DNA of 64,000 bases, taken from Stieleria varia. GTDB taxonomy: Bacteria > Planctomycetota > Planctomycetia > Pirellulales > Pirellulaceae. Below, one piece after another: positions 1-64,000 of this stretch (positions within the stretch are counted from its first letter, which is position 1; the number at the start of each line of letters is the position of its first letter). A program made the translations under genes and the position numbers. The stretch spans positions 2,976,001 through 3,040,000 of the forward strand of contig NZ_CP151726.1 of assembly GCF_038443385.1 (NCBI RefSeq), given 5' to 3'. The notes beneath the pieces were generated by a model. The model did not search any database. It saw only the letters and a program-made list of their open reading frames with translations, and was not told where the DNA came from.

Positions 1-1
1 C

Positions 2-700
2 TTTCGGTTAACACGTACCTCCCACGATGTTCCCACTCAGTCCATGCTGTTTGACGGCGAGGACGACTACGCAGAAATTCTCGACGTCGGATTTCGACCC
101 GGCAGACCGGTCACGATCGAAGCCTGGTTGCTACCGATGGATACTCGCAAATCGATTGCGGTCTCGTACCAACCGCTGTCGATCGGAACAACGGCGGCGA
201 TGGACGGCCTCCGTATCCAGATCGACATCCCATTGGGCAACGACGGCACGTACATGTTGGATAGTCGCACCGTGGTTCCGATCAACCAGTGGGTTCACGT
301 GGCCGTGACGTACGACACTCAGAATGTCCGACTGTTCATCAATGGCAGGGAATCGGGCTACGACGTTTCGACTTATTGGTACGATGAGACCACAGACGAA
401 GACTACACGGAGACGGCGCTTCGCTTGCCTCGTCCCTTCCATCTGATCGACGTATGGCCGGGCGCTAAGGTGGCCTTGGGTGCGAACAACCCTGGGCAGT
501 TTCCCTTCCACGGTCGAATCGCCGACGTTCGCCTCTCACGCTCGGTCTTCTATGAAGGAACATTCACGCCGCTGCCACGATTGGCGGTGGCGGCCGATAC
601 GCAGCTCCTGCTGCACCTCTCAGACGACGAATCGGAAATCCGCGACGAAACCGATCAATACACTCTGAGTGTCACGCGAGGCGACGTTCAGCTCCCGTAG
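2..700 (+). CDS. LamG/concanavalin-A-like domain protein, 3' part only
   Basis: The reading frame is open to the left window edge, so the real start lies outside and only the C-terminal part is visible. The visible part begins with a typical LamG/laminin-G-like strand (MLFDGEDDYAEI) and continues through the pattern of this fold: an EAW strand, a segment ending in WVHVAVTYD followed by a strand reading LFINGRESG, and a final FHGRIADVRLSRSVF strand. The family folds as a beta-sandwich and usually binds sugars or proteins outside the cell. No catalytic residues are visible. The last ~45 residues form a short tail rather than a sorting domain. Its partner genes are outside the window, so its role cannot be set. 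Confidence 0.72.
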   Translation, partial: FRLTRTSHDVPTQSMLFDGEDDYAEILDVGFRPGRPVTIEAWLLPMDTRKSIAVSYQPLSIGTTAAMDGLRIQIDIPLGNDGTYMLDSRTVVPINQWVHVAVTYDTQNVRLFINGRESGYDVSTYWYDETTDEDYTETALRLPRPFHLIDVWPGAKVALGANNPGQFPFHGRIADVRLSRSVFYEGTFTPLPRLAVAADTQLLLHLSDDESEIRDETDQYTLSVTRGDVQLP

Positions 701-864
701 GTCATGCTCTGCATGACGCAATCCGCTCCACACAAGCGATAGCGCCAGCCAAGAGCAAATGGTGCCCGCGTGACGCGACGATGTGACCTTCCTTGTTGGC
801 AAGCCGTATTTTGTCATGCACAGCATGACCTACGGTTAAGAACGTCATGCAGAGCATGACCTAC
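697..864. repeat. Three copies of a 21-bp palindromic repeat in the spacer before argJ's 3' end
   Basis: The spacer between the LamG gene and argJ holds GTAGGTCATGCTCTGCATGAC at 697-717 and two copies in the opposite orientation at 813-833 and 844-864 (consensus GTCATGCasAGCATGACCTAC). Each copy is itself a hairpin. The last copy overlaps the argJ stop codon on the minus strand. It resembles an intergenic dispersed repeat; the opposed copies could pair into a longer stem and stop converging transcripts. Confidence 0.75.
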
Positions 865-2057
865 GTGGTGTACTCTGAATTGAAGGTGACGTAGGTGGTG
901 GTCAGGTCGCTTGCCCAGTGGACTCCTGCGCCGCTGCCTGATCCGACGATCAGCTCCACCAATACTTCCGGCGATTGAGACATCGTTTTGCTCAAAGACG
1001 CCGCGTCGTAGGGTAGCGGGCGTCCGTTTTCGTAAATCAATACGCCGCAAAGTGTCAAACATGTCTTCGTCGGCTCGATCGGTGGTCCCGCGTAGCCGAC
1101 CGCGGAAACGATTCGTCCCCAGTTGGGGTCCGCGCCCGTGATCGCGGTCTTGACCAGTGGGCTTGCGCCGACGGTGCGTGCGATGAGTTCGGCATCACGG
1201 TCGCATTGGGCGCCGCTGACACAGATCTTCATCCAGTGCGTGGCACCTTCGCCATCGGCAACCAGTTCGCGAGCGATCTCGACGCACAGTTCGTTGAGGC
1301 AATTAGCGAACGTGGTTTCATCTTTGCCGGACAACAACTCACCGACTTGTCCACTGGCTAGCAGCAGCAGGGTGTCGTTGGTGCTGGCATGCCCGTCGAC
1401 GCTGACTCGGTTGTAGCTGCCGTCGGCGGCTTGTTTCAGCAACCGCGTTGCTTGCTCCGGCGTCAGCTTGGCGTCCGTCGTCACCACCGACAGCATCGTG
1501 GCCATATTGGGAGCGATCATTCCGGCGCCCTTGGCCATCGCCGTGATCGTGATCGTTTGGTCGGCAATCTGCAACTGACGCGAACACGTCTTTCGGCTTT
1601 TGTCGGTGGTCATGATCGCTTGTGCGGCAGAGACAAACGCATCCACGCCGGTGTCGAGTTTTTGCAGCACGTCGTCGATGCCGGAACGGACTTTCTCCAT
1701 CGGCAGCAAGTTTCCGATCACGCCGGTGCTCATCACCAGCACGTCCGACGCGTCGCATCCCAAAGCGTCGGCGACACGTTGGCACATTTCGGCCGTGTCC
1801 GCGTCTCCTTGTTCGCCGGTGCACGCGTTGGCGTTGCCGCTGTTGGCGATCACGGCGCGAACGGACTGGGAGGGTGTGTTGCGTCGGCACCAGACGACCG
1901 GGGCGGCGACGATCTGGTTGGTGGTGTAGACTCCGGCGGCGACCAGTGGCTGGTCTCCGACGATGAGCGAAATGTCGGGTTTACCACTTTTCTTGATCCC
2001 GGCGATGACGCCACCGAATCGGAATCCATTGGGAACGCAAAGAGGCTTGTCTGTCAT
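861..2057 (-). CDS. argJ: Glutamate N-acetyltransferase / amino-acid N-acetyltransferase ArgJ
   Basis: ArgJ moves the acetyl group of N-acetylornithine to glutamate and, in bifunctional forms, also makes N-acetylglutamate from acetyl-CoA, closing the acetyl cycle of arginine synthesis in the cytoplasm. The protein is 398 residues, the usual length. The self-cleavage site is plain: KGAGMIAPNMATML, with the nucleophilic Thr near residue 187 that would start the beta chain. ANSGNANACTG (about 71-81) and STGVIG (about 110-115) are also typical. I chose the ATG at 2057; an in-frame GTG at 2087 would add ten unconserved residues. No other arginine gene is next to it, so it seems to stand alone. It is divergent from the ABC exporter, with a 222-bp shared upstream region. 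Confidence 0.95.
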   Translation of the reverse strand: MTDKPLCVPNGFRFGGVIAGIKKSGKPDISLIVGDQPLVAAGVYTTNQIVAAPVVWCRRNTPSQSVRAVIANSGNANACTGEQGDADTAEMCQRVADALGCDASDVLVMSTGVIGNLLPMEKVRSGIDDVLQKLDTGVDAFVSAAQAIMTTDKSRKTCSRQLQIADQTITITAMAKGAGMIAPNMATMLSVVTTDAKLTPEQATRLLKQAADGSYNRVSVDGHASTNDTLLLLASGQVGELLSGKDETTFANCLNELCVEIARELVADGEGATHWMKICVSGAQCDRDAELIARTVGASPLVKTAITGADPNWGRIVSAVGYAGPPIEPTKTCLTLCGVLIYENGRPLPYDAASLSKTMSQSPEVLVELIVGSGSGAGVHWASDLTTTYVTFNSEYTT

Positions 2058-2279
2058 CGTTTTTCGGGGTTTTCTCTGTGAAATCACTGCGGTCTACTGG
2101 GGGCGTTCCCAGGGCGTCGCGGTCCCGCACTGGGGGTGATCGACGCTGGTGTTGCCTGATGCGGCATCATCGCTGATTGACGCTACGGCACAATAGAGCA
2201 AACTTTGCCAAACAAGTTCACTACTCATTCATCCGACGTTCCTCATTTAACGCCCTCGGCCGGAAATTTGTCCTCCTCG

Positions 2280-3308
2280 ATGCCCGCTGCCGTAGCCGAA
2301 GAACTGTCCGAATCGTCGATCCCTGTTGCCAGGCCGGTCGTGCAGGTCGACCGTTTGTCCAAACGGTACGGCGAATTCTATGCGTTGCGAGAATGCACGC
2401 TGGCGGTCCAACCGGGTGATGTGTTCGGTTTGTTGGGACCGAACGGTGCGGGCAAGACGACTTTGATCCGTTCGCTGTTGGGACACCTGCGGCCGACGTC
2501 GGGCAGCGCGACGGTCGACGGTTGTGACCCGCAAGTCGACGCGGTGGCGTTGCGGCGCAAAGTTTCTTACTTGCCAGGCGATGCTCGTTTGCCGAGACAC
2601 CTGCGGGGCGATGCCGTGTTGAGTTTCTTTGCCGAACTGCACCCCGAAGGCGATCTGCGGCGAAGTCGCGAGGTGGCCGAGCGTTTGGAGTTGGACTTGC
2701 GAGTCCGCGTGGCGATGATGTCGACCGGGATGCGACAGAAGCTGGCGTTGGCGGTCGTGCTGGGTCCGATGACGCCGTTGTTGATTTTGGACGAACCCAC
2801 CGCGAACTTGGACCCGACGGTGAGGGCGGCGGTACTGGATTTGGTGATGGAAGCACACGCGGCGGGACGAACGGTGATGTTCTCGTCTCATGTGTTGAGC
2901 GAGATCGAGGACACCTGCAATCGCGTCGTGTTCTTGCGTCGTGGTTTGCTGGTGCGAGAGCTGCAAATGCGAGACCTGTTTCAACGTCATCGAATCAGCG
3001 CGGCCCTGTCGAGCGGACGAACCGTCCAAAGTATTGAGATTCCCGAAGCGTTTGCCGATTGCGTCACCGTGACGTCGCTGCGAGATTCCAAGGACAGCGA
3101 TTCCAAGGACAGCGATTCCAAGGGCAGCGAGTCCGAGGGCAGCGAGTCTCGGGTACGAATCGACACGTCGGGTGATCTGTCGCCGATGTTGCGTTGGATC
3201 AGCGAGTTGGGGTTGAAAGAAATTCGCATCGAGCCGCTCGGGTTACGCGCGGTTTACAACGATGTTCATCGCGGGACGGACGCCCAGTCGGAGATGCCAA
3301 CGCGATGA
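2280..3308 (+). CDS. ABC transporter ATP-binding protein (ABC-2 exporter type)
   Basis: This is the nucleotide-binding subunit of an exporter. Walker A is GPNGAGKT, the signature region is STGMRQKLALA, where LSGGQ is replaced by STGMR as is common in NatA-like ATPases, and Walker B is LLILDEPTANLD followed by a switch His in SSHVLSE. The C-terminal extension contains a Ser/Asp/Lys/Glu-rich linker made by a 15-bp tandem repeat (3084-3143) before a last folded segment. The start is set at ATG 2280; a TTG at 2205 would add 25 unlike residues. The stop overlaps the start of the permease by four bases (ATGA), so the two are translationally coupled. The substrate is not indicated by the sequence. 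Confidence 0.9.
   Translation: MPAAVAEELSESSIPVARPVVQVDRLSKRYGEFYALRECTLAVQPGDVFGLLGPNGAGKTTLIRSLLGHLRPTSGSATVDGCDPQVDAVALRRKVSYLPGDARLPRHLRGDAVLSFFAELHPEGDLRRSREVAERLELDLRVRVAMMSTGMRQKLALAVVLGPMTPLLILDEPTANLDPTVRAAVLDLVMEAHAAGRTVMFSSHVLSEIEDTCNRVVFLRRGLLVRELQMRDLFQRHRISAALSSGRTVQSIEIPEAFADCVTVTSLRDSKDSDSKDSDSKGSESEGSESRVRIDTSGDLSPMLRWISELGLKEIRIEPLGLRAVYNDVHRGTDAQSEMPTR
3084..3143 (+). repeat. 15-bp in-frame tandem repeat in the ABC ATPase gene
   Basis: Four consecutive 15-bp units with consensus GATTCCAAGGACAGC encode DSKDS, DSKDS, DSKGS and ESEGS. The first two are identical and the rest diverge. Because the period is a multiple of three, copy-number change would alter linker length without breaking the frame. 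Confidence 0.9.
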
Positions 3309-4267
3309 ATCGTGTTTTGATCCGGAATTACATCAAGCAATCGCTGTTGTTGTTCGCGTCATGTGCGTTCGCCTTGTTCGCGTTCGCTTGGGTGCGTGTC
3401 TGGGTGGTCAGTCTGTTGGACATGTCCCAGTTCCAAACGATCCTGGAGCAGTTTCGCGATTTCGAAAAGTACGCTCCGATCGACTTTGACTCGCTGTTCA
3501 CCTATCCGGGGCGAGTGGGCATGACCTTTGACGAGCCCATCGTCATTTTTTGCGTGGTGATCTGGTGCATCGCGCGGGGCAGTGACGTGGTCAGTGGCGA
3601 GTTGGGACGCGGCACGTTGGAGATGACGTTGTCGCAGCCGATCAGCCGAAAGCAGTTATTGCTCAGTCACGCGGTGGTCACCGTTGGCGGGTTGGCATTG
3701 CTGTGTCTGTTGGTTTGGGCGGGCATCGGTGTGGGGATCGCAGTAACGACGGTCAAAGAAACCGTTTCGCCGCCGAGCATTCATATCCCGTTCTTGGAGA
3801 TCGATGTTCCGATGCAATTCGGGGAGCCGATTCGAGAGGAAGTGCCACTTGCTCAGCGAGTGGAGGCGTCGACCTTCGCCGCGTCAACCTTCAGCTTGTT
3901 TGCGTTCGGTTTCTTTGTGCTCGGCTTGGCGACTCTTTTCAGCAGCATGGACCGATATCGATGGCGAACGGTCGGACTGGTGGTCGGAATTTACGTGTTG
4001 CAAATCGTGATGTTTGGGTTGGGCAAAGCGACCGAGTCGTTGAGTTGGCTGAAATCGATGACGTTCTTTGACTGCTATCGGCCGCAGAAAATGGTCTCGT
4101 TGGTTGCCAAAGAAGGGTTGGCCGGTCCGTGGAGTTTGACCAAGGCGATGCCCGAGTCTTGGTTTCCGCCATTGGTGTATCCGCTGATTTTGTTGACGCT
4201 GGGGACCATTTTTTATGTGATCGCGTTGCGTGTGTTTGATCGACGCGATTTACCGGCGCCCCTGTGA
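3305..4267 (+). CDS. ABC-2 type transporter permease
   Basis: This 320-residue membrane protein is the partner of the preceding ATPase; its ATG lies inside that gene's stop (ATGA overlap). Hydrophobic segments are visible near residues 10-35, 80-95, 125-150, 200-225, 235-255 and 290-310, giving about six membrane passes as in ABC-2/NatB-like permeases. The cytoplasmic stretch SGELGRGTLEMTLSQPISR between passes is highly typical of this family (a VSxExxxGTLExLLSxPxSR pattern). A long extracytoplasmic loop lies around residues 155-200. The substrate is unknown; the family includes exporters of drugs, lipids and Na+. Confidence 0.88.
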   Translation: MNRVLIRNYIKQSLLLFASCAFALFAFAWVRVWVVSLLDMSQFQTILEQFRDFEKYAPIDFDSLFTYPGRVGMTFDEPIVIFCVVIWCIARGSDVVSGELGRGTLEMTLSQPISRKQLLLSHAVVTVGGLALLCLLVWAGIGVGIAVTTVKETVSPPSIHIPFLEIDVPMQFGEPIREEVPLAQRVEASTFAASTFSLFAFGFFVLGLATLFSSMDRYRWRTVGLVVGIYVLQIVMFGLGKATESLSWLKSMTFFDCYRPQKMVSLVAKEGLAGPWSLTKAMPESWFPPLVYPLILLTLGTIFYVIALRVFDRRDLPAPL

Positions 4268-4587
4268 TTGTGGCGAAGGGAGAAGCCGCGATTTTCACGT
4301 AGACGCGTCTCTCCGAGATGCGAAGAGATCCCGATAGGGATCGCAGAAGGTAGCCACGGGTCGCCGAAGGCGCCCCCGTGGTTGATTGCGACCACGATGA
4401 TTCGACCCCGAAGGGTGTCGCAGTCTCTGCGGCATCCAGGGTGCGACCACCTTCGGGGTCGGTTCTCGCTTGCCAACATCCACCGGCGGTGATCGCTGCG
4501 CTCTACCGCCGGCTACCATCTGTGACCACTTTCGTGGTCTAGTGACGCCGCGTTTTCAGGGTGGTCCGTTTGGATTACGCTGCTGCG
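4268..4587. repeat. Spacer filled with palindromic repeat fragments
   Basis: No gene is seen here. The spacer holds a chain of hairpin-forming fragments: one around 4318-4350, an inverted pair around 4401-4460 (GACCCCGAAGG / CCTTCGGGGTC), and a segment at 4483-4540 with CCGGCGG and CCGCCGG arms. The 4483-4540 segment recurs with about 85% identity at 55041-55099, and the stretch starting CACGTAGACGCGTCTCT near 4298 has relatives near 44971 and 54597. These are dispersed intergenic repeats. Confidence 0.7.
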
Positions 4588-5697
4588 ATGCCGCCGCCAC
4601 GAAAACAGTTGATTCGGATTGCCAAGATCGTCATCGCGATCATGGTGACGATCGGACTTGTTTGGTCAGGCCACAAGGCAGTCATTCAGTGGAACGAGCA
4701 GACCACACAACTTCGCACGCAGGTCGCTGAGTTGACTCGGGCGGCGGAGTCGGCGGATGGGATGGAGGCGGCCGAAGCGATCTTGGCACAGCGAGATGCG
4801 GTGTTAGCCGGGATACCGACGTTGGCAAACGTGAATTGGTCGCGTCTGGCGATCGCCTCGTTGCTCTACGGACTGGGGATCATGGCCAACGGTTTGGTGT
4901 TGCGGGAAGCGTTGATGACCTTCGGGCATCGCGTCGGCGTGGTGACGTCTGTGGCCGCCCAGACGCTGGGGCAGGTTGGGAAATATGTTCCTGGCAAAGC
5001 AATGGTGGTGGTGATGCGAGCCGGTGCGTTGCGTGAAGTCGGGGTGCCGGTTGTGCCAGCGTCCATCAGCGTCTTCATGGAGACGTTTCTGATGATGGGC
5101 GTGGGAGCGACGGTGGCGGGTGTTTTGGTTCTGTGGCTGCCTGTCCCCACTTGGTTGGTCTGGTCGGCGATCGGATTGGCGGTCGCCGCCTGCATACCTA
5201 CTTTGCCGCCCATTTTGCGTCGCGTGGCGATGCGTGTGATGCCGAACTCGCAGTCGGACGAGGTTTCGGACGGTTCAGACGGATCTGCCTTTGACGAGTT
5301 GTCGAGGATCGCTCCCACCAACGCAACGCGATTCTTGGTGATCGGTTGGCTATGGACCTTGGTTTCGTGGGCGGGGATCGGCGGCGCGTTCATGTTGACC
5401 ATTTCCGCGATTCCCAGTACCGCAGAACAACCGGCGTGGCCCTTGTTGGCTGCTGCGTCGACCGCAGCGATCGCGTTGGCCATGGTGATCGGATTCGTCT
5501 CGCTGCTGCCCGGCGGGGCGGGGATTCGCGAGCTCGTTTTGACGACCTTGCTCTCTCCAGTGGTCGGTCCTGCATCGGCTTTACTGTCCGCGATCGCGGC
5601 GCGGATCATGTCGATTGTGGTCGAAGTCCTGTTGGCGGGACTCGCGTGGTGGGTGTTGCGAAAACCAGACGCATCGAAATCGTCCCCGTTGGATTGA
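4588..5697 (+). CDS. Lysylphosphatidylglycerol-synthase-type transmembrane protein (UPF0104/AglD family)
   Basis: This 369-residue integral membrane protein has the two best motifs of the LPG-synthase transmembrane family: GQVGKYVPGK about residues 130-139 and LPGGAGIRE late in the protein. A first membrane helix (about 10-30) is followed by a coiled-coil-like stretch rich in Gln/Glu/Ala (about 40-75), then six or seven more helices. Members are flippases or accessory parts of lipid and glycan modification; there is no aminoacyl-transfer domain here, so lysyl transfer itself is not implied. ATG 4588 is preferred over the in-frame GTG 4561. It follows the ABC genes after a 320-bp repeat-filled gap and is probably a separate transcript. 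Confidence 0.8.
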   Translation: MPPPRKQLIRIAKIVIAIMVTIGLVWSGHKAVIQWNEQTTQLRTQVAELTRAAESADGMEAAEAILAQRDAVLAGIPTLANVNWSRLAIASLLYGLGIMANGLVLREALMTFGHRVGVVTSVAAQTLGQVGKYVPGKAMVVVMRAGALREVGVPVVPASISVFMETFLMMGVGATVAGVLVLWLPVPTWLVWSAIGLAVAACIPTLPPILRRVAMRVMPNSQSDEVSDGSDGSAFDELSRIAPTNATRFLVIGWLWTLVSWAGIGGAFMLTISAIPSTAEQPAWPLLAAASTAAIALAMVIGFVSLLPGGAGIRELVLTTLLSPVVGPASALLSAIAARIMSIVVEVLLAGLAWWVLRKPDASKSSPLD

Positions 5698-5859
5698 AAT
5701 CGCCCGGCGAGGTGTGGTGGTTTATGAAGTCTTGCAGAGCCGATGAATGGGGCTTTCTGGTTGCGTGACCACTTCTCTGTGGTTGTCAGGATCGCTATCG
5801 TTCCAAAGAATAGATACTGCACACCAGCACTTTGACTCTCACTAGGAGCCTGACGTCTC

Positions 5860-6483
5860 ATGCCTTACTCACTCCCCGAACTCCCCTACGCCTACGACGC
5901 GTTGGAGCCACATATCGATGCTCGGACGATGGAAATCCACCATACCAAGCACCATAATGCCTACATCACCAAGGTCAATGCAGCGATCGAAGGCACCGAT
6001 CTGGATGGCAAATCGATCGAAGACCTCGTGGCCGATCTGGCTTCGGTGCCCGCAGACAAACGCGGCGCGGTACGAAACAACGGCGGCGGTCACGCCAATC
6101 ACTCTTTGTTCTGGAGTGTGATGGGACCGGGCAAGGGTGGCAGCCCCAGCGGCGATTTGGCCGCAGCGATTGATGCGGCGTTTGGCAGTTTTGACGCGAT
6201 GAAGGAAAAGTTTGGCGACGCCGCTGCGACGCGTTTCGGCAGCGGTTGGGCTTGGCTGGTCCTCGACAACGACGGGCTGAAGATCGGTAGCACGGCCAAT
6301 CAGGACAGCCCCCTGATGGGCGCGGAAGTCGCCGGGATCGGCGGTACTCCGATTCTGGGCTTGGACGTGTGGGAGCACGCTTATTACCTGAAATATCAGA
6401 ACTTGCGTCCGTCGTACATCGAAGCGTTCTGGAACGTCGTCGATTGGGACGCCGTCGCGGCTCGTTACGCAGCGGCCAAGTAG
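5860..6483 (+). CDS. sodA: Superoxide dismutase, Mn type by sequence
   Basis: It converts superoxide to hydrogen peroxide and oxygen. The 207-residue protein has the full Fe/Mn-SOD layout and ends in the typical [20 protein letters not shown] block. Metal ligands are readable as His27, His81, Asp169 and His173. The second-sphere Gln sits in [11 protein letters not shown] (Gln148), the position used by Mn enzymes, and the [11 protein letters not shown] block also agrees with a Mn form. No signal peptide is present, so it acts in the cytoplasm. AGGAG at 5844-5848 lies 11 bases before the ATG. The gene stands alone and ends in a strong terminator. Confidence 0.95.
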
Positions 6484-6507
6484 TCTTGGCGCGCGGTTAG
6501 ACGTATG

Positions 6508-6538
6508 AAAAGCGGCCTCATGGGAGGCCGCTTTTTTT
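6508..6538 (+). terminator. Rho-independent terminator after sodA
   Basis: A perfect stem GCGGCCTC/GAGGCCGC (6512-6519 and 6524-6531) with a four-base loop is flanked by an A-run and a run of seven T. It lies 25 bases after the sodA stop codon. Confidence 0.92.
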
Positions 6539-6594
6539 GTGGGGCAGGTTTGTAACCTGCCACATCGAATATGGCAGGTTGCAAACCTGCCCCA
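6539..6594. repeat. Nested inverted repeat between sodA and the next gene
   Basis: GTGGGGCAGGTTT at 6539 pairs with AAACCTGCCCCAC ending at 6594, and each arm also folds on itself (GCAGGTTTGTAACCTGC). The form is that of a mobile intergenic palindrome. It separates two converging genes. Confidence 0.8.
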
Positions 6595-6607
6595 CCTAGT
6601 TGCCCCA

Positions 6608-8821
6608 CTATTCGCTCGGGGCGACCATTTCGAATAGGGTCTGCTCGATGGGGGCGTTGCCTGCGGCGTCCTCCGGCCACAACACGGTGACGTTCAGACG
6701 CAAGCGGACGTCTCGTTCGACACGTTCCATCAGGGCGCGTAATTCTTGCAGTCGTTGCGCGAAGATTTGCGTTTTTTCATACGCGCTATCGATCGGATCT
6801 CGACGCACCCGCAACACCCGGCGTTCTGCGTTGGTGGCGTTGTCGTACGCAGCATCCATTTGTGTTCTCTGGTTCGTCAGGGATTGCAACGCGACCGTGA
6901 CTTGGTCCGCCATTTGATTCAGCAGGGGACGTGAGAGCAACTGCCAAGGCATGGACGAATCCAGTCGGCAACCCAAGCGAATCCGACACGAAAGTTTCCG
7001 CGAGCAACGCAAGTCCATCTGGACTGCCAACGCGATCGTTTCACCATCCGTTGGAGTGAAAACAAGGAAACCTGAGGTGCGTTGCGGCGCGTCAGGCTCA
7101 TGCGTCTTGATCCATGCGTATTCAATTTCCTCAGGTGTGTCGACATCGATGGCTAAACGTGAAACGCGGGGTGGCAAGGAGGCGTGCAGATCCCAAGTCG
7201 GATGCGTATTGGGGGTTTCGAAAAGGATCTGCAACGGTTTTGCTTGAACGGTCGGGCGTAGATAGCTTGAACCGGCATCGCCAAAGTCGACTCGGCCGTG
7301 AGGCAGATAACCGGATGAGGAGGTTGTGATCGCCTCAGGGGCCCAGCGAAACTCCACCACGTCGTCGGGAGTCTTGGTGAACTCACCCACGGGAATGTTT
7401 TGGCGTGAATCCATGATCCTGATCTTTCCGTCGACTTGATCCAGAGCGAGCGGTATCTCAAACGGAAATGAGAGGCCCGTGGGCAGTGAATTGGCATTGC
7501 CCAGTTGAATCACGTTCTGCACATCATCTCTTGGCGGCAATAGAACCGACTGTGTGATCAAATCCGTGGTCACTTGCGGCTGCTCTGGCGGCAGAACGTC
7601 GTCCACGGCGTCCAATCGCTTGCCATCCAACTTGGGCGGCTCGGCGACATCCTCCAAGAGGGAGTCGACCATCGATTCGGGCTCGGACGGTGTATCGTTT
7701 TTTTCATTGGCCGTCGCATCGGGCTGAGCGTGATCCTGAGCGGGCACGGTCATTGCCAATGGATTGCTCACCGAGATCCTGTCGTCCTGCGTCTCGATCA
7801 ATTCATCTTTGAGCGATTGACCTGGACCATCGAGTTCCGGCTGCAACATTTGCAGGTCCGCTGGCTCGCTAGGCTGCGGTGACGCGCTGCTCGCTTCGGC
7901 GTCCAATTCATTGCGGGCAATGGATTGCCGAGGAGAGACGGTTTGTTCCGGCAATTGGACGGTAGCGTTCCGCGATTCGTTGGATTGTTGGCTATTGATG
8001 ATGATGCCGACGAGAGCTCCGATGGCGAGCAATCCGAAAACAGCATATGCGATGGTGCTGACTTTACTGCTGTTAGCGTTGCTGCCTCGTTCTCTGAGAC
8101 TGGTGCCGGATGCTTCTGCAAGCGGACGACCTTGGCGTTTGGCGATCGCCTCGGCGAACATGGCTGCGGTCTGGCGTTTCTTTTCAACTCGGCTGCTCTC
8201 GCCATATTGAGAGAGACCCGAAGCGAGCGTTTCATCGTCAGGGGTGCCGTCTGAAACTGGCGATCGATAGGGTTCATCGTGGTCGGCGATGAAGTCCAGG
8301 AAACGTTCGATACGATCCAATGACGTCATCGATGGCCGCGATGATTCGCTTTTCTCTGGCGATGCAAGGTTTGCGGAGTCCGGTGCATCGAGCCAGACGA
8401 TGTGACCTGATGAATCGAGGTGCCATCGGCTGGCATCCGGTGGAGGAATCGGTTCTGAGAAATAGAGCTCGTGCGATTGAGCGATCGCGGTGAATTGATC
8501 ACGCCAGTTGTCCAGCACATCCGGCGGAGGCGTCCCAAGCCGGTTGATGATCGCAAGCAGGCTTTCACTGGCAGGTTCCGCTTGCGGTGTTTGCTGAAGT
8601 GGCGAAAACGGTGGCGGCGAAAGTGATTGCTGTGAAGGCGATGGCGGATGCTCTGAAGAAGTGTCTTGCAGCAGCCGGTCTGCAGCCTGCTCGGGGCTGA
8701 TGGCTCCGTCACGGATCTGTTGCAATGTTTCCTGGAGATGGATCTCTAGCGACCGTTGGGCAGTGCTCTTGCTGGTGCTGTTGCCAGAGCTGTCGTCAGA
8801 GGGTTGTCCGTCGTCGTTCAT
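6608..8821 (-). CDS. Unrecognised single-pass membrane protein
   Basis: I do not recognise this 737-residue protein. It has no signal peptide. Residues 1-250 are polar, proline/serine/glutamine-rich and include a predicted helix with ISPEQAADRLLQD (about 41-53). One clear membrane helix (about 255-275, AYAVFGLLAIGALVGIII) is followed by a long acidic, low-complexity stretch (about 280-430). A more ordered C-terminal half then ends in a helical, charge-rich section (about 650-720, ERVERDVRLRLNVTVLW). This suggests a cytoplasmic N-terminal part and an extracytoplasmic C-terminal domain. ATG 8821 is the only convincing start. It is transcribed away from the BBP7 gene. Confidence 0.7.
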   Translation of the reverse strand: MNDDGQPSDDSSGNSTSKSTAQRSLEIHLQETLQQIRDGAISPEQAADRLLQDTSSEHPPSPSQQSLSPPPFSPLQQTPQAEPASESLLAIINRLGTPPPDVLDNWRDQFTAIAQSHELYFSEPIPPPDASRWHLDSSGHIVWLDAPDSANLASPEKSESSRPSMTSLDRIERFLDFIADHDEPYRSPVSDGTPDDETLASGLSQYGESSRVEKKRQTAAMFAEAIAKRQGRPLAEASGTSLRERGSNANSSKVSTIAYAVFGLLAIGALVGIIINSQQSNESRNATVQLPEQTVSPRQSIARNELDAEASSASPQPSEPADLQMLQPELDGPGQSLKDELIETQDDRISVSNPLAMTVPAQDHAQPDATANEKNDTPSEPESMVDSLLEDVAEPPKLDGKRLDAVDDVLPPEQPQVTTDLITQSVLLPPRDDVQNVIQLGNANSLPTGLSFPFEIPLALDQVDGKIRIMDSRQNIPVGEFTKTPDDVVEFRWAPEAITTSSSGYLPHGRVDFGDAGSSYLRPTVQAKPLQILFETPNTHPTWDLHASLPPRVSRLAIDVDTPEEIEYAWIKTHEPDAPQRTSGFLVFTPTDGETIALAVQMDLRCSRKLSCRIRLGCRLDSSMPWQLLSRPLLNQMADQVTVALQSLTNQRTQMDAAYDNATNAERRVLRVRRDPIDSAYEKTQIFAQRLQELRALMERVERDVRLRLNVTVLWPEDAAGNAPIEQTLFEMVAPSE

Positions 8822-9248
8822 CCTGCCGTTTCAAGCAATGTGAAGTTTCACGAATCGTCATGATGGCGGTCAGGGAGCGGTTCGATCAAGCAGACAGATG
8901 AACATCCCTGGAAAATAGGCGAGCTTGGGCCCTAAAAACGGCGGTCAGACGCCACTTGATGGACGGCGAGACCGGGCCGTCAGGGTTTTCCTAGCCGGTT
9001 CTGTCGGAATTATGCAAACGATCGGGGCCGGTTGTGCCGATAAGTCCGCCTGGAGCAGTTGTTCTCGGAGAAACGGTTGTGCGAAAAACGCGGCCGGGTC
9101 GAGCAATGGCGGACTCCATCAGCCATCCATGGGGGGCGGCACCAACGAAATCGACGTTGCCGTCTCCACCCAAATCCATCGACTGGGCCTGAAGCCACTG
9201 GGTTTCAGCCACGACAGCCAGGCGGCACCGGCCGCGGAGACGTTTGTG
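8822..9248. other. Divergent upstream region of the BBP7 and membrane-protein genes
   Basis: This 427-bp spacer should carry both promoters. The BBP7 frame stays open from 8925, but the translated extension is not hydrophobic or domain-like, and the signal peptide only starts beyond 9249. I see no repeat and no confident promoter hexamers. Confidence 0.4.
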
Positions 9249-10832
9249 ATGCAACGAATGATTCAAACCATGGCCAACACTATCCTGATTCGAAAGAATC
9301 GAACCGAACGCCGACGCTTCGGTACACCGCCGCGCTCCGGCATGCTACGTGGATTGCTGATCACTGTTGTGGCAGTTGCCGCATCGGTTCACAGCCACGC
9401 CCAAATGGCGATGCCCGGAATGGGAATGCCCCAGATGGGAATGCCCAACATGTACGGTCCGGTGACCCAAGCCGACATCGATTACGATGCGAGCGGATTC
9501 GTCACTCCGGCCGGAATGGTCGCACCAGGGATGGTTCCTGGCGGTCCCGCTGGCGGCGTGATGCCGGTCGGATTCATGCAATCCTCCTGCGACAACATGC
9601 CAGGATGCGATGGCATGGGCGGCTGTGACGGTGGATGCGGCGACGGCAGTTGCGGTGCTGGTTACGGCGGTGGCTGTGACTGCGGCGGAGGCGGCGGATT
9701 GCTCGGCAAGCTTCGTAATGGTGGATGTGGCGGTTGCAGCCTGTGCCTCTTTTGCGGAGGTCAGGGGTGCAGTGCCTGTGCCAACATCGGAAACGGTCAA
9801 CTGATTCGCGGCATGGCCGGTATGCTGGCGATGTTGCGACCTTACAGCGAAGCCAGCTTGTGCAATCAACGTTGGTATGACTTGTCCGGTGAAGTGCTTT
9901 TCTTGGATCGCAATGTCGGTTCGGGCAACGGGGGTGTGCTGACCAGTCGAGGCATCTCGGGGCCAGCTGCATTGTCGGTCGGTGACATCAATGCTGATTC
10001 GTTGGAAGCCGGTATGCGACTCTCTGCTGCTCTGATTTTTGGAGCGGGCAGCAATTTGGAAGCAACCTACATGGGCGGCAACGAGTGGGATGACACTGCG
10101 ACCGCGTTCGCAACGCCCGGCCAAGCCGACTTGTTCTCCTTCATCTCGGACTTCGGTACCAACCCGGGTGGCCCAGCGATCTCCGCAGGCTTTGACGACA
10201 CGGACCGATCGCTGACACAGAGCATTCGCTCACAAGCTGTCTTTCACTCGGGTGAGTTGAACTATCGTCGTCGCACCGTGTGGCCCTGCTGCCGCTTCCA
10301 AGGCTCCTGGCTGGCTGGTCTTCGTTACATGCGATACGACGACAGCTTGCTGTATCAAACCGTTGGATTGAATAACAACGGGGCAGCCAACAACGGTCCC
10401 CGATTCTTTTCCTCCGACGGTCAAACCAAGAACAAGATGTTTGGTGCTCAACTGGGCTTTGACTTCTGGTGGAACGTTCGTCCGGGCATCTCGCTGGGAC
10501 TCGGTGGTAAAGGGGCTTGGGTGCAGAACAACGTCGATCGACGCGTCCTGCTGAACTCCAACTCGACCGGCAGCATCGCGGTGGACGACGGTGATTTCAA
10601 CGACGCGTTGATTGGAGACGCGGAATTCAAGATGGTTTATCGTCTGACGCACTCCATCACGTTCCGTTCAGCGTACTACGTGACAGCAGCAGACCGCGTC
10701 GCCTTTGGCTCGGCCGACGTCGCGGCGTCACAGAACTTCCTGACCGGAGCCGCACCCGTGACCCTGGACGACATCCAGTACGACTCGCTGGTGCTGCAAG
10801 GATTCTCGTTCGGTGCAGAGTACATGTGGTAG
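9249..10832 (+). CDS. BBP7-family outer-membrane beta-barrel protein
   Basis: This 527-residue secreted protein has an Arg-rich N-terminal region, a hydrophobic signal segment (MLRGLLITVVAVAASV, about 32-47) and a likely cleavage after SHA. Next come a Met/Gly/Pro-rich part and a striking Cys/Gly-rich part (about 115-180, many C-x2-C and C-x3-C spacings). The C-terminal ~330 residues alternate polar and hydrophobic strands from WYDLSGEVLFLDR and end in GFSFGAEYMW, a final barrel strand with terminal aromatic. This fits the putative beta-barrel porin 7 family (PF07585), abundant in planctomycetes. ATG 9249 is chosen because GGAG stands nine bases before it. A terminator follows. Confidence 0.82.
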   Translation: MQRMIQTMANTILIRKNRTERRRFGTPPRSGMLRGLLITVVAVAASVHSHAQMAMPGMGMPQMGMPNMYGPVTQADIDYDASGFVTPAGMVAPGMVPGGPAGGVMPVGFMQSSCDNMPGCDGMGGCDGGCGDGSCGAGYGGGCDCGGGGGLLGKLRNGGCGGCSLCLFCGGQGCSACANIGNGQLIRGMAGMLAMLRPYSEASLCNQRWYDLSGEVLFLDRNVGSGNGGVLTSRGISGPAALSVGDINADSLEAGMRLSAALIFGAGSNLEATYMGGNEWDDTATAFATPGQADLFSFISDFGTNPGGPAISAGFDDTDRSLTQSIRSQAVFHSGELNYRRRTVWPCCRFQGSWLAGLRYMRYDDSLLYQTVGLNNNGAANNGPRFFSSDGQTKNKMFGAQLGFDFWWNVRPGISLGLGGKGAWVQNNVDRRVLLNSNSTGSIAVDDGDFNDALIGDAEFKMVYRLTHSITFRSAYYVTAADRVAFGSADVAASQNFLTGAAPVTLDDIQYDSLVLQGFSFGAEYMW

Positions 10833-10854
10833 AAACCACATTGATCGCGAAAAA

Positions 10855-10895
10855 CAAAAACGGCCGCGTGACAGAAGTCACGCGGCCGTTTTTTT
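10855..10895 (+). terminator. Rho-independent terminator after the BBP7 gene
   Basis: A perfect 12-bp stem CGGCCGCGTGAC/GTCACGCGGCCG (10861-10872, 10877-10888) with an AGAA loop is flanked by an A-run and seven T. It is only about 25 bases after the stop codon. Confidence 0.95.
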
Positions 10896-10927
10896 GTGGA
10901 TCGACGCTAGCCACGCAAACTCAAATA

Positions 10928-11380
10928 CCGCTTCCGCCTACGCCGTTGGCTAGTCGTTTAACGACTAGCCGAAGGCGCAATCGCCGCCACCAACCGGATT
11001 GCACCGCAGGGTCAAACGCCGCTTCCGCCTACGCCTACGGCTAGTCGTTTAACGACTAGCCGAAGGCGCAATCGCCGCCACCAAACGGAATGCACCGCAG
11101 GGTCAAACGCCGCTTCCGCCTACGCCGTTGGCTAGTCGTTAAACGACTAGTGCATCATCCGGTTTTGATTCTGGGGTTAGCCGTTTTGGCGTTAGCCACG
11201 GTTGTGTCACGAAAACCGTGGCTAACGCCAAAACGGCTCATCTACCGAACCCACGTTCTAAGACTGGACGATGCACTAGCCGTAGGCGCAATCGCCGCCA
11301 CCAAACGGATTGCACCGCAGGGGCAGACGCCGCTTCCACCTACGCCTTCGGCTGCGGGTCAAACGCCGCCGAGGTGACAG
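10928..11380. repeat. 91-bp tandem repeat array, interrupted by a hairpin element
   Basis: Units start at 10928, 11019 and 11110, so the period is exactly 91 bp; a further partial unit starts near 11329. Each unit runs from CCGCTTCCGCCTACG through a CTAGTCGTTTAACGACTAG palindrome to GCACCGCAGGGTCAAACG. The third unit is split at its palindrome by the 125-bp element at 11151-11275 and continues after it. The array lies between the BBP7 terminator and the 3' end of eno. No coding function is visible. Confidence 0.9.
11151..11275. mobile_element. 125-bp MITE-like hairpin inserted at CTAG
   Basis: The element begins TGCATCATCC and ends GGACGATGCA, an inverted pair with one mismatch, and is flanked on both sides by CTAG (11147-11150 and 11276-11279), which reads as a 4-bp target duplication. 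Inside, GTTAGCCGTTTTGGCGTTAGCC pairs with its inverse around a short loop near 11205-11218, so most of it folds into one long stem. It has no coding capacity. Removing it with one CTAG restores the 91-bp repeat unit. Confidence 0.8.
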
Positions 11381-11407
11381 TCGGACAGAAACGCCTCACG
11401 AAATCGA

Positions 11408-12805
<1,398 letters not shown>

Positions 12806-12911
12806 CTAGCCGTGCAACGAAATCCCGCCACTTCGCGTGGTCACGGTCGTCGCTTCGATGGGCACTGACAGCCCAGCTCCCTTTCGAATTTCCTAGCTGC
12901 AGAGTCGCTGA

Positions 12912-13502
12912 ATGTTTACCGGTCTTGTGGAAACCATGGGAACGATTATTGAAGTCGTGGAGGACGGTCCCGGAAAGCGTTTGGCGGTCCAATCCCCCTT
13001 GATTGCCACTGATGCGAAACTGGGCGACAGTATTTGCATCAACGGCTGTTGTTTGACGGTCATCGCGATGGACGGCGACCGCTTGGAATTCGAGGCCGGC
13101 GAGGAAACGCTCAAGCGGACCAACCTGGGCCAACTGACTGCTGGCTGCAACGTGAATTTGGAGAGATCCTTGGCAGTAGGCGATCGCTTGGGCGGCCACT
13201 ATGTGACAGGCCATGTTGATGCTCTGGGGCAGTTGATCGAGCGAGTGAACGATCCGCCGTGGGCGAACTTGCGATTCCGCATGCCCGGAGAGCTTGCCAG
13301 CCAAGTCGCTTCCAAGGGCAGCATCGCGATCGACGGCATCAGTCTGACGGTGGTCGATGTGGACGACGATTCGTTCAGCGTCGCACTGATCCCGCACACC
13401 TTGTCCGTCACGACACTTGGTCAGCGCGCCGTCGGCGACGATGTCAATTTAGAAACCGACGTGCTGGCAAAGTACGTCCAACGATCGCTGGGCCGAGAAT
13501 AA
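12912..13502 (+). CDS. ribE: Riboflavin synthase, alpha chain
   Basis: It dismutates two 6,7-dimethyl-8-ribityllumazine molecules to riboflavin and a pyrimidine product. The 196-residue protein is a tandem of two lumazine-binding domains: residues 1-97, starting with the diagnostic [10 protein letters not shown], and 98-196. Both domains keep the [13 protein letters not shown] / [12 protein letters not shown] strand pair, and YVTGHVD is also typical. It lies 34 bases before rsmA and is probably co-transcribed with it; no other riboflavin gene is near. No FMN riboswitch is seen upstream. Confidence 0.95.
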
Positions 13503-13536
13503 ACCCGCCGAGAATGAACGCGACACGGAACCTATC

Positions 13537-14460
13537 ATGAATCAACCAAGACAAACCGCATCCTATCTTTCCAAGCGGTTGACCCAGGCAGGGCTGAGAC
13601 CGGTCTCGCACTTTGGCCAAAACTTTCTCATCGACCTGAACCTCGTCGATTTGATCGCCCGCTCGGCCGAGATTCGTCGCACCGATGTTGTGCTGGAAGT
13701 GGGCACCGGAGTGGGATCGCTGACCACGAGATTGGCTGACGCTGCCGGCGCGGTGCTGTCGATCGAGATCGACACGAACTTGCACGGATTAGCGCAAGAC
13801 GAGCTGCGGGGTCGCGAGAACGTTCGCCTGTTGCTCGGAGACGCGTTGAAAAACAAGAATTCGCTGCGTCCAGAGATCATGGAAAACGTTCGCGACGCGT
13901 ATGAGCGTTTGGGCGAGGAGGCGAGGTTCTTGCTGGTCGCAAACCTGCCCTACAACATTGCCACTCCCTTGATCAGCAATCTATTGCACGAGACACCGAC
14001 CCCGGACGTGATGGTGGTCACGATTCAAAAGGAACTCGGGGATCGGATGTTGGCTCAGCCGTCGACAAAGGACTACGGGGCACTGAGTGTTTGGGTCCAA
14101 TCGCTGTGCGATGTCAGTTTGGTTCGCATCCTGCCTCCGACGGTGTTTTGGCCGCGACCCAAAGTGCACTCGGCGATCATTCGGCTGGACTTGATTCCCG
14201 AGCGACGTGCGTCCTTCGCGGACTTGGAATACTTTCACCAAATGGTTCGCGCGTTGTTCTTTCATCGACGCAAGTTCTTGCGCAGTGTGGTGATCAGCGC
14301 GATGAAGGGGCGGTTGGACAAGACGCAAATCGACGAGGTCTTGTCGCAACTCGGCCATGGGGAAAACGCTCGGACGGAGGAGTTGACCGTCCAACAGATC
14401 CAGGAGCTGGTGGAAGCGTTGCGGCAAAAAGAGATAGCCGTCGGCGGGGCGCAAGCGTGA
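13537..14460 (+). CDS. rsmA: 16S rRNA dimethyladenosine transferase RsmA/KsgA
   Basis: It dimethylates the two adjacent adenines in the 3' hairpin of 16S rRNA, a late step of small-subunit assembly. FGQNFL (26-31), the SAM-binding loop VLEVGTGVG (52-60), the acidic IEIDT strand and the catalytic NLPYN (136-140) are all present, and the C-terminal part keeps [10 protein letters not shown]. At 307 residues it is longer than the ~270 of E. coli. The extra residues lie mostly between the third SAM strand and NLPYN (about 105-130, helical and charged). It follows ribE closely and ends before a 419-bp spacer. Confidence 0.94.
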
Positions 14461-14879
14461 TCTTGTTTTCCCGGCGCCGGCGGATCCTGGATCTGGCTTC
14501 GCCAAGGTAGGTTGTCAAGAACGTGCGGGGCGTTTCACTCAACCGCATGGGTAGTGCCGATGGCTATGAAGGCTGGCAGCAATTAACGCAACACCCTGCC
14601 CCCCAACCGAGATGGGGTGGATTCGTTCGCGCCAAGCATGGCCAATAGGTCGGGTGCAAAGTTGGCAAATCTTGTCGGATTCACTCTCGCCAAAAATCGG
14701 GCCCTACGTAATATGCTTTACCCGCCTGGGTTTTCTGCCCTCACTTCGATGTTTTCTGTCTTCGGAAGATTTTGATGCGAGACTGCCGGTCTTTTTCTTA
14801 TTGACCGGGTTTCTTAAAGCAGTACCCGTCTGGGTTTCTGCCCTCACTTCGATGTTTTTCTGTTCTAGGAAAATCTTTC
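14461..14879. repeat. Spacer with a decayed duplicate of the DUF1559 gene's 5' end
   Basis: Two imperfect direct repeats occupy 14721-14813 and 14824-14917, about 103 bp apart. The shared part includes GCCCTCACTTCGATGTTTT, an ATG in the same relative place (14774 and 14880) and a later GACCGGGTTTC. The second copy overlaps the real start and first codons of the DUF1559 gene. The first copy has lost the frame a few codons later. The rest of the spacer (14461-14720) shows no gene. Confidence 0.75.
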
Positions 14880-16133
14880 ATGCAAAGAGTTCGTTCGTTT
14901 TCTTCCCGACCGGGTTTCACCTTGGTGGAACTGTTGGTCGTCATCGCCATCATTGGCATCCTCGTGGGTTTGTTGTTGCCTGCCGTTCAGGCTGCCCGCG
15001 AGGCTGCGCGACGCATGTCGTGCAGTAACAATTTCAAGCAGATCGGACTTGGAATCCAGAACTATCACGGTTCATTCAAGCAGTTGCCTACGAACGGAAC
15101 GGGTACCAAACAGGTTCCCTCCATGACCGATGCAAGCAACCAGAGTAATCGTCTGTTTGTCAGTTGGTTGGTTCCTATTCTGCCGTACATCGAGCAACAA
15201 GCTTTGTGGGAGCAGATCGCGAATCCCAGTACACAAGTCACCGCTGGCCAGACGTTGCCTGCTAGCGTGAACGGCGCATGGAATGCCATGGGTCCTGTGC
15301 CTTGGATCACCACCTACGTGCCATGGGTCACCCAAGTCCCGACGTACCGTTGTCCCAGTGACTCGGGTCAAGCTCTTGGTCCTGGACAATTCGCACGGAC
15401 GAACTATGCATGTTCAGTCGGTGATGCGAACGACCGTGGTCACAATGGCGGCATCAACGACTTCGGTTTCTGGGGCAATTTCAACAATCGTGACGAAGAC
15501 TGGGCGGTGACACGAGCACGCTCCGCACAACGCGGATTCTTTTGGAATCGTAATGAGTCCAAGTTCCGAGATGTTCTGGACGGGCTTTCCAACACCATTG
15601 CGGCTGGCGAAGTCAACACGTCGGGCGGTAAGCGTGAAATCAGCGCGGATTTTGTTCGCAACATCACGACCATGATCAATGTCAACGATACCGTCTTGAC
15701 TCCAGCTCGGTGCAAGGAAGGTGCTCACATTGATCCTCTACGACCTCAGTTCTACGATCCAACCGCATCGGTTAGCGCTACCTTGTCAGAGGGCAAGCAC
15801 TGTCGTTGGGCTGATTCGCGTCCCTATTACTCCGCCTTCCACACCATCCTGCCGCCAAACTCTCCCAGTTGCGTGGCTGCTGCGAATGATGGAAATCACT
15901 CCGGCGTGATCTCAACGGCGGGAAGCCGTCACTCCGGTGGTGCTCACATCCTGATGGGCGATGGTGCTGTGGTCTTCATCACGGACAGCGTCGACACGGG
16001 TAATCTCGAGAGTGTGACCGTCGGTCGTGACGCTCCCGCTTTGCCAGCTGGCACCGCAAGCCCTTACGGACTTTGGGGTTCACTGGGCACACGTGACATG
16101 AAAGAAGTCATCCAAGAACAGTTGAATCAATAG
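14880..16133 (+). CDS. DUF1559 protein with prepilin-type N-terminus
   Basis: This 417-residue protein begins with a type IV pilin-like leader: basic [10 protein letters not shown], then [33 protein letters not shown] (about 12-45), matching the prepilin cleavage motif G|FTLVE with Glu at +5. The downstream DUF1559 region has the usual [17 protein letters not shown] and the C-terminal [19 protein letters not shown] block. Such proteins are present in very many copies in planctomycetes, and their assembled form and job are not settled. It is probably processed by a prepilin peptidase and displayed across the cell envelope. A strong terminator follows the stop. Confidence 0.93.
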
Positions 16134-16160
16134 GCTGTCGACAGTCTACCGATCCACACA

Positions 16161-16194
16161 GCCTCGCCCGCTCCCAGCGGGCGAGGTTTTTTTT
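16161..16194 (+). terminator. Rho-independent terminator after the DUF1559 gene
   Basis: An 11-bp stem CCTCGCCCGCT/AGCGGGCGAGG with a three-base loop is followed by eight T. It lies about 28 bases after the stop codon and just before the converging cytochrome gene. Confidence 0.95.
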
Positions 16195-16198
16195 GTGA

Positions 16199-17593
16199 CT
16201 ACTTAGCGAGGTGAACCTTGGTGGCTTCATGGTCGATACGAATGAGGTGATCGCGAAGAGGCGGGAAGACATCGCCCTCGACACTCTTTAACCGAAGCTT
16301 TTCAGTCGAGCGTCGTGGCATGTGACAGTCGACACAGTTTTCGGCAAACTCGACGCCTTCGTGAGGAAAGAATCCGCAATCACTTTCACTCTTGTGGCAG
16401 GCCATGCAGCGGCTGGAAAACAGCTTCTGGTTTCCACGCTCGTTGTGATGGGGATCATGGCAATCGATGCAAGTCATCTGCGACTGCAGAAAACATTCGC
16501 TCTGTGACAATCGAGTCAACTGATTGCTGGTGTGAACGCTGTTCTTGACGTCAAGCTCGTCGTCCGGAGGTTGGTAGTGGTCATCCAGATGATCGCCAGG
16601 GCGAAAGCTCAATGCATCGCCTTTCAGGTGCCTTGATCCTCCATGGCATTGCCCGCAAACCTCCATCTGGGTCAGACGTTCCAAGTCGGCTGGATTGGTA
16701 ATGCCGACCGCTTCACGAGCGTCTCGATTTTCACGATGAAATTCCACGTGCTCCTTTGCTGGTCCATGGCACCGCTCGCAGGTGACGCCGAGGATCATTG
16801 AGCCGGGTGTGTAGTGATTGATTTTCCCGCGAAAATCAAAATACGTCATGTGGCACTCCAGGCAACGTTGTGGAATCGGTCGAGCGTAAGCAGCGTCTCC
16901 GTCGATGTAACCGGGGCTATTGATCCATTGGTTGCCGTCGGTAATGTGCGTCACATTGAGTTGATAAAGACCGTCTTTGTGCCAGTACAAATACGTTTGA
17001 GCCATTTTGGACGATCCCATGATGATGTCCATTGGGACGTCAAAGCTCCAGTCAAAGAAATGGGTCCGTTGCAGAAACTCATCACCTTGATGAATCATTT
17101 CAAAGGATACGTTGGGGTCGGAGGTCTGAAACGTGTTGGTGCCGGGCTGAAAACTTCCATCGATCGTCGATTCGTTGACCGGTCGGCTTGTCTTGTAGTG
17201 CCCGGTCGCGAGAAATGACTGATACTTCTCTTGATGGCATTCCTGGCACTCTGCCGGACCGACAAACCCGGGGTTTTCATGACGGGGAGCGACATCCTCG
17301 CTTTGCTGGCGAGATTCACCGGGGCGAAAGGGGATCTCTACCCCACCGCCGTCCTGGTACTTGCCGACGAACCAAATGTTTTCGTCTGAAATCCAATTCA
17401 CCACCATGTCAGCGGGCGGCTCAGAGACTGGCGACAATTCCGTTTCGCTATCGCTTCGCTGTTGTTGTGCCTTCATCAGATCGCGAACCAACGCATCGTC
17501 GCGTTTCGATTGCATCGCATCGTAGCCGAACCAAGCAACGACCAAGACGATCGAAACGAGTGCTATCCAATGTTTGTAGTTCAAGTTTCTCAT
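16199..17593 (-). CDS. Seven-haem c-type cytochrome, membrane-anchored
   Basis: Seven CxxCH haem-binding sites are readable in the 464-residue protein: CQECH, CLECH, CERCH, CGQCH, CIDCH, CMACH and CVDCH. An N-terminal membrane helix (about 10-27) with basic residues before it places the haem part outside the inner membrane. The spacing and the CxRCHGPAxEHVEFH block resemble the cytochrome c554-like multihaem group found beside TPR proteins in planctomycetes. It is likely an electron carrier, but the partner and direction of flow are unknown. AGGA stands four bases before the ATG. It is divergent from the eight-haem gene across a 385-bp region. Confidence 0.87.
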   Translation of the reverse strand: MRNLNYKHWIALVSIVLVVAWFGYDAMQSKRDDALVRDLMKAQQQRSDSETELSPVSEPPADMVVNWISDENIWFVGKYQDGGGVEIPFRPGESRQQSEDVAPRHENPGFVGPAECQECHQEKYQSFLATGHYKTSRPVNESTIDGSFQPGTNTFQTSDPNVSFEMIHQGDEFLQRTHFFDWSFDVPMDIIMGSSKMAQTYLYWHKDGLYQLNVTHITDGNQWINSPGYIDGDAAYARPIPQRCLECHMTYFDFRGKINHYTPGSMILGVTCERCHGPAKEHVEFHRENRDAREAVGITNPADLERLTQMEVCGQCHGGSRHLKGDALSFRPGDHLDDHYQPPDDELDVKNSVHTSNQLTRLSQSECFLQSQMTCIDCHDPHHNERGNQKLFSSRCMACHKSESDCGFFPHEGVEFAENCVDCHMPRRSTEKLRLKSVEGDVFPPLRDHLIRIDHEATKVHLAK

Positions 17594-17978
17594 TTCCTGC
17601 GGCCAAGTTCTGTCAGCAAAATCCGATTCGTCCCAATGCTTGATGAATCAACACGCTTTTGATCCGCATTGATTGCCAACAGTTTACCTTAGCCGAGCGT
17701 TGCGTGACGCCCAAACCGTAAAGGACGTCTGGCAAGACATGGCAGATCCCCTCGGATGCTCTGTCACAAATCAACAAAATGCCACGGCATGCGGCACGGC
17801 CTGGACATTTAGCGAGTTGAAAAAGGGGGATCGGGACGACATACTGAAACGCAATCTCGACCGGAACAAGTGACGAACGTCCAGGAATCGAGTCTTGAAC
17901 GACGTGTGCTTTCGAACGCACATTTCTCGCGTGAGTCTCCCCGCGGCAGCGGAGCAACGTTTTGGATAGTTTGCACGC
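17594..17978. promoter_or_regulatory. Shared upstream region of two multihaem cytochrome genes
   Basis: This 385-bp spacer separates the divergent starts of the seven-haem and eight-haem genes, so it must hold both promoters. I see no repeat and no small gene in it, and no operator or hexamer pair I would defend by eye. Confidence 0.45.
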
Positions 17979-19991
17979 ATGAATGAAGCAGTCATCTTTT
18001 TGAGCGTCGTCATCGGACTAGCCGCAGGCGGGGGTGTCTGGTGGATTTCGCGATCGATCGTTGCTGCGGTCATCGTCCCTGTTGCCGTCGTGACTTTCGT
18101 CGTGCTTGCTCTGCCACCGGCGCAACCACCGGCGCAACCACCGGCGGCGGTCCCATCCATTGCTGGGCGGGCGCCGTCAGCGCCCACGGAATCCCAGGAC
18201 GACGTGCCGATGTCAGAAAAGCTTGCGGCCTTTCGTCCGATCGAGGCTTCTGATTACGGATTCGTCGCTTCGGATGCCTGCCGCGAATGCCATCCCCAGA
18301 ATCACGCGACGTGGTTCGCATCGTATCACCGAACGATGACGCAAGTCGCTCAGGCCGACTCGGTTTTAGGCGATTTCAATGATGTGAAGTTGTCGCAAAA
18401 TGGGCGAGACTATCACCTCAGAGAAGTCGACGATGTGTGCTGGGTTGAACTGCTCGATCCCGCGGCGCTCCCAGGAACCGCCGAAGCGTCCCAATGGGTT
18501 CAAAGACCGATTGTCATGTCGACCGGTTCGCATCACATGCAGGCCTATTGGTTTCCCATCGGCCTACGACGAACGTTGGCGATCTTGCCGTTTGTGTTTC
18601 TGAACGAAACGCAGGAGTGGATACCGAGGTCGGCCGCGTTTTTAAAACCGACGGAGGACAAGGTTTCGCATGAAATCGGACGTTGGAATTCAGATTGCAG
18701 TAAGTGTCATTCCACACACCCTCAAGAACGTGAGGTCACGGGCGGCGAGTTTGATACGAGAGCGGCTGAATTTGGAATCAGTTGCGAAGCCTGCCACGGC
18801 GCCGGTCAGCAACACATCGCTTATCATCGAGACTTGGCCGGCAAGAAAGGCACCGCCGCCTCACCGTCAATCGATCCTATCGTCAATCCTGAGAATCTGT
18901 CGCACGTACGATCGTCACAAGTTTGCGGTCAATGCCACGGCGTGCTGACCTTGAAAGGCGACCAAGACAAAATCAATGTTGAGGGAATCGAATTCCAACC
19001 GGGCTCCGATCTACGCGAGACGTACGATGTCTGGCAACTTCATAGTCCGGAAATGAAAGAGTTGCTGAAGATTGAATCGCTTCACGAACGCGTGGTGCAC
19101 ACCAATCGAGGAACATTTTATCCGGACGGCGTCGTCCGTGTGTCGGGACGAGAGTACACCGCCTTGGAACAGTCCGCCTGTTTCCAACGCGGCGAGATGG
19201 GTTGCCTGACGTGCCATCAACTCCACAAGGCAGCCGAAGACACACGCAGCGATCAGGATTGGGCAAACGATCAGCTAAAACCCAGTGCGTTTGGCAATGA
19301 TGCGTGTGTCGGGTGCCACGATCAGCAGCAATACTCGACGTCACACACTCATCACTTGGCGGATTCGTCGGGTTCCAATTGCTACAACTGCCACATGCCA
19401 CACACGGCGTATGGTCTGCTGAAGGCGATTCGCAATCACACCATCAGCATCCCCGATCTGAAACAGGACATCGCTGCCGGTCGTCCCAACGCATGCAACC
19501 AATGCCATTTGGACAAGTCGCTGAAATGGACGGCGGAGAATCTCAAAGAATGGTATTCGATCGAAGAACCGGAGCTGGACGCTGAGCAAACCGAGATCGC
19601 CGCGGCCATTCTATGGCTGATGAAAGGGGACGCCGCCAACCGCGCCTTGGCCGCGTGGACCATGGGCTGGTCGGATGCTCAAGCTGCCTCCGGTAACGAC
19701 TGGCAGTCGATCTATTTGGCTCAATCATTGAATGACCCCTATCAGGCGATACGGTTGATCTCACGTCGTTCGCTGAAAACGCTGCCGGGGTTGGGTCAAT
19801 TGCAGGTGAACCCATTGGGTTCCGATTCTGAGCGGAGCGATGTCATCGAATCGATCATCACTCAATGGAAACAGCAGTCCCATGCGGCCAATCCTACCTT
19901 GCTGGTTGGGCCAGAAAACGTCGTCAACAACGAAAAACTCGATGAGCTGATGAAACAGCGCGACGACACGCCGATGACGCTCACCGAGTGA
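17979..19991 (+). CDS. Eight-haem c-type cytochrome with helical C-terminal domain
   Basis: The 670-residue protein has two hydrophobic N-terminal segments (about 4-22 and 26-46) and a short Pro/Ala/Gln linker made by a 12-bp repeat (PPAQPPAQPPA). It then shows eight CxxCH sites: CRECH, CSKCH, CEACH, CGQCH, CLTCH, CVGCH, CYNCH and CNQCH. The last ~150 residues lack haem sites and look helical (AAAILWLMKGDAANRALAAWTMGW), similar to the HEAT-like tail seen on some multihaem proteins. The CEACHGAGQQHIAYH block matches the CERCHGPAKEHVEFH block of the divergent neighbour, so the two share an origin in that part. It ends 13 bases before the converging caspase gene. Confidence 0.87.
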   Translation: MNEAVIFLSVVIGLAAGGGVWWISRSIVAAVIVPVAVVTFVVLALPPAQPPAQPPAAVPSIAGRAPSAPTESQDDVPMSEKLAAFRPIEASDYGFVASDACRECHPQNHATWFASYHRTMTQVAQADSVLGDFNDVKLSQNGRDYHLREVDDVCWVELLDPAALPGTAEASQWVQRPIVMSTGSHHMQAYWFPIGLRRTLAILPFVFLNETQEWIPRSAAFLKPTEDKVSHEIGRWNSDCSKCHSTHPQEREVTGGEFDTRAAEFGISCEACHGAGQQHIAYHRDLAGKKGTAASPSIDPIVNPENLSHVRSSQVCGQCHGVLTLKGDQDKINVEGIEFQPGSDLRETYDVWQLHSPEMKELLKIESLHERVVHTNRGTFYPDGVVRVSGREYTALEQSACFQRGEMGCLTCHQLHKAAEDTRSDQDWANDQLKPSAFGNDACVGCHDQQQYSTSHTHHLADSSGSNCYNCHMPHTAYGLLKAIRNHTISIPDLKQDIAAGRPNACNQCHLDKSLKWTAENLKEWYSIEEPELDAEQTEIAAAILWLMKGDAANRALAAWTMGWSDAQAASGNDWQSIYLAQSLNDPYQAIRLISRRSLKTLPGLGQLQVNPLGSDSERSDVIESIITQWKQQSHAANPTLLVGPENVVNNEKLDELMKQRDDTPMTLTE

Positions 19992-20004
19992 CCGCCTGCG
20001 ATAA

Positions 20005-23000
20005 CTAGTGGCTGATTGCGATGGGAAAGGCTGGGATTCGCCCGCGGTCGGTGACCGGATGCTGCTTTCCGTCGGTCAATTCTTTCACCCGCGAGGTGAC
20101 GTAGGTATCGATCTCAGCCAAATCCAAAATCTGGTCGGAATTGAAATCGGCTGGCAAGGTGACTTGTCCCGGCGGCCCCTTTCGCTCGCCGGTCAAGGCT
20201 TCGATCAATGCCAAAGCAAACGCTCCGTGTCCCCAGCGATCGTCCTCAAAGCTGACTTCGCGACCGGTCGAACTGGTCATCACCACGACACCGGCTTCGA
20301 TGTTCGTCAAGTCACTGATGGCGGACCTGACCGCATTCTGAATCCCTTTGCTGCGTCGACCGTTATTCACCGGCCCCATCACCGCGCCGGCGTGGCAGGT
20401 GTCCATGCACAACAGGACCTTGCAGGGCAGACTGGATAGCGGTTCGGTTAGTTCTGACCAGCGGATCCCCGTGATCACAGCATCCTGCTCGGGATCGAAA
20501 TCATGGGGACACAAGAAATAGCTGCCGTCGTCGTCTGCTGTGCCGTGTGCAGAAACCAGAATGATCGCGACGTCATGCTGGGTCACCTTCTTTCGCAAAC
20601 TTGCAAATCCGGCGCGAATGTTTCGCTCGGTGACTTGTTCGTCCAACAGTTTTCCCACCACGACGCGATCATAAAAGTGACCTTCCTGGCGTCGCAGTGC
20701 TTCGATCATTCCGTTGACATCGGCGGTCGGATACGTCAGCGAAATCTTTTCATCCTCAGGTAACCCAGGTTGATCGTCATGCGCGTACTTGGAGACTCCG
20801 ATGCCCATGACGTACAAGCTGGGTTTGCGTGCCGAACCGGTGGTGCAATTCAAATCAAGGGTGAAGGGCTGGCTGGATGCCGCAGTCGTGCTGGCGACCA
20901 CTTCGATTGTATTGGGGCCTTCCACTAAGGGGATCTCCATGTCGATGGAGACCGCGCGAGCGTCTTTCGGTTTCGACTCGCTTGTGCTGGTTTCTGGATC
21001 TGTACCGCCGGAGGACGCGATTGCGATCGATTTTGAGCCGATCGTTTTGGTGCCAGCAACGGGACGTCCGTTGACCAGAACGCGAACGCTGTCGATCGGC
21101 AGCGAACCGGTCGGAACTGCCTGTCCGATGAGACGGACGGAGGACGAAAGGATCGCATCACCGGACTTCGGCGTTTCGATCGCAATCGATGGTATGGCCA
21201 GTCGATCAGCGTCAGAACGAACATCGAACATGTCTTGCGGCCGGCGGTTGGATAGGTCGGCTGATAACCGGTTGGCTTGGTCCGCATCGCGTACGGTTAG
21301 CATCCGTTCCAAAATGTCCGGTCGCTTCAAACTTCGTGCGTATTGCCAAGCCGACGTGTAGCCTGCGGTCAGGCCGATTCCTTGATTGGTTTGCCAACCG
21401 ATCAGAGTTTCGCCACCAGGTGAACAGTCAAAGTAACCTTCGGGGGTCCATGCGACGAAGTCACGCCGGTCCGCTGTAAAAAAGAAACTCAGCAGGGGTG
21501 GTCGTGAATCAGCCGCGACGCCAAGCTTGGGACGAAACGACAGTTCAATGCGATTGCCGTTTCGCTGCACGTCCATCGAAACCGATGAACCCAACGGAGT
21601 CTGCTGGATCATCGAAATGGCGGTGGGGATGTCGTTGACGACTTGATTGCCGATGGATTCCAGGACGTCGCCAACGCGCAAGCCCGCGTCGGCACCCGCA
21701 CCGTCTGGCTTGACCAACTGGATCACAATTTTGTCGGCACGGATCTGCAGGCCGACACCCAACATCGGCTTGGGCGTGGGAAGTTTTTTCGGATCCAGGT
21801 CCCACATTCGGATCGTTTGGTCACTGCTGCTGGAAACCAAAGTCAGGCCGTCTGGGCTGACATCGAGCCCCAAGACCTCGCCGGTATGACCGTCGAAAAG
21901 ACGTAGCAATTCACCGGTGTTCGCATCGTGCAACGTCAACGCGTAGATGGAGCCGACAACGATCATGTCGCGACCTGGCAGGAAAGCGTGACAACGCAGC
22001 AAGTCGAACTCCGTGTCTCGCTTGATCCTGGTGACTTCTCGACCATGGCGACGAACGATCAGAGTGCTTGGTGATCGCGGATCTGGACCCGCGGTATAGC
22101 CGTCGTGGCTGGGAGCATGTGCGTTGCGAACAAGATGGTGGGTTTGGTACTGCTCGGCTCGAAATAGATCTTGAGGCACCGGGACAAACCCTCCGAGATC
22201 GAAGGCTTGCTCCAGCGGAGTCGAGCTGGCGAGAGCTGCTTGGGATTGCCCCCACGCGATTTTAGAACCGTCTTTGGAGAACGCAACCGAGTGGATCGCT
22301 CGACCTCGTCCCATGACGCGACTGTATGCTTGACCGCTGGCGGGATTCCACAAATGAATGTCGTTGGCCAATCCACCGGTGGACGCGACGACCAGAGTTG
22401 GCGGAGACGAACCGGCGGCGGCACGCGGCGCAAATCGGGCTTCTCGCACCGTGTCGTCGTGTCCTCTGAATTGTGACACCTTGGCGCATCCAGGTATCGT
22501 CCAGACGTTTGCGCCGCCATTGTCTGCTGCATCAGCGGCCACCAGCCATCTGCCGTCGGCTGAAAAATCAATCTTGGATGGCAACCGTCGTCCATGGGGA
22601 CCCGATGAAACGATGCGTTGAAACCGGCCTGACGAATCCCACAGTCGCACGGTTCGGTCGAGCGAGGAGGTCACGATCCAGCGTCCGTCCGGCGAACAAG
22701 CGACTTCGCCGACCGTGTCGCTGTGGCCCGACAACACGGCGGAAGAAAACCATCGACCGTCGTTGCCGCGTTGCCAAATGCGCCCCGTGCGATCGTTGGA
22801 GACCGATACGAGTCGGTCGGCTCCGCCGGCGGTGGGCAACCAAGCCAAGCGATAAACGATGTCGCTGTGCGCTTTCAACACAAGCGACTGGACCTCGCCA
22901 CCGGGAGCGACGCCTGCCAAGTTCCAAACGCGAACCGTTTTATCATGGCTGGCGGAGGCCAGCAGTCTGCCATCACGTGAAAAATCGAGACTGTTCACTT

Positions 23001-23520
23001 CGTGTGTGTGTCCACGCAACAAATACGTCACGCTGCCTTTGCGTAAGTCGACGATTTGAATGTCACCGATGTGATCGTCCAGCAAGGGAGAACCACGGCC
23101 GGCAACGGCCAGCCATCGCCCATCCGGTGAGATCGCGCCGCAGTACATCAGCCCTTCTTGTCCTTTCCCGGCATGCAGTCGAATGGACTGACGCAACGTC
23201 GGATGCCAAGGATCCTGAACGTCCCAGATCCGGATCACTTTGTCGTTGCCGACGGAGACAAGAGACCGGCCATCCGGTGTGAAGTCCAGCCACATGCAGA
23301 CTGCCGTGTGCCCGCCGGTCTCAAGCACCAGGAACGGAGTTTCGACAGACTCAGGATCGCGTTGCTCCACATTCTGCGAATTGCCGCGAGTGGCAAGCAT
23401 CGCGATCAAGAGTGGCATGCAAACGGCGAGGACAAATCGATTCCGCTGGGACGAGGCCACGCACTTGAGTAAACATGGGTTCGTCTTCAGACGGAGGAGC
23501 AGTCTTTGACGGGGGATCAA
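20005..23520 (-). CDS. WD40 repeat - PDZ - caspase-like (C14) protein
   Basis: After a hydrophobic segment (about 28-44), suggesting export, the first half is a WD40 propeller: about seven SPDGRWLAVAG / DRTVRLWD-type repeats (about 60-420), with a further unit near 545-580 ending in SDQTIRMWDLD. A PDZ-like domain follows (about 595-680, GLRVGDVLESIGNQVV), then an Ig-like stretch. The C-terminal caspase-fold domain (about 899-1171) has catalytic His in SAHGTADDDGSYF (about 992) and Cys in LLCMDTCHAGA (about 1042). Metacaspases of this class cut after Arg or Lys; the target is unknown. The open frame starts at a TTG. GTG 23460 gives a neater signal peptide and ATG 23418 is the first ATG, so the exact start is unsure. 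Confidence 0.88.
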   Translation of the reverse strand: MIPRQRLLLRLKTNPCLLKCVASSQRNRFVLAVCMPLLIAMLATRGNSQNVEQRDPESVETPFLVLETGGHTAVCMWLDFTPDGRSLVSVGNDKVIRIWDVQDPWHPTLRQSIRLHAGKGQEGLMYCGAISPDGRWLAVAGRGSPLLDDHIGDIQIVDLRKGSVTYLLRGHTHEVNSLDFSRDGRLLASASHDKTVRVWNLAGVAPGGEVQSLVLKAHSDIVYRLAWLPTAGGADRLVSVSNDRTGRIWQRGNDGRWFSSAVLSGHSDTVGEVACSPDGRWIVTSSLDRTVRLWDSSGRFQRIVSSGPHGRRLPSKIDFSADGRWLVAADAADNGGANVWTIPGCAKVSQFRGHDDTVREARFAPRAAAGSSPPTLVVASTGGLANDIHLWNPASGQAYSRVMGRGRAIHSVAFSKDGSKIAWGQSQAALASSTPLEQAFDLGGFVPVPQDLFRAEQYQTHHLVRNAHAPSHDGYTAGPDPRSPSTLIVRRHGREVTRIKRDTEFDLLRCHAFLPGRDMIVVGSIYALTLHDANTGELLRLFDGHTGEVLGLDVSPDGLTLVSSSSDQTIRMWDLDPKKLPTPKPMLGVGLQIRADKIVIQLVKPDGAGADAGLRVGDVLESIGNQVVNDIPTAISMIQQTPLGSSVSMDVQRNGNRIELSFRPKLGVAADSRPPLLSFFFTADRRDFVAWTPEGYFDCSPGGETLIGWQTNQGIGLTAGYTSAWQYARSLKRPDILERMLTVRDADQANRLSADLSNRRPQDMFDVRSDADRLAIPSIAIETPKSGDAILSSSVRLIGQAVPTGSLPIDSVRVLVNGRPVAGTKTIGSKSIAIASSGGTDPETSTSESKPKDARAVSIDMEIPLVEGPNTIEVVASTTAASSQPFTLDLNCTTGSARKPSLYVMGIGVSKYAHDDQPGLPEDEKISLTYPTADVNGMIEALRRQEGHFYDRVVVGKLLDEQVTERNIRAGFASLRKKVTQHDVAIILVSAHGTADDDGSYFLCPHDFDPEQDAVITGIRWSELTEPLSSLPCKVLLCMDTCHAGAVMGPVNNGRRSKGIQNAVRSAISDLTNIEAGVVVMTSSTGREVSFEDDRWGHGAFALALIEALTGERKGPPGQVTLPADFNSDQILDLAEIDTYVTSRVKELTDGKQHPVTDRGRIPAFPIAISH

Positions 23521-23674
23521 GGAACGATCTCGGTGGGACGCGGGCGGGGCAAGGAAGGATTTTTTAGCGTCTCAACAGCATACCAGAATCCCATCGATTC
23601 TACGTAGTCGCTCGTTTGCCTTCCGTAGCGAAGGAGCCGACCACGCCCCACGTTCATCAACAGAGACGGTGAAA

Positions 23675-26600
23675 TCAACCGCTGTTTTTATTCCAATGCC
23701 CGACGATAGCGGAATGCTGCGCCCCAACTCCCATTCCCAAAGTCATTCCCAGCGTCATGGAATCGCTCATGGAATCGCTCAAGGGATCAACGATTCCCAG
23801 CGACAGTGTTTCCAGTGAGAGCGATTCCGATTCAATCTTCTGTCGTGCCAGTTCGTTGATCACTTGCAGGGCGTCCAACGCGCTGACTCGATTGTCGCCA
23901 CTGACGTCCCAATACCACTCTCCCGGATTGCGTATGGCAGGCAGCGTTCGACCGGGACCCTCAGAAAGTGCATTGACGATCAGCAAGGCATCCAGTGCTG
24001 TGACGATGCCGTCCGAATTCACGTCAAATCGCAACAGTGCGTTACGATAGGGCCGCGGGTTTGATTGAACGATGAAGGTCACGACAAAGCGTTTCAGGCC
24101 GAGCACGTTGTCATGGACGGCCACCGTCAGTCCGTTGTCCTCCAACGTCAGAACCGCGTCCTCTCTCAAACGAAAGACGCCACCGTCGACATAAAAACGT
24201 GTGTCCGCGCTGACAAACCCCTCCAGGACTTCATCAAGGACATCGGACACCTCAAAGAACTTGAGCCCGCGAACGTTTGCCGCAGCCCGCACTTCGACGG
24301 ACTCGGAGACAACGGAGGCTCGATAGGAAACGAAATCGTTGAGAATGATACGATCGCCCAATGGAGATTGAACCGTCACCCGCGTGTCGATCCTGTGATT
24401 GCCCGCGACGGCAGCACCCCAAAGCTGATAGTGCCAGGTCTCACCAGGATCGAGCAGTTGATTGTGGTTGACGTCGCCGTACACCAATTCATTCGCGGCT
24501 GCGACAGCTGCGACATGGACCTCATTCCGGCTAGCACTGAGCCTGATTCCCAGGAGGTCGTTTCTCGCAATCAGGGTGTTCGGTGACCGATGCCCCGTAA
24601 GGTAGTCGTACACTTTGCTCCAACTGGAAAAACTGTCCGACCCAAACCGTGTATAGGACGTTCCATCGGCGGGATGCTTGGCCGTCTCCTCGTGGACATC
24701 ACCGATAAATGCATTGAACCCGCCCAGATTGAAACCATCCGATACGCGGCGACGCGTGACGATGGCAAGGTTGAGCCCCGGAACGTAGGTGTCTGCGATG
24801 ACATATTCGTTTCCGTTGCTGTCCTGACTAAACTCAATTCCTGATGCGTGTGGTTGCAATAAGTCTCGCTCGGCGGCAGGAGTCCGCCAACGTTCGATCG
24901 TCGCGGCAGCTCCGATGTCATAGCACACCAACTGAGAATTGAACCCGTTGCGGTAGTAGAGCCTGCCACCGTAAACCGCGATCGTGCCAACGTCCTGGCG
25001 AGGCGTGGGGATCGTCTCCATCAAGACGTTTCCCGTGTGGTCGAAACGTTCAATCCCATGGTCGCTCAGCAGAAAGAATTCGCCTTCTGGACTGAAGGTC
25101 AAATCGTGAATGGCGCCGCGCATCTGATCGGTCGATGGAGCCAATACTTGCCTGCCCCACTGCATCGAGTCGATGTTCAACTCCCAGACTTCGTGGTCGG
25201 ATGTCCTCGCCAGCATTCGAGATGCTCCGGCGGGCAGAAGTTGCACGATCGACGCTGATCCAAAATCAAAGGGAACAGCGTCGATGGTCGAGAAAGAAGT
25301 TGCTTCGAACTTTTGGATCTTTTTGCCGTTCTGATCCGCGATGAAAATCAGTGGTTTTGTCAGGTGCATGCTGATCGCTGTGATGGCTGCATCCGAGAAT
25401 CTCCTGGTGCCCAAATAGCCACGCATCGCCGCGCGTTCTTCGTCATCCGGCGGTAAGACAATCAATTCTGTGTTACCAGGATGTTCAGCCAAGGCGTCAT
25501 TGTTTGCACCCCGGGTGTCGAAAAACGTGATGTCTTTGAGGGGAAAGTTTCCCGTGTTGGTCAATCGGTAATCCCAGCGAAGGGAGTCTCCCGCAGTGAC
25601 TGAGCTTAAATCCTGAGCTCGCGTGCTGCCAAGCATCTCATCGGTCGCAACCAAATCGAAGTCAAATTCCAGTCCCATATGGGCCACGATCGGACCGGTG
25701 GCTGAAAGAACACGTCGAAGTAGTTTCACAGGAGCGTCCGTGTCGGCGGTGATGATCAGTTCGATGGTCTGGATACCCTCGGCTGCAGGATGCGTGACGG
25801 TGAACTCCCATTTTTCAGATTCAGCCATAATCCCGTCACGTCTCTGATCTCCAGAGATGTACTTCGCCTCGACGGAGTTTCCACCATTGACAGAGGCGAG
25901 GACCTGGAGATTCACGGCATCTAACAGACCTATTTTTTCGACCGAGATGTTCCACACAACATTCGACCCGGCGGTCACAATGCTATGCCCAAAACTTGTT
26001 CCGAGGAAAACAGACGGCTCAACTACCTCGCCACTAGCGGTATACGCATGAACTTTGAGAGCATCCTTGTCGATTTCCGCCGTGTAGACGTGCTGCGGAG
26101 CGCTCCATTCATTTCCGCCCTCTGGTTTAAAGACGGTTGAAACTTCGGCGGAGAATGTTGCTCCCGCGTGCCGATCACGGTTCACACCGTATGCCCACTT
26201 GTAGGTGAACTCCCAGGTCTCACCAGGATCGAACACCTTGTCCCAACTGGAGTAGAAGTCTTTTGGATCGTCTCTGAATCGTCCTGTGGTGCGAAAGCCC
26301 GCGCCGTACGAGCCAGCAGTACTCGTGATCAGGTACCGATCGTCATGACTCAACGCTAAGCGGTACAAATCTTGAGTATCCATCTCTGCGACCACCGATC
26401 CGAGATCCAGATTCAGGACGAGGATTCTGTCTGTGGAGGACAAGTACGCGAACCGCTCATCGTGGCTGATTACAAAATCATAGGCGTAAGAGAAATCTCT
26501 GGGCGGATCATCGATCGTCGTGTCCAACACGAATGTCCGCGAGATGAACGTTTCTGTGATGTATCGCCCGGACTCAGAGACTTCGATCCTGCCGCCCCCT

Positions 26601-27451
26601 TTATGTCCGACGCCCCATTGCTTTCTCACCGGTGATTCGCCGACCAAAACGGACACGTCAATGGATTCAGCGAAAACATCCAACTCTGGTGGCGGACTGA
26701 TGAACAAGGTGCGACCATTATCTGAAAGCGTTGCATCGACGACACCGGTGAGAGGCGGCGCAAGTGGCATTCCGTTCTTCGGATCCAGCACATGCAGTCG
26801 CTGAGATTCGCCCACAAAGAGTTGACCGCCGGCAGATGCGAAGACCGTCGACGCCGCGTAGGGCAACTCGATGGTCCGCACGATCGTCCAGCTTGTGGTG
26901 GCGATCACGGTGATCTGGTTGGACAGATTCGTTGCGACAAACAGTTCCCTATCGTCGGGCGAAAAGGAAAAGCCCGTCGGGTAGTTTCCCACCCAGACCT
27001 TCTTGATCAATTGATGGGTGGACATGTCGATGATGGAAAGCGTCTCATCGTCCTCCGAAAATCCGATCAGCCAATCTTGGCTCGGATGACTCACGAAATC
27101 AGAGATGAGTGCTCCGCGAGCAGCGCCTGCTGACACAGCAAAAGCAGGTTGTCCGCGAACGATCGGGTTGGTGTCAAACGCCTCTCGGTTCACGGAGGGT
27201 TCCGGATCATCCAGGATCCGATCTCGAAGTTTAAAATCAGGATAGGTTCGATCGGATGAATTGGTGACGCGATACTCCGAGCGGACGACGCCGAGATGTT
27301 TCTTTTTAAGCCATTCCCGATTGTTGAACGTCGCGTCGTAGTCGAGTTGTTCGACGGTCACCTCGACTCCAAACTCACCCGCCAGCGGCAACCGCGATTG
27401 AAGTTTCTCGAAAACGAGTCGTCGACTTTTGAGATTGCCTCTAGCGTTCAA
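23675..27451 (-). CDS. Secreted beta-propeller protein with LEPR-XLL-like start and dockerin
   Basis: The 1258-residue protein begins with a LEPR-XLL-like N-terminal signature (RRLVFEKLQSRLPLAGE, about 10-26), which in planctomycetes marks large exported proteins. Residues about 90-330 have YVTN/WD-like propeller strands (GNYPTGFSFSPDDRELFVATN). The middle part has DUF11/CARDB-like segments with DPGETWxxxY phrases repeated three times (near 395, 1000 and elsewhere), and further propeller-like strands follow (about 700-900). A type I dockerin lies about 1138-1200, with two calcium loops (DVNSDGIVTALDALLIVNAL and DVSGDNRVSALDALQVINEL). The tail is Ser/Leu/Met-rich with short repeats. The start is TTG; no in-frame ATG is near. 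Confidence 0.82.
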   Translation of the reverse strand: MNARGNLKSRRLVFEKLQSRLPLAGEFGVEVTVEQLDYDATFNNREWLKKKHLGVVRSEYRVTNSSDRTYPDFKLRDRILDDPEPSVNREAFDTNPIVRGQPAFAVSAGAARGALISDFVSHPSQDWLIGFSEDDETLSIIDMSTHQLIKKVWVGNYPTGFSFSPDDRELFVATNLSNQITVIATTSWTIVRTIELPYAASTVFASAGGQLFVGESQRLHVLDPKNGMPLAPPLTGVVDATLSDNGRTLFISPPPELDVFAESIDVSVLVGESPVRKQWGVGHKGGGRIEVSESGRYITETFISRTFVLDTTIDDPPRDFSYAYDFVISHDERFAYLSSTDRILVLNLDLGSVVAEMDTQDLYRLALSHDDRYLITSTAGSYGAGFRTTGRFRDDPKDFYSSWDKVFDPGETWEFTYKWAYGVNRDRHAGATFSAEVSTVFKPEGGNEWSAPQHVYTAEIDKDALKVHAYTASGEVVEPSVFLGTSFGHSIVTAGSNVVWNISVEKIGLLDAVNLQVLASVNGGNSVEAKYISGDQRRDGIMAESEKWEFTVTHPAAEGIQTIELIITADTDAPVKLLRRVLSATGPIVAHMGLEFDFDLVATDEMLGSTRAQDLSSVTAGDSLRWDYRLTNTGNFPLKDITFFDTRGANNDALAEHPGNTELIVLPPDDEERAAMRGYLGTRRFSDAAITAISMHLTKPLIFIADQNGKKIQKFEATSFSTIDAVPFDFGSASIVQLLPAGASRMLARTSDHEVWELNIDSMQWGRQVLAPSTDQMRGAIHDLTFSPEGEFFLLSDHGIERFDHTGNVLMETIPTPRQDVGTIAVYGGRLYYRNGFNSQLVCYDIGAAATIERWRTPAAERDLLQPHASGIEFSQDSNGNEYVIADTYVPGLNLAIVTRRRVSDGFNLGGFNAFIGDVHEETAKHPADGTSYTRFGSDSFSSWSKVYDYLTGHRSPNTLIARNDLLGIRLSASRNEVHVAAVAAANELVYGDVNHNQLLDPGETWHYQLWGAAVAGNHRIDTRVTVQSPLGDRIILNDFVSYRASVVSESVEVRAAANVRGLKFFEVSDVLDEVLEGFVSADTRFYVDGGVFRLREDAVLTLEDNGLTVAVHDNVLGLKRFVVTFIVQSNPRPYRNALLRFDVNSDGIVTALDALLIVNALSEGPGRTLPAIRNPGEWYWDVSGDNRVSALDALQVINELARQKIESESLSLETLSLGIVDPLSDSMSDSMTLGMTLGMGVGAQHSAIVGHWNKNSG

Positions 27452-27721
27452 ATCCTACATCCCCCGAGCAGGCGTTCCTTATCATTCGTATGTCGGAATT
27501 CGTCGGACGGATTCCAAACGGGCACTCACTCTACTCAGTCAGGATTGGTTGAATAGGCAAAGATCGTCGCTCATGCGCACTTTTCACAGGTGGTTTTCCG
27601 CTTGGCGACGATCGGCACCGACGATGACCATGGATTTCCGCAAATCTGATAGATTGACGGTGTCGTACAACGAACGATTTCAAGGCTTGCGGTACCGTGG
27701 AAAACCGATTTGGAGAAACGG
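27452..27721. promoter_or_regulatory. Divergent upstream region
   Basis: This 270-bp spacer separates the minus-strand dockerin gene from the plus-strand carboxypeptidase-regulatory gene and should hold both promoters. No repeat or clear motif was seen. Confidence 0.35.
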
Positions 27722-30511
27722 ATGAATCATTTTGAGCTTCTCTCGGTTCTTTTCCGACAGGCACTAGGCATATCGCTGGGAATCGTATGTTGCTTGTCAG
27801 CTTGGGGCGGGCCGCCGACCAACGGTCTGACGCTGAGAGCGAAGATCCAATTGTCAGACGGCTCCCCGGCTCCCCACGCCGTCGTGCATTCGCATGATCT
27901 GGATCGTCAGTCGACGATCACCGAGATGGCGGACGCGGAGGGCGTTGTAGAGCTGACGGACGAGTTTCTTTCGGGTGTACTGCTGCACGTCGCGTCAAAA
28001 GACCACCGTCACCAAACGGTGTTTCGAGAGTCGGCAGGCAACGCGCGACTACGACTTTCTAAACCGCTCTTGATCACGTTGCAGCCTTCGTTGCAGCGCT
28101 CGGTATCGGTCACACATGATGGCGATCCTGCTGCCAATGTAGCAGTCGCGGTAACAGGAATGGGATTTGAGATCGTGGGCGAGACGGACGCGAACGGGAT
28201 GTTCGTCGCTGACTACCCATCCAATGATAAACTCATCTCGGTTGTAGCAATTCACGATGAACTTGGGGTGGCAGGCGTGGCAGGTGCGGCTGCCATGGAG
28301 GATGCACAAACCTCTCTGGCATTAATTCCTACTGAAACTCACGCGGTGAGGGTTTTGGATTGGGATGGAAATCCAGTTCCCGGCGTAACAGTCGCCGCCA
28401 ACGCATACCTGTCAATGGGATATCGCATTTCCAGCAAGACAATGCAGCAAACTCGGGCGACCACGGATCAAGACGGTGTGGCGAAATTGACTTGGTTTCC
28501 CAAAGAAGAACCTTACTATGTCTTCGTTGAATTACTCTCCGACGGCTGGAAACAGGATTTGGTCGATCGATCGAGGACGGACGAAGGCCTCACAACCCTT
28601 TGGGTCAGGCGGATGTTTTCTGTTGCGGGACGAGTTGCACTGCCTGATAGTGTTGACGGACGAGGAATGCTGGTGACTGGCAATGGTTATGCATCGCCCA
28701 AATACGAAAGTTGTGTTGTCAATACAAGGATTACTAACGATGGATCTTTTAACCTTCTAGTGCCATCAAGACATGGGTTCGCATTGCTGGTGTCCGATTT
28801 GGAATGGACAAGCGATGTCTTTTCGAAACCTATACTGGCAGCAAACGATGCCGAACAAAGCCCATTGACACTGCACGCGGTCCCCGCGACCCCTGTTGAA
28901 ATCGAGTGTACGCTGGGAGTTGACCGTGCTCCGGTGATGGAGTGCAAATTCAATCTCAGCAGTGATGTGGAAGTCACATGGATTGATCCATCGGGGCAGG
29001 AGAAAACCCGCAACGGACAGGTGCGTTATTCCGTTTGGCCGAGTGAAGACGGAATTGCCCGTCTGGGCATTCGACAAGCAGCCGTAAACGTCCAATTGCG
29101 ATCTGACCTTTGGAGCGAAACGAAAATCCTGGCAGTAGAGTCCACCGACTCCCAGCGGGTCGTTTTCCATCGCGACCGTCTCGGAATGGTTCATTTTGTC
29201 GCACGACCGGTGACGGAAGATGGTCCCTTTGAGCTTTCTACAGACGTGAAATCCTACGGATGGAGTTTGGAGGCCGGTGACTTGCACGCCTTTATCAAGC
29301 AGTTGCCCGTTACCGACGGTGCCATGAACGTTTCTTGCGATGTCTCGCAGCTTTCGACGCTGGTGGTTGACCGGAAAAATGGTCGTTCAGGTTTTGCAAC
29401 CGTGGACCGCCATATTCAAAACGTCGATCTGCCTATGGAATCCAACGCGAGCCTCACTGGCCAAATCATCGATCAAGACTCAGGAAAACCACTATCCAAT
29501 GTGTTTGTCAGTCTCGCTTTGTCGTACGGACTTCCCGTCGGCTGGACGGTCCAGACGGATGAGGAAGGTCGATTCCAACTCGATTTCATTCCACCGGAGA
29601 TTCCATTAAGACTCGTCATCGAAAACTCATCGAAAACGGATGTGACTGGTGTCTCACCTGCTGTACGAGTATTTGAGCCCGGTGAAGAGATCGAAAACGA
29701 AGTGTTCGAGGTGCGGTTGAGACACGCCCTCGAGCCGGATTGGCAAGATTGGAAACTTATCGCGTTGGATCGAGCTCGTGGCAAAGCAAAGCACCTTGGG
29801 ATCCCCGCCATCATTTTTGTCGCAGCGGGCGATGCTGAACTGGCCCTGGGGCGTGAGATCCGAAAGCGTTTTACGATGGATCCGGTGCCACGTTTCAGCC
29901 CTGTTTTGATGACAGCCGATGAGATGCTAGCCGAGGCGGATCGCTGGGCAGCATTGGACTGGCCTCAACCGCGTCCCGGAGAACTGTTGATGTTTGTCAC
30001 CACAGACAGCGCAACCGTATCGGACAAGATCACACTGGACGTCGCCAAGGCAGAAGTGACACGGGGCGTTGATTTCATCCAAGAAAACGTTCCGTACCAG
30101 AACGACGGTCGCCGCAAGCTGGAAAGAGCTCGCATCATGGCGAAGGCGAAAAAGCAAAACATTTGGTTGCTGACTGGGAACACGCTTTCCAATTCAGTCT
30201 ACGATTTGGCGATGTGGGTCAATCGGCATCGTGACGTTCTTGAAAAGGATCTCGTCATCGTCACTCTGATTGATGGACTGGATGATCACGCTGCGGAGAT
30301 TCGCCTTGAGTTGGGCAGCCAACGGACGATCGGAGCGTTCCACGCCATGCTGTCACTTGACTTGGGCGTGATCGTTTCGAGCGACGGGCCGTTGCGTAAC
30401 GCCGGACTGCCGAAGTCACCTCAAGGACGTGAGTACTTTCGAATGATGCTGAAAAAAGTACAAAACCGAATGACGAACGAGGAAGTAGATGCTTTGATGG
30501 AGTCGCTGTGA
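27722..30511 (+). CDS. Secreted protein with carboxypeptidase-regulatory-like domains and a cysteine-less thioredoxin-like end
   Basis: The 929-residue protein starts at ATG 27722 with GGAG seven bases upstream, followed by a signal peptide (FRQALGISLGIVCCLSAW, about 11-28). Several carboxypeptidase-regulatory-like beta-sandwiches follow; examples are LTGQIIDQDSGKPLSNVFVSL near 575 and VRVLDWDGNPVPGVTVAANAY near 210. The last ~200 residues hold KAKHLGIPAIIFVAAGD and AKKQNIWLLTGNTLSNSVYDLAMW, laid out like thioredoxin-like domains of planctomycete envelope proteins, but no CxxC is present where one would stand. Likely periplasmic or surface-bound. The sulfatase start lies 45 bases after its stop, so co-transcription is likely. 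Confidence 0.75.
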   Translation: MNHFELLSVLFRQALGISLGIVCCLSAWGGPPTNGLTLRAKIQLSDGSPAPHAVVHSHDLDRQSTITEMADAEGVVELTDEFLSGVLLHVASKDHRHQTVFRESAGNARLRLSKPLLITLQPSLQRSVSVTHDGDPAANVAVAVTGMGFEIVGETDANGMFVADYPSNDKLISVVAIHDELGVAGVAGAAAMEDAQTSLALIPTETHAVRVLDWDGNPVPGVTVAANAYLSMGYRISSKTMQQTRATTDQDGVAKLTWFPKEEPYYVFVELLSDGWKQDLVDRSRTDEGLTTLWVRRMFSVAGRVALPDSVDGRGMLVTGNGYASPKYESCVVNTRITNDGSFNLLVPSRHGFALLVSDLEWTSDVFSKPILAANDAEQSPLTLHAVPATPVEIECTLGVDRAPVMECKFNLSSDVEVTWIDPSGQEKTRNGQVRYSVWPSEDGIARLGIRQAAVNVQLRSDLWSETKILAVESTDSQRVVFHRDRLGMVHFVARPVTEDGPFELSTDVKSYGWSLEAGDLHAFIKQLPVTDGAMNVSCDVSQLSTLVVDRKNGRSGFATVDRHIQNVDLPMESNASLTGQIIDQDSGKPLSNVFVSLALSYGLPVGWTVQTDEEGRFQLDFIPPEIPLRLVIENSSKTDVTGVSPAVRVFEPGEEIENEVFEVRLRHALEPDWQDWKLIALDRARGKAKHLGIPAIIFVAAGDAELALGREIRKRFTMDPVPRFSPVLMTADEMLAEADRWAALDWPQPRPGELLMFVTTDSATVSDKITLDVAKAEVTRGVDFIQENVPYQNDGRRKLERARIMAKAKKQNIWLLTGNTLSNSVYDLAMWVNRHRDVLEKDLVIVTLIDGLDDHAAEIRLELGSQRTIGAFHAMLSLDLGVIVSSDGPLRNAGLPKSPQGREYFRMMLKKVQNRMTNEEVDALMESL

Positions 30512-30556
30512 ACCATTCCTCTCCATGACATTTTGAAAACGGTAAAGAGCACATTG

Positions 30557-32056
30557 ATGATGACGATGACACGATTGTTTTGCATGGCCGGCTTGGTGAT
30601 GGGCATGTTGACGCATGCGTTATTTGCTGAATCTGAGAAGTCCAATGTCTTGTTCTTGATCGCGGATGACTTGAACACGGCATTGAGCGGATTTGGGCAC
30701 CCGCAATGCAAGACTCCGAACCTGGATCGATTGGCCCAACGCGGGGTCAGGTTCGAAAACATGCATTGCCAATATCCCGTTTGCGGTGCCTCCCGAGCGT
30801 CGCTCATGTCGGGGCTCTATCCCTACTCCAACTTGACGTTGGGCAACGAAGGCACCTTGCGTGGCAACATGCCTGACGTGACGACTCTGTCACAAGCCTT
30901 CCGCAGCCAAGGCTACTTCGCTGCTCGCGTCAGCAAGATTTATCACATGGGCATCCCGCATGAGATCATTGCTGGGACTGCAGAGCGAGACGACTCGCTG
31001 TCTTGGGACGAAGCGTTCAATGTCACTGCACCGGAGCAGAACGCGGACGGTGAATTGACGAATTGGTCGCCCAAGGATAAAGGGTCGCAGAGTTTTACCT
31101 CGGTCGTCGCCTCCGGCGGCGATAGCGATCACGCCGATGGAATGGCGGCCGACCGAGCGATCCAAATCTTGGAACGAGTCAAAGACAAACCCTTCTTTTT
31201 GGCCGTCGGATTCGTGCGTCCCCACGTGCCGCTGGTCGCTCCCAAGGAGTACTTCGATCGCTACGATCGCCATGACATGGTTCCGCCGATCATACCCGAG
31301 GGTGACTTGGATGACGTCCCGCAAATCATCCGCGACTACAAGAGAAACAGCACCACGTACGGCGTCACGCCGGAGTTGCATAAGGGGTTGCTACAGTCGT
31401 ACTACGCGAGTGTTTCCTACATGGACGCGCAAGTCGGACGGGTGCTCGATGCACTCAGAGATCAAGGGCTGGAAGACAATACGATCGTCGTTTTCACCAG
31501 CGATCACGGGTACCTGTTGGGGCACCATGAAAAGTTTCAGAAACAGCATTTATTCGAAGAAGCGACTCGTGTGCCGTTTATCATCAGCGTGCCTTGGTTG
31601 ACCGACCAACACGGTCAAGCGACGGAGCGGATCACCGAGTTGGTGGACTTGTATCCGACGCTAACGGACCTTGCCGACATCCCCGCGCCCAAAACGTTGC
31701 AGGGATCAAGTCTCAAGCCGCTGTTGGTCGACATCAATTCACCGCAGTGGGCCAAGAAACACGCATTCACGATCAGCCGCAGCGGTGGCGAGTCGATCCG
31801 AACCACGGACTGGCGATTCACACAGTGGGGATTTGGCGAGGCGGGAGCGGAACTGTATGACTTACAAAACGATCCCGGTGAGTTTACCAATCTTGCAAAT
31901 AATCCCCAGTACGCTGCCACGGTCGCCGAGCTGCAGAGCACGCTGAACGCGAGACGTAATGACGCCGGTTACCAGAAGAATGAAACTGCCATCAGGCGGA
32001 AGGTCAAACTGCCGAAGTCAATCACGGCGAACGGCAAACGAGGAAGCGGCAAATGA
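30557..32056 (+). CDS. Sulfatase, iduronate-2-sulfatase-like
   Basis: It hydrolyses sulfate esters, most likely of sulfated polysaccharides. The 499-residue protein has a signal peptide (RLFCMAGLVMGMLTHALFA, about 6-24), the metal-binding IADDL (Asp37, Asp38), and the modification motif CGASRASLMSG with Cys76-x-Ala-x-Arg80, whose Cys must become formylglycine. Later blocks are FFLAVGFVRPHVPLVAP, FTSDHGYLLGHHEKFQK and LYDLQNDPGEFTNLA, all typical of the IDS-like group. ATG 30557 (or 30560) is preferred; the longer frame begins at TTG 30533. It follows the carboxypeptidase-regulatory protein on the same strand and faces a SUMF1-fold gene across a hairpin repeat. Confidence 0.92.
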   Translation: MMTMTRLFCMAGLVMGMLTHALFAESEKSNVLFLIADDLNTALSGFGHPQCKTPNLDRLAQRGVRFENMHCQYPVCGASRASLMSGLYPYSNLTLGNEGTLRGNMPDVTTLSQAFRSQGYFAARVSKIYHMGIPHEIIAGTAERDDSLSWDEAFNVTAPEQNADGELTNWSPKDKGSQSFTSVVASGGDSDHADGMAADRAIQILERVKDKPFFLAVGFVRPHVPLVAPKEYFDRYDRHDMVPPIIPEGDLDDVPQIIRDYKRNSTTYGVTPELHKGLLQSYYASVSYMDAQVGRVLDALRDQGLEDNTIVVFTSDHGYLLGHHEKFQKQHLFEEATRVPFIISVPWLTDQHGQATERITELVDLYPTLTDLADIPAPKTLQGSSLKPLLVDINSPQWAKKHAFTISRSGGESIRTTDWRFTQWGFGEAGAELYDLQNDPGEFTNLANNPQYAATVAELQSTLNARRNDAGYQKNETAIRRKVKLPKSITANGKRGSGK

Positions 32057-32090
32057 TCCGTGGCGAACGCTGGAACGCTGATCGAAACCC

Positions 32091-32165
32091 GTTGGAGTGT
32101 TAGGCTTTAGCCGATCCGAGCACTGAGCAAACCCAGATTCGAACGGCTAAAGCCTGGACTCCAAC
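32091..32165. repeat. 75-bp hairpin element between converging genes
   Basis: GTTGGAGTGTTAGGCTTTAGCCG at the left pairs with CGGCTAAAGCCTGGACTCCAAC at the right, with about 30 bases between. It lies between the sulfatase and the converging SUMF1-fold gene, where it may also work as a two-way terminator. Confidence 0.8.
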
Positions 32166-32296
32166 AGAGCGCGACCCCTCTCCAAAGTTCCTTGGTGGAG
32201 GTGATGCGGGGGACAAAACGATGGCGGCAAAACACAGTGTCAACACCAAGTTTTTAGATGCCCAGGCGAACGGCCTGTTCACGATTGATCAACAGT

Positions 32297-33343
32297 TCAC
32301 TCCACCGGGTCGAGTTGGACCGGCAGCGTGTTTTCCCACTTCTGCTTCTTTTCTTCTTCGCTGGGTTCGGTCAGCGGGCGGACGACACGAAAGCCGACCG
32401 ACAGGGCATCGGTGTGATACCAAATGCTGCGTGGAACCTGAGGGTCTTGGTCCTTCCATTCGGGTGATGACGGCATTCTCGCTGCGCTGCGCAGTTGGTC
32501 GGCGTCATGCTCCCATCCTCCACCGCGGACGACGCGGGGATAAAGTTTGGTCGGAATCTGCAACGGGTTGTCCGTCGATTTGATCGTCTCGTAAGGCGTG
32601 TATTGATCGAGCACCCATTCAGCGGCGTTACCGTGCATGTCGTGCAGTCCCCACGGATTGGGCTTCTTTTGGCCGACCGGTTGGTAGTTAAAGTCCGTGT
32701 TGCCGGCATACCACGCGTACTCATCGAGTTGATCGGGATCGTCGCCGAACGAGTACGCCGTGGTGGTTCCGGCGCGGCATGCGTATTCCCATTCGGGTTC
32801 GGTGGGCAATCGATAGTATCGCCCGGTCTTGGCCGACAACCATTTGCAAAAAGTTCTCGCGGCGTGTTGTGTCATGCAGATTGCCGGATAGCCTTCGCGG
32901 CCCATTCCAAAACTCATGTCGGTGTAGGGTTCCGTCGGTTTGGAAACGCCGTCCACTGCGATGTCGCGTGGCGTTTTGGGCAGAGACAACAACTCGCGTC
33001 GTCGCTGATCCATTTCTTCGCCCCACGCGTCGTAGGCGTCCCAAGTGATCTCACACTTGCTCATCCAAAACGGTGCAACGGTGACTTTGTGTTGTGGGCT
33101 CTCGTCATCGCCTCGGTCCTCTTCCGATTCTGGACTGCCCATCAGGAATTGACCGCCAGCAATCGGCAGCATGTCCATCTCGACTTCCGTGTGCTCCAAC
33201 AACTCCGTGTACGGCTTCATCTCCGCTTGGGTCTTGGCATCCGCGTCGGCCACGGGCAGCGGTACACGCTGAGGGGAATCCGCCGAAACGACGAGAGACA
33301 AAATGAAAATCAACGATAATGCAGAGAGTGTATGAAATCGCAT
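32297..33343 (-). CDS. SUMF1/FGE-fold protein lacking the catalytic cysteines
   Basis: This 348-residue exported protein (signal peptide MRFHTLSALSLIFILSLVVSA) has the formylglycine-generating-enzyme fold: IAGGQFLMGSPESEEDRGDDESPQHKVTV, an RLPTEPEWEYACRAGTTT block, NPWGLHDMHGNAAEWVLDQY, and a C-terminal VGFRVV strand. The active-site region of true FGEs, a Cys pair in the GGS...R..C....C stretch, reads RGGGWEHDADQLRSAAR here with no cysteine. So sulfatase activation is not supported, and a binding or structural role is more likely. The chosen ATG gives a signal peptide. It shares a strand with the PQQ-propeller gene upstream, with a 92-bp gap. Confidence 0.87.
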   Translation of the reverse strand: MRFHTLSALSLIFILSLVVSADSPQRVPLPVADADAKTQAEMKPYTELLEHTEVEMDMLPIAGGQFLMGSPESEEDRGDDESPQHKVTVAPFWMSKCEITWDAYDAWGEEMDQRRRELLSLPKTPRDIAVDGVSKPTEPYTDMSFGMGREGYPAICMTQHAARTFCKWLSAKTGRYYRLPTEPEWEYACRAGTTTAYSFGDDPDQLDEYAWYAGNTDFNYQPVGQKKPNPWGLHDMHGNAAEWVLDQYTPYETIKSTDNPLQIPTKLYPRVVRGGGWEHDADQLRSAARMPSSPEWKDQDPQVPRSIWYHTDALSVGFRVVRPLTEPSEEEKKQKWENTLPVQLDPVE

Positions 33344-33435
33344 TGCAGGACGCGGTTGGGTTGAGAGGAAACGAAAAAAGTGGTTCTGAATCAGTAATGG
33401 GATTCGCCAGAATTCATTCACCACGCATACTCCCC

Positions 33436-34695
33436 CTACTTATTGGGTTTTGCAACGCAGTAAAGGTATTGATCTGACCGAATCAGCAGACGGTCATCGG
33501 CGATTGCTGGAGTCGCGTTGAAGCGTTCGGATTCTGTTCCCAGATGATTGATGGCGATCTCGCGATAGGTCGGTTCGGCTGCCAACACCAACACACCGGC
33601 GTCGCGCGTGGTCAAGAACAGATGCTTGCCATCACTGACAATGGAGGCGTAAACGCGACTGCGTGTCGGCATGCGTTCACGAAAGACTTCTTCACCATCA
33701 CTGGCTCGCACGCACAGTGCGATGGATTTGTCATGCGACCAATAAAGGTGACCAGCGACGAGTACTGGGCTAGTCACATTCGCCCCTCGGGAGGCTTCCC
33801 AGACCAAGTGGGACTCGCTGACATCGCCTCGACCACCGCTCTTGATCACAAAGGTCTTGTTTTCGCGTCCACCGCTGCAATACAGGGTTTCTCCTTCTGC
33901 AACGACGCATGGCACCACGTAGTCTTCGATCGCATCGCAACTCCACAGCTTGGAGCCGGTGGCGGGGTCCAATCCCAGGATCGCGTTTTGCTGATTGAGC
34001 ACCATCTCCGTGCTGCCCTCAGCCGTTTGTACCAAGGTAGGTGTCGTCCACGCTTTGGTGATGCCGTCGGTTTTCCAGCGAATCTTGCCTGACGATTTTT
34101 CCATGCCGTATACAGATCCGTCTTCGATCGACGCGTTCATGATCACCAAGTCGTTGAACACAATCGGGCTGGCGGCGGCACCGAAACCGGCGGTGTTCGT
34201 GCCGACCTCCTGTCGCCAGATTTGCTCGCCCGAATGCGAAAACGCGACCACACCTGATGGACCGAACGATGCGTACACGCCGTCCGCATCGACGCAGGGA
34301 GTTGGCGATGCGTAGCCGTGGTCGATCACACGTTTGTTGGCATCTTGTTCGGCCGGTGACGGGGAGATCGTTTGGTCCCAAAGCAGCTTGCCATCGCTGA
34401 GCGACAGACACAGGACGTGTAGTTTCAACGCGGTACGGTCACCTGGGTTGTCTTCGTCCACCGCGTATCCGGAATAAGCCGTCAGGAAAACACGGTCAGC
34501 GAATGTGACAGGACTGCTGGATCCTTTTCCGGGAAGCCTTGTTTTCCAAGCAAGATTCTCGGTCTCACTCCAAGTCGTCGGCAGGTCGCTGGCGACAACG
34601 CCGCGTCCGTCTGGACCACGGAAACGGGGCCAGTCCTCGGCCTGCCCCATCCCGGCTAACAACAGGAGACCGACTGCGATTGAAATGCGTGACAT
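33436..34695 (-). CDS. PQQ-type beta-propeller protein, exported
   Basis: The 419-residue protein has a signal peptide (MSRISIAVGLLLLAGMGQA) directly followed by EDWPRFRGPDGRGV, the usual beginning of planctomycete PQQ/BamB-like propellers. Blades are recognisable by repeated LSDGKLLWDQTI, KSSGKIRWKTDG, DPATGSKLWSCD and VRASDGEEVFRE strands. No dehydrogenase catalytic residues are visible, so a binding or scaffolding role outside the cytoplasm is likely. The ATG at 34695 was chosen because the longer frame adds a non-signal stretch. It is followed on the same strand by the SUMF1-fold gene. Confidence 0.87.
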   Translation of the reverse strand: MSRISIAVGLLLLAGMGQAEDWPRFRGPDGRGVVASDLPTTWSETENLAWKTRLPGKGSSSPVTFADRVFLTAYSGYAVDEDNPGDRTALKLHVLCLSLSDGKLLWDQTISPSPAEQDANKRVIDHGYASPTPCVDADGVYASFGPSGVVAFSHSGEQIWRQEVGTNTAGFGAAASPIVFNDLVIMNASIEDGSVYGMEKSSGKIRWKTDGITKAWTTPTLVQTAEGSTEMVLNQQNAILGLDPATGSKLWSCDAIEDYVVPCVVAEGETLYCSGGRENKTFVIKSGGRGDVSESHLVWEASRGANVTSPVLVAGHLYWSHDKSIALCVRASDGEEVFRERMPTRSRVYASIVSDGKHLFLTTRDAGVLVLAAEPTYREIAINHLGTESERFNATPAIADDRLLIRSDQYLYCVAKPNK

Positions 34696-34795
34696 AGTGA
34701 ATTTCACGAGTGAGTGCGATTGCCAAGAACAAGCCCGGCGTGCGTGAGCGGCGTGCGTGAGCGGCGAAGTCGGCAATGTGATCACTGTATTGTAT

Positions 34796-36232
34796 TCACT
34801 GTTGGTGGCTGGCGATACGCTGCGCCGTTGCCAACAACTCGTCGCGTTTGGCGATCTTTTGTTGTTCGCTGTCGGTGATGGTTTCCGGAGGGGGTGTGGG
34901 GATGCTTCTCAGCGTCGCAATGGCTTGGTCCGCGCGATTGAGCACCCGCAGTTGAACTTGGGCTAACCGCAACATCGCGTCCACGGCGAGGGCACCGTGT
35001 TGCGATGCGATGACCGAAAGCGGGCGAACGACATCCACCCATCGTTTCTCGCTTCCCAGCAACGTCACGTATTGCATCAGCGATTGCTCGTTCAAACCGA
35101 TTGTCAATTGCAGCCGATCCAGTTGCAGAAACGCTTGTTGCGCGGAGAACAGATTCTTCTGCTGAACGCCTTGCCGGAACAAGAATGCCAAACGGTTGTA
35201 TTCCGGATGCGACTGGGCGCGCTGCTGTACGGCTGGATCGATGCAGTGTGCCGTTGAGACTGCCCCCGCAAGCGAGACGCCGGGACGTGTGGCGTTTGGC
35301 ATCTGACTGGGACGCGATGCAACTTGCGGTGACAGACTGGCTGTCGCGTTGGCTGTTGGCGATGCGACCGTTGGCGATGCCGATGCAGATGCGCTGGCGG
35401 CTGCCGGTTTGTTGCTGACCAAGCTGAGCCGTCGTCGGGCATCTTCTCCGGCACCCTCCAACGCCAATGCAGTGCCCACGGGATCATAAACTTCGACGAC
35501 GCCTTGTTTGTCCTGTTGGCGTTTCTCTGGACTGTACAACAACGGATAATCGTGCAGCCACTCATTGCGAGAGATCACGTCCCAGCCTTCGCAATCCACC
35601 ATGCCAAGCCGCAGCATTGCAAAACCTATCGGTAGCCCGATCAGGATACCGATCACGTGCAGCATCTCCGACGACATGCTTTGGCTCAAGAACACCAACA
35701 GGAATTGAATCGCGATATAGATCCCGCCGAACGTGATCACTCTCGCTTCGAATGTTCCCCAGTAGAGAAACACGAGATAGAAACAATCCAGTTCGTTCTC
35801 GGGAGCCCAAAGCACTGCGATGGTCAGAACGGCAAAGATCACACCGGAGGCGCCCAACGCGGCGCCTTCGCCGCTGATGAAATACATCGGGACTTGAGTG
35901 ACCGCGCCGTCGATGAATGCGATCACCAAGTACAGCCCCAAGAAAGGCAGGTTGCCGATCTTGCCCTCGACGATCAGGCCAAAGGCAAACAAGAAAAACA
36001 TGTTGCCCAACAAGTGCATCAGGTCCGCATGCATGAACTGTGCGGTCAGCCACTGCAGCGGATTGATGGTGTCAAAATTCAAGATCAGCCACGTGACGGA
36101 CTCTTCTTCGAGATTGCCTAAATGAAATTGAAATGTCGTTGTGAAGTAGAGCACGACGTTGACCACGATCAGCGAAATCGTGGTGATCGGCCAATGATAG
36201 AGAGGTGCGTCAGTGCTGTAAGGAACGATCAT
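34796..36232 (-). CDS. Rhomboid-family intramembrane serine protease with C-terminal helical domain
   Basis: Six membrane helices fill residues about 15-215. The catalytic dyad is visible as Ser129 in GASG and His192 in EMLHVIGILIGLPIG; HLLGN (His73, Asn77) supplies the oxyanion-side residues. It would cut membrane proteins within or near the bilayer. Residues 270-330 are an Ala/Ser/Pro-rich linker (ASASASASP), and the last ~140 residues are helical and TPR-like (AQQAFLQLDRLQLTIGLNEQSLMQYVTLL), suggesting a cytoplasmic interaction module. The length, 478, is well above a bare rhomboid. It is divergent from the small tail-anchored protein gene. Confidence 0.9.
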   Translation of the reverse strand: MIVPYSTDAPLYHWPITTISLIVVNVVLYFTTTFQFHLGNLEEESVTWLILNFDTINPLQWLTAQFMHADLMHLLGNMFFLFAFGLIVEGKIGNLPFLGLYLVIAFIDGAVTQVPMYFISGEGAALGASGVIFAVLTIAVLWAPENELDCFYLVFLYWGTFEARVITFGGIYIAIQFLLVFLSQSMSSEMLHVIGILIGLPIGFAMLRLGMVDCEGWDVISRNEWLHDYPLLYSPEKRQQDKQGVVEVYDPVGTALALEGAGEDARRRLSLVSNKPAAASASASASPTVASPTANATASLSPQVASRPSQMPNATRPGVSLAGAVSTAHCIDPAVQQRAQSHPEYNRLAFLFRQGVQQKNLFSAQQAFLQLDRLQLTIGLNEQSLMQYVTLLGSEKRWVDVVRPLSVIASQHGALAVDAMLRLAQVQLRVLNRADQAIATLRSIPTPPPETITDSEQQKIAKRDELLATAQRIASHQQ

Positions 36233-36424
36233 GACAGACGGCTAACCATGTGGGACGTCGCGTCGAGAGGGTTAATTTGTAGTGGCGGCACAATGAAGAT
36301 TCTGTGAGTTTGCAAAATCGATTGAATGGGGTCTTGTGTGACCCCCTAAGATAATGGATCAGAGGCGAGGGGGGGCAAAATGGCTAGGAGCATTGGTTGA
36401 TTAATTCCCTGCGAGTCGACGAGC
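36233..36424. promoter_or_regulatory. Divergent upstream region with a small hairpin
   Basis: The 192-bp spacer between the rhomboid gene and the tail-anchored protein gene contains the hairpin GGGGTCttgtgtGACCCC at 36328-36345. It has no T-run, so it is more likely a regulatory or repeat hairpin than a terminator. Confidence 0.35.
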
Positions 36425-37003
36425 ATGTCCAAATTGGATCGTCAATTAGATGACGTATATGGCGAATCCCGAGTCCGATTGGACTGGAGTCGTGTGGAGG
36501 AGTGCATTGATGAGGTGCGGCAACATCTTAAAAACGAGATCGACGAGCACAAAGCCCGAATTCCGTTGGATCTCAGAAGCATCCGTGGAGCACCTCACGC
36601 ATTGATCGACTTGCTCGTCGAATGTCAACAGTATGCCGCAGATCAAGGCAAGGTGCTGAGCGTCAGTACGGCATTGCCGCCGATGCAGGACGCCTTGTAT
36701 GGCCTGAAGCGAAAAAAGCCGGGTAGACAAGAAGGTGCGGCATCTGAGGATGCAAGCCAGAGTGCACAGTCGATCTTGGATACACGGAGACAGGATGCGT
36801 CTGCCAGTATCCCACCACCCCATCCTCGCAAAACAGCGTCAAGCCCGAGTCGCCGAAAACTCAGGCCTTTTTGGAAACGCTACGCGATCCACATAGCGGT
36901 CATACTCGGTTTGACAGCGATGGTCGCTATCGTCGAGTACTTCCTCATTTTCCATGCCGATCATGAGACCGTGGCGGTTCCGACAAAGACCTTTGAACAA
37001 TGA
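36425..37003 (+). CDS. Small tail-anchored protein, possibly STAS-like
   Basis: I do not firmly recognise this 192-residue protein. Residues 17-95 have an alpha/beta order (VRLDWSR, a helix, IPLDLRSIR, a helix, GKVLSVST, a short helix) that resembles a STAS domain, but the Ser-Ser/Thr phosphorylation site of anti-anti-sigma factors is replaced by RGAPHAL. A polar Ser/Pro/Arg linker (about 96-150) leads to one membrane helix (about 155-177, IHIAVILGLTAMVAIVEYFLIF), so the N-terminal domain would stay in the cytoplasm, held at the membrane by its tail. ATG 36425 is the first in frame. It is followed by a repeat-filled gap, so it is probably monocistronic. Confidence 0.65.
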   Translation: MSKLDRQLDDVYGESRVRLDWSRVEECIDEVRQHLKNEIDEHKARIPLDLRSIRGAPHALIDLLVECQQYAADQGKVLSVSTALPPMQDALYGLKRKKPGRQEGAASEDASQSAQSILDTRRQDASASIPPPHPRKTASSPSRRKLRPFWKRYAIHIAVILGLTAMVAIVEYFLIFHADHETVAVPTKTFEQ

Positions 37004-37601
37004 ACGTGCGCAGCTAACGGACCGTTGATTCCGTCGGAATTGGGATCGCAAGAGTGGGCCGTAGGGATGTAGGGCAGTGCGTTAGGCTGGGCTGATCAAA
37101 ATCTGGGCTGATCAAAATCTGGGCTGATCAAAATCTGGGGTTGACTTGATGTTTCGGCGTTTTTCTTGGAGCCGTTTCTTGTCCACTGGACTGCTCAAAG
37201 ATTAGTGTTGACGCTGCTATTTTTGTCAATGTTTTTGTTCCACTTTTCGCAATCAAAGTGAGCCTCAGGCGCTAGCCGTGGGCCGGCACCACTTGTCGCA
37301 ATCAACGTGAGCCTCAGGCGCTAGCCGTGGGCCGGCACCACAATCCGCCTCTGCCCCACGGCTAGTGGCCTGTTGATTTAATCGAAATTGGGAACGCAAG
37401 GGTGAGCCGTGGGCCGTAAGGCACCGGGCAACGCGGTAGGCCCGGCCGCTTACGCGTCGCGGCTCACTAAATCAACAGCCCGCTAGCTTCTGAGGCTCAC
37501 TGGAGTCCACCAGCCCCAGGACTCGTGACCTCGTCCACTACACCAGTGAATGATTGCTCGTTGCGAATGAATCGTCCGGGCTTGTTATCGCATCGGCGAG
37601 A
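37004..37601. repeat. Repeat nest: half-element, 16-bp and 49-bp tandem repeats, long hairpin
   Basis: No gene is seen. The spacer holds three perfect copies of GGGCTGATCAAAATCT (37089-37136, period 16) and two copies of a ~46-bp unit with AGCCTCAGGCGCTAGCCG (from 37248 and 37297, period 49). A long inverted element spans 37361-37487, with ends GCTAGTGGCCTGTTGATTTA and TAAATCAACAGCCCGCTAGC. The stretch 37013-37091 is a diverged half copy of the left part of that element. Confidence 0.8.
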
Positions 37602-38726
37602 CTATTGCAACGATCCTAGGAACCAAGCGACGCGTTTGCTGAAGTCCATCGGGTTGACGCCCACGACGGATTCAAAATCGCGGAGTCGATCCGCCCGTGA
37701 GTAGTCCGCATAGGTCGGCTTGCGAGACGTCAACTGGAGGATTTGGGCGAACGCCTTTGGTTCACGTTCGGCCAAGTAGTACATCATCGCCCATGAGATC
37801 GCGTACGCATCACTGACCGTGTCTCGGCCTTTGAACAGAGCGTCGTCGCCGATCAGTTCCATCATCCGCAGTGCGAATTCGGGTGACCTGCCTGAGTCGT
37901 AATTTCGGATCAGCAGCGTCATGCTGTCTTGGTTGACTCGATCTCGGATTGCTAAGCCGGCTTGCTGGCTGACCATGCTCTCCGGTTCGAACATTTGCCC
38001 GATGCCCTCACTGATCCACTTCGGCGTGTTGACCACTCGGCTGTGCACCCCGTAGTTGAATGCGGATTGGTGGGCGGCTTCGTGACGCACGGTTTGGGCG
38101 ACCGAAGGCGTGTAGCCGCCGTCGTGAGTCATCACACGATTGGAGTCGCTGGAGTAAATACCGGCCACGCGTGGCATGTCGATGGATCGGCGTTTGAATT
38201 CTGCGTACATCGCGGAGGAATCCGGAAACACGACCGCGATCATGGGAAAACGACCGCGGCGAATTTCCACACCGCGTCGCGACATGTAGCTGACAAAGGC
38301 GCGGTGAGATTGTTCGAACAAGTCCGGCCAGCGAGTACCACGTCCACGAGGTTGCACGACCAGAAAATTCTGCGTTGTGAGCACTTCGAATTGCTTGCCA
38401 AACTCACTTTGCAAGCTGTTTTTGAGCTCCATCACGGACGCCGGTTCGTAGGACGCGTCCAACTGGCGGACGTTTTGCTTGGCCTGCCTGTCCAGCCAGT
38501 GAATCTCTCCGTGGCGATCCAGGACGACCATCTCGTGTTGCAGATCGATCAAGGCGATTCCGTGCTGCACCCGTCCAGAAGCCAGAAACTCCAGCATCCC
38601 TGGCGAGGCTGCGGAGCATCGCGGTGAGCCCACGAGAGCGGCAGTGATACTTGACATCACGAGCAATGGGGCGAAACAGCGACGGGCAATCGTAGAGATT
38701 TTGATTGCAAGGGTTGAGTTCGTCAT
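37602..38726 (-). CDS. DUF1570-type protein, putative exported zinc metalloprotease
   Basis: The 374-residue protein has a hydrophobic N-terminal region (about 18-38) consistent with export. Its middle part carries TVRHEAAHQSAFNYG, an HExxH zinc motif (HEAAH) at about residue 210, followed after ~20 residues by PKWISEGIGQMFE, where the Glu would be the third ligand as in gluzincin-like enzymes and DUF1570 proteins. The earlier FEVLTTQNFLVVQPRG and FPDSSAMYAEF strands also match that family. Substrate unknown. ATG 38726 is preferred over an upstream frame with no signal sequence. It is divergent from the secreted-protein/isomerase pair. Confidence 0.8.
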   Translation of the reverse strand: MTNSTLAIKISTIARRCFAPLLVMSSITAALVGSPRCSAASPGMLEFLASGRVQHGIALIDLQHEMVVLDRHGEIHWLDRQAKQNVRQLDASYEPASVMELKNSLQSEFGKQFEVLTTQNFLVVQPRGRGTRWPDLFEQSHRAFVSYMSRRGVEIRRGRFPMIAVVFPDSSAMYAEFKRRSIDMPRVAGIYSSDSNRVMTHDGGYTPSVAQTVRHEAAHQSAFNYGVHSRVVNTPKWISEGIGQMFEPESMVSQQAGLAIRDRVNQDSMTLLIRNYDSGRSPEFALRMMELIGDDALFKGRDTVSDAYAISWAMMYYLAEREPKAFAQILQLTSRKPTYADYSRADRLRDFESVVGVNPMDFSKRVAWFLGSLQ

Positions 38727-38893
38727 GGCGGTTTTGGCAGAAGAAACCGAGCTTGTCGGTTGCGGACAGAGACGGGCTGCCAAACACTAGGTTAGAATCG
38801 CGACTGCCGCCTTTGCCGCGAACCGCCCACGCGACGCGTCGGGTGCGAATGAACGCTTGACACCCTGTCGCCCATACGTCTGTGAGGATTGTG

Positions 38894-40219
38894 ATGATTT
38901 CAATGGCTGAAAAACGACGCCCGCTCTTTGCGATGAGGTTTTCGACCGGATCGCTGATGGCCAGGTGTTGTCCAGTTTCTTTGTTGGTCCTTGCCATTTT
39001 CGTGACGAACGCCCCAGGACAAGATTTGCCAGCCGATTTCAAGAGCGATGTGCTGGAATGGCTCGACGAACTCGACGCACCGAGCTTGTCCGTCCGAAAA
39101 GAAGCCGAGCAAAAACTGATCGAAGCCGGACCGGCCGCGTTTGAGTTTCTGCCAGAAGAGAAGGCAGGCCTTTCGATCGAAGCCGCTGAGCGTCTGAAAC
39201 GTGTTCGTAGCAAACTGCTCGCGGCGCGTGTCACGGAGGAGTCGTCCGACATCACGGTTCGCTTGACCGATGTGACGAACTTGGCCGAAGCACTTGAGGC
39301 GATCAGCCGGGACAGTGGCATTGAATTCGAAGGCGGCGACAACGACACCATTGCCATCCAAAGCGTCAGTACGCCGCTACCCTTCTGGCATGCCGTGGAT
39401 CTGGTCTTGGACCAAGCCGATTTGGACATCAATTTCTACAGCGGCGAAACAGGCACACTCGCGTTGGTCGAACGGGCGGAAGATCGACCCTCTCGCGTCG
39501 ACTCCGCAGCCTACAGCGGTGTGTATCGGATCGAGCCCACCGCGGTCAGCTCGCGGCGAGTACTGAATCAACCCGACCAAAGTGCATTGAACATCAGTTT
39601 GGAGATCGCTTGGGAACCTCGGCTTACTCCCATCGGACTGACCATTCCCATCGATCAACTCAGCGGCACGCTCGACAACGGTCAACCGCTCAAGCCGCAG
39701 GAATCCGGCGGTACCGTTGACATCGCAGCCAACAGCGATCTTGCGTTCAGCGAGTTCTATCTGCCGATGCAGTTGCCCGCCGACCAGCCCGGAAAGATCG
39801 AATCGCTTTCGGGGGTCATCGAGTCATTGCTGCCAGGAAAGACAAAAGACTTTGAACTCGCGTTGAGCGATCCTGGCAGCGAAAACAAAATCGATTCGAT
39901 GACCGTCAAGCTGGAGGATGTTCGCAAGAACGGTGCGATCTACGAAGTCCGACTGGGCATTGTCTTGGCCGACGCCGATCGGTCGCTGGAAAGCCATCGT
40001 CAATGGATCTTTCAAAACAAAGTCTTCGTGATGGACGAAGCAGGTAATCGCAGTGAGCATCTCGGATACGAGCTGTACCGACAAACAGAAGACAGCATTG
40101 GCATCGCCTATTTGTTTGACATCGGAAGTCTGGGGAAATCCAAGGTGATCTATCAGTCGCCCACCAGCGTTATCAAGAACGAAGTTCCTTTCGTACTGCA
40201 GGACATCCCGTTGCCATGA
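38894..40219 (+). CDS. Exported protein of unknown function with STN-like segment
   Basis: I do not recognise the whole 441-residue protein. It has a signal sequence (CCPVSLLVLAIFVTNAPGQ, about 26-44), a helical stretch similar to ones preceding HEAT-like units in planctomycete proteins (LDELDAPSLSVRKEAEQKLIEAG), and a segment about 115-180 (ITVRLTDVTNLAEALEAISRDSGI ... LPFWHAVDLVLDQ) that looks like the short N-terminal domain of secretins and TonB receptors. The rest is beta-rich. The ATG was chosen because GAGGA stands five bases before it. It overlaps the next gene by ATGA and so is translationally coupled to a parvulin-type folding factor. Confidence 0.68.
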   Translation: MISMAEKRRPLFAMRFSTGSLMARCCPVSLLVLAIFVTNAPGQDLPADFKSDVLEWLDELDAPSLSVRKEAEQKLIEAGPAAFEFLPEEKAGLSIEAAERLKRVRSKLLAARVTEESSDITVRLTDVTNLAEALEAISRDSGIEFEGGDNDTIAIQSVSTPLPFWHAVDLVLDQADLDINFYSGETGTLALVERAEDRPSRVDSAAYSGVYRIEPTAVSSRRVLNQPDQSALNISLEIAWEPRLTPIGLTIPIDQLSGTLDNGQPLKPQESGGTVDIAANSDLAFSEFYLPMQLPADQPGKIESLSGVIESLLPGKTKDFELALSDPGSENKIDSMTVKLEDVRKNGAIYEVRLGIVLADADRSLESHRQWIFQNKVFVMDEAGNRSEHLGYELYRQTEDSIGIAYLFDIGSLGKSKVIYQSPTSVIKNEVPFVLQDIPLP

Positions 40220-41244
40220 CCACTGGAACACTTCACCGCCTTTGTTCTGCCGGCGTTTTGGCACGGCTGCTCGTCGCCCTGCTGGTCGTCGCTCTGCTGC
40301 TCGTCGTCTTGCCGGTCGCCTCCATCTCGCAAGCCGCTGATGATAAGTATTCCCCCGAAGATCCGATCGCGTCGGTCGCAGGCGAGCCGGTTTTCTTGGG
40401 TGAACTGAATCTCGTGCTGTTGCAGCGGTTGCAATTCAAGAGCTTGCAACAAGTGCCGATCCAGGTCCAACAAGCGACGGCCGCGTTGTTGGTTCGCCAA
40501 CACTTGGCACGCAGGGCGTTGGAATCCAAAGGTGGCGCGGCCCTGCAGGCAATCATTGATCGTGGGATCGCGTCGTTCGAAAACGACTTGCAGCGACGCG
40601 GCGGCTCGCTCGCACAGCATGCCGAAGCAAACCGGTGCAACCAACGCGGTCTGCTGGATCAGCTTCGCTGGCAAATCGCATGGAGGGAATATCTCAAGAG
40701 CCGACTGAACGACAAGAATCTGAAATTGTTCTACGAACGCAATCGGGCAAAGTACGCGGGCGGCCGCTGGGAGGTTTCGCATCTCTTCCTACCCGTGGAC
40801 CCCAAGGATCCGTCCTCCGCAGGCATCAGCGACGATCGCATCGAGCAGATCCTCAAGCATCTCGGGGACGCGTCAGACATCATCACCGAATTTGCCGCCG
40901 CTGCGCGAGATCACAGCGAAGGAGGAACAGCGCGTGAAGGTGGCTACGTCGGTTGGGTTTCCAAAGACGGTGACTTGCCGTCGTCGGTCATGAATGCGGT
41001 TCGCGAAACCAAGCCAGGTGCCGTCAGCACGCGAGTCGTTAGCCCGCTCGGACGTCATCTTGTTTTGGTGCACGCGTTCGAACCCAAAGAAGTCGCCTTC
41101 GAAGATCTGCCGGATCAGTCAGCGATTCGACGCGACGCAACGGACGCTTTATTTGATGCGTTGGTGGGCAGCCAATCGTCTGTGAATGTCCAATGGCTGA
41201 TTGGTGCACTGAAGCCACCGGCAGGAACCGAGCTGGCTCCATAA
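40216..41244 (+). CDS. Exported parvulin-type peptidyl-prolyl isomerase (SurA/PrsA-like)
   Basis: The 342-residue protein has a long hydrophobic signal or anchor (LLVALLVVALLLVVLPVASISQA, about 18-40), a helical chaperone-like part (about 55-180) and a rotamase domain (about 180-290) with WEVSHLFLPVDP, ARDHSEGGTAREGGYVGWVSK and SPLGRHLVLVHAFEP, the three typical parvulin blocks. It should help fold exported proteins outside the inner membrane. Its start overlaps the stop of the previous gene, so that exported protein may be its main client or partner; that link is inference from coupling alone. Confidence 0.85.
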   Translation: MTTGTLHRLCSAGVLARLLVALLVVALLLVVLPVASISQAADDKYSPEDPIASVAGEPVFLGELNLVLLQRLQFKSLQQVPIQVQQATAALLVRQHLARRALESKGGAALQAIIDRGIASFENDLQRRGGSLAQHAEANRCNQRGLLDQLRWQIAWREYLKSRLNDKNLKLFYERNRAKYAGGRWEVSHLFLPVDPKDPSSAGISDDRIEQILKHLGDASDIITEFAAAARDHSEGGTAREGGYVGWVSKDGDLPSSVMNAVRETKPGAVSTRVVSPLGRHLVLVHAFEPKEVAFEDLPDQSAIRRDATDALFDALVGSQSSVNVQWLIGALKPPAGTELAP

Positions 41245-41971
41245 CAAGTCGTCAGTGTTGCTGAAAGCGCCACTGGATGGACACGAGTGCAACGAAAACA
41301 TGTGGGTTAGGAGGCAAGTTCAATTAGCGCTCGCAGCGCTAGCCCGGATTATTCACGCGACTCAATACGGTCATCGCAATACGTTTGAACGAAACGACTT
41401 GCGCGGATTGGCACGAAAACAGTCTGCGCATATCAGCCGCCACGCGATAGCGTCCGGTTCTTGCACCCATACTCGGGAACCGGACGCTATCGCGTGCCGG
41501 CTGATGAATAATCCGGGCTAGAACGCGCCAACCACGAGCGCAAAAAAAACGCGTCCGAGGGGTTGGGGCAAAACCTCTCGAACGCTGGCGAATGCGGCGA
41601 ACCGCTTTCGTTGTCGAAATGATAGAGCAAAGTTGGTTCGAAGTCGAGTCTAAAGTGAAAACTTCATTCATCTCTCTATAGGTACACCTGTTCCACCTAT
41701 CCACTCTAACGGCGGTGTGATTTCCTCTGAGCCGTTGTTTTTCTCAATTGTTCATTGATTGTTTCGATCACTCGGGAACTTCCTGATTCGTCGTCGCAGC
41801 GCCCTCGATGCGTCTCGTTGTCGCACCGAACATCGCCATGGCTGTGAAACTCATGCGTGTAGCGTTAACGAGAAATGGTCAGCCTTTGAATGAGGCTGAC
41901 CGGCGTATTATTTCTCATAAGTATCCGGGGCGTCCGATTCTTGATGGATTCCCGTAACCCTCGTTGGTCGA
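41245..41971. other. Spacer with one CTAG hairpin element and a terminator-like hairpin
   Basis: No gene is seen. The spacer contains the 183-bp element at 41339-41521 and a 9-bp hairpin, GGTCAGCCT/AGGCTGACC (41877-41901), about 70 bases after the stop of the minus-strand low-complexity gene, where it could end that transcript. The stretch 41522-41876 has no repeat or frame I can support. Confidence 0.6.
41339..41521 (+). mobile_element. CTAG hairpin element, copy 1 (183 bp)
   Basis: It is bounded by CTAGCCCGGATTATTCA and its exact inverse TGAATAATCCGGGCTAG. The right half is a long stem: ACGCGATAGCGTCCGGTTC around 41452 pairs with GAACCGGACGCTATCGCGT. The left ~90 bp are not self-paired. 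No coding capacity. It is about 85% identical to copies at 43187-43370 and 47747-47931. Confidence 0.88.
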
Positions 41972-42967
41972 TTAGACGCGGTCAAACTGCAAGCCACCGT
42001 TAGTGGAACCGTCGAGTTGAAAGGTAAAGCCGTTCGATTTTTCGCTCAGGGATCCCGCCATTTGCTGAAGGTCATTGGAGCGAACAAGCGTCAAGCGACC
42101 TCCATCCATTCGGTACTGCCCGTCGAACTGTGTCGTTTTTCCCGCACTGTCCCTCACGCTCCAGCTGAATTTGCCGTCTTGGTCCAGCGACAACGTGATG
42201 GTGACTTTGCTAGGCAGCGTGGCTTGCCAAGTTCCCACGAACGGCGACGCTGCGGCGGTGCTCGTTGCCGGTGAGAAAGTCGGTACCCCACTGTCGACTG
42301 CCGCGTTCGTCGGTTCGGGGGATGCGTTGGCGGACGTCAGCGATGCAAGTGCCGCCAAAGCAGAGGCCTCCGGATTTTCCGTGGGATTTGTCGCAGCGGG
42401 CTGGACAGTTGTTTGTTGAGCAGGTTGCTGCGCCGGCTGAGCCGATGGCTGGGTCGGCTGCGTTTGGCGAAGCGTTTGCGAACGTTGGTTCGGCGTCGAG
42501 TTCGTCGAGTTCGTCATGCCAGCCGAAGCAGCGAAGGCTTGACGCGATGTCGGAGCCGAGTTAGGCACCACTTGATTCGATGATGCGGTCGCAAACTGCT
42601 GGCCTTGAGGTGCCGACTGTTGCACGACCGGGCCGTTTTGGACGGGCTGTGTCTGCATCGGCTGGCCCAGATGAGTGGGCTGGCCGTAAGTGATCGGCTG
42701 TCCCTGTGTGTTCGGTTGTGCATAGGTGATCGGTTGTGCATAGGAGCTCGGCTGTGCATAAGAAACACTGGAGCCGTATGAAATCGGAGCAGGTGATCCG
42801 TAGCTGTTGCCGTAGCGAACCGAATGACCGCTGCTGTACGTGGCTGCAGGTCGCGAGTATCCCGAGAAACCGCCGCGGCCGCCGCATGCGGAGGCGTCAG
42901 AGATTTGGCCGACGGTGGCAGCTGCGAGAGTGGTCAGAGCGACGATGGATTTGATGGATCGTTTCAT
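41972..42967 (-). CDS. Exported low-complexity protein with small C-terminal beta domain
   Basis: The 331-residue protein has a signal peptide (SIVALTTLAAATVGQISDASA) and then a long region (about 30-215) poor in charged residues and rich in Gln, Pro, Ser, Thr and Tyr, with short repeats such as YAQPITYAQP and YGQPTHLGQP. The C-terminal ~95 residues look folded: PFVGTWQATLPSKVTITLSLDQDGKFSWSV ... GQYRMDGGRLTLV, the pattern of small lipocalin-like or copper-resistance-NlpE-like barrels. It may be a surface or matrix protein; function unknown. A possible terminator hairpin lies ~70 bases after the stop. Confidence 0.75.
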   Translation of the reverse strand: MKRSIKSIVALTTLAAATVGQISDASACGGRGGFSGYSRPAATYSSGHSVRYGNSYGSPAPISYGSSVSYAQPSSYAQPITYAQPNTQGQPITYGQPTHLGQPMQTQPVQNGPVVQQSAPQGQQFATASSNQVVPNSAPTSRQAFAASAGMTNSTNSTPNQRSQTLRQTQPTQPSAQPAQQPAQQTTVQPAATNPTENPEASALAALASLTSANASPEPTNAAVDSGVPTFSPATSTAAASPFVGTWQATLPSKVTITLSLDQDGKFSWSVRDSAGKTTQFDGQYRMDGGRLTLVRSNDLQQMAGSLSEKSNGFTFQLDGSTNGGLQFDRV

Positions 42968-43063
42968 GGCTTGGTCCTGATGGAGGGTGTTTTGGCTGGT
43001 ATGGGAAGCACTTGACTTGCCTCCTCTGCAGATCCAAGCGAACCCGTGGGCGATCTGTTACAG

Positions 43064-43110
43064 AAAAAAAATCAGGGAGCGTCGATTGGGAAATCGGCCG
43101 CTCCCTGATC
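43064..43110 (-). terminator. Terminator-like hairpin reading leftwards
   Basis: Read on the minus strand, ATCAGGGAGCG pairs with CGCTCCCTGAT around an inner CGATT/AATCG stem and is followed by eight T. It sits just upstream of the low-complexity gene and so would end leftward transcripts arriving from the protease side. Confidence 0.75.
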
Positions 43111-43186
43111 CGTCAACCAAGCCATTGGTGTCGGTTTGTTCTGCCGGGTGTTTTGGGAGACTGCTGACCTTGTGAGCCGCATGGCG

Positions 43187-43370
43187 CTAGCCGCGGATTA
43201 TTCATCAGCCGGCACGCGATAGCGTCCGGTTTCCGATTACAGGCGTGAGAACCGGACGCTATCGCGTGGCGGCTGATCTGCGCAGACTGTTTTCGTGTCA
43301 ATCCGCGTAAACCGTTTGGTGCAAACGTATTGCGAAGACTGTAGTCAGTGGCGTGAATAATCCGGGCTAG
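43187..43370 (-). mobile_element. CTAG hairpin element, copy 2 (184 bp, inverted)
   Basis: Same family as 41339-41521 but in the opposite orientation. Its flanks rejoin to ...GGCGCTAG|CCGCGGGCC..., a sequence like the repeats around 37270 and 43400, so it was inserted at the CTAG of an older intergenic repeat with CTAG duplicated. Confidence 0.88.
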
Positions 43371-43406
43371 CCGCGGGCCTCATGGTGTCGAGGAAAGCCT
43401 TCGAAG

Positions 43407-43598
43407 CCCGTGGCTAGCGCCATCGGCTCACAGGCCCGTGGCTAGCGCCATCGGCTCACAGGCCCGTGGCTAGGCCATCGGCTCACAGGCCCGTGGCTAG
43501 GCCATCGGCTCACAGGCCCGTGGCTAGGCCATCGGCTCACAGGCCCGTGGCTAGGCCATCGGCTCACAGGCCCGTGGCTAGCGCCATCGGCTCAAAGG
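43407..43598. repeat. Seven-unit 27-28 bp tandem repeat
   Basis: Units start at 43407, 43435, 43463, 43490, 43517, 43544 and 43571. Consensus is CCCGTGGCTAG(C)GCCATCGG followed by CTCACAGG; four inner units share the same one-base deletion, which points to recent expansion of a variant. There are no spacers, so it is not a CRISPR array. It lies 46 bases from the 3' end of the protease gene. Confidence 0.92.
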
Positions 43599-43643
43599 TA
43601 CAGCGCAACATGACCAAGTCAGCAGTCTCCATCGGGGGCCCGA

Positions 43644-44831
43644 TCACTCGGCGAGCCAAGAAGCCAGGGTTTCTTCGGCTGATTTTTCTGTTGTTTTTGG
43701 CGTCAGCTCCTTGTTCATCGCTGCGGCGAGTCGGCCGACGTAGTCCACGGTGCTCTCCAAGGCTTCGTCACTGGCTGTGGCATCCAATTTGGCGACGAAA
43801 AACACGATGTAGCCTTCGGTTTCGTTCTTTTCGATCGCCCAAGCCCCCAGCTTGGTCGCCGAACTCTGACGCATCAGACGCATCATCAGGTCGGCATCCG
43901 GGGCGGTTTGGGACGTCAAGACGGTGGACCAGACGCGGCGAATGTCGGCTCGCTCGTGATATTCGGTATCCTTGGCGACAAAGACGGCCTGCGTATTGGT
44001 GCCGATTTTGCGGTCGATTTGGTAGTGCCCGCTGGTGTGTTTGGTGTACGGCATGCCGGTTTCGTCCAACAGCACCTTGCTGGGCAGCGGAGCACTTTTC
44101 CAGGGGCTTGCGATGATGTTTCGGATCTCGGTGACGTCCACACAGTAGCTGACCAGGGGGCTCGATGGCGAAAACGATTGAGCGATGGCGATGAGCTTTC
44201 CGTCGGCGTCCACGATCGGGCCGCCGCTGTCGCCCGGTTTGATCAAGGTCTGGGTTTCGACGGCCAAGAACTCGTGTTCACCATGGTTGGACTTGAATTT
44301 TTTGTCGTAAACCGATCGCACCGTCCCGTCGGTGTAGACCCACAAGATGTCACCATCGCCAGGGTTTCCGATCAAATCAATGTCGGCACCGGGAGTCGTG
44401 CTGGCATCAGCCAAGTCCATGGGGACCGCGTCACCGGGGACATTGGGTAATTGAATCAACGCCAAATCGCGTTTGCGATCCACGGCGACGACGTTGCCTT
44501 GGATGCCCAATTTCAGAATGTTGGACAGATAGTGTTTACGCTTGACTTGCGGTTTACCGTCTTTGACGTCTGCGAAGAACACGACGGCTTTGCGGCTTTC
44601 GCCGACCACGTGCGCGTTGGTGACGATCAGCTTTTTTTCGGCGTCGATGTAGACACCTGTGCCGGTGGAAGTCTGATTTTCCGCGTCGCTGGTGATGATC
44701 CAGGCGGTGCTTCGCAGGATCGTTTGGTAATCCCCTGCTGACGCGATGCCCGCGAAGGACGAGGATGCGGCAAGCAGACAGACGGCATACAACTGGCGGC
44801 GAATCAACTCGCCGGGTTTGAAATGGAACAC
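43644..44831 (-). CDS. Exported trypsin-like serine protease (S1C/DegP-type domain, no PDZ)
   Basis: The 395-residue protein starts at a GTG preceded by GAGG nine bases away. A signal peptide (about 11-32, ending GIASA) is followed by a trypsin-like domain with catalytic His74 in VTNAHVVG, Asp122 in KRDLALIQL and Ser202 in IKPGDSGGPIVD. No PDZ domain follows; the last ~150 residues are an unassigned alpha/beta part with an acidic Lys-rich tail. The longer open frame to 45053 runs into the dispersed repeat and contains no better start. It is probably a periplasmic quality-control or processing protease. Confidence 0.87.
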   Translation of the reverse strand: MFHFKPGELIRRQLYAVCLLAASSSFAGIASAGDYQTILRSTAWIITSDAENQTSTGTGVYIDAEKKLIVTNAHVVGESRKAVVFFADVKDGKPQVKRKHYLSNILKLGIQGNVVAVDRKRDLALIQLPNVPGDAVPMDLADASTTPGADIDLIGNPGDGDILWVYTDGTVRSVYDKKFKSNHGEHEFLAVETQTLIKPGDSGGPIVDADGKLIAIAQSFSPSSPLVSYCVDVTEIRNIIASPWKSAPLPSKVLLDETGMPYTKHTSGHYQIDRKIGTNTQAVFVAKDTEYHERADIRRVWSTVLTSQTAPDADLMMRLMRQSSATKLGAWAIEKNETEGYIVFFVAKLDATASDEALESTVDYVGRLAAAMNKELTPKTTEKSAEETLASWLAE

Positions 44832-44970
44832 GGCAGATACCTCAACGTGAATGGCTTGGTTGACACCCTGTTCGTCAAACGACAGGTGGACTGTCAGACC
44901 AAGCGAGCACGTTGAGGCGATGTTACACGACTTTTTTGAAAGCAAGCCGGAATAGATTGGTTGGCGACCA

Positions 44971-45381
44971 CATAGACGCGTCTCTCGGGACGCGAATACT
45001 TTCGAGCCTCGGGGGACGTGCGGATAATAAGTGTCGCGAAATCCACGTAGCAATCATCGCTTCGCGTGATATTGGTAACGAGATTGGACACTCATTCTCC
45101 AAACCGACCACGAAGTGGTTAAACAACATAGCCTGGGATCGCGGCGAAGCCAGCGCACCCCGGGTTAGCTCCGATAGCTGCGGAGCAGCGACAGCATACA
45201 GCATGGGGTGCCAACCCCATGTTTCTGCAAGCGAGTCCGCCCAGAAGCTGCGGAGCAGCGACAGCATAGAACGTTTGGTGTAGCCTACAGCACGCTACAG
45301 CACGCGGTGGTCCGGATGCAATCTGTCGCCGCTCCGCGGCTTGTTGGCGGCGTCGGGCGGTGTTCACCTGGGGCTCGCGCC
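44971..45381. repeat. Long dispersed repeat, left part of the copy split by the IS
   Basis: This ~410-bp stretch aligns over nearly its full length with 54597-54979. Shared landmarks are TGTCGCGAAATCCACGTAGC, CAACATAGCCTGGG, GCTGCGGAGCAGCGACAGC and CGCCGCTCCGCGGCTTGTTG. This copy has an extra 69 bp because AGCTGCGGAGCAGCGACAG is doubled (45176 and 45245). The repeat continues after the IS at 46902-46960. It explains the short open frames seen here. Confidence 0.85.
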
Positions 45382-46901
45382 CTCTTTATCCTACACATCT
45401 TTTTTTCTACCCTTTGGTCGGTTGGAGTCGACAAAACACTTCCCCAGGGATCGGGACAATGGCAAGCTGGATAAAAGATGAGCTTCGGACTTTGGATTTA
45501 GGTGATAAGCGGCGGGAGCGACGTGTCGCCCTGATTCTTGAGCAACAGTCCGAGATTGCCGAATCTACGCCCAGTGCGTGTAAGGACAACGCGAAACTTG
45601 AGGCAACCTACCGTTTGGTAAACAATCGAAATATCCCTGTGGACGGCATTCTCAAAGCCCACAATGATGCTTCAATCGCTCGCACCGCCGAGCAACCGGT
45701 CGTCATCCTATCCCAGGATACCACCGTCTGTGATCTCACCAAACCACAGCGGCAAGTCCGCGGTGCCGGGCCGTTGGAGAGTCGGGACAAATTCGGTTTT
45801 TTTCTGCACCCACTCTATGCGATCACCGAGGATGGACTTGTTCTGGGCACGGTCGATCAGTGCATTTGGACGCGTGATGACATCAAGACGGATCTGAACA
45901 ACACAGAAAAAGTCAACCTGCGACGCCAGCAAGCCTTTGAAGAAAAAGAAAGCTACCGTTGGCTGGAGATGTTTCAAAGTGGCGAGCAAATCGCACTGGC
46001 TCATCCCCAGACGCACTACATTGGCGTCTCGGACAGCGAGTCTGATATTTATGAATTGCTAGCGCAAACCGATGATCTGGCGGCCAACTATGACTACGTC
46101 ATTCGTGGTTGCCAAGATCGCACAGTGCTCGATCAAGGTGAAACCAGGACGATCTCCGAAGTGATGCAGGAGACGGAGTTTCAGTTTCAGCGTGAAATCG
46201 ATTTAAGCGAGCGAAAGTCATTAATTATCGGAGAAACGCGTGCTCGTCGGATGAGTCGCAGTGCCCGGGTAGCATCGATTTCGATTCGTGCCCGGCAGGT
46301 CACTTTACGCGGCCCGGCACGCCCTGGTGGTCGTGCTCCCGACGTGACGATCAATGTTGTCGAGGCCGTCGAAACGGACGCACCCGAAGGCGAAGAGCCG
46401 ATCCGCTGGTTACTTTTTACATCGCTCCCCATTTCGACGATCTCGGAAATCGAACGAGTCATTGGTTCTTATTGTCGCCGCTGGGACATCGAACTGTATT
46501 TCAAGACGCTCAAGAGCGGCATGAAGATTGAGAAGCTGAAGTACGAGCAGATCGATACATACGTGCGTGCGGTGACGCTTTTGATGATCACTGGGTTTCG
46601 AGTCGAGCAACTCAAGACCGCCAATCGAGTTTGTCCGCAAGTCAGTTGCGAGCGTTTCTACGATGCCAGTTTTTGGAAGGCGACGTACCTCGTGGTCTTT
46701 GCCGGACGTGAGGTTCCCGAAACACCTCCCACGATCGGCGAATGGATGCTGGTGGTCGCCAAGCTTGGCGGCTATCTGGACAAGAAAGGCCAAGGCCCGC
46801 CCGGCTCCACAACGATCTGGCGAGGAATGCAGAAAATCGAGTCGTACCACGAAGCTTTCCTCGCCTACAAAAGGCTCATCGGAGATGTGTAGGATAAAGA
46901 G
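45382..46901 (+). mobile_element. Complete IS4-family insertion sequence, 1520 bp
   Basis: The ends are a perfect 18-bp inverted repeat: CTCTTTATCCTACACATC at 45382-45399 and its inverse at 46884-46901. The flanks carry a 10-bp direct duplication GGCTCGCGCC (45372-45381 and 46902-46911). The empty site is present at about 54966-54986, where the same sequence reads CCTGGGGCTCGCGCCCCAGG without interruption. The target is itself a palindrome. One transposase gene fills the element, its stop codon lying inside the right end. Confidence 0.95.
45459..46892 (+). CDS. IS4-family transposase
   Basis: The 477-residue protein begins MASWIKDELRTLDLGDKRRERR, the transposase DNA-binding domain seen on Tn5-like enzymes (about 1-60). 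Catalytic residues can be placed by the family pattern: first Asp in LSQDTTVCD (near 90), second Asp in GVSDSESD (near 192), and Glu in YCRRWDIELYFKTLK (near 346), which fits the IS4 signature Y-(2)-R-(3)-E-(6)-K exactly. The frame is uninterrupted, so the enzyme may be active. ATG 45459 is chosen since the longer frame runs back through the inverted repeat into flanking DNA. The stop TAG lies in the right inverted repeat. Confidence 0.94.
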   Translation: MASWIKDELRTLDLGDKRRERRVALILEQQSEIAESTPSACKDNAKLEATYRLVNNRNIPVDGILKAHNDASIARTAEQPVVILSQDTTVCDLTKPQRQVRGAGPLESRDKFGFFLHPLYAITEDGLVLGTVDQCIWTRDDIKTDLNNTEKVNLRRQQAFEEKESYRWLEMFQSGEQIALAHPQTHYIGVSDSESDIYELLAQTDDLAANYDYVIRGCQDRTVLDQGETRTISEVMQETEFQFQREIDLSERKSLIIGETRARRMSRSARVASISIRARQVTLRGPARPGGRAPDVTINVVEAVETDAPEGEEPIRWLLFTSLPISTISEIERVIGSYCRRWDIELYFKTLKSGMKIEKLKYEQIDTYVRAVTLLMITGFRVEQLKTANRVCPQVSCERFYDASFWKATYLVVFAGREVPETPPTIGEWMLVVAKLGGYLDKKGQGPPGSTTIWRGMQKIESYHEAFLAYKRLIGDV

Positions 46902-47045
46902 GGCTCGCGCCCCAGGCTGTATGCTGTCGTCGCATCCGCGACTGAGGGGTTAGCTTTTCACGTTCCGAGAGGCTCGGCTACGTGAAACCCGCTTAGAACG
47001 CGAGTTCAACCCGGCATCAACACTAGACCATGCGTTGGATTCGAT
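46902..47045. repeat. Right part of the split dispersed repeat
   Basis: From 46902 the sequence resumes the dispersed repeat (CCCAGGCTGTATGCTGTCG, GCATCCGCGACTGAGGGG), matching 54977-55018 and ending near 46950. The remainder to the peroxiredoxin stop shows nothing recognisable. Confidence 0.75.
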
Positions 47046-47633
47046 TCACTTCAAATCCTTGATGACTTCGGCGATCTTTTCGGGGTCTTGTTTCGCGTTC
47101 ACCTTCTCGTCTTTGTACGCGATCTTGCCGTCCAGGCCGATCACGAACGTCCAGCGTTTGGCGGTGACGTTGCGGGTCAGCGATTCATTTTTGCCCAAGA
47201 TCAACTTCTCGACCGTTTTGGCACCGAGGCTCACTGGGACGCCGAACGCGTTGGCGACTTTACCTTCCGTGTCGGCCAACAGGGCGAAGTTCAGATCGTG
47301 TGCTTTTTTGAACAGTTTGTGGTTTTCCACGGTGTCGCCACTGACGCCGACGACCATGACGTCTTTCGCAGCCAGCTCGTCCATGCGATCTCGGTACGCA
47401 CACGCTTGCGCCGTGCAGCCGCCGGTCATGTCGGCGGGATAGAAGTACAGCACGATGATCTTTTTGCCGACATGATCTGTCGACTTCCAAGTTTCACCCG
47501 AATCATCCTTCGCCTCAAACTTCGGCGCCTCATCACCGACCGACAGCGAGACCGCATCATCGGCCGAGATCGCGGGAGCAGACAGAACCAGAGCCAGCAA
47601 CGAGAAAAGAGTCAACGCAATTGAGTAACGCAT
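47046..47633 (-). CDS. Exported peroxiredoxin, Bcp/AhpC-TSA type
   Basis: It reduces peroxides through a reactive cysteine. The 195-residue protein has a signal peptide (MRYSIALTLFSLLALVLSAPAISA), unusual for this normally cytoplasmic group, then the standard fold: GDEAPKFEAKDDSGETW, VLYFYPADMTGGCTAQACAYRD with peroxidatic Cys73 and a second Cys five residues later (Cys78), DVMVVGVSGDTVENHKLF, and RWTFVIGLDGKIAYKDEKVN. The Cys-x4-Cys spacing is that of atypical 2-Cys Bcp enzymes. ATG 47633 was chosen as the start of the signal peptide. The gene lies between the IS-bearing repeat and a CTAG element. Confidence 0.92.
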   Translation of the reverse strand: MRYSIALTLFSLLALVLSAPAISADDAVSLSVGDEAPKFEAKDDSGETWKSTDHVGKKIIVLYFYPADMTGGCTAQACAYRDRMDELAAKDVMVVGVSGDTVENHKLFKKAHDLNFALLADTEGKVANAFGVPVSLGAKTVEKLILGKNESLTRNVTAKRWTFVIGLDGKIAYKDEKVNAKQDPEKIAEVIKDLK

Positions 47634-48055
47634 GGGTGCGGTCCAAGGAGGGGAAAGGGATGCAGAGGCAGGGAAGGCCAACCTGATCATGATATCTCCG
47701 ATCCGAGAGTCAAAAAGATGGAAGACAGAAATAGTCAACAGCCCGCTAGGCGCGGATGATTCACGCGACTCACTATCGTCTTCGCAATACGTTTGCACAA
47801 AACAGCTTACGCGGATTGGCACGAAAGCAGGCTGCGCCTATCAGCCGGCACGCGATAGCGTCCGGTTCTCACGCCTGTCATCGGGAACCGGACGCTATCG
47901 CGTGCCGGCTGATGAATCACCCGCGCCTAGCGGCTTGTGAGCACAGCTCTTTCGCTTCTTGTGATGCAGGTTAAGCTGAGCGGCCCTGTGATCAGCAGTC
48001 CACCACAGCTCTTGCTCTGCTGCCGCTTCGTTGCCGGACCTACACTGCCTGGATA
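47634..48055. other. Spacer with CTAG element copy 3
   Basis: No gene is seen. The spacer holds the 185-bp element at 47747-47931, inserted at the end (GTCAACAGCCCGCTAG) of a sequence matching the right end of the hairpin at 37361-37487. The final ~120 bp before the ClC gene should contain its promoter. Confidence 0.6.
47747..47931 (+). mobile_element. CTAG hairpin element, copy 3 (185 bp)
   Basis: It is bounded by CTAGGCGCGGATGATTCA and TGAATCACCCGCGCCTAG, with the same internal stem as copies 1 and 2. Its ends changed together away from the other copies (GGCGCGG instead of CCCGG) while staying complementary, as expected if pairing of the ends is under selection or both ends are corrected together. 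Confidence 0.88.
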
Positions 48056-49939
48056 ATGTCTGACCGTTCTCTCGCCGATACCCGTGTCCATCGCTGGATG
48101 AAGCGTTTTGAGCTTCATTCACTGGGCAAGTGGATTTTTTTGGCATCGCTGATCGGACTCGTCGCCGGATTGGCGGCGATCGCGTTTGATGTGCTTGGTC
48201 AGTTCGTGCTGCGATTCACGCTTGGCCAATTCGCAGGTTATTCGCCCAGCGAAGCCATCGGGGAACACTCCCGCTTCGGCCACGCCGAAGTTGCGTTCTC
48301 GCCTTGGATGGTGATTGCCGTGATGACACTCGGCGGCCTGGTCTCGGGGATCATCGTCTACACGTTGGCACCGGAAACCGCCGGCGCGGGGACCGACGCC
48401 GCGATCGATGCGTTCCACAACAAACGTGGCAAGATCCGAGGACGCGTTCCATTGATCAAGACGATCGCCTCGGCCATCACACTGGGAACGGGCGGTTCGG
48501 GCGGCCGCGAAGGACCGATTGCTTTGATCGGTGCCGGGTTCGGGTCATGGATGGCCAGCAAGTTGAAACTCAGTGACCGTGAGCGACGCATCATGTTGGC
48601 CGCCGGCATGGGCGCCGGGATCGGCGCGATCTTTCGCGCGCCGCTGGCCGGTGCCGTCTTCGCGGGCGAAATCTTGTACAGCGACGCTGACTTGGAAGCC
48701 GACGTGATCGTCCCGGCCGCTTCGGCATCCGTCATCGCCTACAGCGTCTACGTGCAATCGTTGCCAGTGGAAACTCGTTTCGTCCCGTTGTTCGGTGCAG
48801 GACTCGATCACACGTTCGTCTCACCGCTGCAGCTCCCCGCCTACGCTTTGCTGGCGGTTCTGTTGTTCGTGATGGGGGCCATTTACGTCAGAACGCTGTC
48901 GGGGACGCAATCGCTGTTCAATCGTCTGCCCGTCATTGAGCACCTGCGTCCCGCGATCGGTGCAGCGTTGGCTGGAGTGATCGGCATCGGTCTGTACTAT
49001 GCCCTGGGGCAACAACAGGTCCTGCTGAGCGTGCTGGGAACCGGCTACCGTTCCTTGCAAGTCGCGGTGACCAGCGCCCAGACCATTGGCATCTCGTTCT
49101 TGATCGCGATCGCATTGGCGAAAATCGTGACGACTTCGCTGACCATCGGCTCAGGGGGGTCGGGCGGTGTGTTCGGCCCATCGATGGTGATCGGCGGATG
49201 CACCGGCGCCGCAGTCGGATTGTTGCTGCAGTCGGTTTGGCCGGATTTGTTCACGGAGCCGGAAGCGTTTGCGGTGGTCGGGATGGCGGGATTCTTTTCC
49301 GGGATCGCCAGAGCGCCCATCTCGACGATCATCATGGTGCGTGCCTTGACGGGGGATTACGGACTGCTGTTGCCCACGATGTTGGTTTCGACCTTGACGT
49401 TCGTGCTCAGTCAGCACTTTCGGCTTTATCAACGCCAGCCCAGAACGCGAATGGAGTCGATGGCGCACCGCGGCGATTTCATCGTCGATGTCCTGGAAGG
49501 CTTGCAGGTCGGGGATTTGTACCAGCGGAATCGCGAGATCGTGTTGATCCCCGAAGGCATGACGCTCGACGGCATCGTCCATCGGTTGGCTTACACACAT
49601 CAGCACTATTTCCCCGTCATCGATGCTGATCAAAAGATGGTGGGGATCTTTAGCGACGATGACGTGAGGGCGTATTTGTACAACGACACGATCTGGAGTC
49701 TCGCCGTTGCTCGCGACATCATGCTGGACAATTTTCTCTCGCTCGCCCCGGACGATGACCTGAACACGGCGCTAAAACGATTCACCTCACACAACTTGGA
49801 CGAGCTGCCGGTATTGGACCCCGACCGCCCAGGCGTATTTCTAGGGATGTTACGCCGCAAAGAAACCATCGCCGCGTACAACCAACGCTTGATGGAACTT
49901 AAACGCACGCACTCGGACGAACCGGAAACCGGCTCTTGA
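48056..49939 (+). CDS. ClC-type chloride channel/transporter with two CBS domains
   Basis: This 627-residue membrane protein has about ten hydrophobic segments in residues 25-455 and the ClC selectivity motifs: GSGGREGP (147-154, gating Glu152), GSGGSGGVFGPSMVIGG in the second half, and GMAGFFSGIARAPIS. The internal proton glutamate of ClC antiporters (E. coli Glu203) aligns with Ile206 in VFAGEILYSD, which suggests a chloride channel more than a proton exchanger, though this alignment is by eye. Two CBS domains (about 478-610) form a cytoplasmic regulatory pair that usually senses adenine nucleotides. It has no close co-oriented partner. Confidence 0.93.
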   Translation: MSDRSLADTRVHRWMKRFELHSLGKWIFLASLIGLVAGLAAIAFDVLGQFVLRFTLGQFAGYSPSEAIGEHSRFGHAEVAFSPWMVIAVMTLGGLVSGIIVYTLAPETAGAGTDAAIDAFHNKRGKIRGRVPLIKTIASAITLGTGGSGGREGPIALIGAGFGSWMASKLKLSDRERRIMLAAGMGAGIGAIFRAPLAGAVFAGEILYSDADLEADVIVPAASASVIAYSVYVQSLPVETRFVPLFGAGLDHTFVSPLQLPAYALLAVLLFVMGAIYVRTLSGTQSLFNRLPVIEHLRPAIGAALAGVIGIGLYYALGQQQVLLSVLGTGYRSLQVAVTSAQTIGISFLIAIALAKIVTTSLTIGSGGSGGVFGPSMVIGGCTGAAVGLLLQSVWPDLFTEPEAFAVVGMAGFFSGIARAPISTIIMVRALTGDYGLLLPTMLVSTLTFVLSQHFRLYQRQPRTRMESMAHRGDFIVDVLEGLQVGDLYQRNREIVLIPEGMTLDGIVHRLAYTHQHYFPVIDADQKMVGIFSDDDVRAYLYNDTIWSLAVARDIMLDNFLSLAPDDDLNTALKRFTSHNLDELPVLDPDRPGVFLGMLRRKETIAAYNQRLMELKRTHSDEPETGS

Positions 49940-50244
49940 AGTCGTGTCGTATCATCAAGGTGCAGAATCGAGAATGATCCCTCATCACGCGAACCAACAT
50001 AAAACGCCCTGAGCCGCGACGCGTCAGCGGCCGGGTAAACCAAGTCGCTACTAACACTTGCGTCGTAGTAACAGACACCCATGCAATATCCGGGCTAGCC
50101 CAGCGATTTTGAGGGAGTTTGGATCGCGCGAAGGAAGTTCCGGGAGGGAACCTTCGCTTGGGATGGCAAGAATGTGTTGTCGAACCCTCCTGCTTGCCAT
50201 TCACTTTTGTTGCTGCGCCCAGGGCATCGAGCGATCATTGATTT

Positions 50245-50413
50245 CCGCCGGGCTCGTCCCGGCGGGAGCACAACTGGTTGCTACTGTGTGCGACTCCATT
50301 CCCTTCCTTTGCCCGCGAATCGCCGCAGGCGATTCGCGGGCAAAGGAAGGAAGAGTGTGAATGCGTATTTGAGTAGCTGCCAGTTGACGCACCGACCGGG
50401 GCAAGCCCGACGG
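50245..50413. repeat. 169-bp palindrome with a perfect 23-bp core stem
   Basis: The core is a perfect inverted repeat, left arm 50302-50324 starting CCTTCCTTTGCCCGCG and right arm 50328-50350, with a three-base loop. Outer arms of about 60 bp remain about 65-70% complementary (for example CAACTGG...GCTACT on the left against AGTAGCTGCCAGTTG on the right). It has the look of a non-autonomous hairpin element; no flanking duplication was recognised. Confidence 0.85.
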
Positions 50414-50840
50414 AAGCGAGGAAACTTGTTTCGGATTGAAACTTGAGCCAGCCGAGCCCATTGCATTGCCAAGATGTTGAGATCAAGTCCATCGGAAGCA
50501 AGGCACCTGAATCAAACGGCATCATCCATCGACACGGATTGACGACCAATTTGCGCCCCAATCCGGCTGGTTTTCGGCCTAGAGAATTAACGGCTGTGGC
50601 AGGTGCGGATCGTTGATGCCCGGCAGCCTTCGAACAACGTCATTACTTCTCACGAAAGGTGGCAGCCCCGTTTCAGCGGCCAATTGTGAGAAGGCTTTTT
50701 TGCAGGCCCCAGCGTGCAACGGGGGAGACTCCGTCCATGGTGAAAACACCGGTTTACAGGAAATGCTTGACACACAATCACTTACGCGAAATAGCGTCGC
50801 CCTATGCATGACGCTCCACCGTGCAGCCGATTAGGTTGGA

Positions 50841-50918
50841 GTAGGTCAGGCTAGAAAGCCTGACGTACATGTGGAGCCGATGATGGTGGAGTATGTCAGG
50901 CTGGAAAGCCTGACGTAC
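50841..50918. repeat. Two copies of a 28-bp hairpin repeat
   Basis: GTAGGTCAGGCTaGAAAGCCTGACGTAC at 50841-50868 recurs at 50891-50918 with two changes, giving a 50-bp period. Each copy folds as GTCAGGCT/AGCCTGAC. Similar in style to the GTCATGC hairpins at 697-864. Confidence 0.88.
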
Positions 50919-51144
50919 TGGGGGGATTACGGGGGGAATTCGCGTCGCAAATTTGCTTCAGGGGCTTTCTTTGCATTCCGGGCATTTTGGGGCCTGACCG
51001 ATCCACGGGTGCTGAGTTAGTCTCTAGGTTGACGAGAGGGAGTGTTCTCTGCTGCGGCAGGCTCCCCGGCGACCTTACTTCCGAGATTTCTAACGAATGG
51101 GGAGCGTGTCGCCCTCATAGAAATCACCTACGGAAAGTATCTCA

Positions 51145-53544
51145 GTGTCTGACCAAAACCAGGCCGATGGTGCGACTCAAGTCGAGTCCGCCACCGGCAG
51201 CGATCACCTATTGTCTGTTGACTCCGCTTCGATTGAGTCCGCTCTTGCATCGTTGATGACCAGCGAACTCATCATGACTGACAGCGTCTCAACCGACAGT
51301 GTTGACTCACCCGTCGAGTCGACCGAGCCGGAAGCTACCCAGCCGGCCGAACCTGAATCGGCAGCCGCCCCCGTGCTCGACACCACTGCCATTCTGTGCA
51401 CGGATCCTGTGGCTACGAGTCCTGCCGAAGTCGTACCGGCAGAAGAAGCGAGTCTTATTGCGCCACCCGCAGAGGATTCCCCACAAGCAGATGCTGCGCA
51501 GCCTGCTGACGATGAGCAACCGCCGGTCGAGTCCAAAAAGAAACGCAAGAAACGGCTTGCCGCTGAAGCAGCCGAAGCAGAACTGGCCGTCAAACTTGCT
51601 GCCCTAGCAGGTGGAGCAACCGACGCATCGGACTCCAGCGACGCAAACAGCGACAAGAACACGGCAACCGGTTTCGCTGCGTTGAAGTTGTGTGACCGAG
51701 TTCACCAAGCGGTCGAACAGTCCGGTTATGACACACCGACGGACATTCAATCCGAAGTCATCCCGCACATCATGGCCGGACGCGACGTGTTGGCTCAGTC
51801 GCAGACCGGGACCGGAAAGACGGCCGCCTTTGCGTTGCCCCTCCTGTCCCGTTTGTCATTGACCAAACGTGCCCCGCAAGTCTTGGTGCTGGCACCGACG
51901 CGTGAGTTGGCGATGCAGGTCGCCGATTCGTTCGCGACGTATTCCGAGCACATGTCGGGTGTTCGCGTGGCAGCCGTTTACGGCGGACAAGATTACGAGA
52001 TCCAGTTTCGTCAGCTCAAACGCGGCGTCCACGTCGTCGTCGGCACCCCCGGACGCGTCATCGATCACATCAAACGCGGCACGCTGGATTTGAGCGAGCT
52101 GGATTGTTTGGTGTTGGACGAAGCGGATGAGATGTTGAACATGGGTTTCTTGGAGGACGTGCAATTCGTTCTCGATCAAACGCCCGAAAGACGCCAAGTC
52201 GCTTTGTTCTCGGCCACGTTGCCGGCACCGATTCGCGCCATCGCCGATCGCTATTTGAACGATCCGGCCAAGGTCACCGTCAAGACCAAGACCGTCAGCG
52301 CCGAGTCGATCCGACAACGAGCCGTGTTCGTCGCGCCTCGTGACAAACTGGACGTGTTGACTCGATTCCTGGAAGCCGAAAAGACGGACGGCGTGATCGT
52401 GTTTACCAAGACCAAGGACTCGACCGTCCAAGTCGCGGAGCAACTGTGTCGTCAAGGCATCTCGGCGGTCGCGCTCAACGGCGACATGCCGCAAAAGGTT
52501 CGCGAGCGAACGATCGAGCAACTCAAGGACGGACGGTTGGACGTGTTGGTGGCCACCGATGTCGCCGCCCGCGGCTTGGACGTGCGACGCATCAGCCACG
52601 TGTTCAATTATGACTTGCCGCACGACAGTGAGTCCTACATTCACCGCATCGGACGAACCGGACGCGCGGGACGAACCGGCGAAGCGATCATTTTCTTGAC
52701 CAATGCACAACGCAACAAAGTGCGTTTGATCGAACGGGCCACCAAAGGAACTTTGGAAGTCGTCCAGGCACCCTCGTCAGAGCAGATCAACGCGCTCCGC
52801 GTGGAGCAGTTCAAACAACAGATTACCGCGGTTTCGGCCGAGCAAGATTTGACGATGTTCAAACAACTGCTCGTCGACTACTCCATCGAGACGGGCAAGT
52901 CGATGGAGATGATTGCCGCAGCGTTGGCACAGATTTCTTTACAAGGTCGCGACTTCTTGATGAAGGAACGACCCAAACGCGCGAAGACGCACGAAGCGCC
53001 CGGCCGCGAGGATCGTGCCTTTGATGGACGAAGTGACGACGATCGGGGGCCTCGACGCCCTCGTTATGAAATCCGGCCGGTCGAAGAAGGCATGTTGCGG
53101 TACCGCATCGAAGTCGGCCGTCGTGACGGTGTCAAACCGGGCAACATCGTCGGAGCCGTGGCCAACGAAGGCGGTATCGACAGCGAGTTCATCGGCCCGA
53201 TCACGATCAATGACGGATACAGCACAATCGATCTGCCCCAAGGAATGCCCACGACGATCTTTGAAACCCTGCAAAAGACTCGCGTTTGTGGCAAAGTCAT
53301 GCGGATCAGCGTCGCCAAAGATGAACCAAGTGACCAGGACGGAGGCTACAAAGGCTCGCGACCGAGTGGCGGATACGCCAAACGGGGCGGACCCAACGTC
53401 AGATCTGGAAAACCGGGCGGAAAACCCGGCGGGAAGTTCAAAGGCGGCTTCAAAGGCGGTTTCGCCAGTGGCAAATCGGCCGGCAAGTCCGGCGGCAAAC
53501 CCTTCAAAGGCAAGAAAAACAGCAAACGCTCGGGAAGCCGCTGA
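51145..53544 (+). CDS. deaD: DEAD-box RNA helicase, CsdA/DeaD-like
   Basis: ATP-dependent unwinding of RNA, usually in ribosome assembly, mRNA decay or cold adaptation. The start is GTG. Residues 1-170 are an acidic Glu/Ala/Pro/Ser-rich extension with a KKKRKKR patch, unusual in length. The helicase core follows: TPTDIQ Q-motif, Walker A TGTGKT (221-226), PTRELA, TPGR, DEADEML, SAT, then ARGLDV and HRIGRTGRAGRTG. A DbpA-type RNA-binding domain (about 650-725, YRIEVGRRDGVKPGNIVGAV) precedes a Gly/Lys-rich tail (KPGGKFKGGFKGGF) likely to bind RNA non-specifically. It follows a long leader region. Confidence 0.94.
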   Translation: MSDQNQADGATQVESATGSDHLLSVDSASIESALASLMTSELIMTDSVSTDSVDSPVESTEPEATQPAEPESAAAPVLDTTAILCTDPVATSPAEVVPAEEASLIAPPAEDSPQADAAQPADDEQPPVESKKKRKKRLAAEAAEAELAVKLAALAGGATDASDSSDANSDKNTATGFAALKLCDRVHQAVEQSGYDTPTDIQSEVIPHIMAGRDVLAQSQTGTGKTAAFALPLLSRLSLTKRAPQVLVLAPTRELAMQVADSFATYSEHMSGVRVAAVYGGQDYEIQFRQLKRGVHVVVGTPGRVIDHIKRGTLDLSELDCLVLDEADEMLNMGFLEDVQFVLDQTPERRQVALFSATLPAPIRAIADRYLNDPAKVTVKTKTVSAESIRQRAVFVAPRDKLDVLTRFLEAEKTDGVIVFTKTKDSTVQVAEQLCRQGISAVALNGDMPQKVRERTIEQLKDGRLDVLVATDVAARGLDVRRISHVFNYDLPHDSESYIHRIGRTGRAGRTGEAIIFLTNAQRNKVRLIERATKGTLEVVQAPSSEQINALRVEQFKQQITAVSAEQDLTMFKQLLVDYSIETGKSMEMIAAALAQISLQGRDFLMKERPKRAKTHEAPGREDRAFDGRSDDDRGPRRPRYEIRPVEEGMLRYRIEVGRRDGVKPGNIVGAVANEGGIDSEFIGPITINDGYSTIDLPQGMPTTIFETLQKTRVCGKVMRISVAKDEPSDQDGGYKGSRPSGGYAKRGGPNVRSGKPGGKPGGKFKGGFKGGFASGKSAGKSGGKPFKGKKNSKRSGSR

Positions 53545-53809
53545 GCTCCTGCCGTGTGCTGAAACGATCGGCGTTGGGGCAACCTGACGCCGGTAAACCT
53601 TGCCCAAAGGGAGGCCTCACAGGCCGCTGGAGGGCTTTTGAGTCAGATTTTCCCTGCAAATCCCCCGGCAGGGGGTGCAGTGAGACACGCAGCGTGGATA
53701 AATTGTCACCGTCGAAAGGGGTCGGTTGCAGTGGGTTCACCACGACAGCCGTCAAGACCACTTACGGCACCCTTACTCCACGCCGATCTTTGAAACAGAA
53801 AGCTACTAG

Positions 53810-54589
53810 ATGTGCTTATTGGCCGTTCAGTACAAGTTGGTCCCGGAAAGTCCTATTCTTGTGGCCGCGAACCGCGAAGAGTATTTCGATCGCCCGAGTT
53901 TGCCGCCGTCCATTCAATCCGGAAAGCCACGTGTGCTGTGCGGGATTGATCAAAAGGCCGGCGGCAGTTGGTTGGGCGTCAATCAAAACGGTTTGTTCGT
54001 CGGCGTCTGCAACCGAGCAACGCCGACACCTCTGTTCGGACAACGCTCCCGCGGCTTGCTAGCCTTGGACTTGTTGCGATGCACCACTTCGGCGCGAGCG
54101 TTGGACAAAGCGCTCGACGAGCTGGCCAACACGCGTTACGACGGCTGCAACCTGATCATCGCTGATGGTCAAACCGGCTACGCCATTCACTCCGGTCAAA
54201 CGCAAGACGTTGTCGAGTTGCGTCCAGGGTTGAACATCGTAGGTGCGCATAACTTGAACGACCCTGATGATCCACGCGTTCAGATGGCACATCGCCTGTT
54301 GACGCTGCAGACGTTGGACTCACCGGTCAAGTTTCTGGCGGTGGCGAGTCGTGTGTTTGCCCGTGCTCCGGTTGGCCCTGGTCGGCCCAGCATGGTGATT
54401 CGCAACAAGGATTACGGAACCGTCAGCAGTTCGCTGATCGCACTGGGAGTCAAACCCCGCGACGCGATCTATCAGTTCAGTAACGGAGCGCCGGATCGTT
54501 CAAAATACGAAGACTGCTCCCCGATGTTGCGAGACATCCTGAGCCGCGGACTTCGTGAGGCACGAACCAAAGCGAAAGCCAGCGTCTGA
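53810..54589 (+). CDS. NRDE/TANGO2-family protein
   Basis: The 259-residue protein begins MCLLAVQYKLVPESPILVAANREEYFDRPS, with the N-terminal Cys2 and the NREE (NRDE-type) motif that define the family. DQKAGGSWLGVNQNGLFVGVCN, DGCNLIIADG and GAHNLNDPDDPR are further family blocks. An N-terminal Cys after Met removal suggests an Ntn-hydrolase-like fold. The family has been linked to haem handling in eukaryotes, but no bacterial reaction is settled. It lies 265 bp after the helicase gene on the same strand and is directly followed by the dispersed repeat. Confidence 0.88.
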   Translation: MCLLAVQYKLVPESPILVAANREEYFDRPSLPPSIQSGKPRVLCGIDQKAGGSWLGVNQNGLFVGVCNRATPTPLFGQRSRGLLALDLLRCTTSARALDKALDELANTRYDGCNLIIADGQTGYAIHSGQTQDVVELRPGLNIVGAHNLNDPDDPRVQMAHRLLTLQTLDSPVKFLAVASRVFARAPVGPGRPSMVIRNKDYGTVSSSLIALGVKPRDAIYQFSNGAPDRSKYEDCSPMLRDILSRGLREARTKAKASV

Positions 54590-54596
54590 AAGACGC

Positions 54597-55018
54597 CCAC
54601 GTAGCCGCGTCTCTCTGAGACGTGCGGTAAACAATTGTCGCTCGACTTTCCAAGTCGATAGCGTTCTCCGCTGTACGTTGTCGACTCGGGGGACGTGCGG
54701 AAAATAAGTGTCGCGAAATCCACGTAGCAATCATCGCTTCGCGTGATTTTGGCAACGGGAGAGGGCACTTATTCTCTAAACCGACCACGATGTGGCTAAA
54801 CAACATAGCCTGGGGTCGCGGCGAAGCCAGCGCACCCCGGATTAGCTCCGATAGCTGCGGAGCAGCGACAGCATAAAACGTTTGGTGTAGACCACAGCAC
54901 GCGGTGGGCCGGATGCAATCTGTCGCCGCTCCGCGGCTTGTTGGCGGCGTCGGGCGGTGTTCACCTGGGGCTCGCGCCCCAGGCTGTATGCTGTCGTCGC
55001 ATCCGCGACTGAGGGGAT
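54597..55018. repeat. Long dispersed repeat, intact copy with empty IS target
   Basis: This copy aligns with 44971-45381 joined to 46902-46950. It retains CCTGGGGCTCGCGCCCCAGG uninterrupted at about 54966-54986, the empty form of the IS target. It starts only eight bases after the NRDE stop codon. Confidence 0.88.
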
Positions 55019-55234
55019 TGCTGGGAACGTAAAGAATGATCCGGCGATGATCGCTGCGCTCTAACGCCGGCTACCGTCTGTGACCGCTTCACGGTCATAT
55101 GCAGCAACAAAACTTTTCATGTTCCCCGAGACGTGATCGCGTGCGTTCTTTTGCGATCAACCAACGTCGATCGCGTTGACATGCTTGTGCTGCGATCGGA
55201 GAGGGAATTCTGGCGAATCCCATGACGGGGATGG
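55019..55234. repeat. Remainder of the spacer with a fragment shared with 4.5 kb
   Basis: 55041-55099 matches 4483-4540 (GATCGCTGCGCTCTA, GCCGGCTACC, CTGTGACC). The rest, to the stop of the minus-strand gene, shows no recognisable element. Confidence 0.65.
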
Positions 55235-56731
55235 CTACTTACCGATTGCTTGTTGGAGGGCATTTCCTGCTGCTTCCAGAGCGTTCTTGATGTCTTGGAC
55301 GCCTTTGTCCAATTCGGCAGACTCGAGCGTCATCATTTCTACGGTCAGTTGCAGCGGCTGATCGTCGGTGATCTCGTAGCTCATCTCGCGGTCACCTCGG
55401 GCATCCGAAATCGGCATCAGATACTCATCGTGATACACAAGAAGCGACTCGCGTTTATTCAGCGGGATCCCCTTCAGAATCGCCACGCCTTTCTCATCCG
55501 TTTTGGTCTCGAAGCGTGACTCGCGACGTCGCATTCTCAATCTCGGTTCTGACTCGGAATCAATCTGTTGTTGAATCAGTTCGATGGCGTCCCATTTCCG
55601 TCCCAGAATCGTAGATCCGCTCAAGTGCATGCTTTGATTGGGCCACGTCGAGACAGGAGCATTGGGCAGAGGCTTTCCCTCTGGATCCAAGACGGTGACT
55701 TGCAACGTACCGGCGGGTTCCATGGGCACTGTAATGTCCTCCAGGTCGTCACGTTCGTCGATCGTGAGATACATGCCTTGTCTAAAGTGGGGATTGGGAT
55801 CGATCACATCGACGTTCTTGACGACGTGGGTGTCGCAAACGGCAATCAACTGAATCAAACCTGTTCGTGGAAGTGAAGGAAACTCAAAGCTGCCGTCGTC
55901 GTTGACGTTCGTCCATGTTTCCCAGCAGAGCGAAGGGTTCTCGTCCGCGTAAACTCGCCCGTCGGGACGCGGGAGGCAATAGACGCTGATCGTTCCGTTG
56001 GTTACCGGGCGTGGCACCGAATCATCCAGTTTTCCCGCCAGTCGTAGACCGGGCGTCAAACGCAAGTTGCGGATATTGACCGCTTGTTGGTCACGCAATC
56101 GAATGGGCAGGACGCCACTGAAAAGGTGTTTGCCGGACTCACCGGGACTGACGAGCATGGTTTGCCAACTGCCATCGGGAATCGCTCGCGAACGACGCGT
56201 GCCGTTTTCGTCGATGGACCACGTCGCGTTGCGACCGGGGCCGGCCATGGTGACACCGAACTCAACGGGCGTGCCATTGCTGTCGGTAGCGCTGAACGAG
56301 AGCTGGCAACCAGCTTTCATCGTCGCTTCTGCTGTACCGCCACGTGGGTCCTCGTCCAGTCGTTCAGAGATGTACTCGGGATGGCTCAACAGGGCAGAGA
56401 CTTCACAGGTCGTGTTCCACTCGGGCGACCGACCGAATTTGACGGGGTACATGATCGTTACTTTGCCCTCGGCATCGGTCTTGGGCGCACCTGGAGGTCC
56501 GACGTTGTAGGTCGGCCAACCGTAGTGGCTGCCACGGTCTTCCAAGCAACGGCACGCGTACGGCCGAACCACGACGCCCGCGATCGGTTTTCCTTCTTCG
56601 TCTTTCACCGATACGACCAGCGGAGCGGTTTCGGTGGGCTCGATGATACGATCTTCGTCCTCCACATCTTCCGCCAGAGAGAAGGAAACCGAGCAAGCCA
56701 GCAGGAATGCGATGGTCAGCAATCGTCTCAT
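55235..56731 (-). CDS. Exported protein with carboxypeptidase-regulatory-like domains
   Basis: The 498-residue protein has a clear signal peptide (MRRLLTIAFLLACSVSFSLA). Three or more carboxypeptidase-regulatory/Ig-like units follow: APLVVSVKDEEGKPIAGVVVRPYACRC near 30-55, a central unit with LRLAGKLDDSVPRPVTNGTISVYC, and GTLQVTVLDPEGKPLPNAPVSTW near 330-350. The end is helical (DIKNALEAAGNALQQAIGK). Such domains are beta-sandwiches used for binding or spacing in envelope proteins. No catalytic residues are visible. ATG 56731 is set by the signal peptide. It is divergent from the CotH gene, sharing a 276-bp upstream region. Confidence 0.8.
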   Translation of the reverse strand: MRRLLTIAFLLACSVSFSLAEDVEDEDRIIEPTETAPLVVSVKDEEGKPIAGVVVRPYACRCLEDRGSHYGWPTYNVGPPGAPKTDAEGKVTIMYPVKFGRSPEWNTTCEVSALLSHPEYISERLDEDPRGGTAEATMKAGCQLSFSATDSNGTPVEFGVTMAGPGRNATWSIDENGTRRSRAIPDGSWQTMLVSPGESGKHLFSGVLPIRLRDQQAVNIRNLRLTPGLRLAGKLDDSVPRPVTNGTISVYCLPRPDGRVYADENPSLCWETWTNVNDDGSFEFPSLPRTGLIQLIAVCDTHVVKNVDVIDPNPHFRQGMYLTIDERDDLEDITVPMEPAGTLQVTVLDPEGKPLPNAPVSTWPNQSMHLSGSTILGRKWDAIELIQQQIDSESEPRLRMRRRESRFETKTDEKGVAILKGIPLNKRESLLVYHDEYLMPISDARGDREMSYEITDDQPLQLTVEMMTLESAELDKGVQDIKNALEAAGNALQQAIGK

Positions 56732-57007
56732 GAAGGGAACTCTCTGGTGAAGAGGAGTGGTTGGATGGTCGTGAAAATCACGTAAGCACATCCCTGCGGC
56801 GTTCTGCCGAGCAATAGGAACGGCTCCATCATAACGATCTGCTGGGGCGAAATCATCGAACCAAAGGCCTCGGATCCCACGGCGATACAATCGACCCATT
56901 CGCCACACAGTACCCAGGCTGTGCATTGCACCCAAAGTGGATGGTGACTAACATCCGACACTAAATACCCCGTGTTTCTGGACAAAAGACTGGAAAATCT
57001 GCATCCC

Positions 57008-60000
57008 ATGAATCGCCCCTTGCATAGCTCGCCAGCCAACGCCCACCGCAACCGTAGCCGACTGCACCGCCACAAAGGTGGGACCTGGAATCTGAGCACT
57101 CTGGAGAAACGCGTGATGCTGGCCGGTGATTGCGTCGCGGCGCCCGTCGGCGCGCAACCTGTCGCCGCGCTGGAGTCCGCTGCGGACATCAGTGCGGCCA
57201 GCGGCACCGATGCGATTGTGTCTCATTCGTCCGCGAACCTTGTCTTTGTGGATGCCCGGGTCGACGACATCGATCAGTTGGTCGGCGGGCTTGCGGGGGA
57301 CCACGAGCTGATCCTTTTGGATTCCAGCCGACCAGGCCTGGAACAGATCAGCCAGTTATTAGAACGCCGCACGAATGTATCGAGCCTTCACATCTTGGGG
57401 CACGGTGAAACGGGGCGATTGCGATTGGGCAATCAAACGGTTGATCTGCAAACTTTGAATCGTTTCCAATCGACCTTGCGTGGCTGGTCAGGATCGTTGA
57501 CCGCTGACGCGGACATCTTGGTTTACGGTTGCGATACTGGTGCAGACGCGGAAGGTTTGAAGTTCATCGAGCGGCTTGCCGAGTTGACGGGCGCGGACGT
57601 CGCGGCATCAACCGACAAAACCGGTGACAGTGAACTGGGTGGCGACTGGGACTTGGAACGCCAAGTCGGTGTGATCAACGCCGGATTGGCTTGGACCGAG
57701 ACTGCACGAGCCAGCTATCGATCCGTGTTGCCAATCACCATCAATGCGTCGGGCAGCACGGGTGCTGAGCAAATGTTGTTGCAAATCGATGAGGTCACGG
57801 TGGCGACGTATGACAACGTCGGTGTTGACCTGCAGCAATACACGTACGCGGCCGACGGCATCAATGCGGATCAAGTGCGAGTGGTGTTCACAAACGATTT
57901 GTATGACCCCGACAACGGCATCGACCGCAACTTGCGTGTGGACAGTATCACGATCGATGGTGTGACCTATGAAACCGAGTCCTCCGAAGTATTCTCGACG
58001 GGGACATGGTTGCCCGCTGACGGCATCGTGCCTGGATTCCGCGAGTCTGAGACGTTGCATTCCGACGGCTACTTTCAGTACGCCGGTACGGCAATACCAC
58101 CGGGCGATCCCAGTGGTTTGGTCATCAATGAGATCCACTACAACCCGGGACCCGACGGAGTGGTCGATGGGGACGCGGAGTTCATCGAGTTGTACAACTC
58201 AGGGGACGAGGCGGTTGACCTGGGTGGCATGTCGTTCAGCGGATTTGACTTGACGTTTGCACCTGGAACGATCATCGAGGCCGGTCAGTACGCGATCGTT
58301 TCTCCGTCGATTGCTTTGGCGGAGTCCACGTGGGGTGTGACGCCCATCGCGGAATTCGCCGGTGGGGGAATCTCCGGCAGCGGCGAATTGATCCAACTGA
58401 TTGCTGCTGATGGCGTGACAGTGATCGACGAAGTCGACTACTTGGACGAAACGCCGTGGAGTGCTCTGCCGGACGGAAACGGTCCTTCGCTGGAACTACG
58501 CGACTGGGCATTGGACAATTCGTTGGCAGAAAACTGGGGTCCGTCCGACGGGCAGCCGACTCCTGGCGTAGTGAACTCGATTTATGGGCAGGCGGCTCCC
58601 GATCCGATCACGGATATCGGTGTGGTTTCCGGCGAAGTGCTGCCGAACGAAGCGTTCACGATCAGCGCGAACATCGAGGGAGCCACAACCGCCAATTTGA
58701 TTTACCTCGTCGGGTTTGGTGAAGAGCAAACAGTGGCGATGACCAATACCGATGGCAGCACATGGCAGGCTACGCTGCCTGGTGCAGATGCAGGCCAGTT
58801 GATTCGCTACCGCATCGAGTCTGATGTGGCGATTGCACCGTTCAACGACACGATCAATTATTTTGGCTTGGTCGTCACCCCGTCGGACATCATCGGCAAT
58901 GAATTGCCCGTGTTCCAGTTCTTTGTCGATGAAGCTCAATTCACAGAACTGACGACGACGGAATTGGCTCTGACCAATACAACGATCCCAGCGGTCGTGT
59001 ACTACAACGGAGAAGTGATCGACAATGCGACCGTGCGAGTTCGCGGCGGTGATTTTGCACGAACGAACTTTGACAAAAAGAGCTTGAAGTTCGAGCTGCC
59101 CAAGGGCTACGCGATCGACATCGGTAGCGAGGGCAGCTATCCGATCGACGAGTTTGCGATCAATGCTGATTTTGGTGATTGGTCGGTCGTCGCACCGGAC
59201 ATCAGTTGGGACATTTTCAACGCGGAGTCCGACACGTTTGCCAGTTCGTTCTTTGTGCGGGCTGAGATCAACGGCGACTTCCACGGCGTGTTCCGTTTCC
59301 AAGAGCTGTATGACGGAGCGTGGCGAGATGCCAACGGAGTCATCGGGGACGACGAACTGTACAAAGCCGATGGCGGTGGTTTTGGTGAGTTCACGAACTT
59401 TGACAAAAAGTCACCCGACGACGGCGACTACACTTCGATCAATGCATTGAACGCGGTGTTGAACGCGCCATCCTCTGCGGCCAAGACGGCTTATTTGTAT
59501 GACAACGTGGACATTGCCAACGTCGTCAATCACATGGCGCTCAGCGTGTTGATGCGTCATGACGATCAGGAAGTGCAGAATTTCTACATGGTCCGAGACG
59601 CGGAAACCTCCGTGTGGTCGATCGTCCAGTGGGACTTGGATCGACTATGGATCGAAGCGGGAGATGAAACCGAAGGCGCGTTCACCACGCCCGAGCCGAT
59701 CGAGCATGAGCTGTTCAGCTCCATTTGGGAGGTGCCCGAGTTTCAAGACATGTATTGGCGTCGCATGCAGACTCTGACCGACACCTATTTGAGCGAAGAA
59801 AATCGTGCGGCGATGGTTGCCCGATTCGATGAGTTGGTCGAACAGATCGGGCCCACCAATTCGTCATTGGAATTCGCACGGTGGAACCGAAACGACATCT
59901 ATTCCAATCCGTTTTGGCGAAACGAATACGCCGACGCGTTGGACACGCGGTTCGATGCCTTTGCCGGTGAGACCCGGTTGCCGGGAACAGCAAGCGGTCA

Positions 60001-61543
60001 ATACGACATCGTTATCAATGAATTGCACTACAACCCGCTGGATGGTGACGCGGAGTTCATCGAACTGTACAACGCATCGGCAACGGAATCGGTCGACTTG
60101 TCCGGCTGGACGATTGATGGCGTGAATTTGACGATCGGTTATGGCACCGTCATCCTGCCGCAGCAACGTATCGTCTTCACCGACGACTTGGCACGTTTCC
60201 GCGCCCAGGCGCCCGGGGATATCTTCATCGCCGGCCAGTATTCCGGCGGGCTCGCCGGTGGCGGCGAATTGATCACACTGCTGGACGCCAGCGGAACCGT
60301 GATCGATCAAGTCGATTACCAGGACTCGGACCCTTGGCCTAGCGAGCCGGATGGCAATGGCTACACGTTGGCATTGATCGATCCGTCGCTGGACAACGCT
60401 TTGGCAAGCAGTTGGGTTGCAAGCAGCCAGATCAACGGCACGCCGGGGAAAGCCAACGACTCGCAAACGGAGTTGTCGACATTAAAGATCTTTGCCGCTG
60501 GTTCGACGGGCGCGGAAGCGTTCACCGTGGAGGTTGCCGGTGAGCAAGTCGCGATCTTTGATTTGGCGTCGTTTGGCGGCAAAGCGGGAGATCTTTCGGC
60601 GCGGAATTTCATTGAATTGACGTGGCTCTCCGAGACGACAATCGATCCTGCTGATGTCCGCATCAACTTCATCAATGACGTCTATGATCCCGACAACGGA
60701 ATCGATGCCAACTTGGCGATCGATCGCATTGAGATCGATGGTGTCGCGTATGAAACAGAAGCGCCGGACGTTTTCTCCACCGGGACCTACTTGAGTGAGG
60801 ATGGAATCGTTCCTGGGTTCCGCGAGAGCGAGATCTTGCACATCAACGGTTATTTCCAATATGCCAGTGAGTCCCCGAATTCGACTCCCGTCGCAGTTGA
60901 CGATGTCTACACGACTTTGGCTGGCAACCTGGTGTCGGGCAACCTGCTGGGCAACGATTCCGATGCCGACGGTGACACGCTGATTTTGTTGAGCCATACT
61001 GACCCTGGGGGTGGTTCGCTAAGCGTCGATGCCAATGGCAACTTTGTTTACACACCAACGCAAGGATTTAGCGGTTCCGATTCGTTCGGTTACGTCGTCG
61101 CTGATCCCAGTGGTGCGACTGCGACCGGCAACGTCTCGATCACCGTTGAGCCCGTGGTGCTCTTTGCCGACGGCAATGTGATTCAACTGCTGAATTTCCA
61201 ATACGACGCGTACCTTGCGGGTTCCGGAAGCCGTGCGGTGACGTCGACCGCCAACAATACTGCGGCGCAATGGCAGCTGGTGGACGCAGGCAACGACAGC
61301 TACTTGCTCCGCAACCTTGCCAGCGGTCGGTACTTGGATGGAGATTTCGGGGACGTTGACACCAGCTCGAGTTCGGGATCCATCGGAACGCAGTGGAGGT
61401 TCATTGAGAATGGCGAGGGTTACCACTATCTCTACAATGTGTTTTATCGGGACTACGTCGATGCCAACGGCAGCAACACAGTGGTCGATTGGGATCCTGG
61501 AACACTGGATCCGGACGATCTGTGGCTGGTGACGCTTGTCTGA
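57008..61543 (+). CDS. Giant exported protein: DUF4347, CBM-like, lamin-tail, CotH kinase, cadherin-like and lectin-like domains
   Basis: This 1511-residue protein starts with a LEPR-XLL-like signature (STLEKRVMLAGD, about 30-41). Domains in order: DUF4347 (about 73-235, HILGHGETGRLRLG, YGCDTGADAEG), a carbohydrate-binding-like domain (241-345), lamin-tail domain 1 (370-525, VINEIHYNPGPDG), CotH kinase-like (about 640-985, VRVRGGDFARTNFDKKSLKFEL, WSIVQWDLDRLW with the Asp pair), lamin-tail domain 2 (from about 1000, VINELHYNP), a second copy of the carbohydrate-binding-like domain (1158-1285), a cadherin/Ig-like domain (1290-1382, LGNDSDADGDTL) and a ricin-like or fascin-like lectin domain (1384-1511). 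It is likely surface-located; the kinase role is untested. An in-frame GTG at 56972 is an alternative start. Confidence 0.87.
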   Translation: MNRPLHSSPANAHRNRSRLHRHKGGTWNLSTLEKRVMLAGDCVAAPVGAQPVAALESAADISAASGTDAIVSHSSANLVFVDARVDDIDQLVGGLAGDHELILLDSSRPGLEQISQLLERRTNVSSLHILGHGETGRLRLGNQTVDLQTLNRFQSTLRGWSGSLTADADILVYGCDTGADAEGLKFIERLAELTGADVAASTDKTGDSELGGDWDLERQVGVINAGLAWTETARASYRSVLPITINASGSTGAEQMLLQIDEVTVATYDNVGVDLQQYTYAADGINADQVRVVFTNDLYDPDNGIDRNLRVDSITIDGVTYETESSEVFSTGTWLPADGIVPGFRESETLHSDGYFQYAGTAIPPGDPSGLVINEIHYNPGPDGVVDGDAEFIELYNSGDEAVDLGGMSFSGFDLTFAPGTIIEAGQYAIVSPSIALAESTWGVTPIAEFAGGGISGSGELIQLIAADGVTVIDEVDYLDETPWSALPDGNGPSLELRDWALDNSLAENWGPSDGQPTPGVVNSIYGQAAPDPITDIGVVSGEVLPNEAFTISANIEGATTANLIYLVGFGEEQTVAMTNTDGSTWQATLPGADAGQLIRYRIESDVAIAPFNDTINYFGLVVTPSDIIGNELPVFQFFVDEAQFTELTTTELALTNTTIPAVVYYNGEVIDNATVRVRGGDFARTNFDKKSLKFELPKGYAIDIGSEGSYPIDEFAINADFGDWSVVAPDISWDIFNAESDTFASSFFVRAEINGDFHGVFRFQELYDGAWRDANGVIGDDELYKADGGGFGEFTNFDKKSPDDGDYTSINALNAVLNAPSSAAKTAYLYDNVDIANVVNHMALSVLMRHDDQEVQNFYMVRDAETSVWSIVQWDLDRLWIEAGDETEGAFTTPEPIEHELFSSIWEVPEFQDMYWRRMQTLTDTYLSEENRAAMVARFDELVEQIGPTNSSLEFARWNRNDIYSNPFWRNEYADALDTRFDAFAGETRLPGTASGQYDIVINELHYNPLDGDAEFIELYNASATESVDLSGWTIDGVNLTIGYGTVILPQQRIVFTDDLARFRAQAPGDIFIAGQYSGGLAGGGELITLLDASGTVIDQVDYQDSDPWPSEPDGNGYTLALIDPSLDNALASSWVASSQINGTPGKANDSQTELSTLKIFAAGSTGAEAFTVEVAGEQVAIFDLASFGGKAGDLSARNFIELTWLSETTIDPADVRINFINDVYDPDNGIDANLAIDRIEIDGVAYETEAPDVFSTGTYLSEDGIVPGFRESEILHINGYFQYASESPNSTPVAVDDVYTTLAGNLVSGNLLGNDSDADGDTLILLSHTDPGGGSLSVDANGNFVYTPTQGFSGSDSFGYVVADPSGATATGNVSITVEPVVLFADGNVIQLLNFQYDAYLAGSGSRAVTSTANNTAAQWQLVDAGNDSYLLRNLASGRYLDGDFGDVDTSSSSGSIGTQWRFIENGEGYHYLYNVFYRDYVDANGSNTVVDWDPGTLDPDDLWLVTLV

Positions 61544-62038
61544 TGCGGCGAATTCCGAAGTGAGCCGCGATGATTGTCTGTCTCGTGTTCTCCTGAAAAG
61601 GACGGAAAAAAGGACACTCCTCGCTGATCGCCACCACAGGCACCACTGGTTCCCAGGCTCCTGCCTGGGAACCCAATGTTTAGCAGGCTCCTGCCTGCCG
61701 ATCAGCTGACAATTTGCAGGCCACGCTGATTTTCGCGAGCCAGAGCCTCCATGGCAGTGCGTTCCCAGGCGTGAGCCTGGGAACGAGCGTTCTGCGGGTT
61801 GGCGATCAGCGAGAAATGTCGAAAAAAGGCCAGTGACAAGGCTGGCCAGAATGCAAACATTCCCCGATCGTTACAGCCGGATCATGGTTGGGGGGATCCG
61901 ATGAGAATGCAAGCTTTTGCGTTCAGCAGTCAAGTAGACCGGGCACCGTGTTATCGGTAACTTACACGCTGGCTTTTCAGCGCGCGACGCGACGATTCGC
62001 GACTCATCCGGCCCGAACACCTTGAAACTGTGCAGAAC
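61544..62038. repeat. Spacer with three short hairpin repeats
   Basis: No gene is seen. Hairpins with shared core occur at 61648-61673 (TTCCCAGGCtcctGCCTGGGAA), 61683-61698 (GCAGGCtcctGCCTGC) and 61761-61784 (GTTCCCAGGCgtgaGCCTGGGAAC). They have no T-run. The last ~200 bp should contain the promoter of the RND gene. Confidence 0.75.
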
Positions 62039-64000
62039 ATGGTCAAACCCCTACTAGAGCGCCGCACGCCGGTAGGTGGTACGTACGCGTTACTGATACT
62101 CATCGCGTTCTTTTTCCTGTTGCCGTCGGCGTTTCGATCCGCCCGACTGAGCTTGAACAATCGAGAAAACGACGTCAAAGATTGGTTGCCGGACGATTTC
62201 CCCGAGACGGCGGAATTGGAGTGGTTTGCCAACGATTTTGCCGGCGAAAGCTTCGTCCTGGCAACTTGGGAAGGCTGTACGATCGAGGACCAGCGTCTTC
62301 GGTTGTTAGAAAAGAAGCTGTTGCACGAGTGCGACACCTACGACCCGGGTGAAGAAATGTCGCCTGAGCAGGCGGCTTATTATCGCAAAGCCAAGGAGAT
62401 CGGTCGTGATCTGAGGCTGCTGCCCGCCGGTCGGCAACACGACAATTGGGGCGGCGAGCAAGAAAAGTGGTTGGCCACCCCCGAAGGCCAATGGTACTAC
62501 ATCAAGCCGGACGGGCGGTTGTACCGTTGGGAGGCTCACGAGAACGGGGTTTCCTCCGCAGTTCGGACGATCAACCGGGTGCGTGGCAAGTTTGAGTTGA
62601 CGGGCAAGTTCGTGGCCGCGTTTGGGGACCAAACCGATTCGACGAAGACCAATCCGTTTTACAACGACACGTCGTTGGTGTGCGCACCATTGTTCCATAC
62701 GGTCGAGACCGGCGTCTCGGTGGCAAAGAAACTGTCCGAGGAAGGTGGCCCGTTGTGGCCGCGTGACTTGACCGACAGTTCACGTCGTTCGGTCGTCGCC
62801 GAGCGTCTGGCGATGCAGCGACTCAGCGGTGCGTTATTCGCGCCCGCGGTACTGCACGGATTTCAGTGGACGGTTGCCAGTTTCCGCGATGCGATCGCCC
62901 CGGAAAAACGAGCTGAATTGCCAGAGGAGTTTGACGTCTTGGTTCAGCGTCAGTTGAACAAACTGATTGATGAGGATTTTGGCGGTGACGTCAAAGCACT
63001 CGCGTCCGCTCCGTCGGCGGTGCGAGACGATGCGTTTTACAGCGTGTTTGATGCCGCTGGCGTAGACGCACCGCCGCGTCAAACTTGCCTGTTGATCACG
63101 ATGACCGACTTGGCCAAAGACAACTTGGCCTACGCGTTGGGACGCGGTGTGTTGGGTGGGCCTCGTGGTCGGTTGTTGCAACTCGCTGCGGATTCGGGCG
63201 TCCAGCCCCCCATGCCGCCGTCGATGGCACCGCCACCATTCAATCGCGCCGACGTGGAATCAGCGTCAGGACTGGTTCCGCTGAGAATGGGTGGACCGCC
63301 GGTGGACAACATCGCGATCGACGAAGAAGGCTCGATCACTTTGGTGCGATTGGTCGGATACAGCGTACTGGTCGGAATCTTTTTGTCCTACGTCTGCTTT
63401 CGCAGTGTCAAAATCACCATCATGGTGTTTGTCGTCGGAGGCTCCGCAGCGATGCTCAGCATGGCGTTTGTCGGCTGGACCAACGGCCGGGTCGACGCCA
63501 TTTTGATGAGCATGCCGTCGTTGGTCTATGTGCTTGGGCTATCCGGTGCCATTCATGTGATCAACTATTATCGCGACGAAGTGCGTGAGGGTGGTCACTC
63601 GGGCGCCGCGGGCCGCGCGTTGAAGCACGCGGCGGTCCCTTGCAGTCTTGCTGCACTGACGACCGCCATCGGCTTGGTTTCTTTGTACACGAGTAACCTT
63701 GCGCCGATCAGCAACTTTGGACTCTACGCCGCCATCGGAGTGATCGCGACCCTCGCGGTTCTGTTTTCGTATTTGCCTGCCGCGTTGCAGGTCTTTATCA
63801 CGGACACGCATCGCTCGAACGAAAAGCCAGTGGCAGAGGAAACGCCTGCCAAAGCTGAGGAGCCGGCGGAGTCCTGGCTGTCCGATCAATGGGCAGCGGT
63901 GGGGCGTTGGATCACGGGGCACCATGCCCTGGTCACGACGACTTGTTTGCTGGTCCTGGTGATCGGCAGCATTGGTTTGACCAAGATCAAGACTTCCGTT
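62039..64000 (+). CDS. RND/MMPL-superfamily transporter, 5' part
   Basis: The frame is open from ATG 62039 to the window edge (654 codons), so the protein is cut at its C-terminus. It begins with a membrane helix (YALLILIAFFFLLPSAF, about 15-31), followed by a large extracytoplasmic domain (about 35-435) starting with LNNRENDVKDWLPDDFPETAELEWF, then a run of helices from about 440 (LVRLVGYSVLVGIFLSYVCF, IMVFVVGGSAAMLSMAF, LMSMPSLVYVLGLSGAIHVINYYRDE) that matches the sterol-sensing-like core of RND/MMPL exporters. The HxxNYYRDE block at the end of TM4 is typical. A last visible helix starts the second half. Substrate unknown; hydrophobic compounds are usual. Confidence 0.88.
   Translation, partial: MVKPLLERRTPVGGTYALLILIAFFFLLPSAFRSARLSLNNRENDVKDWLPDDFPETAELEWFANDFAGESFVLATWEGCTIEDQRLRLLEKKLLHECDTYDPGEEMSPEQAAYYRKAKEIGRDLRLLPAGRQHDNWGGEQEKWLATPEGQWYYIKPDGRLYRWEAHENGVSSAVRTINRVRGKFELTGKFVAAFGDQTDSTKTNPFYNDTSLVCAPLFHTVETGVSVAKKLSEEGGPLWPRDLTDSSRRSVVAERLAMQRLSGALFAPAVLHGFQWTVASFRDAIAPEKRAELPEEFDVLVQRQLNKLIDEDFGGDVKALASAPSAVRDDAFYSVFDAAGVDAPPRQTCLLITMTDLAKDNLAYALGRGVLGGPRGRLLQLAADSGVQPPMPPSMAPPPFNRADVESASGLVPLRMGGPPVDNIAIDEEGSITLVRLVGYSVLVGIFLSYVCFRSVKITIMVFVVGGSAAMLSMAFVGWTNGRVDAILMSMPSLVYVLGLSGAIHVINYYRDEVREGGHSGAAGRALKHAAVPCSLAALTTAIGLVSLYTSNLAPISNFGLYAAIGVIATLAVLFSYLPAALQVFITDTHRSNEKPVAEETPAKAEEPAESWLSDQWAAVGRWITGHHALVTTTCLLVLVIGSIGLTKIKTSV

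Follow-up and report, generated by a model that had tools for sequence, protein, structure and literature searches.

What are the three short repeats that recur at CTAG in a 64,000-nucleotide stretch of the Stieleria varia genome (the window), and which enzyme could have placed them there? The elements measure ~175 bp each between their CTAG copies, or 183 bp (copy 1), 184 bp (copy 2) and 185 bp (copy 3) with both CTAGs included, and are laid out as follows:

41339 to 41342, no strand: CTAG (4 bp), left target-duplication copy, copy 1
41343 to 41355, plus strand: terminal inverted repeat CCCGGATTATTCA at the left of copy 1, the same sequence as at the ends of a congeneric IS1380 (L325)
41356 to 41432, plus strand: left half of copy 1, without a long stem
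41433 to 41460, plus strand: copy 1 hairpin (REPIN-like, 28-bp arms), left arm
41477 to 41504, plus strand: copy 1 hairpin (REPIN-like, 28-bp arms), right arm
41505 to 41517, plus strand: terminal inverted repeat TGAATAATCCGGG at the right of copy 1
41518 to 41521, no strand: CTAG, right target-duplication copy, copy 1
43187 to 43190, no strand: CTAG, target duplication, copy 2
43191 to 43366, minus strand: body of copy 2, inverted
43191 to 43204, minus strand: end CCGCGGATTATTCA of copy 2
43205 to 43232 and 43249 to 43276, minus strand: hairpin arms of copy 2
43354 to 43366, minus strand: end TGAATAATCCGGG of copy 2
43367 to 43370, no strand: CTAG, target duplication, copy 2
47746 to 47749, no strand: CTAG, target duplication, copy 3
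47750 to 47926, plus strand: body of copy 3
47750 to 47763, plus strand: end GCGCGGATGATTCA of copy 3
47841 to 47868 and 47885 to 47912, plus strand: hairpin arms of copy 3
47913 to 47926, plus strand: end TGAATCACCCGCGC of copy 3
47927 to 47930, no strand: CTAG, target duplication, copy 3
50082 to 50098, minus strand: lone end CTAG-CCCGGATATTGCA, the exact terminal sequence of the 12 intact IS1380 elements of this genome

All three copies have related ends (terminal inverted repeats of 13-14 bp, CCCGGATTATTCA type), a half of ~77 nt that forms no long stem, and a hairpin of 28 bp adjoining the other end. An earlier note on this DNA had described shared ends, an unpaired left half, a right-hand stem and CTAG on both sides, all of which are seen in every copy, and had assigned them no coding capacity, which is borne out by a length of 183-185 bp into which a transposase would not fit. 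Its coordinates are exact for copies 1 and 2 and one base off for copy 3 (47746-47930 rather than 47747-47931). Folded as single-stranded DNA, copy 1, the only copy to which these values apply, reaches -63.1 kcal/mol against -28.0 +/- 3.2 for shuffles (z -11). We conclude, on sequence comparison, that the repeats are very probably MITEs whose movement would have depended on an IS1380-family transposase acting in trans, consistent with the non-autonomous, CTAG-targeted family proposed in the earlier note.

The elements share their ends with IS1380 insertion sequences (PF13701, NF033539). A full-length IS with the same terminal sequence, for which the earlier note had recommended a search, occurs in a congener (L325, protein named Stieleria): it is 1680 bp long, has ends identical in 13/13 bp to the window element, encodes an intact 477-aa IS1380 transposase and is flanked by TTAG...TTAG in direct orientation. 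No intact IS with exactly window-type ends was found in the S. varia genome; at position 5122706 (L187) a perfect end CTAGCCCGGATTATTCA leads into a remnant that shares 78% identity with the L325 IS over 319 nt, and a decayed 1755-bp IS1380 (L188) has ends CCCGAATTATTCA and flanks TCAG/TTCA without a matching duplication. The 12 near-identical intact IS1380 copies resident in this genome all lie at CTAG (12/12), with ends CCCGGATATTGCA that agree with the window element at 10/13 bp, and elements bearing these resident ends occur at L206:10759-10942, with the window-type hairpin, and at 15569-15752. Another genus of the same family (G041) has IS1380 copies with ends CCCGGATTATGCA, 10/10 at CTAG, and a Phycisphaerae MAG (L304) carries an IS1380 with a broken frame and ends CCCGGATTATTCG, whose contig also holds a miniature element. 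The two kinds of element also share the CTAG/TTAG duplication and, in part, the intergenic target repeats, but the window element lacks a transposase gene and is ~175 bp rather than ~1.7 kb long. Its body has no convincing similarity to the IS elements compared beyond the terminal ~16-23 bp; because only the ends are shared, the MITE is not a simple internal deletion of any of these, and that origin was rejected. For IS1247, also of the IS1380 family, a published table gives a 5-bp duplication (PMC3281130).

The CTAG is a direct 4-bp target duplication, as the earlier note had expected. It stands on both sides of 55/85 elements, and in at least six cases both sides carry a non-CTAG direct repeat (L325, L096 and L129, and C51, C176 and C205 of G052 among the matches listed). 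These cases include TTAG/TTAG and CTAA/CTAA, which place the tetranucleotide outside the inverted repeat, contrary to the alternative that CTAG is part of the element, and on the same grounds an IS200/IS605-type element, which makes no target duplication, was rejected. One non-CTAG pair is inverted (L097). CTAG on one side only was seen in 27 own-genome rows, eight of which have the tetranucleotide displaced by a one-base-longer end and one of which (L194) pairs two ends 1391 bp apart by chance; the remainder are read as putative later mutations.

The element body is composite, with the REPIN-like hairpin (28-bp arms) at one end and the ~77-nt segment at the other. The hairpin module resembles a pair of inverted REPs and is also present without IS ends in two congeners (G009 and G010). 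No both-sides changes were found in 1809 cells of the hairpin arms, and only 4 of 871 end cells had changed on both sides (shuffles 1.9 +/- 1.3; reached by 53/500); the ends' covariation score of 0.052 is reached by 17/500 shuffles. Variant GCGCGG ends, surveyed in 71 rows, are mostly one-sided: 11 rows have them on the right alone, 2 on the left alone and 2 at both ends, 53 have none, and 3 are unclassified or belong to a third type. The compensating end change reported for copy 3 therefore holds there but does not extend to the family, and covariation as a rule, in hairpin or ends, was rejected. An Rfam scan of 18 loci gave no match at gathering level; between 36000 and 52000 of the window one match exceeded the cut-off (Acido-Lenti-1, outside the elements), and weak matches include MIR1151 on the copy-3 hairpin (37 of 90 bits).

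Such a hairpin could point to a different enzyme, a Y1 (HUH) transposase recognising the folded single strand and cutting at CTAG, comparable to RAYTs acting on GTAG-tagged REPs. The genome has 27 Y1_Tnp matches, CTAG is similar to the GTAG tag, the module has the look of an inverted REP pair and occurs independently in congeners, and many tyrosine transposase genes with flanking repeats are described in R. baltica (PMC3733652). We nevertheless consider this mechanism improbable. None of the 27 Y1 loci has window-type ends at <=3 mismatches within 1.5 kb, so RAYT/REPIN was rejected as driver; no RAYT could be connected with the hairpin module, and DDE elements of 1.7 kb are delimited by the same ends. 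The tetranucleotide is duplicated directly, something Y1 elements are not known to do, and the hairpin and ends do not covary. Compared with REP/REPIN systems as described (PMC3733652), the window element differs in its ends, its target duplication, its probable DDE-type driver and its lack of a GTAG tag. One Y1 locus (L084) has end matches at 4 mismatches, one of which is the terminus of L188, the decayed IS1380 beside it.

Less probable still is a MITE of the IS5 group, the driver suggested in the earlier note. CTAG fits YTAR, the target of that group, but the full-length elements identified with such ends code for IS1380 transposases, and among the 18 other DDE_Tnp_1 (IS4/IS5-type) loci read in S. 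varia none has window-type ends at its boundaries (11 further matches lie outside this set); an IS5-type driver was rejected on this count.

The family is dispersed and intergenic. Within the window, pattern CTAGCCCGGATTATTCA has 5 matches at <=3 mismatches against 0.07 expected, and a genome-wide search for the ends returned 296 at <=2 mismatches and 0 for the reversed control pattern; 66/71 window-type elements are 183-185 bp long. Element-free sites exist for both elements and IS. When flanks were joined, 26/97 (IS: 10/12) matched uninterrupted single-CTAG repeats, none matched a repeat with no CTAG and one matched a repeat with two. Shuffled flanks also matched, in 9, 4 and 7 of 97, because the target repeats resemble one another, and two of the 26 (L012, L022) match via another element's end. 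The earlier note had flanks rejoining into intergenic repeats at copies 2 and 3; this holds for copy 2 (3 mismatches in 36) but not for copy 3, for which the searched part of the genome gave no match at <=4 of 36. The copy 1 element is absent from the corresponding spacer in 11/11 congeners read, with both neighbours recognisable in five, so that the copies are not simply fixed at orthologous positions. An origin by duplicating or recombining intergenic repeats, with no transposition involved, to which the other repeats adjoining many copies might point, is very improbable given differing flanks, boundaries exact at CTAG, the element-free sites and the congeneric spacers that lack the element.

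With the element removed in silico, 4/71 sites fall inside an ORF >=200 aa, compared with 321/400 random and 117/290 CTAG places (14 elements with short flanks were left out); the count was redone in this way because filled sites (0/85) are blind to disrupted genes. The density of CTAG is 4.6-fold higher outside long ORFs: the motif is rare within genes and common in intergenic palindromic repeats of this genome, and insertions are thereby steered between genes. Its scarcity alone leaves the low in-gene count unexplained, so a further factor, selection or a palindrome preference, must be at work. REP-targeting IS elements likewise insert at the symmetry axis of intergenic palindromes; PMC1525189 names five families of these, and IS1380 is not one of them.

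By analogy with DDE-family chemistry, an IS1380 transposase supplied in trans would bind both ends, excise the element and join it to a staggered cut at CTAG, duplicating four bases, with related tetranucleotides such as TTAG or CTAA as rare alternative targets. The sub-family's own driver would have been an IS1380 with CCCGGATTATTCA ends that has since decayed here. The piggyBac superfamily likewise duplicates four TA-centred bases (TTAA, in rare cases CTAA or TTAG) and its ends often begin CCC, but it is eukaryotic and the likeness is limited to target and ends; IS1380 served as outgroup in that study (PMC10813416). QMITE2 of Coxiella (~190 bp) is similar in size, inverted and direct repeats, intergenic non-coding location and stable fold, and differs from the window element in the latter's putative IS1380 driver, 4-bp CTAG target and REPIN-like hairpin; the terms IS1380 and CTAG are absent from the text of the bacterial MITE review that describes it (PMC10969869).

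Elements of ~180 bp with window-type ends also occur in several phyla with another fold, which covaries and is absent from Rfam, on contigs assigned to Nitrospira, Myxococcota, Lysobacterales, Krumholzibacteriia and Planctomycetota. This core is one long hairpin with covarying stems and conserved unpaired loops, its apex reading TCCTCGAC-[stem-loop]-GCCTNCGG, and further conserved loops are visible by eye at mid-stem and base. A model of the full element (R1) matched own-genome MITEs equally on both strands, i.e. via the ends, and a model without ends (R2) was therefore used. In the seven core-holding genomes searched (of 14; incomplete drafts), PF13701 was found over cut-off in none (two weaker matches), and 21 Y1 matches, present in 7/7, had no core nearby (best E 0.23) and, for the 13-15-bp ends tried, only two matches, both unpaired and with 2 mismatches; IS1380 and Y1 genes were accordingly rejected as drivers of the core elements. 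We lean slightly towards a cross-phylum class of ~180-bp miniature elements defined by window-type ends and a CTAG target and carrying exchangeable folded payloads. The REPIN-like hairpin would then be the payload in Stieleria and some other planctomycetes, and the core would act as RNA or single-stranded DNA and would ride with several terminal repeats, not only the IS1380 type.

A likely driver can now be named for a very abundant repeat of this genome. IS1380, better known as a carrier of resistance genes, would thereby gain many non-autonomous dependants whose palindromic 4-bp target is nearly strict, a CTAG habit that parallels the TTAA habit of piggyBac. The 4.6-fold denser CTAG outside long ORFs shows one route by which a transposon avoids genes, and the wider class, if real, would make testable why a miniature transposon keeps an RNA-like structure.

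All three CTAG-bounded elements described in the earlier note are present on re-reading of the window sequence, the third lying one base away from its original coordinates:

Copy 1, 41339-41521: bounded by CTAG, 175 bp without the CTAGs
Copy 2, 43187-43370, inverted: bounded by CTAG, 176 bp without the CTAGs
Copy 3, 47746-47930: bounded by CTAG, 177 bp without the CTAGs

Each comprises a half of ~77 nt and a hairpin with 28-bp arms, and copy 1 as single-stranded DNA folds to -63.1 kcal/mol against -28.0 +/- 3.2 in shuffles. The 17-bp end has five matches in the window at up to three mismatches (0.07 expected). A lone end, CTAG-CCCGGATATTGCA, at 50082-50098 is exactly that of 12 intact IS1380 copies of this genome and has no partner in the window at up to two mismatches. 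Directly 3' of copy 1, a motif GCGCAAAAAAAACGCGTCC..GGTTGGGGCAAAACC (41536-41590) is kept at 86-92% identity in the 11 congeners read and is possibly a leader or regulatory RNA. Copy 2 adjoins a tandem array (43390-43500) of the unit GGCCCGTGGCTAG(CG)CCATCGGCTCACA, with one CTAG per unit. The window also holds an Rfam Acido-Lenti-1 RNA (45176-45221, minus strand, 38.1 bits; gathering 37) and a 510-aa ORF (45360-46892, also in locus L045) that matches DDE_Tnp_1 weakly; six matches in the genome, this one among them, have equal scores.

We infer that the window family very probably consists of MITEs driven by IS1380 transposases and duplicating CTAG. The end occurs at up to one mismatch in 21 of 80 genomes, Stieleria varia included. 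A same-genus genome (G003) carries a 1680-bp element with the exact 13-bp ends of the window element, an intact 477-aa ORF and TTAG on both flanks. In another genome, G041, CTAG-CCCGGATTATGCA bounds ten 1.7-kb elements. All 12 resident IS copies (12/12) are bounded by CTAG-CCCGGATATTGCA. Compared with one of their number over 1741 bp, they show no more than seven differences, apart from a count of 84 in one copy that is an artefact of a 1-bp shift. All three proteins put to the test match the IS1380 transposase family, at 5.5e-94 or better for PF13701 and 7.9e-81 or better for NF033539. The IS1380 protein from a same-genus genome carries the name Stieleria sp. ICT_E10.1. The own genome also retains a 3' remnant that has a perfect end and aligns with the G003 element at 78% identity over 319 nt, and a decayed 1755-bp IS1380 with CCCGAATTATTCA ends and no matching duplication (TCAG/TTCA). 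Two elements at one locus (L206:10759-10942 and 15569-15752) end like the resident intact IS1380, and the former also has the window-type hairpin; from this pair ends appear to have been exchanged between elements. The IS5-type driver suggested in the earlier note was not borne out: the full-length elements found with these ends are IS1380, and none of the 18 other DDE_Tnp_1 loci read is bounded by these ends. Y1_Tnp was likewise rejected as driver, with these ends at 0 of 27 own-genome loci (up to three mismatches). Those 27 Y1_Tnp (RAYT/IS200-like) matches (L061-L087) include near-identical ones, and no link between them and the element ends was found.

As CTAG is its own reverse complement, a CTAG/CTAG pair by itself fits both a target duplication and a CTAG that belongs to the inverted repeat. 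The proposed 4-bp target duplication is upheld by sites where the tetranucleotide is not CTAG, which are direct repeats: TTAG/TTAG at the G003 element (L325), CTAA/CTAA at two loci (L096, L129) and, among the matches listed, CTGG, CTAA and CTCG pairs in genome G052; the sole inverted non-CTAG pair is at L097. With ends at up to one mismatch, CTAG lies on both sides in 38 own-genome rows and 42 from other genomes, and on a single side in 27 and 16, eight of the 27 reflecting a tetranucleotide displaced by a one-base-longer end; a few rows (L194, L139, L100, L265) are chance pairs at IS distance. Loci picked by an exact CTAG end are uninformative on how often CTAG bounds both sides. CTAG/CTAG bounds 55 of the 85 elements extracted from the own genome.

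A search for empty sites did find element-free places. Flanks of 97 insertions (85 elements, 12 IS) were joined around one CTAG and compared with 1.33 Mb of own-genome sequence, overlaps included, at up to 4/36 mismatches. An uninterrupted place was matched by 26 of 97 (10 of the 12 IS), two of the 26 running through another element's end. Joins with no CTAG gave 0 matches, with two CTAGs 1, with CTA 4 and with CTAGC 3; shuffling the right flanks gave 9, 4 and 7 of 97. For the copy-1 spacer, 13 congeners were searched and the 11 with a match beside it were read: blastn detects the element at that position in none of the 11, both neighbours are recognisable in five (L405-L409), and the spacers are too diverged for a base-level empty site.

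The 9.72-Mb genome (one contig) contains 155 + 141 end matches at up to two mismatches, and none to a reversed control pattern. Among the 85 complete elements, which come from part of the genome, 71 have the window hairpin. Nine of the 14 others belong to a 169-bp sibling family (L042, L049, L345 and others) with CTAG, the same ends and a different hairpin, GACGCGTAAGCGAGGGAT. One locus, L377, has three closely spaced window-type elements (402-588, 953-1135 and 1500-1682). Further CTAG-bounded repeat families, often adjoining one another, occur in the flanks of L037, L007, L008, L010, L011 and L038, with ends TGCATCRTCCRGTCTTGAT and TGGTCTGGGACAGC and short CCGTGGGCC..GGCCCACGG palindromes. 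Mean pairwise divergence is 11.7% (67 copies aligned); the family is therefore old and not a single recent burst. Column identity is 98.7% and 95.6% in the hairpin arms and 96.1% and 93.7% in the ends, and lower in the left half (90.7%) and loop (84.7%). The hairpin has no both-sides changes in 1809 cells and the ends four in 871 (shuffles 1.9 +/- 1.3); the compensating ends reported earlier for copy 3 are not borne out as a rule, and no good sign of selection on pairing is seen in the window family. The hairpin module, which we take to be a REPIN-like unit that became captured between IS1380 ends, also stands without such ends (up to three mismatches) in genome G009 (L418, L419) and forms an array in G010 (L417). 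G013 (L104, L423, L424) has related composite elements.

A wider class of elements was encountered across phyla. One exact 17-bp end occurs in at least 118 stretches in named genomes, mostly metagenome-assembled, the matches listed including Planctomycetota, Nitrospira, Myxococcota, several proteobacterial groups, Acidobacteria, Armatimonadota and others. From these stretches and relatives' loci we took sixty short elements (68-295 bp, 160-193 bp in 38; L096 and L114 are the same element) in 34 sequence clusters. Thirteen, from several clusters and including six Nitrospira relatives, align and fold as one long hairpin with apex TCCTCGAC-stem-loop-GCCTNCGG; model R2 was built on their central 114 nt without the ends. 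Searched in 82 loci, one of them (L303) a training member, R2 matched in the right places at L231 (9.7e-12; from the genome that also supplied training member L283), L288 (5.1e-9), L279 (8.7e-8), L251 (9.4e-7), L207 (2.0e-4) and L235 (0.039), of which L251, L288 and L235 were known when the motif was framed and L279 and L207 were not; L261 and L302, judged similar by eye, gave no match. R2 found nothing credible in the window and 15 own-genome stretches (best E 0.43) and no own-genome match at E <= 1e-4, a threshold reached in 14 of 294 Planctomycetota genomes.

Over 45 distinct sequences, training included, 143 core cells are changed on both sides yet paired, against 54 +/- 5.6 in shuffles that ignore relatedness (0/500 reach it) and 20-53 with slid partners, in an alignment fitted to the model and so biased towards pairing; core cells are paired in 85.6% vs 64.4%, and further pair types (32) are not above shuffles (30.9). 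These ~180-bp CTAG-bounded elements (L207-L324, L437-L466; for example L322:7189-7372, L320:4878-5060 and L460:1039-1218) come from several phyla and share the conserved covarying fold. Ends resembling CTAG-CCCGGATTATTCA stand on at least one side in 19 of 30 core loci read (13 at up to 3/17 mismatches, six at 4-5), in four (L439, L442, L453, L459) inspection by eye shows different repeats at CTAG-like sites, and the remaining seven have no clear terminal repeat. Rfam gave no gathering-level match in 18 loci, eight with the core, and in nine more core loci only a tmRNA-like match outside the element (E <= 0.1). PF13701 exceeded its cut-off in none of seven core-bearing genomes tried, nor did the core lie near Y1 genes of those tried.

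Across 20 stretches of 20 kb at even spacing, CTAG density is 0.51 per kb in ORFs of at least 120 aa, a crude gene proxy, and 2.33 per kb elsewhere, a 4.6-fold difference; for seven other palindromic tetranucleotides the ratio is 0.7-1.2. Once the element is taken out, 4 of 71 sites fall in an ORF of at least 200 aa (14 elements with short flanks skipped), compared with 117 of 290 CTAG places and 321 of 400 random places. CTAG preference therefore halves the risk of hitting genes, and the remainder of the avoidance must come from selection or from a preference for palindromic repeats. By eye, seven of the ten G041 IS1380 copies lie in REP-like palindromes (CAGCCGC..CTAG..CGGTTC); PMC1525189 describes insertion into REPs for five other IS families. 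We recognised no published description of the window family in the open-licence literature, which is not proof of absence. A MITE is a known sort of element; what is new here is the probable driver, the target and the composite REPIN-like body.
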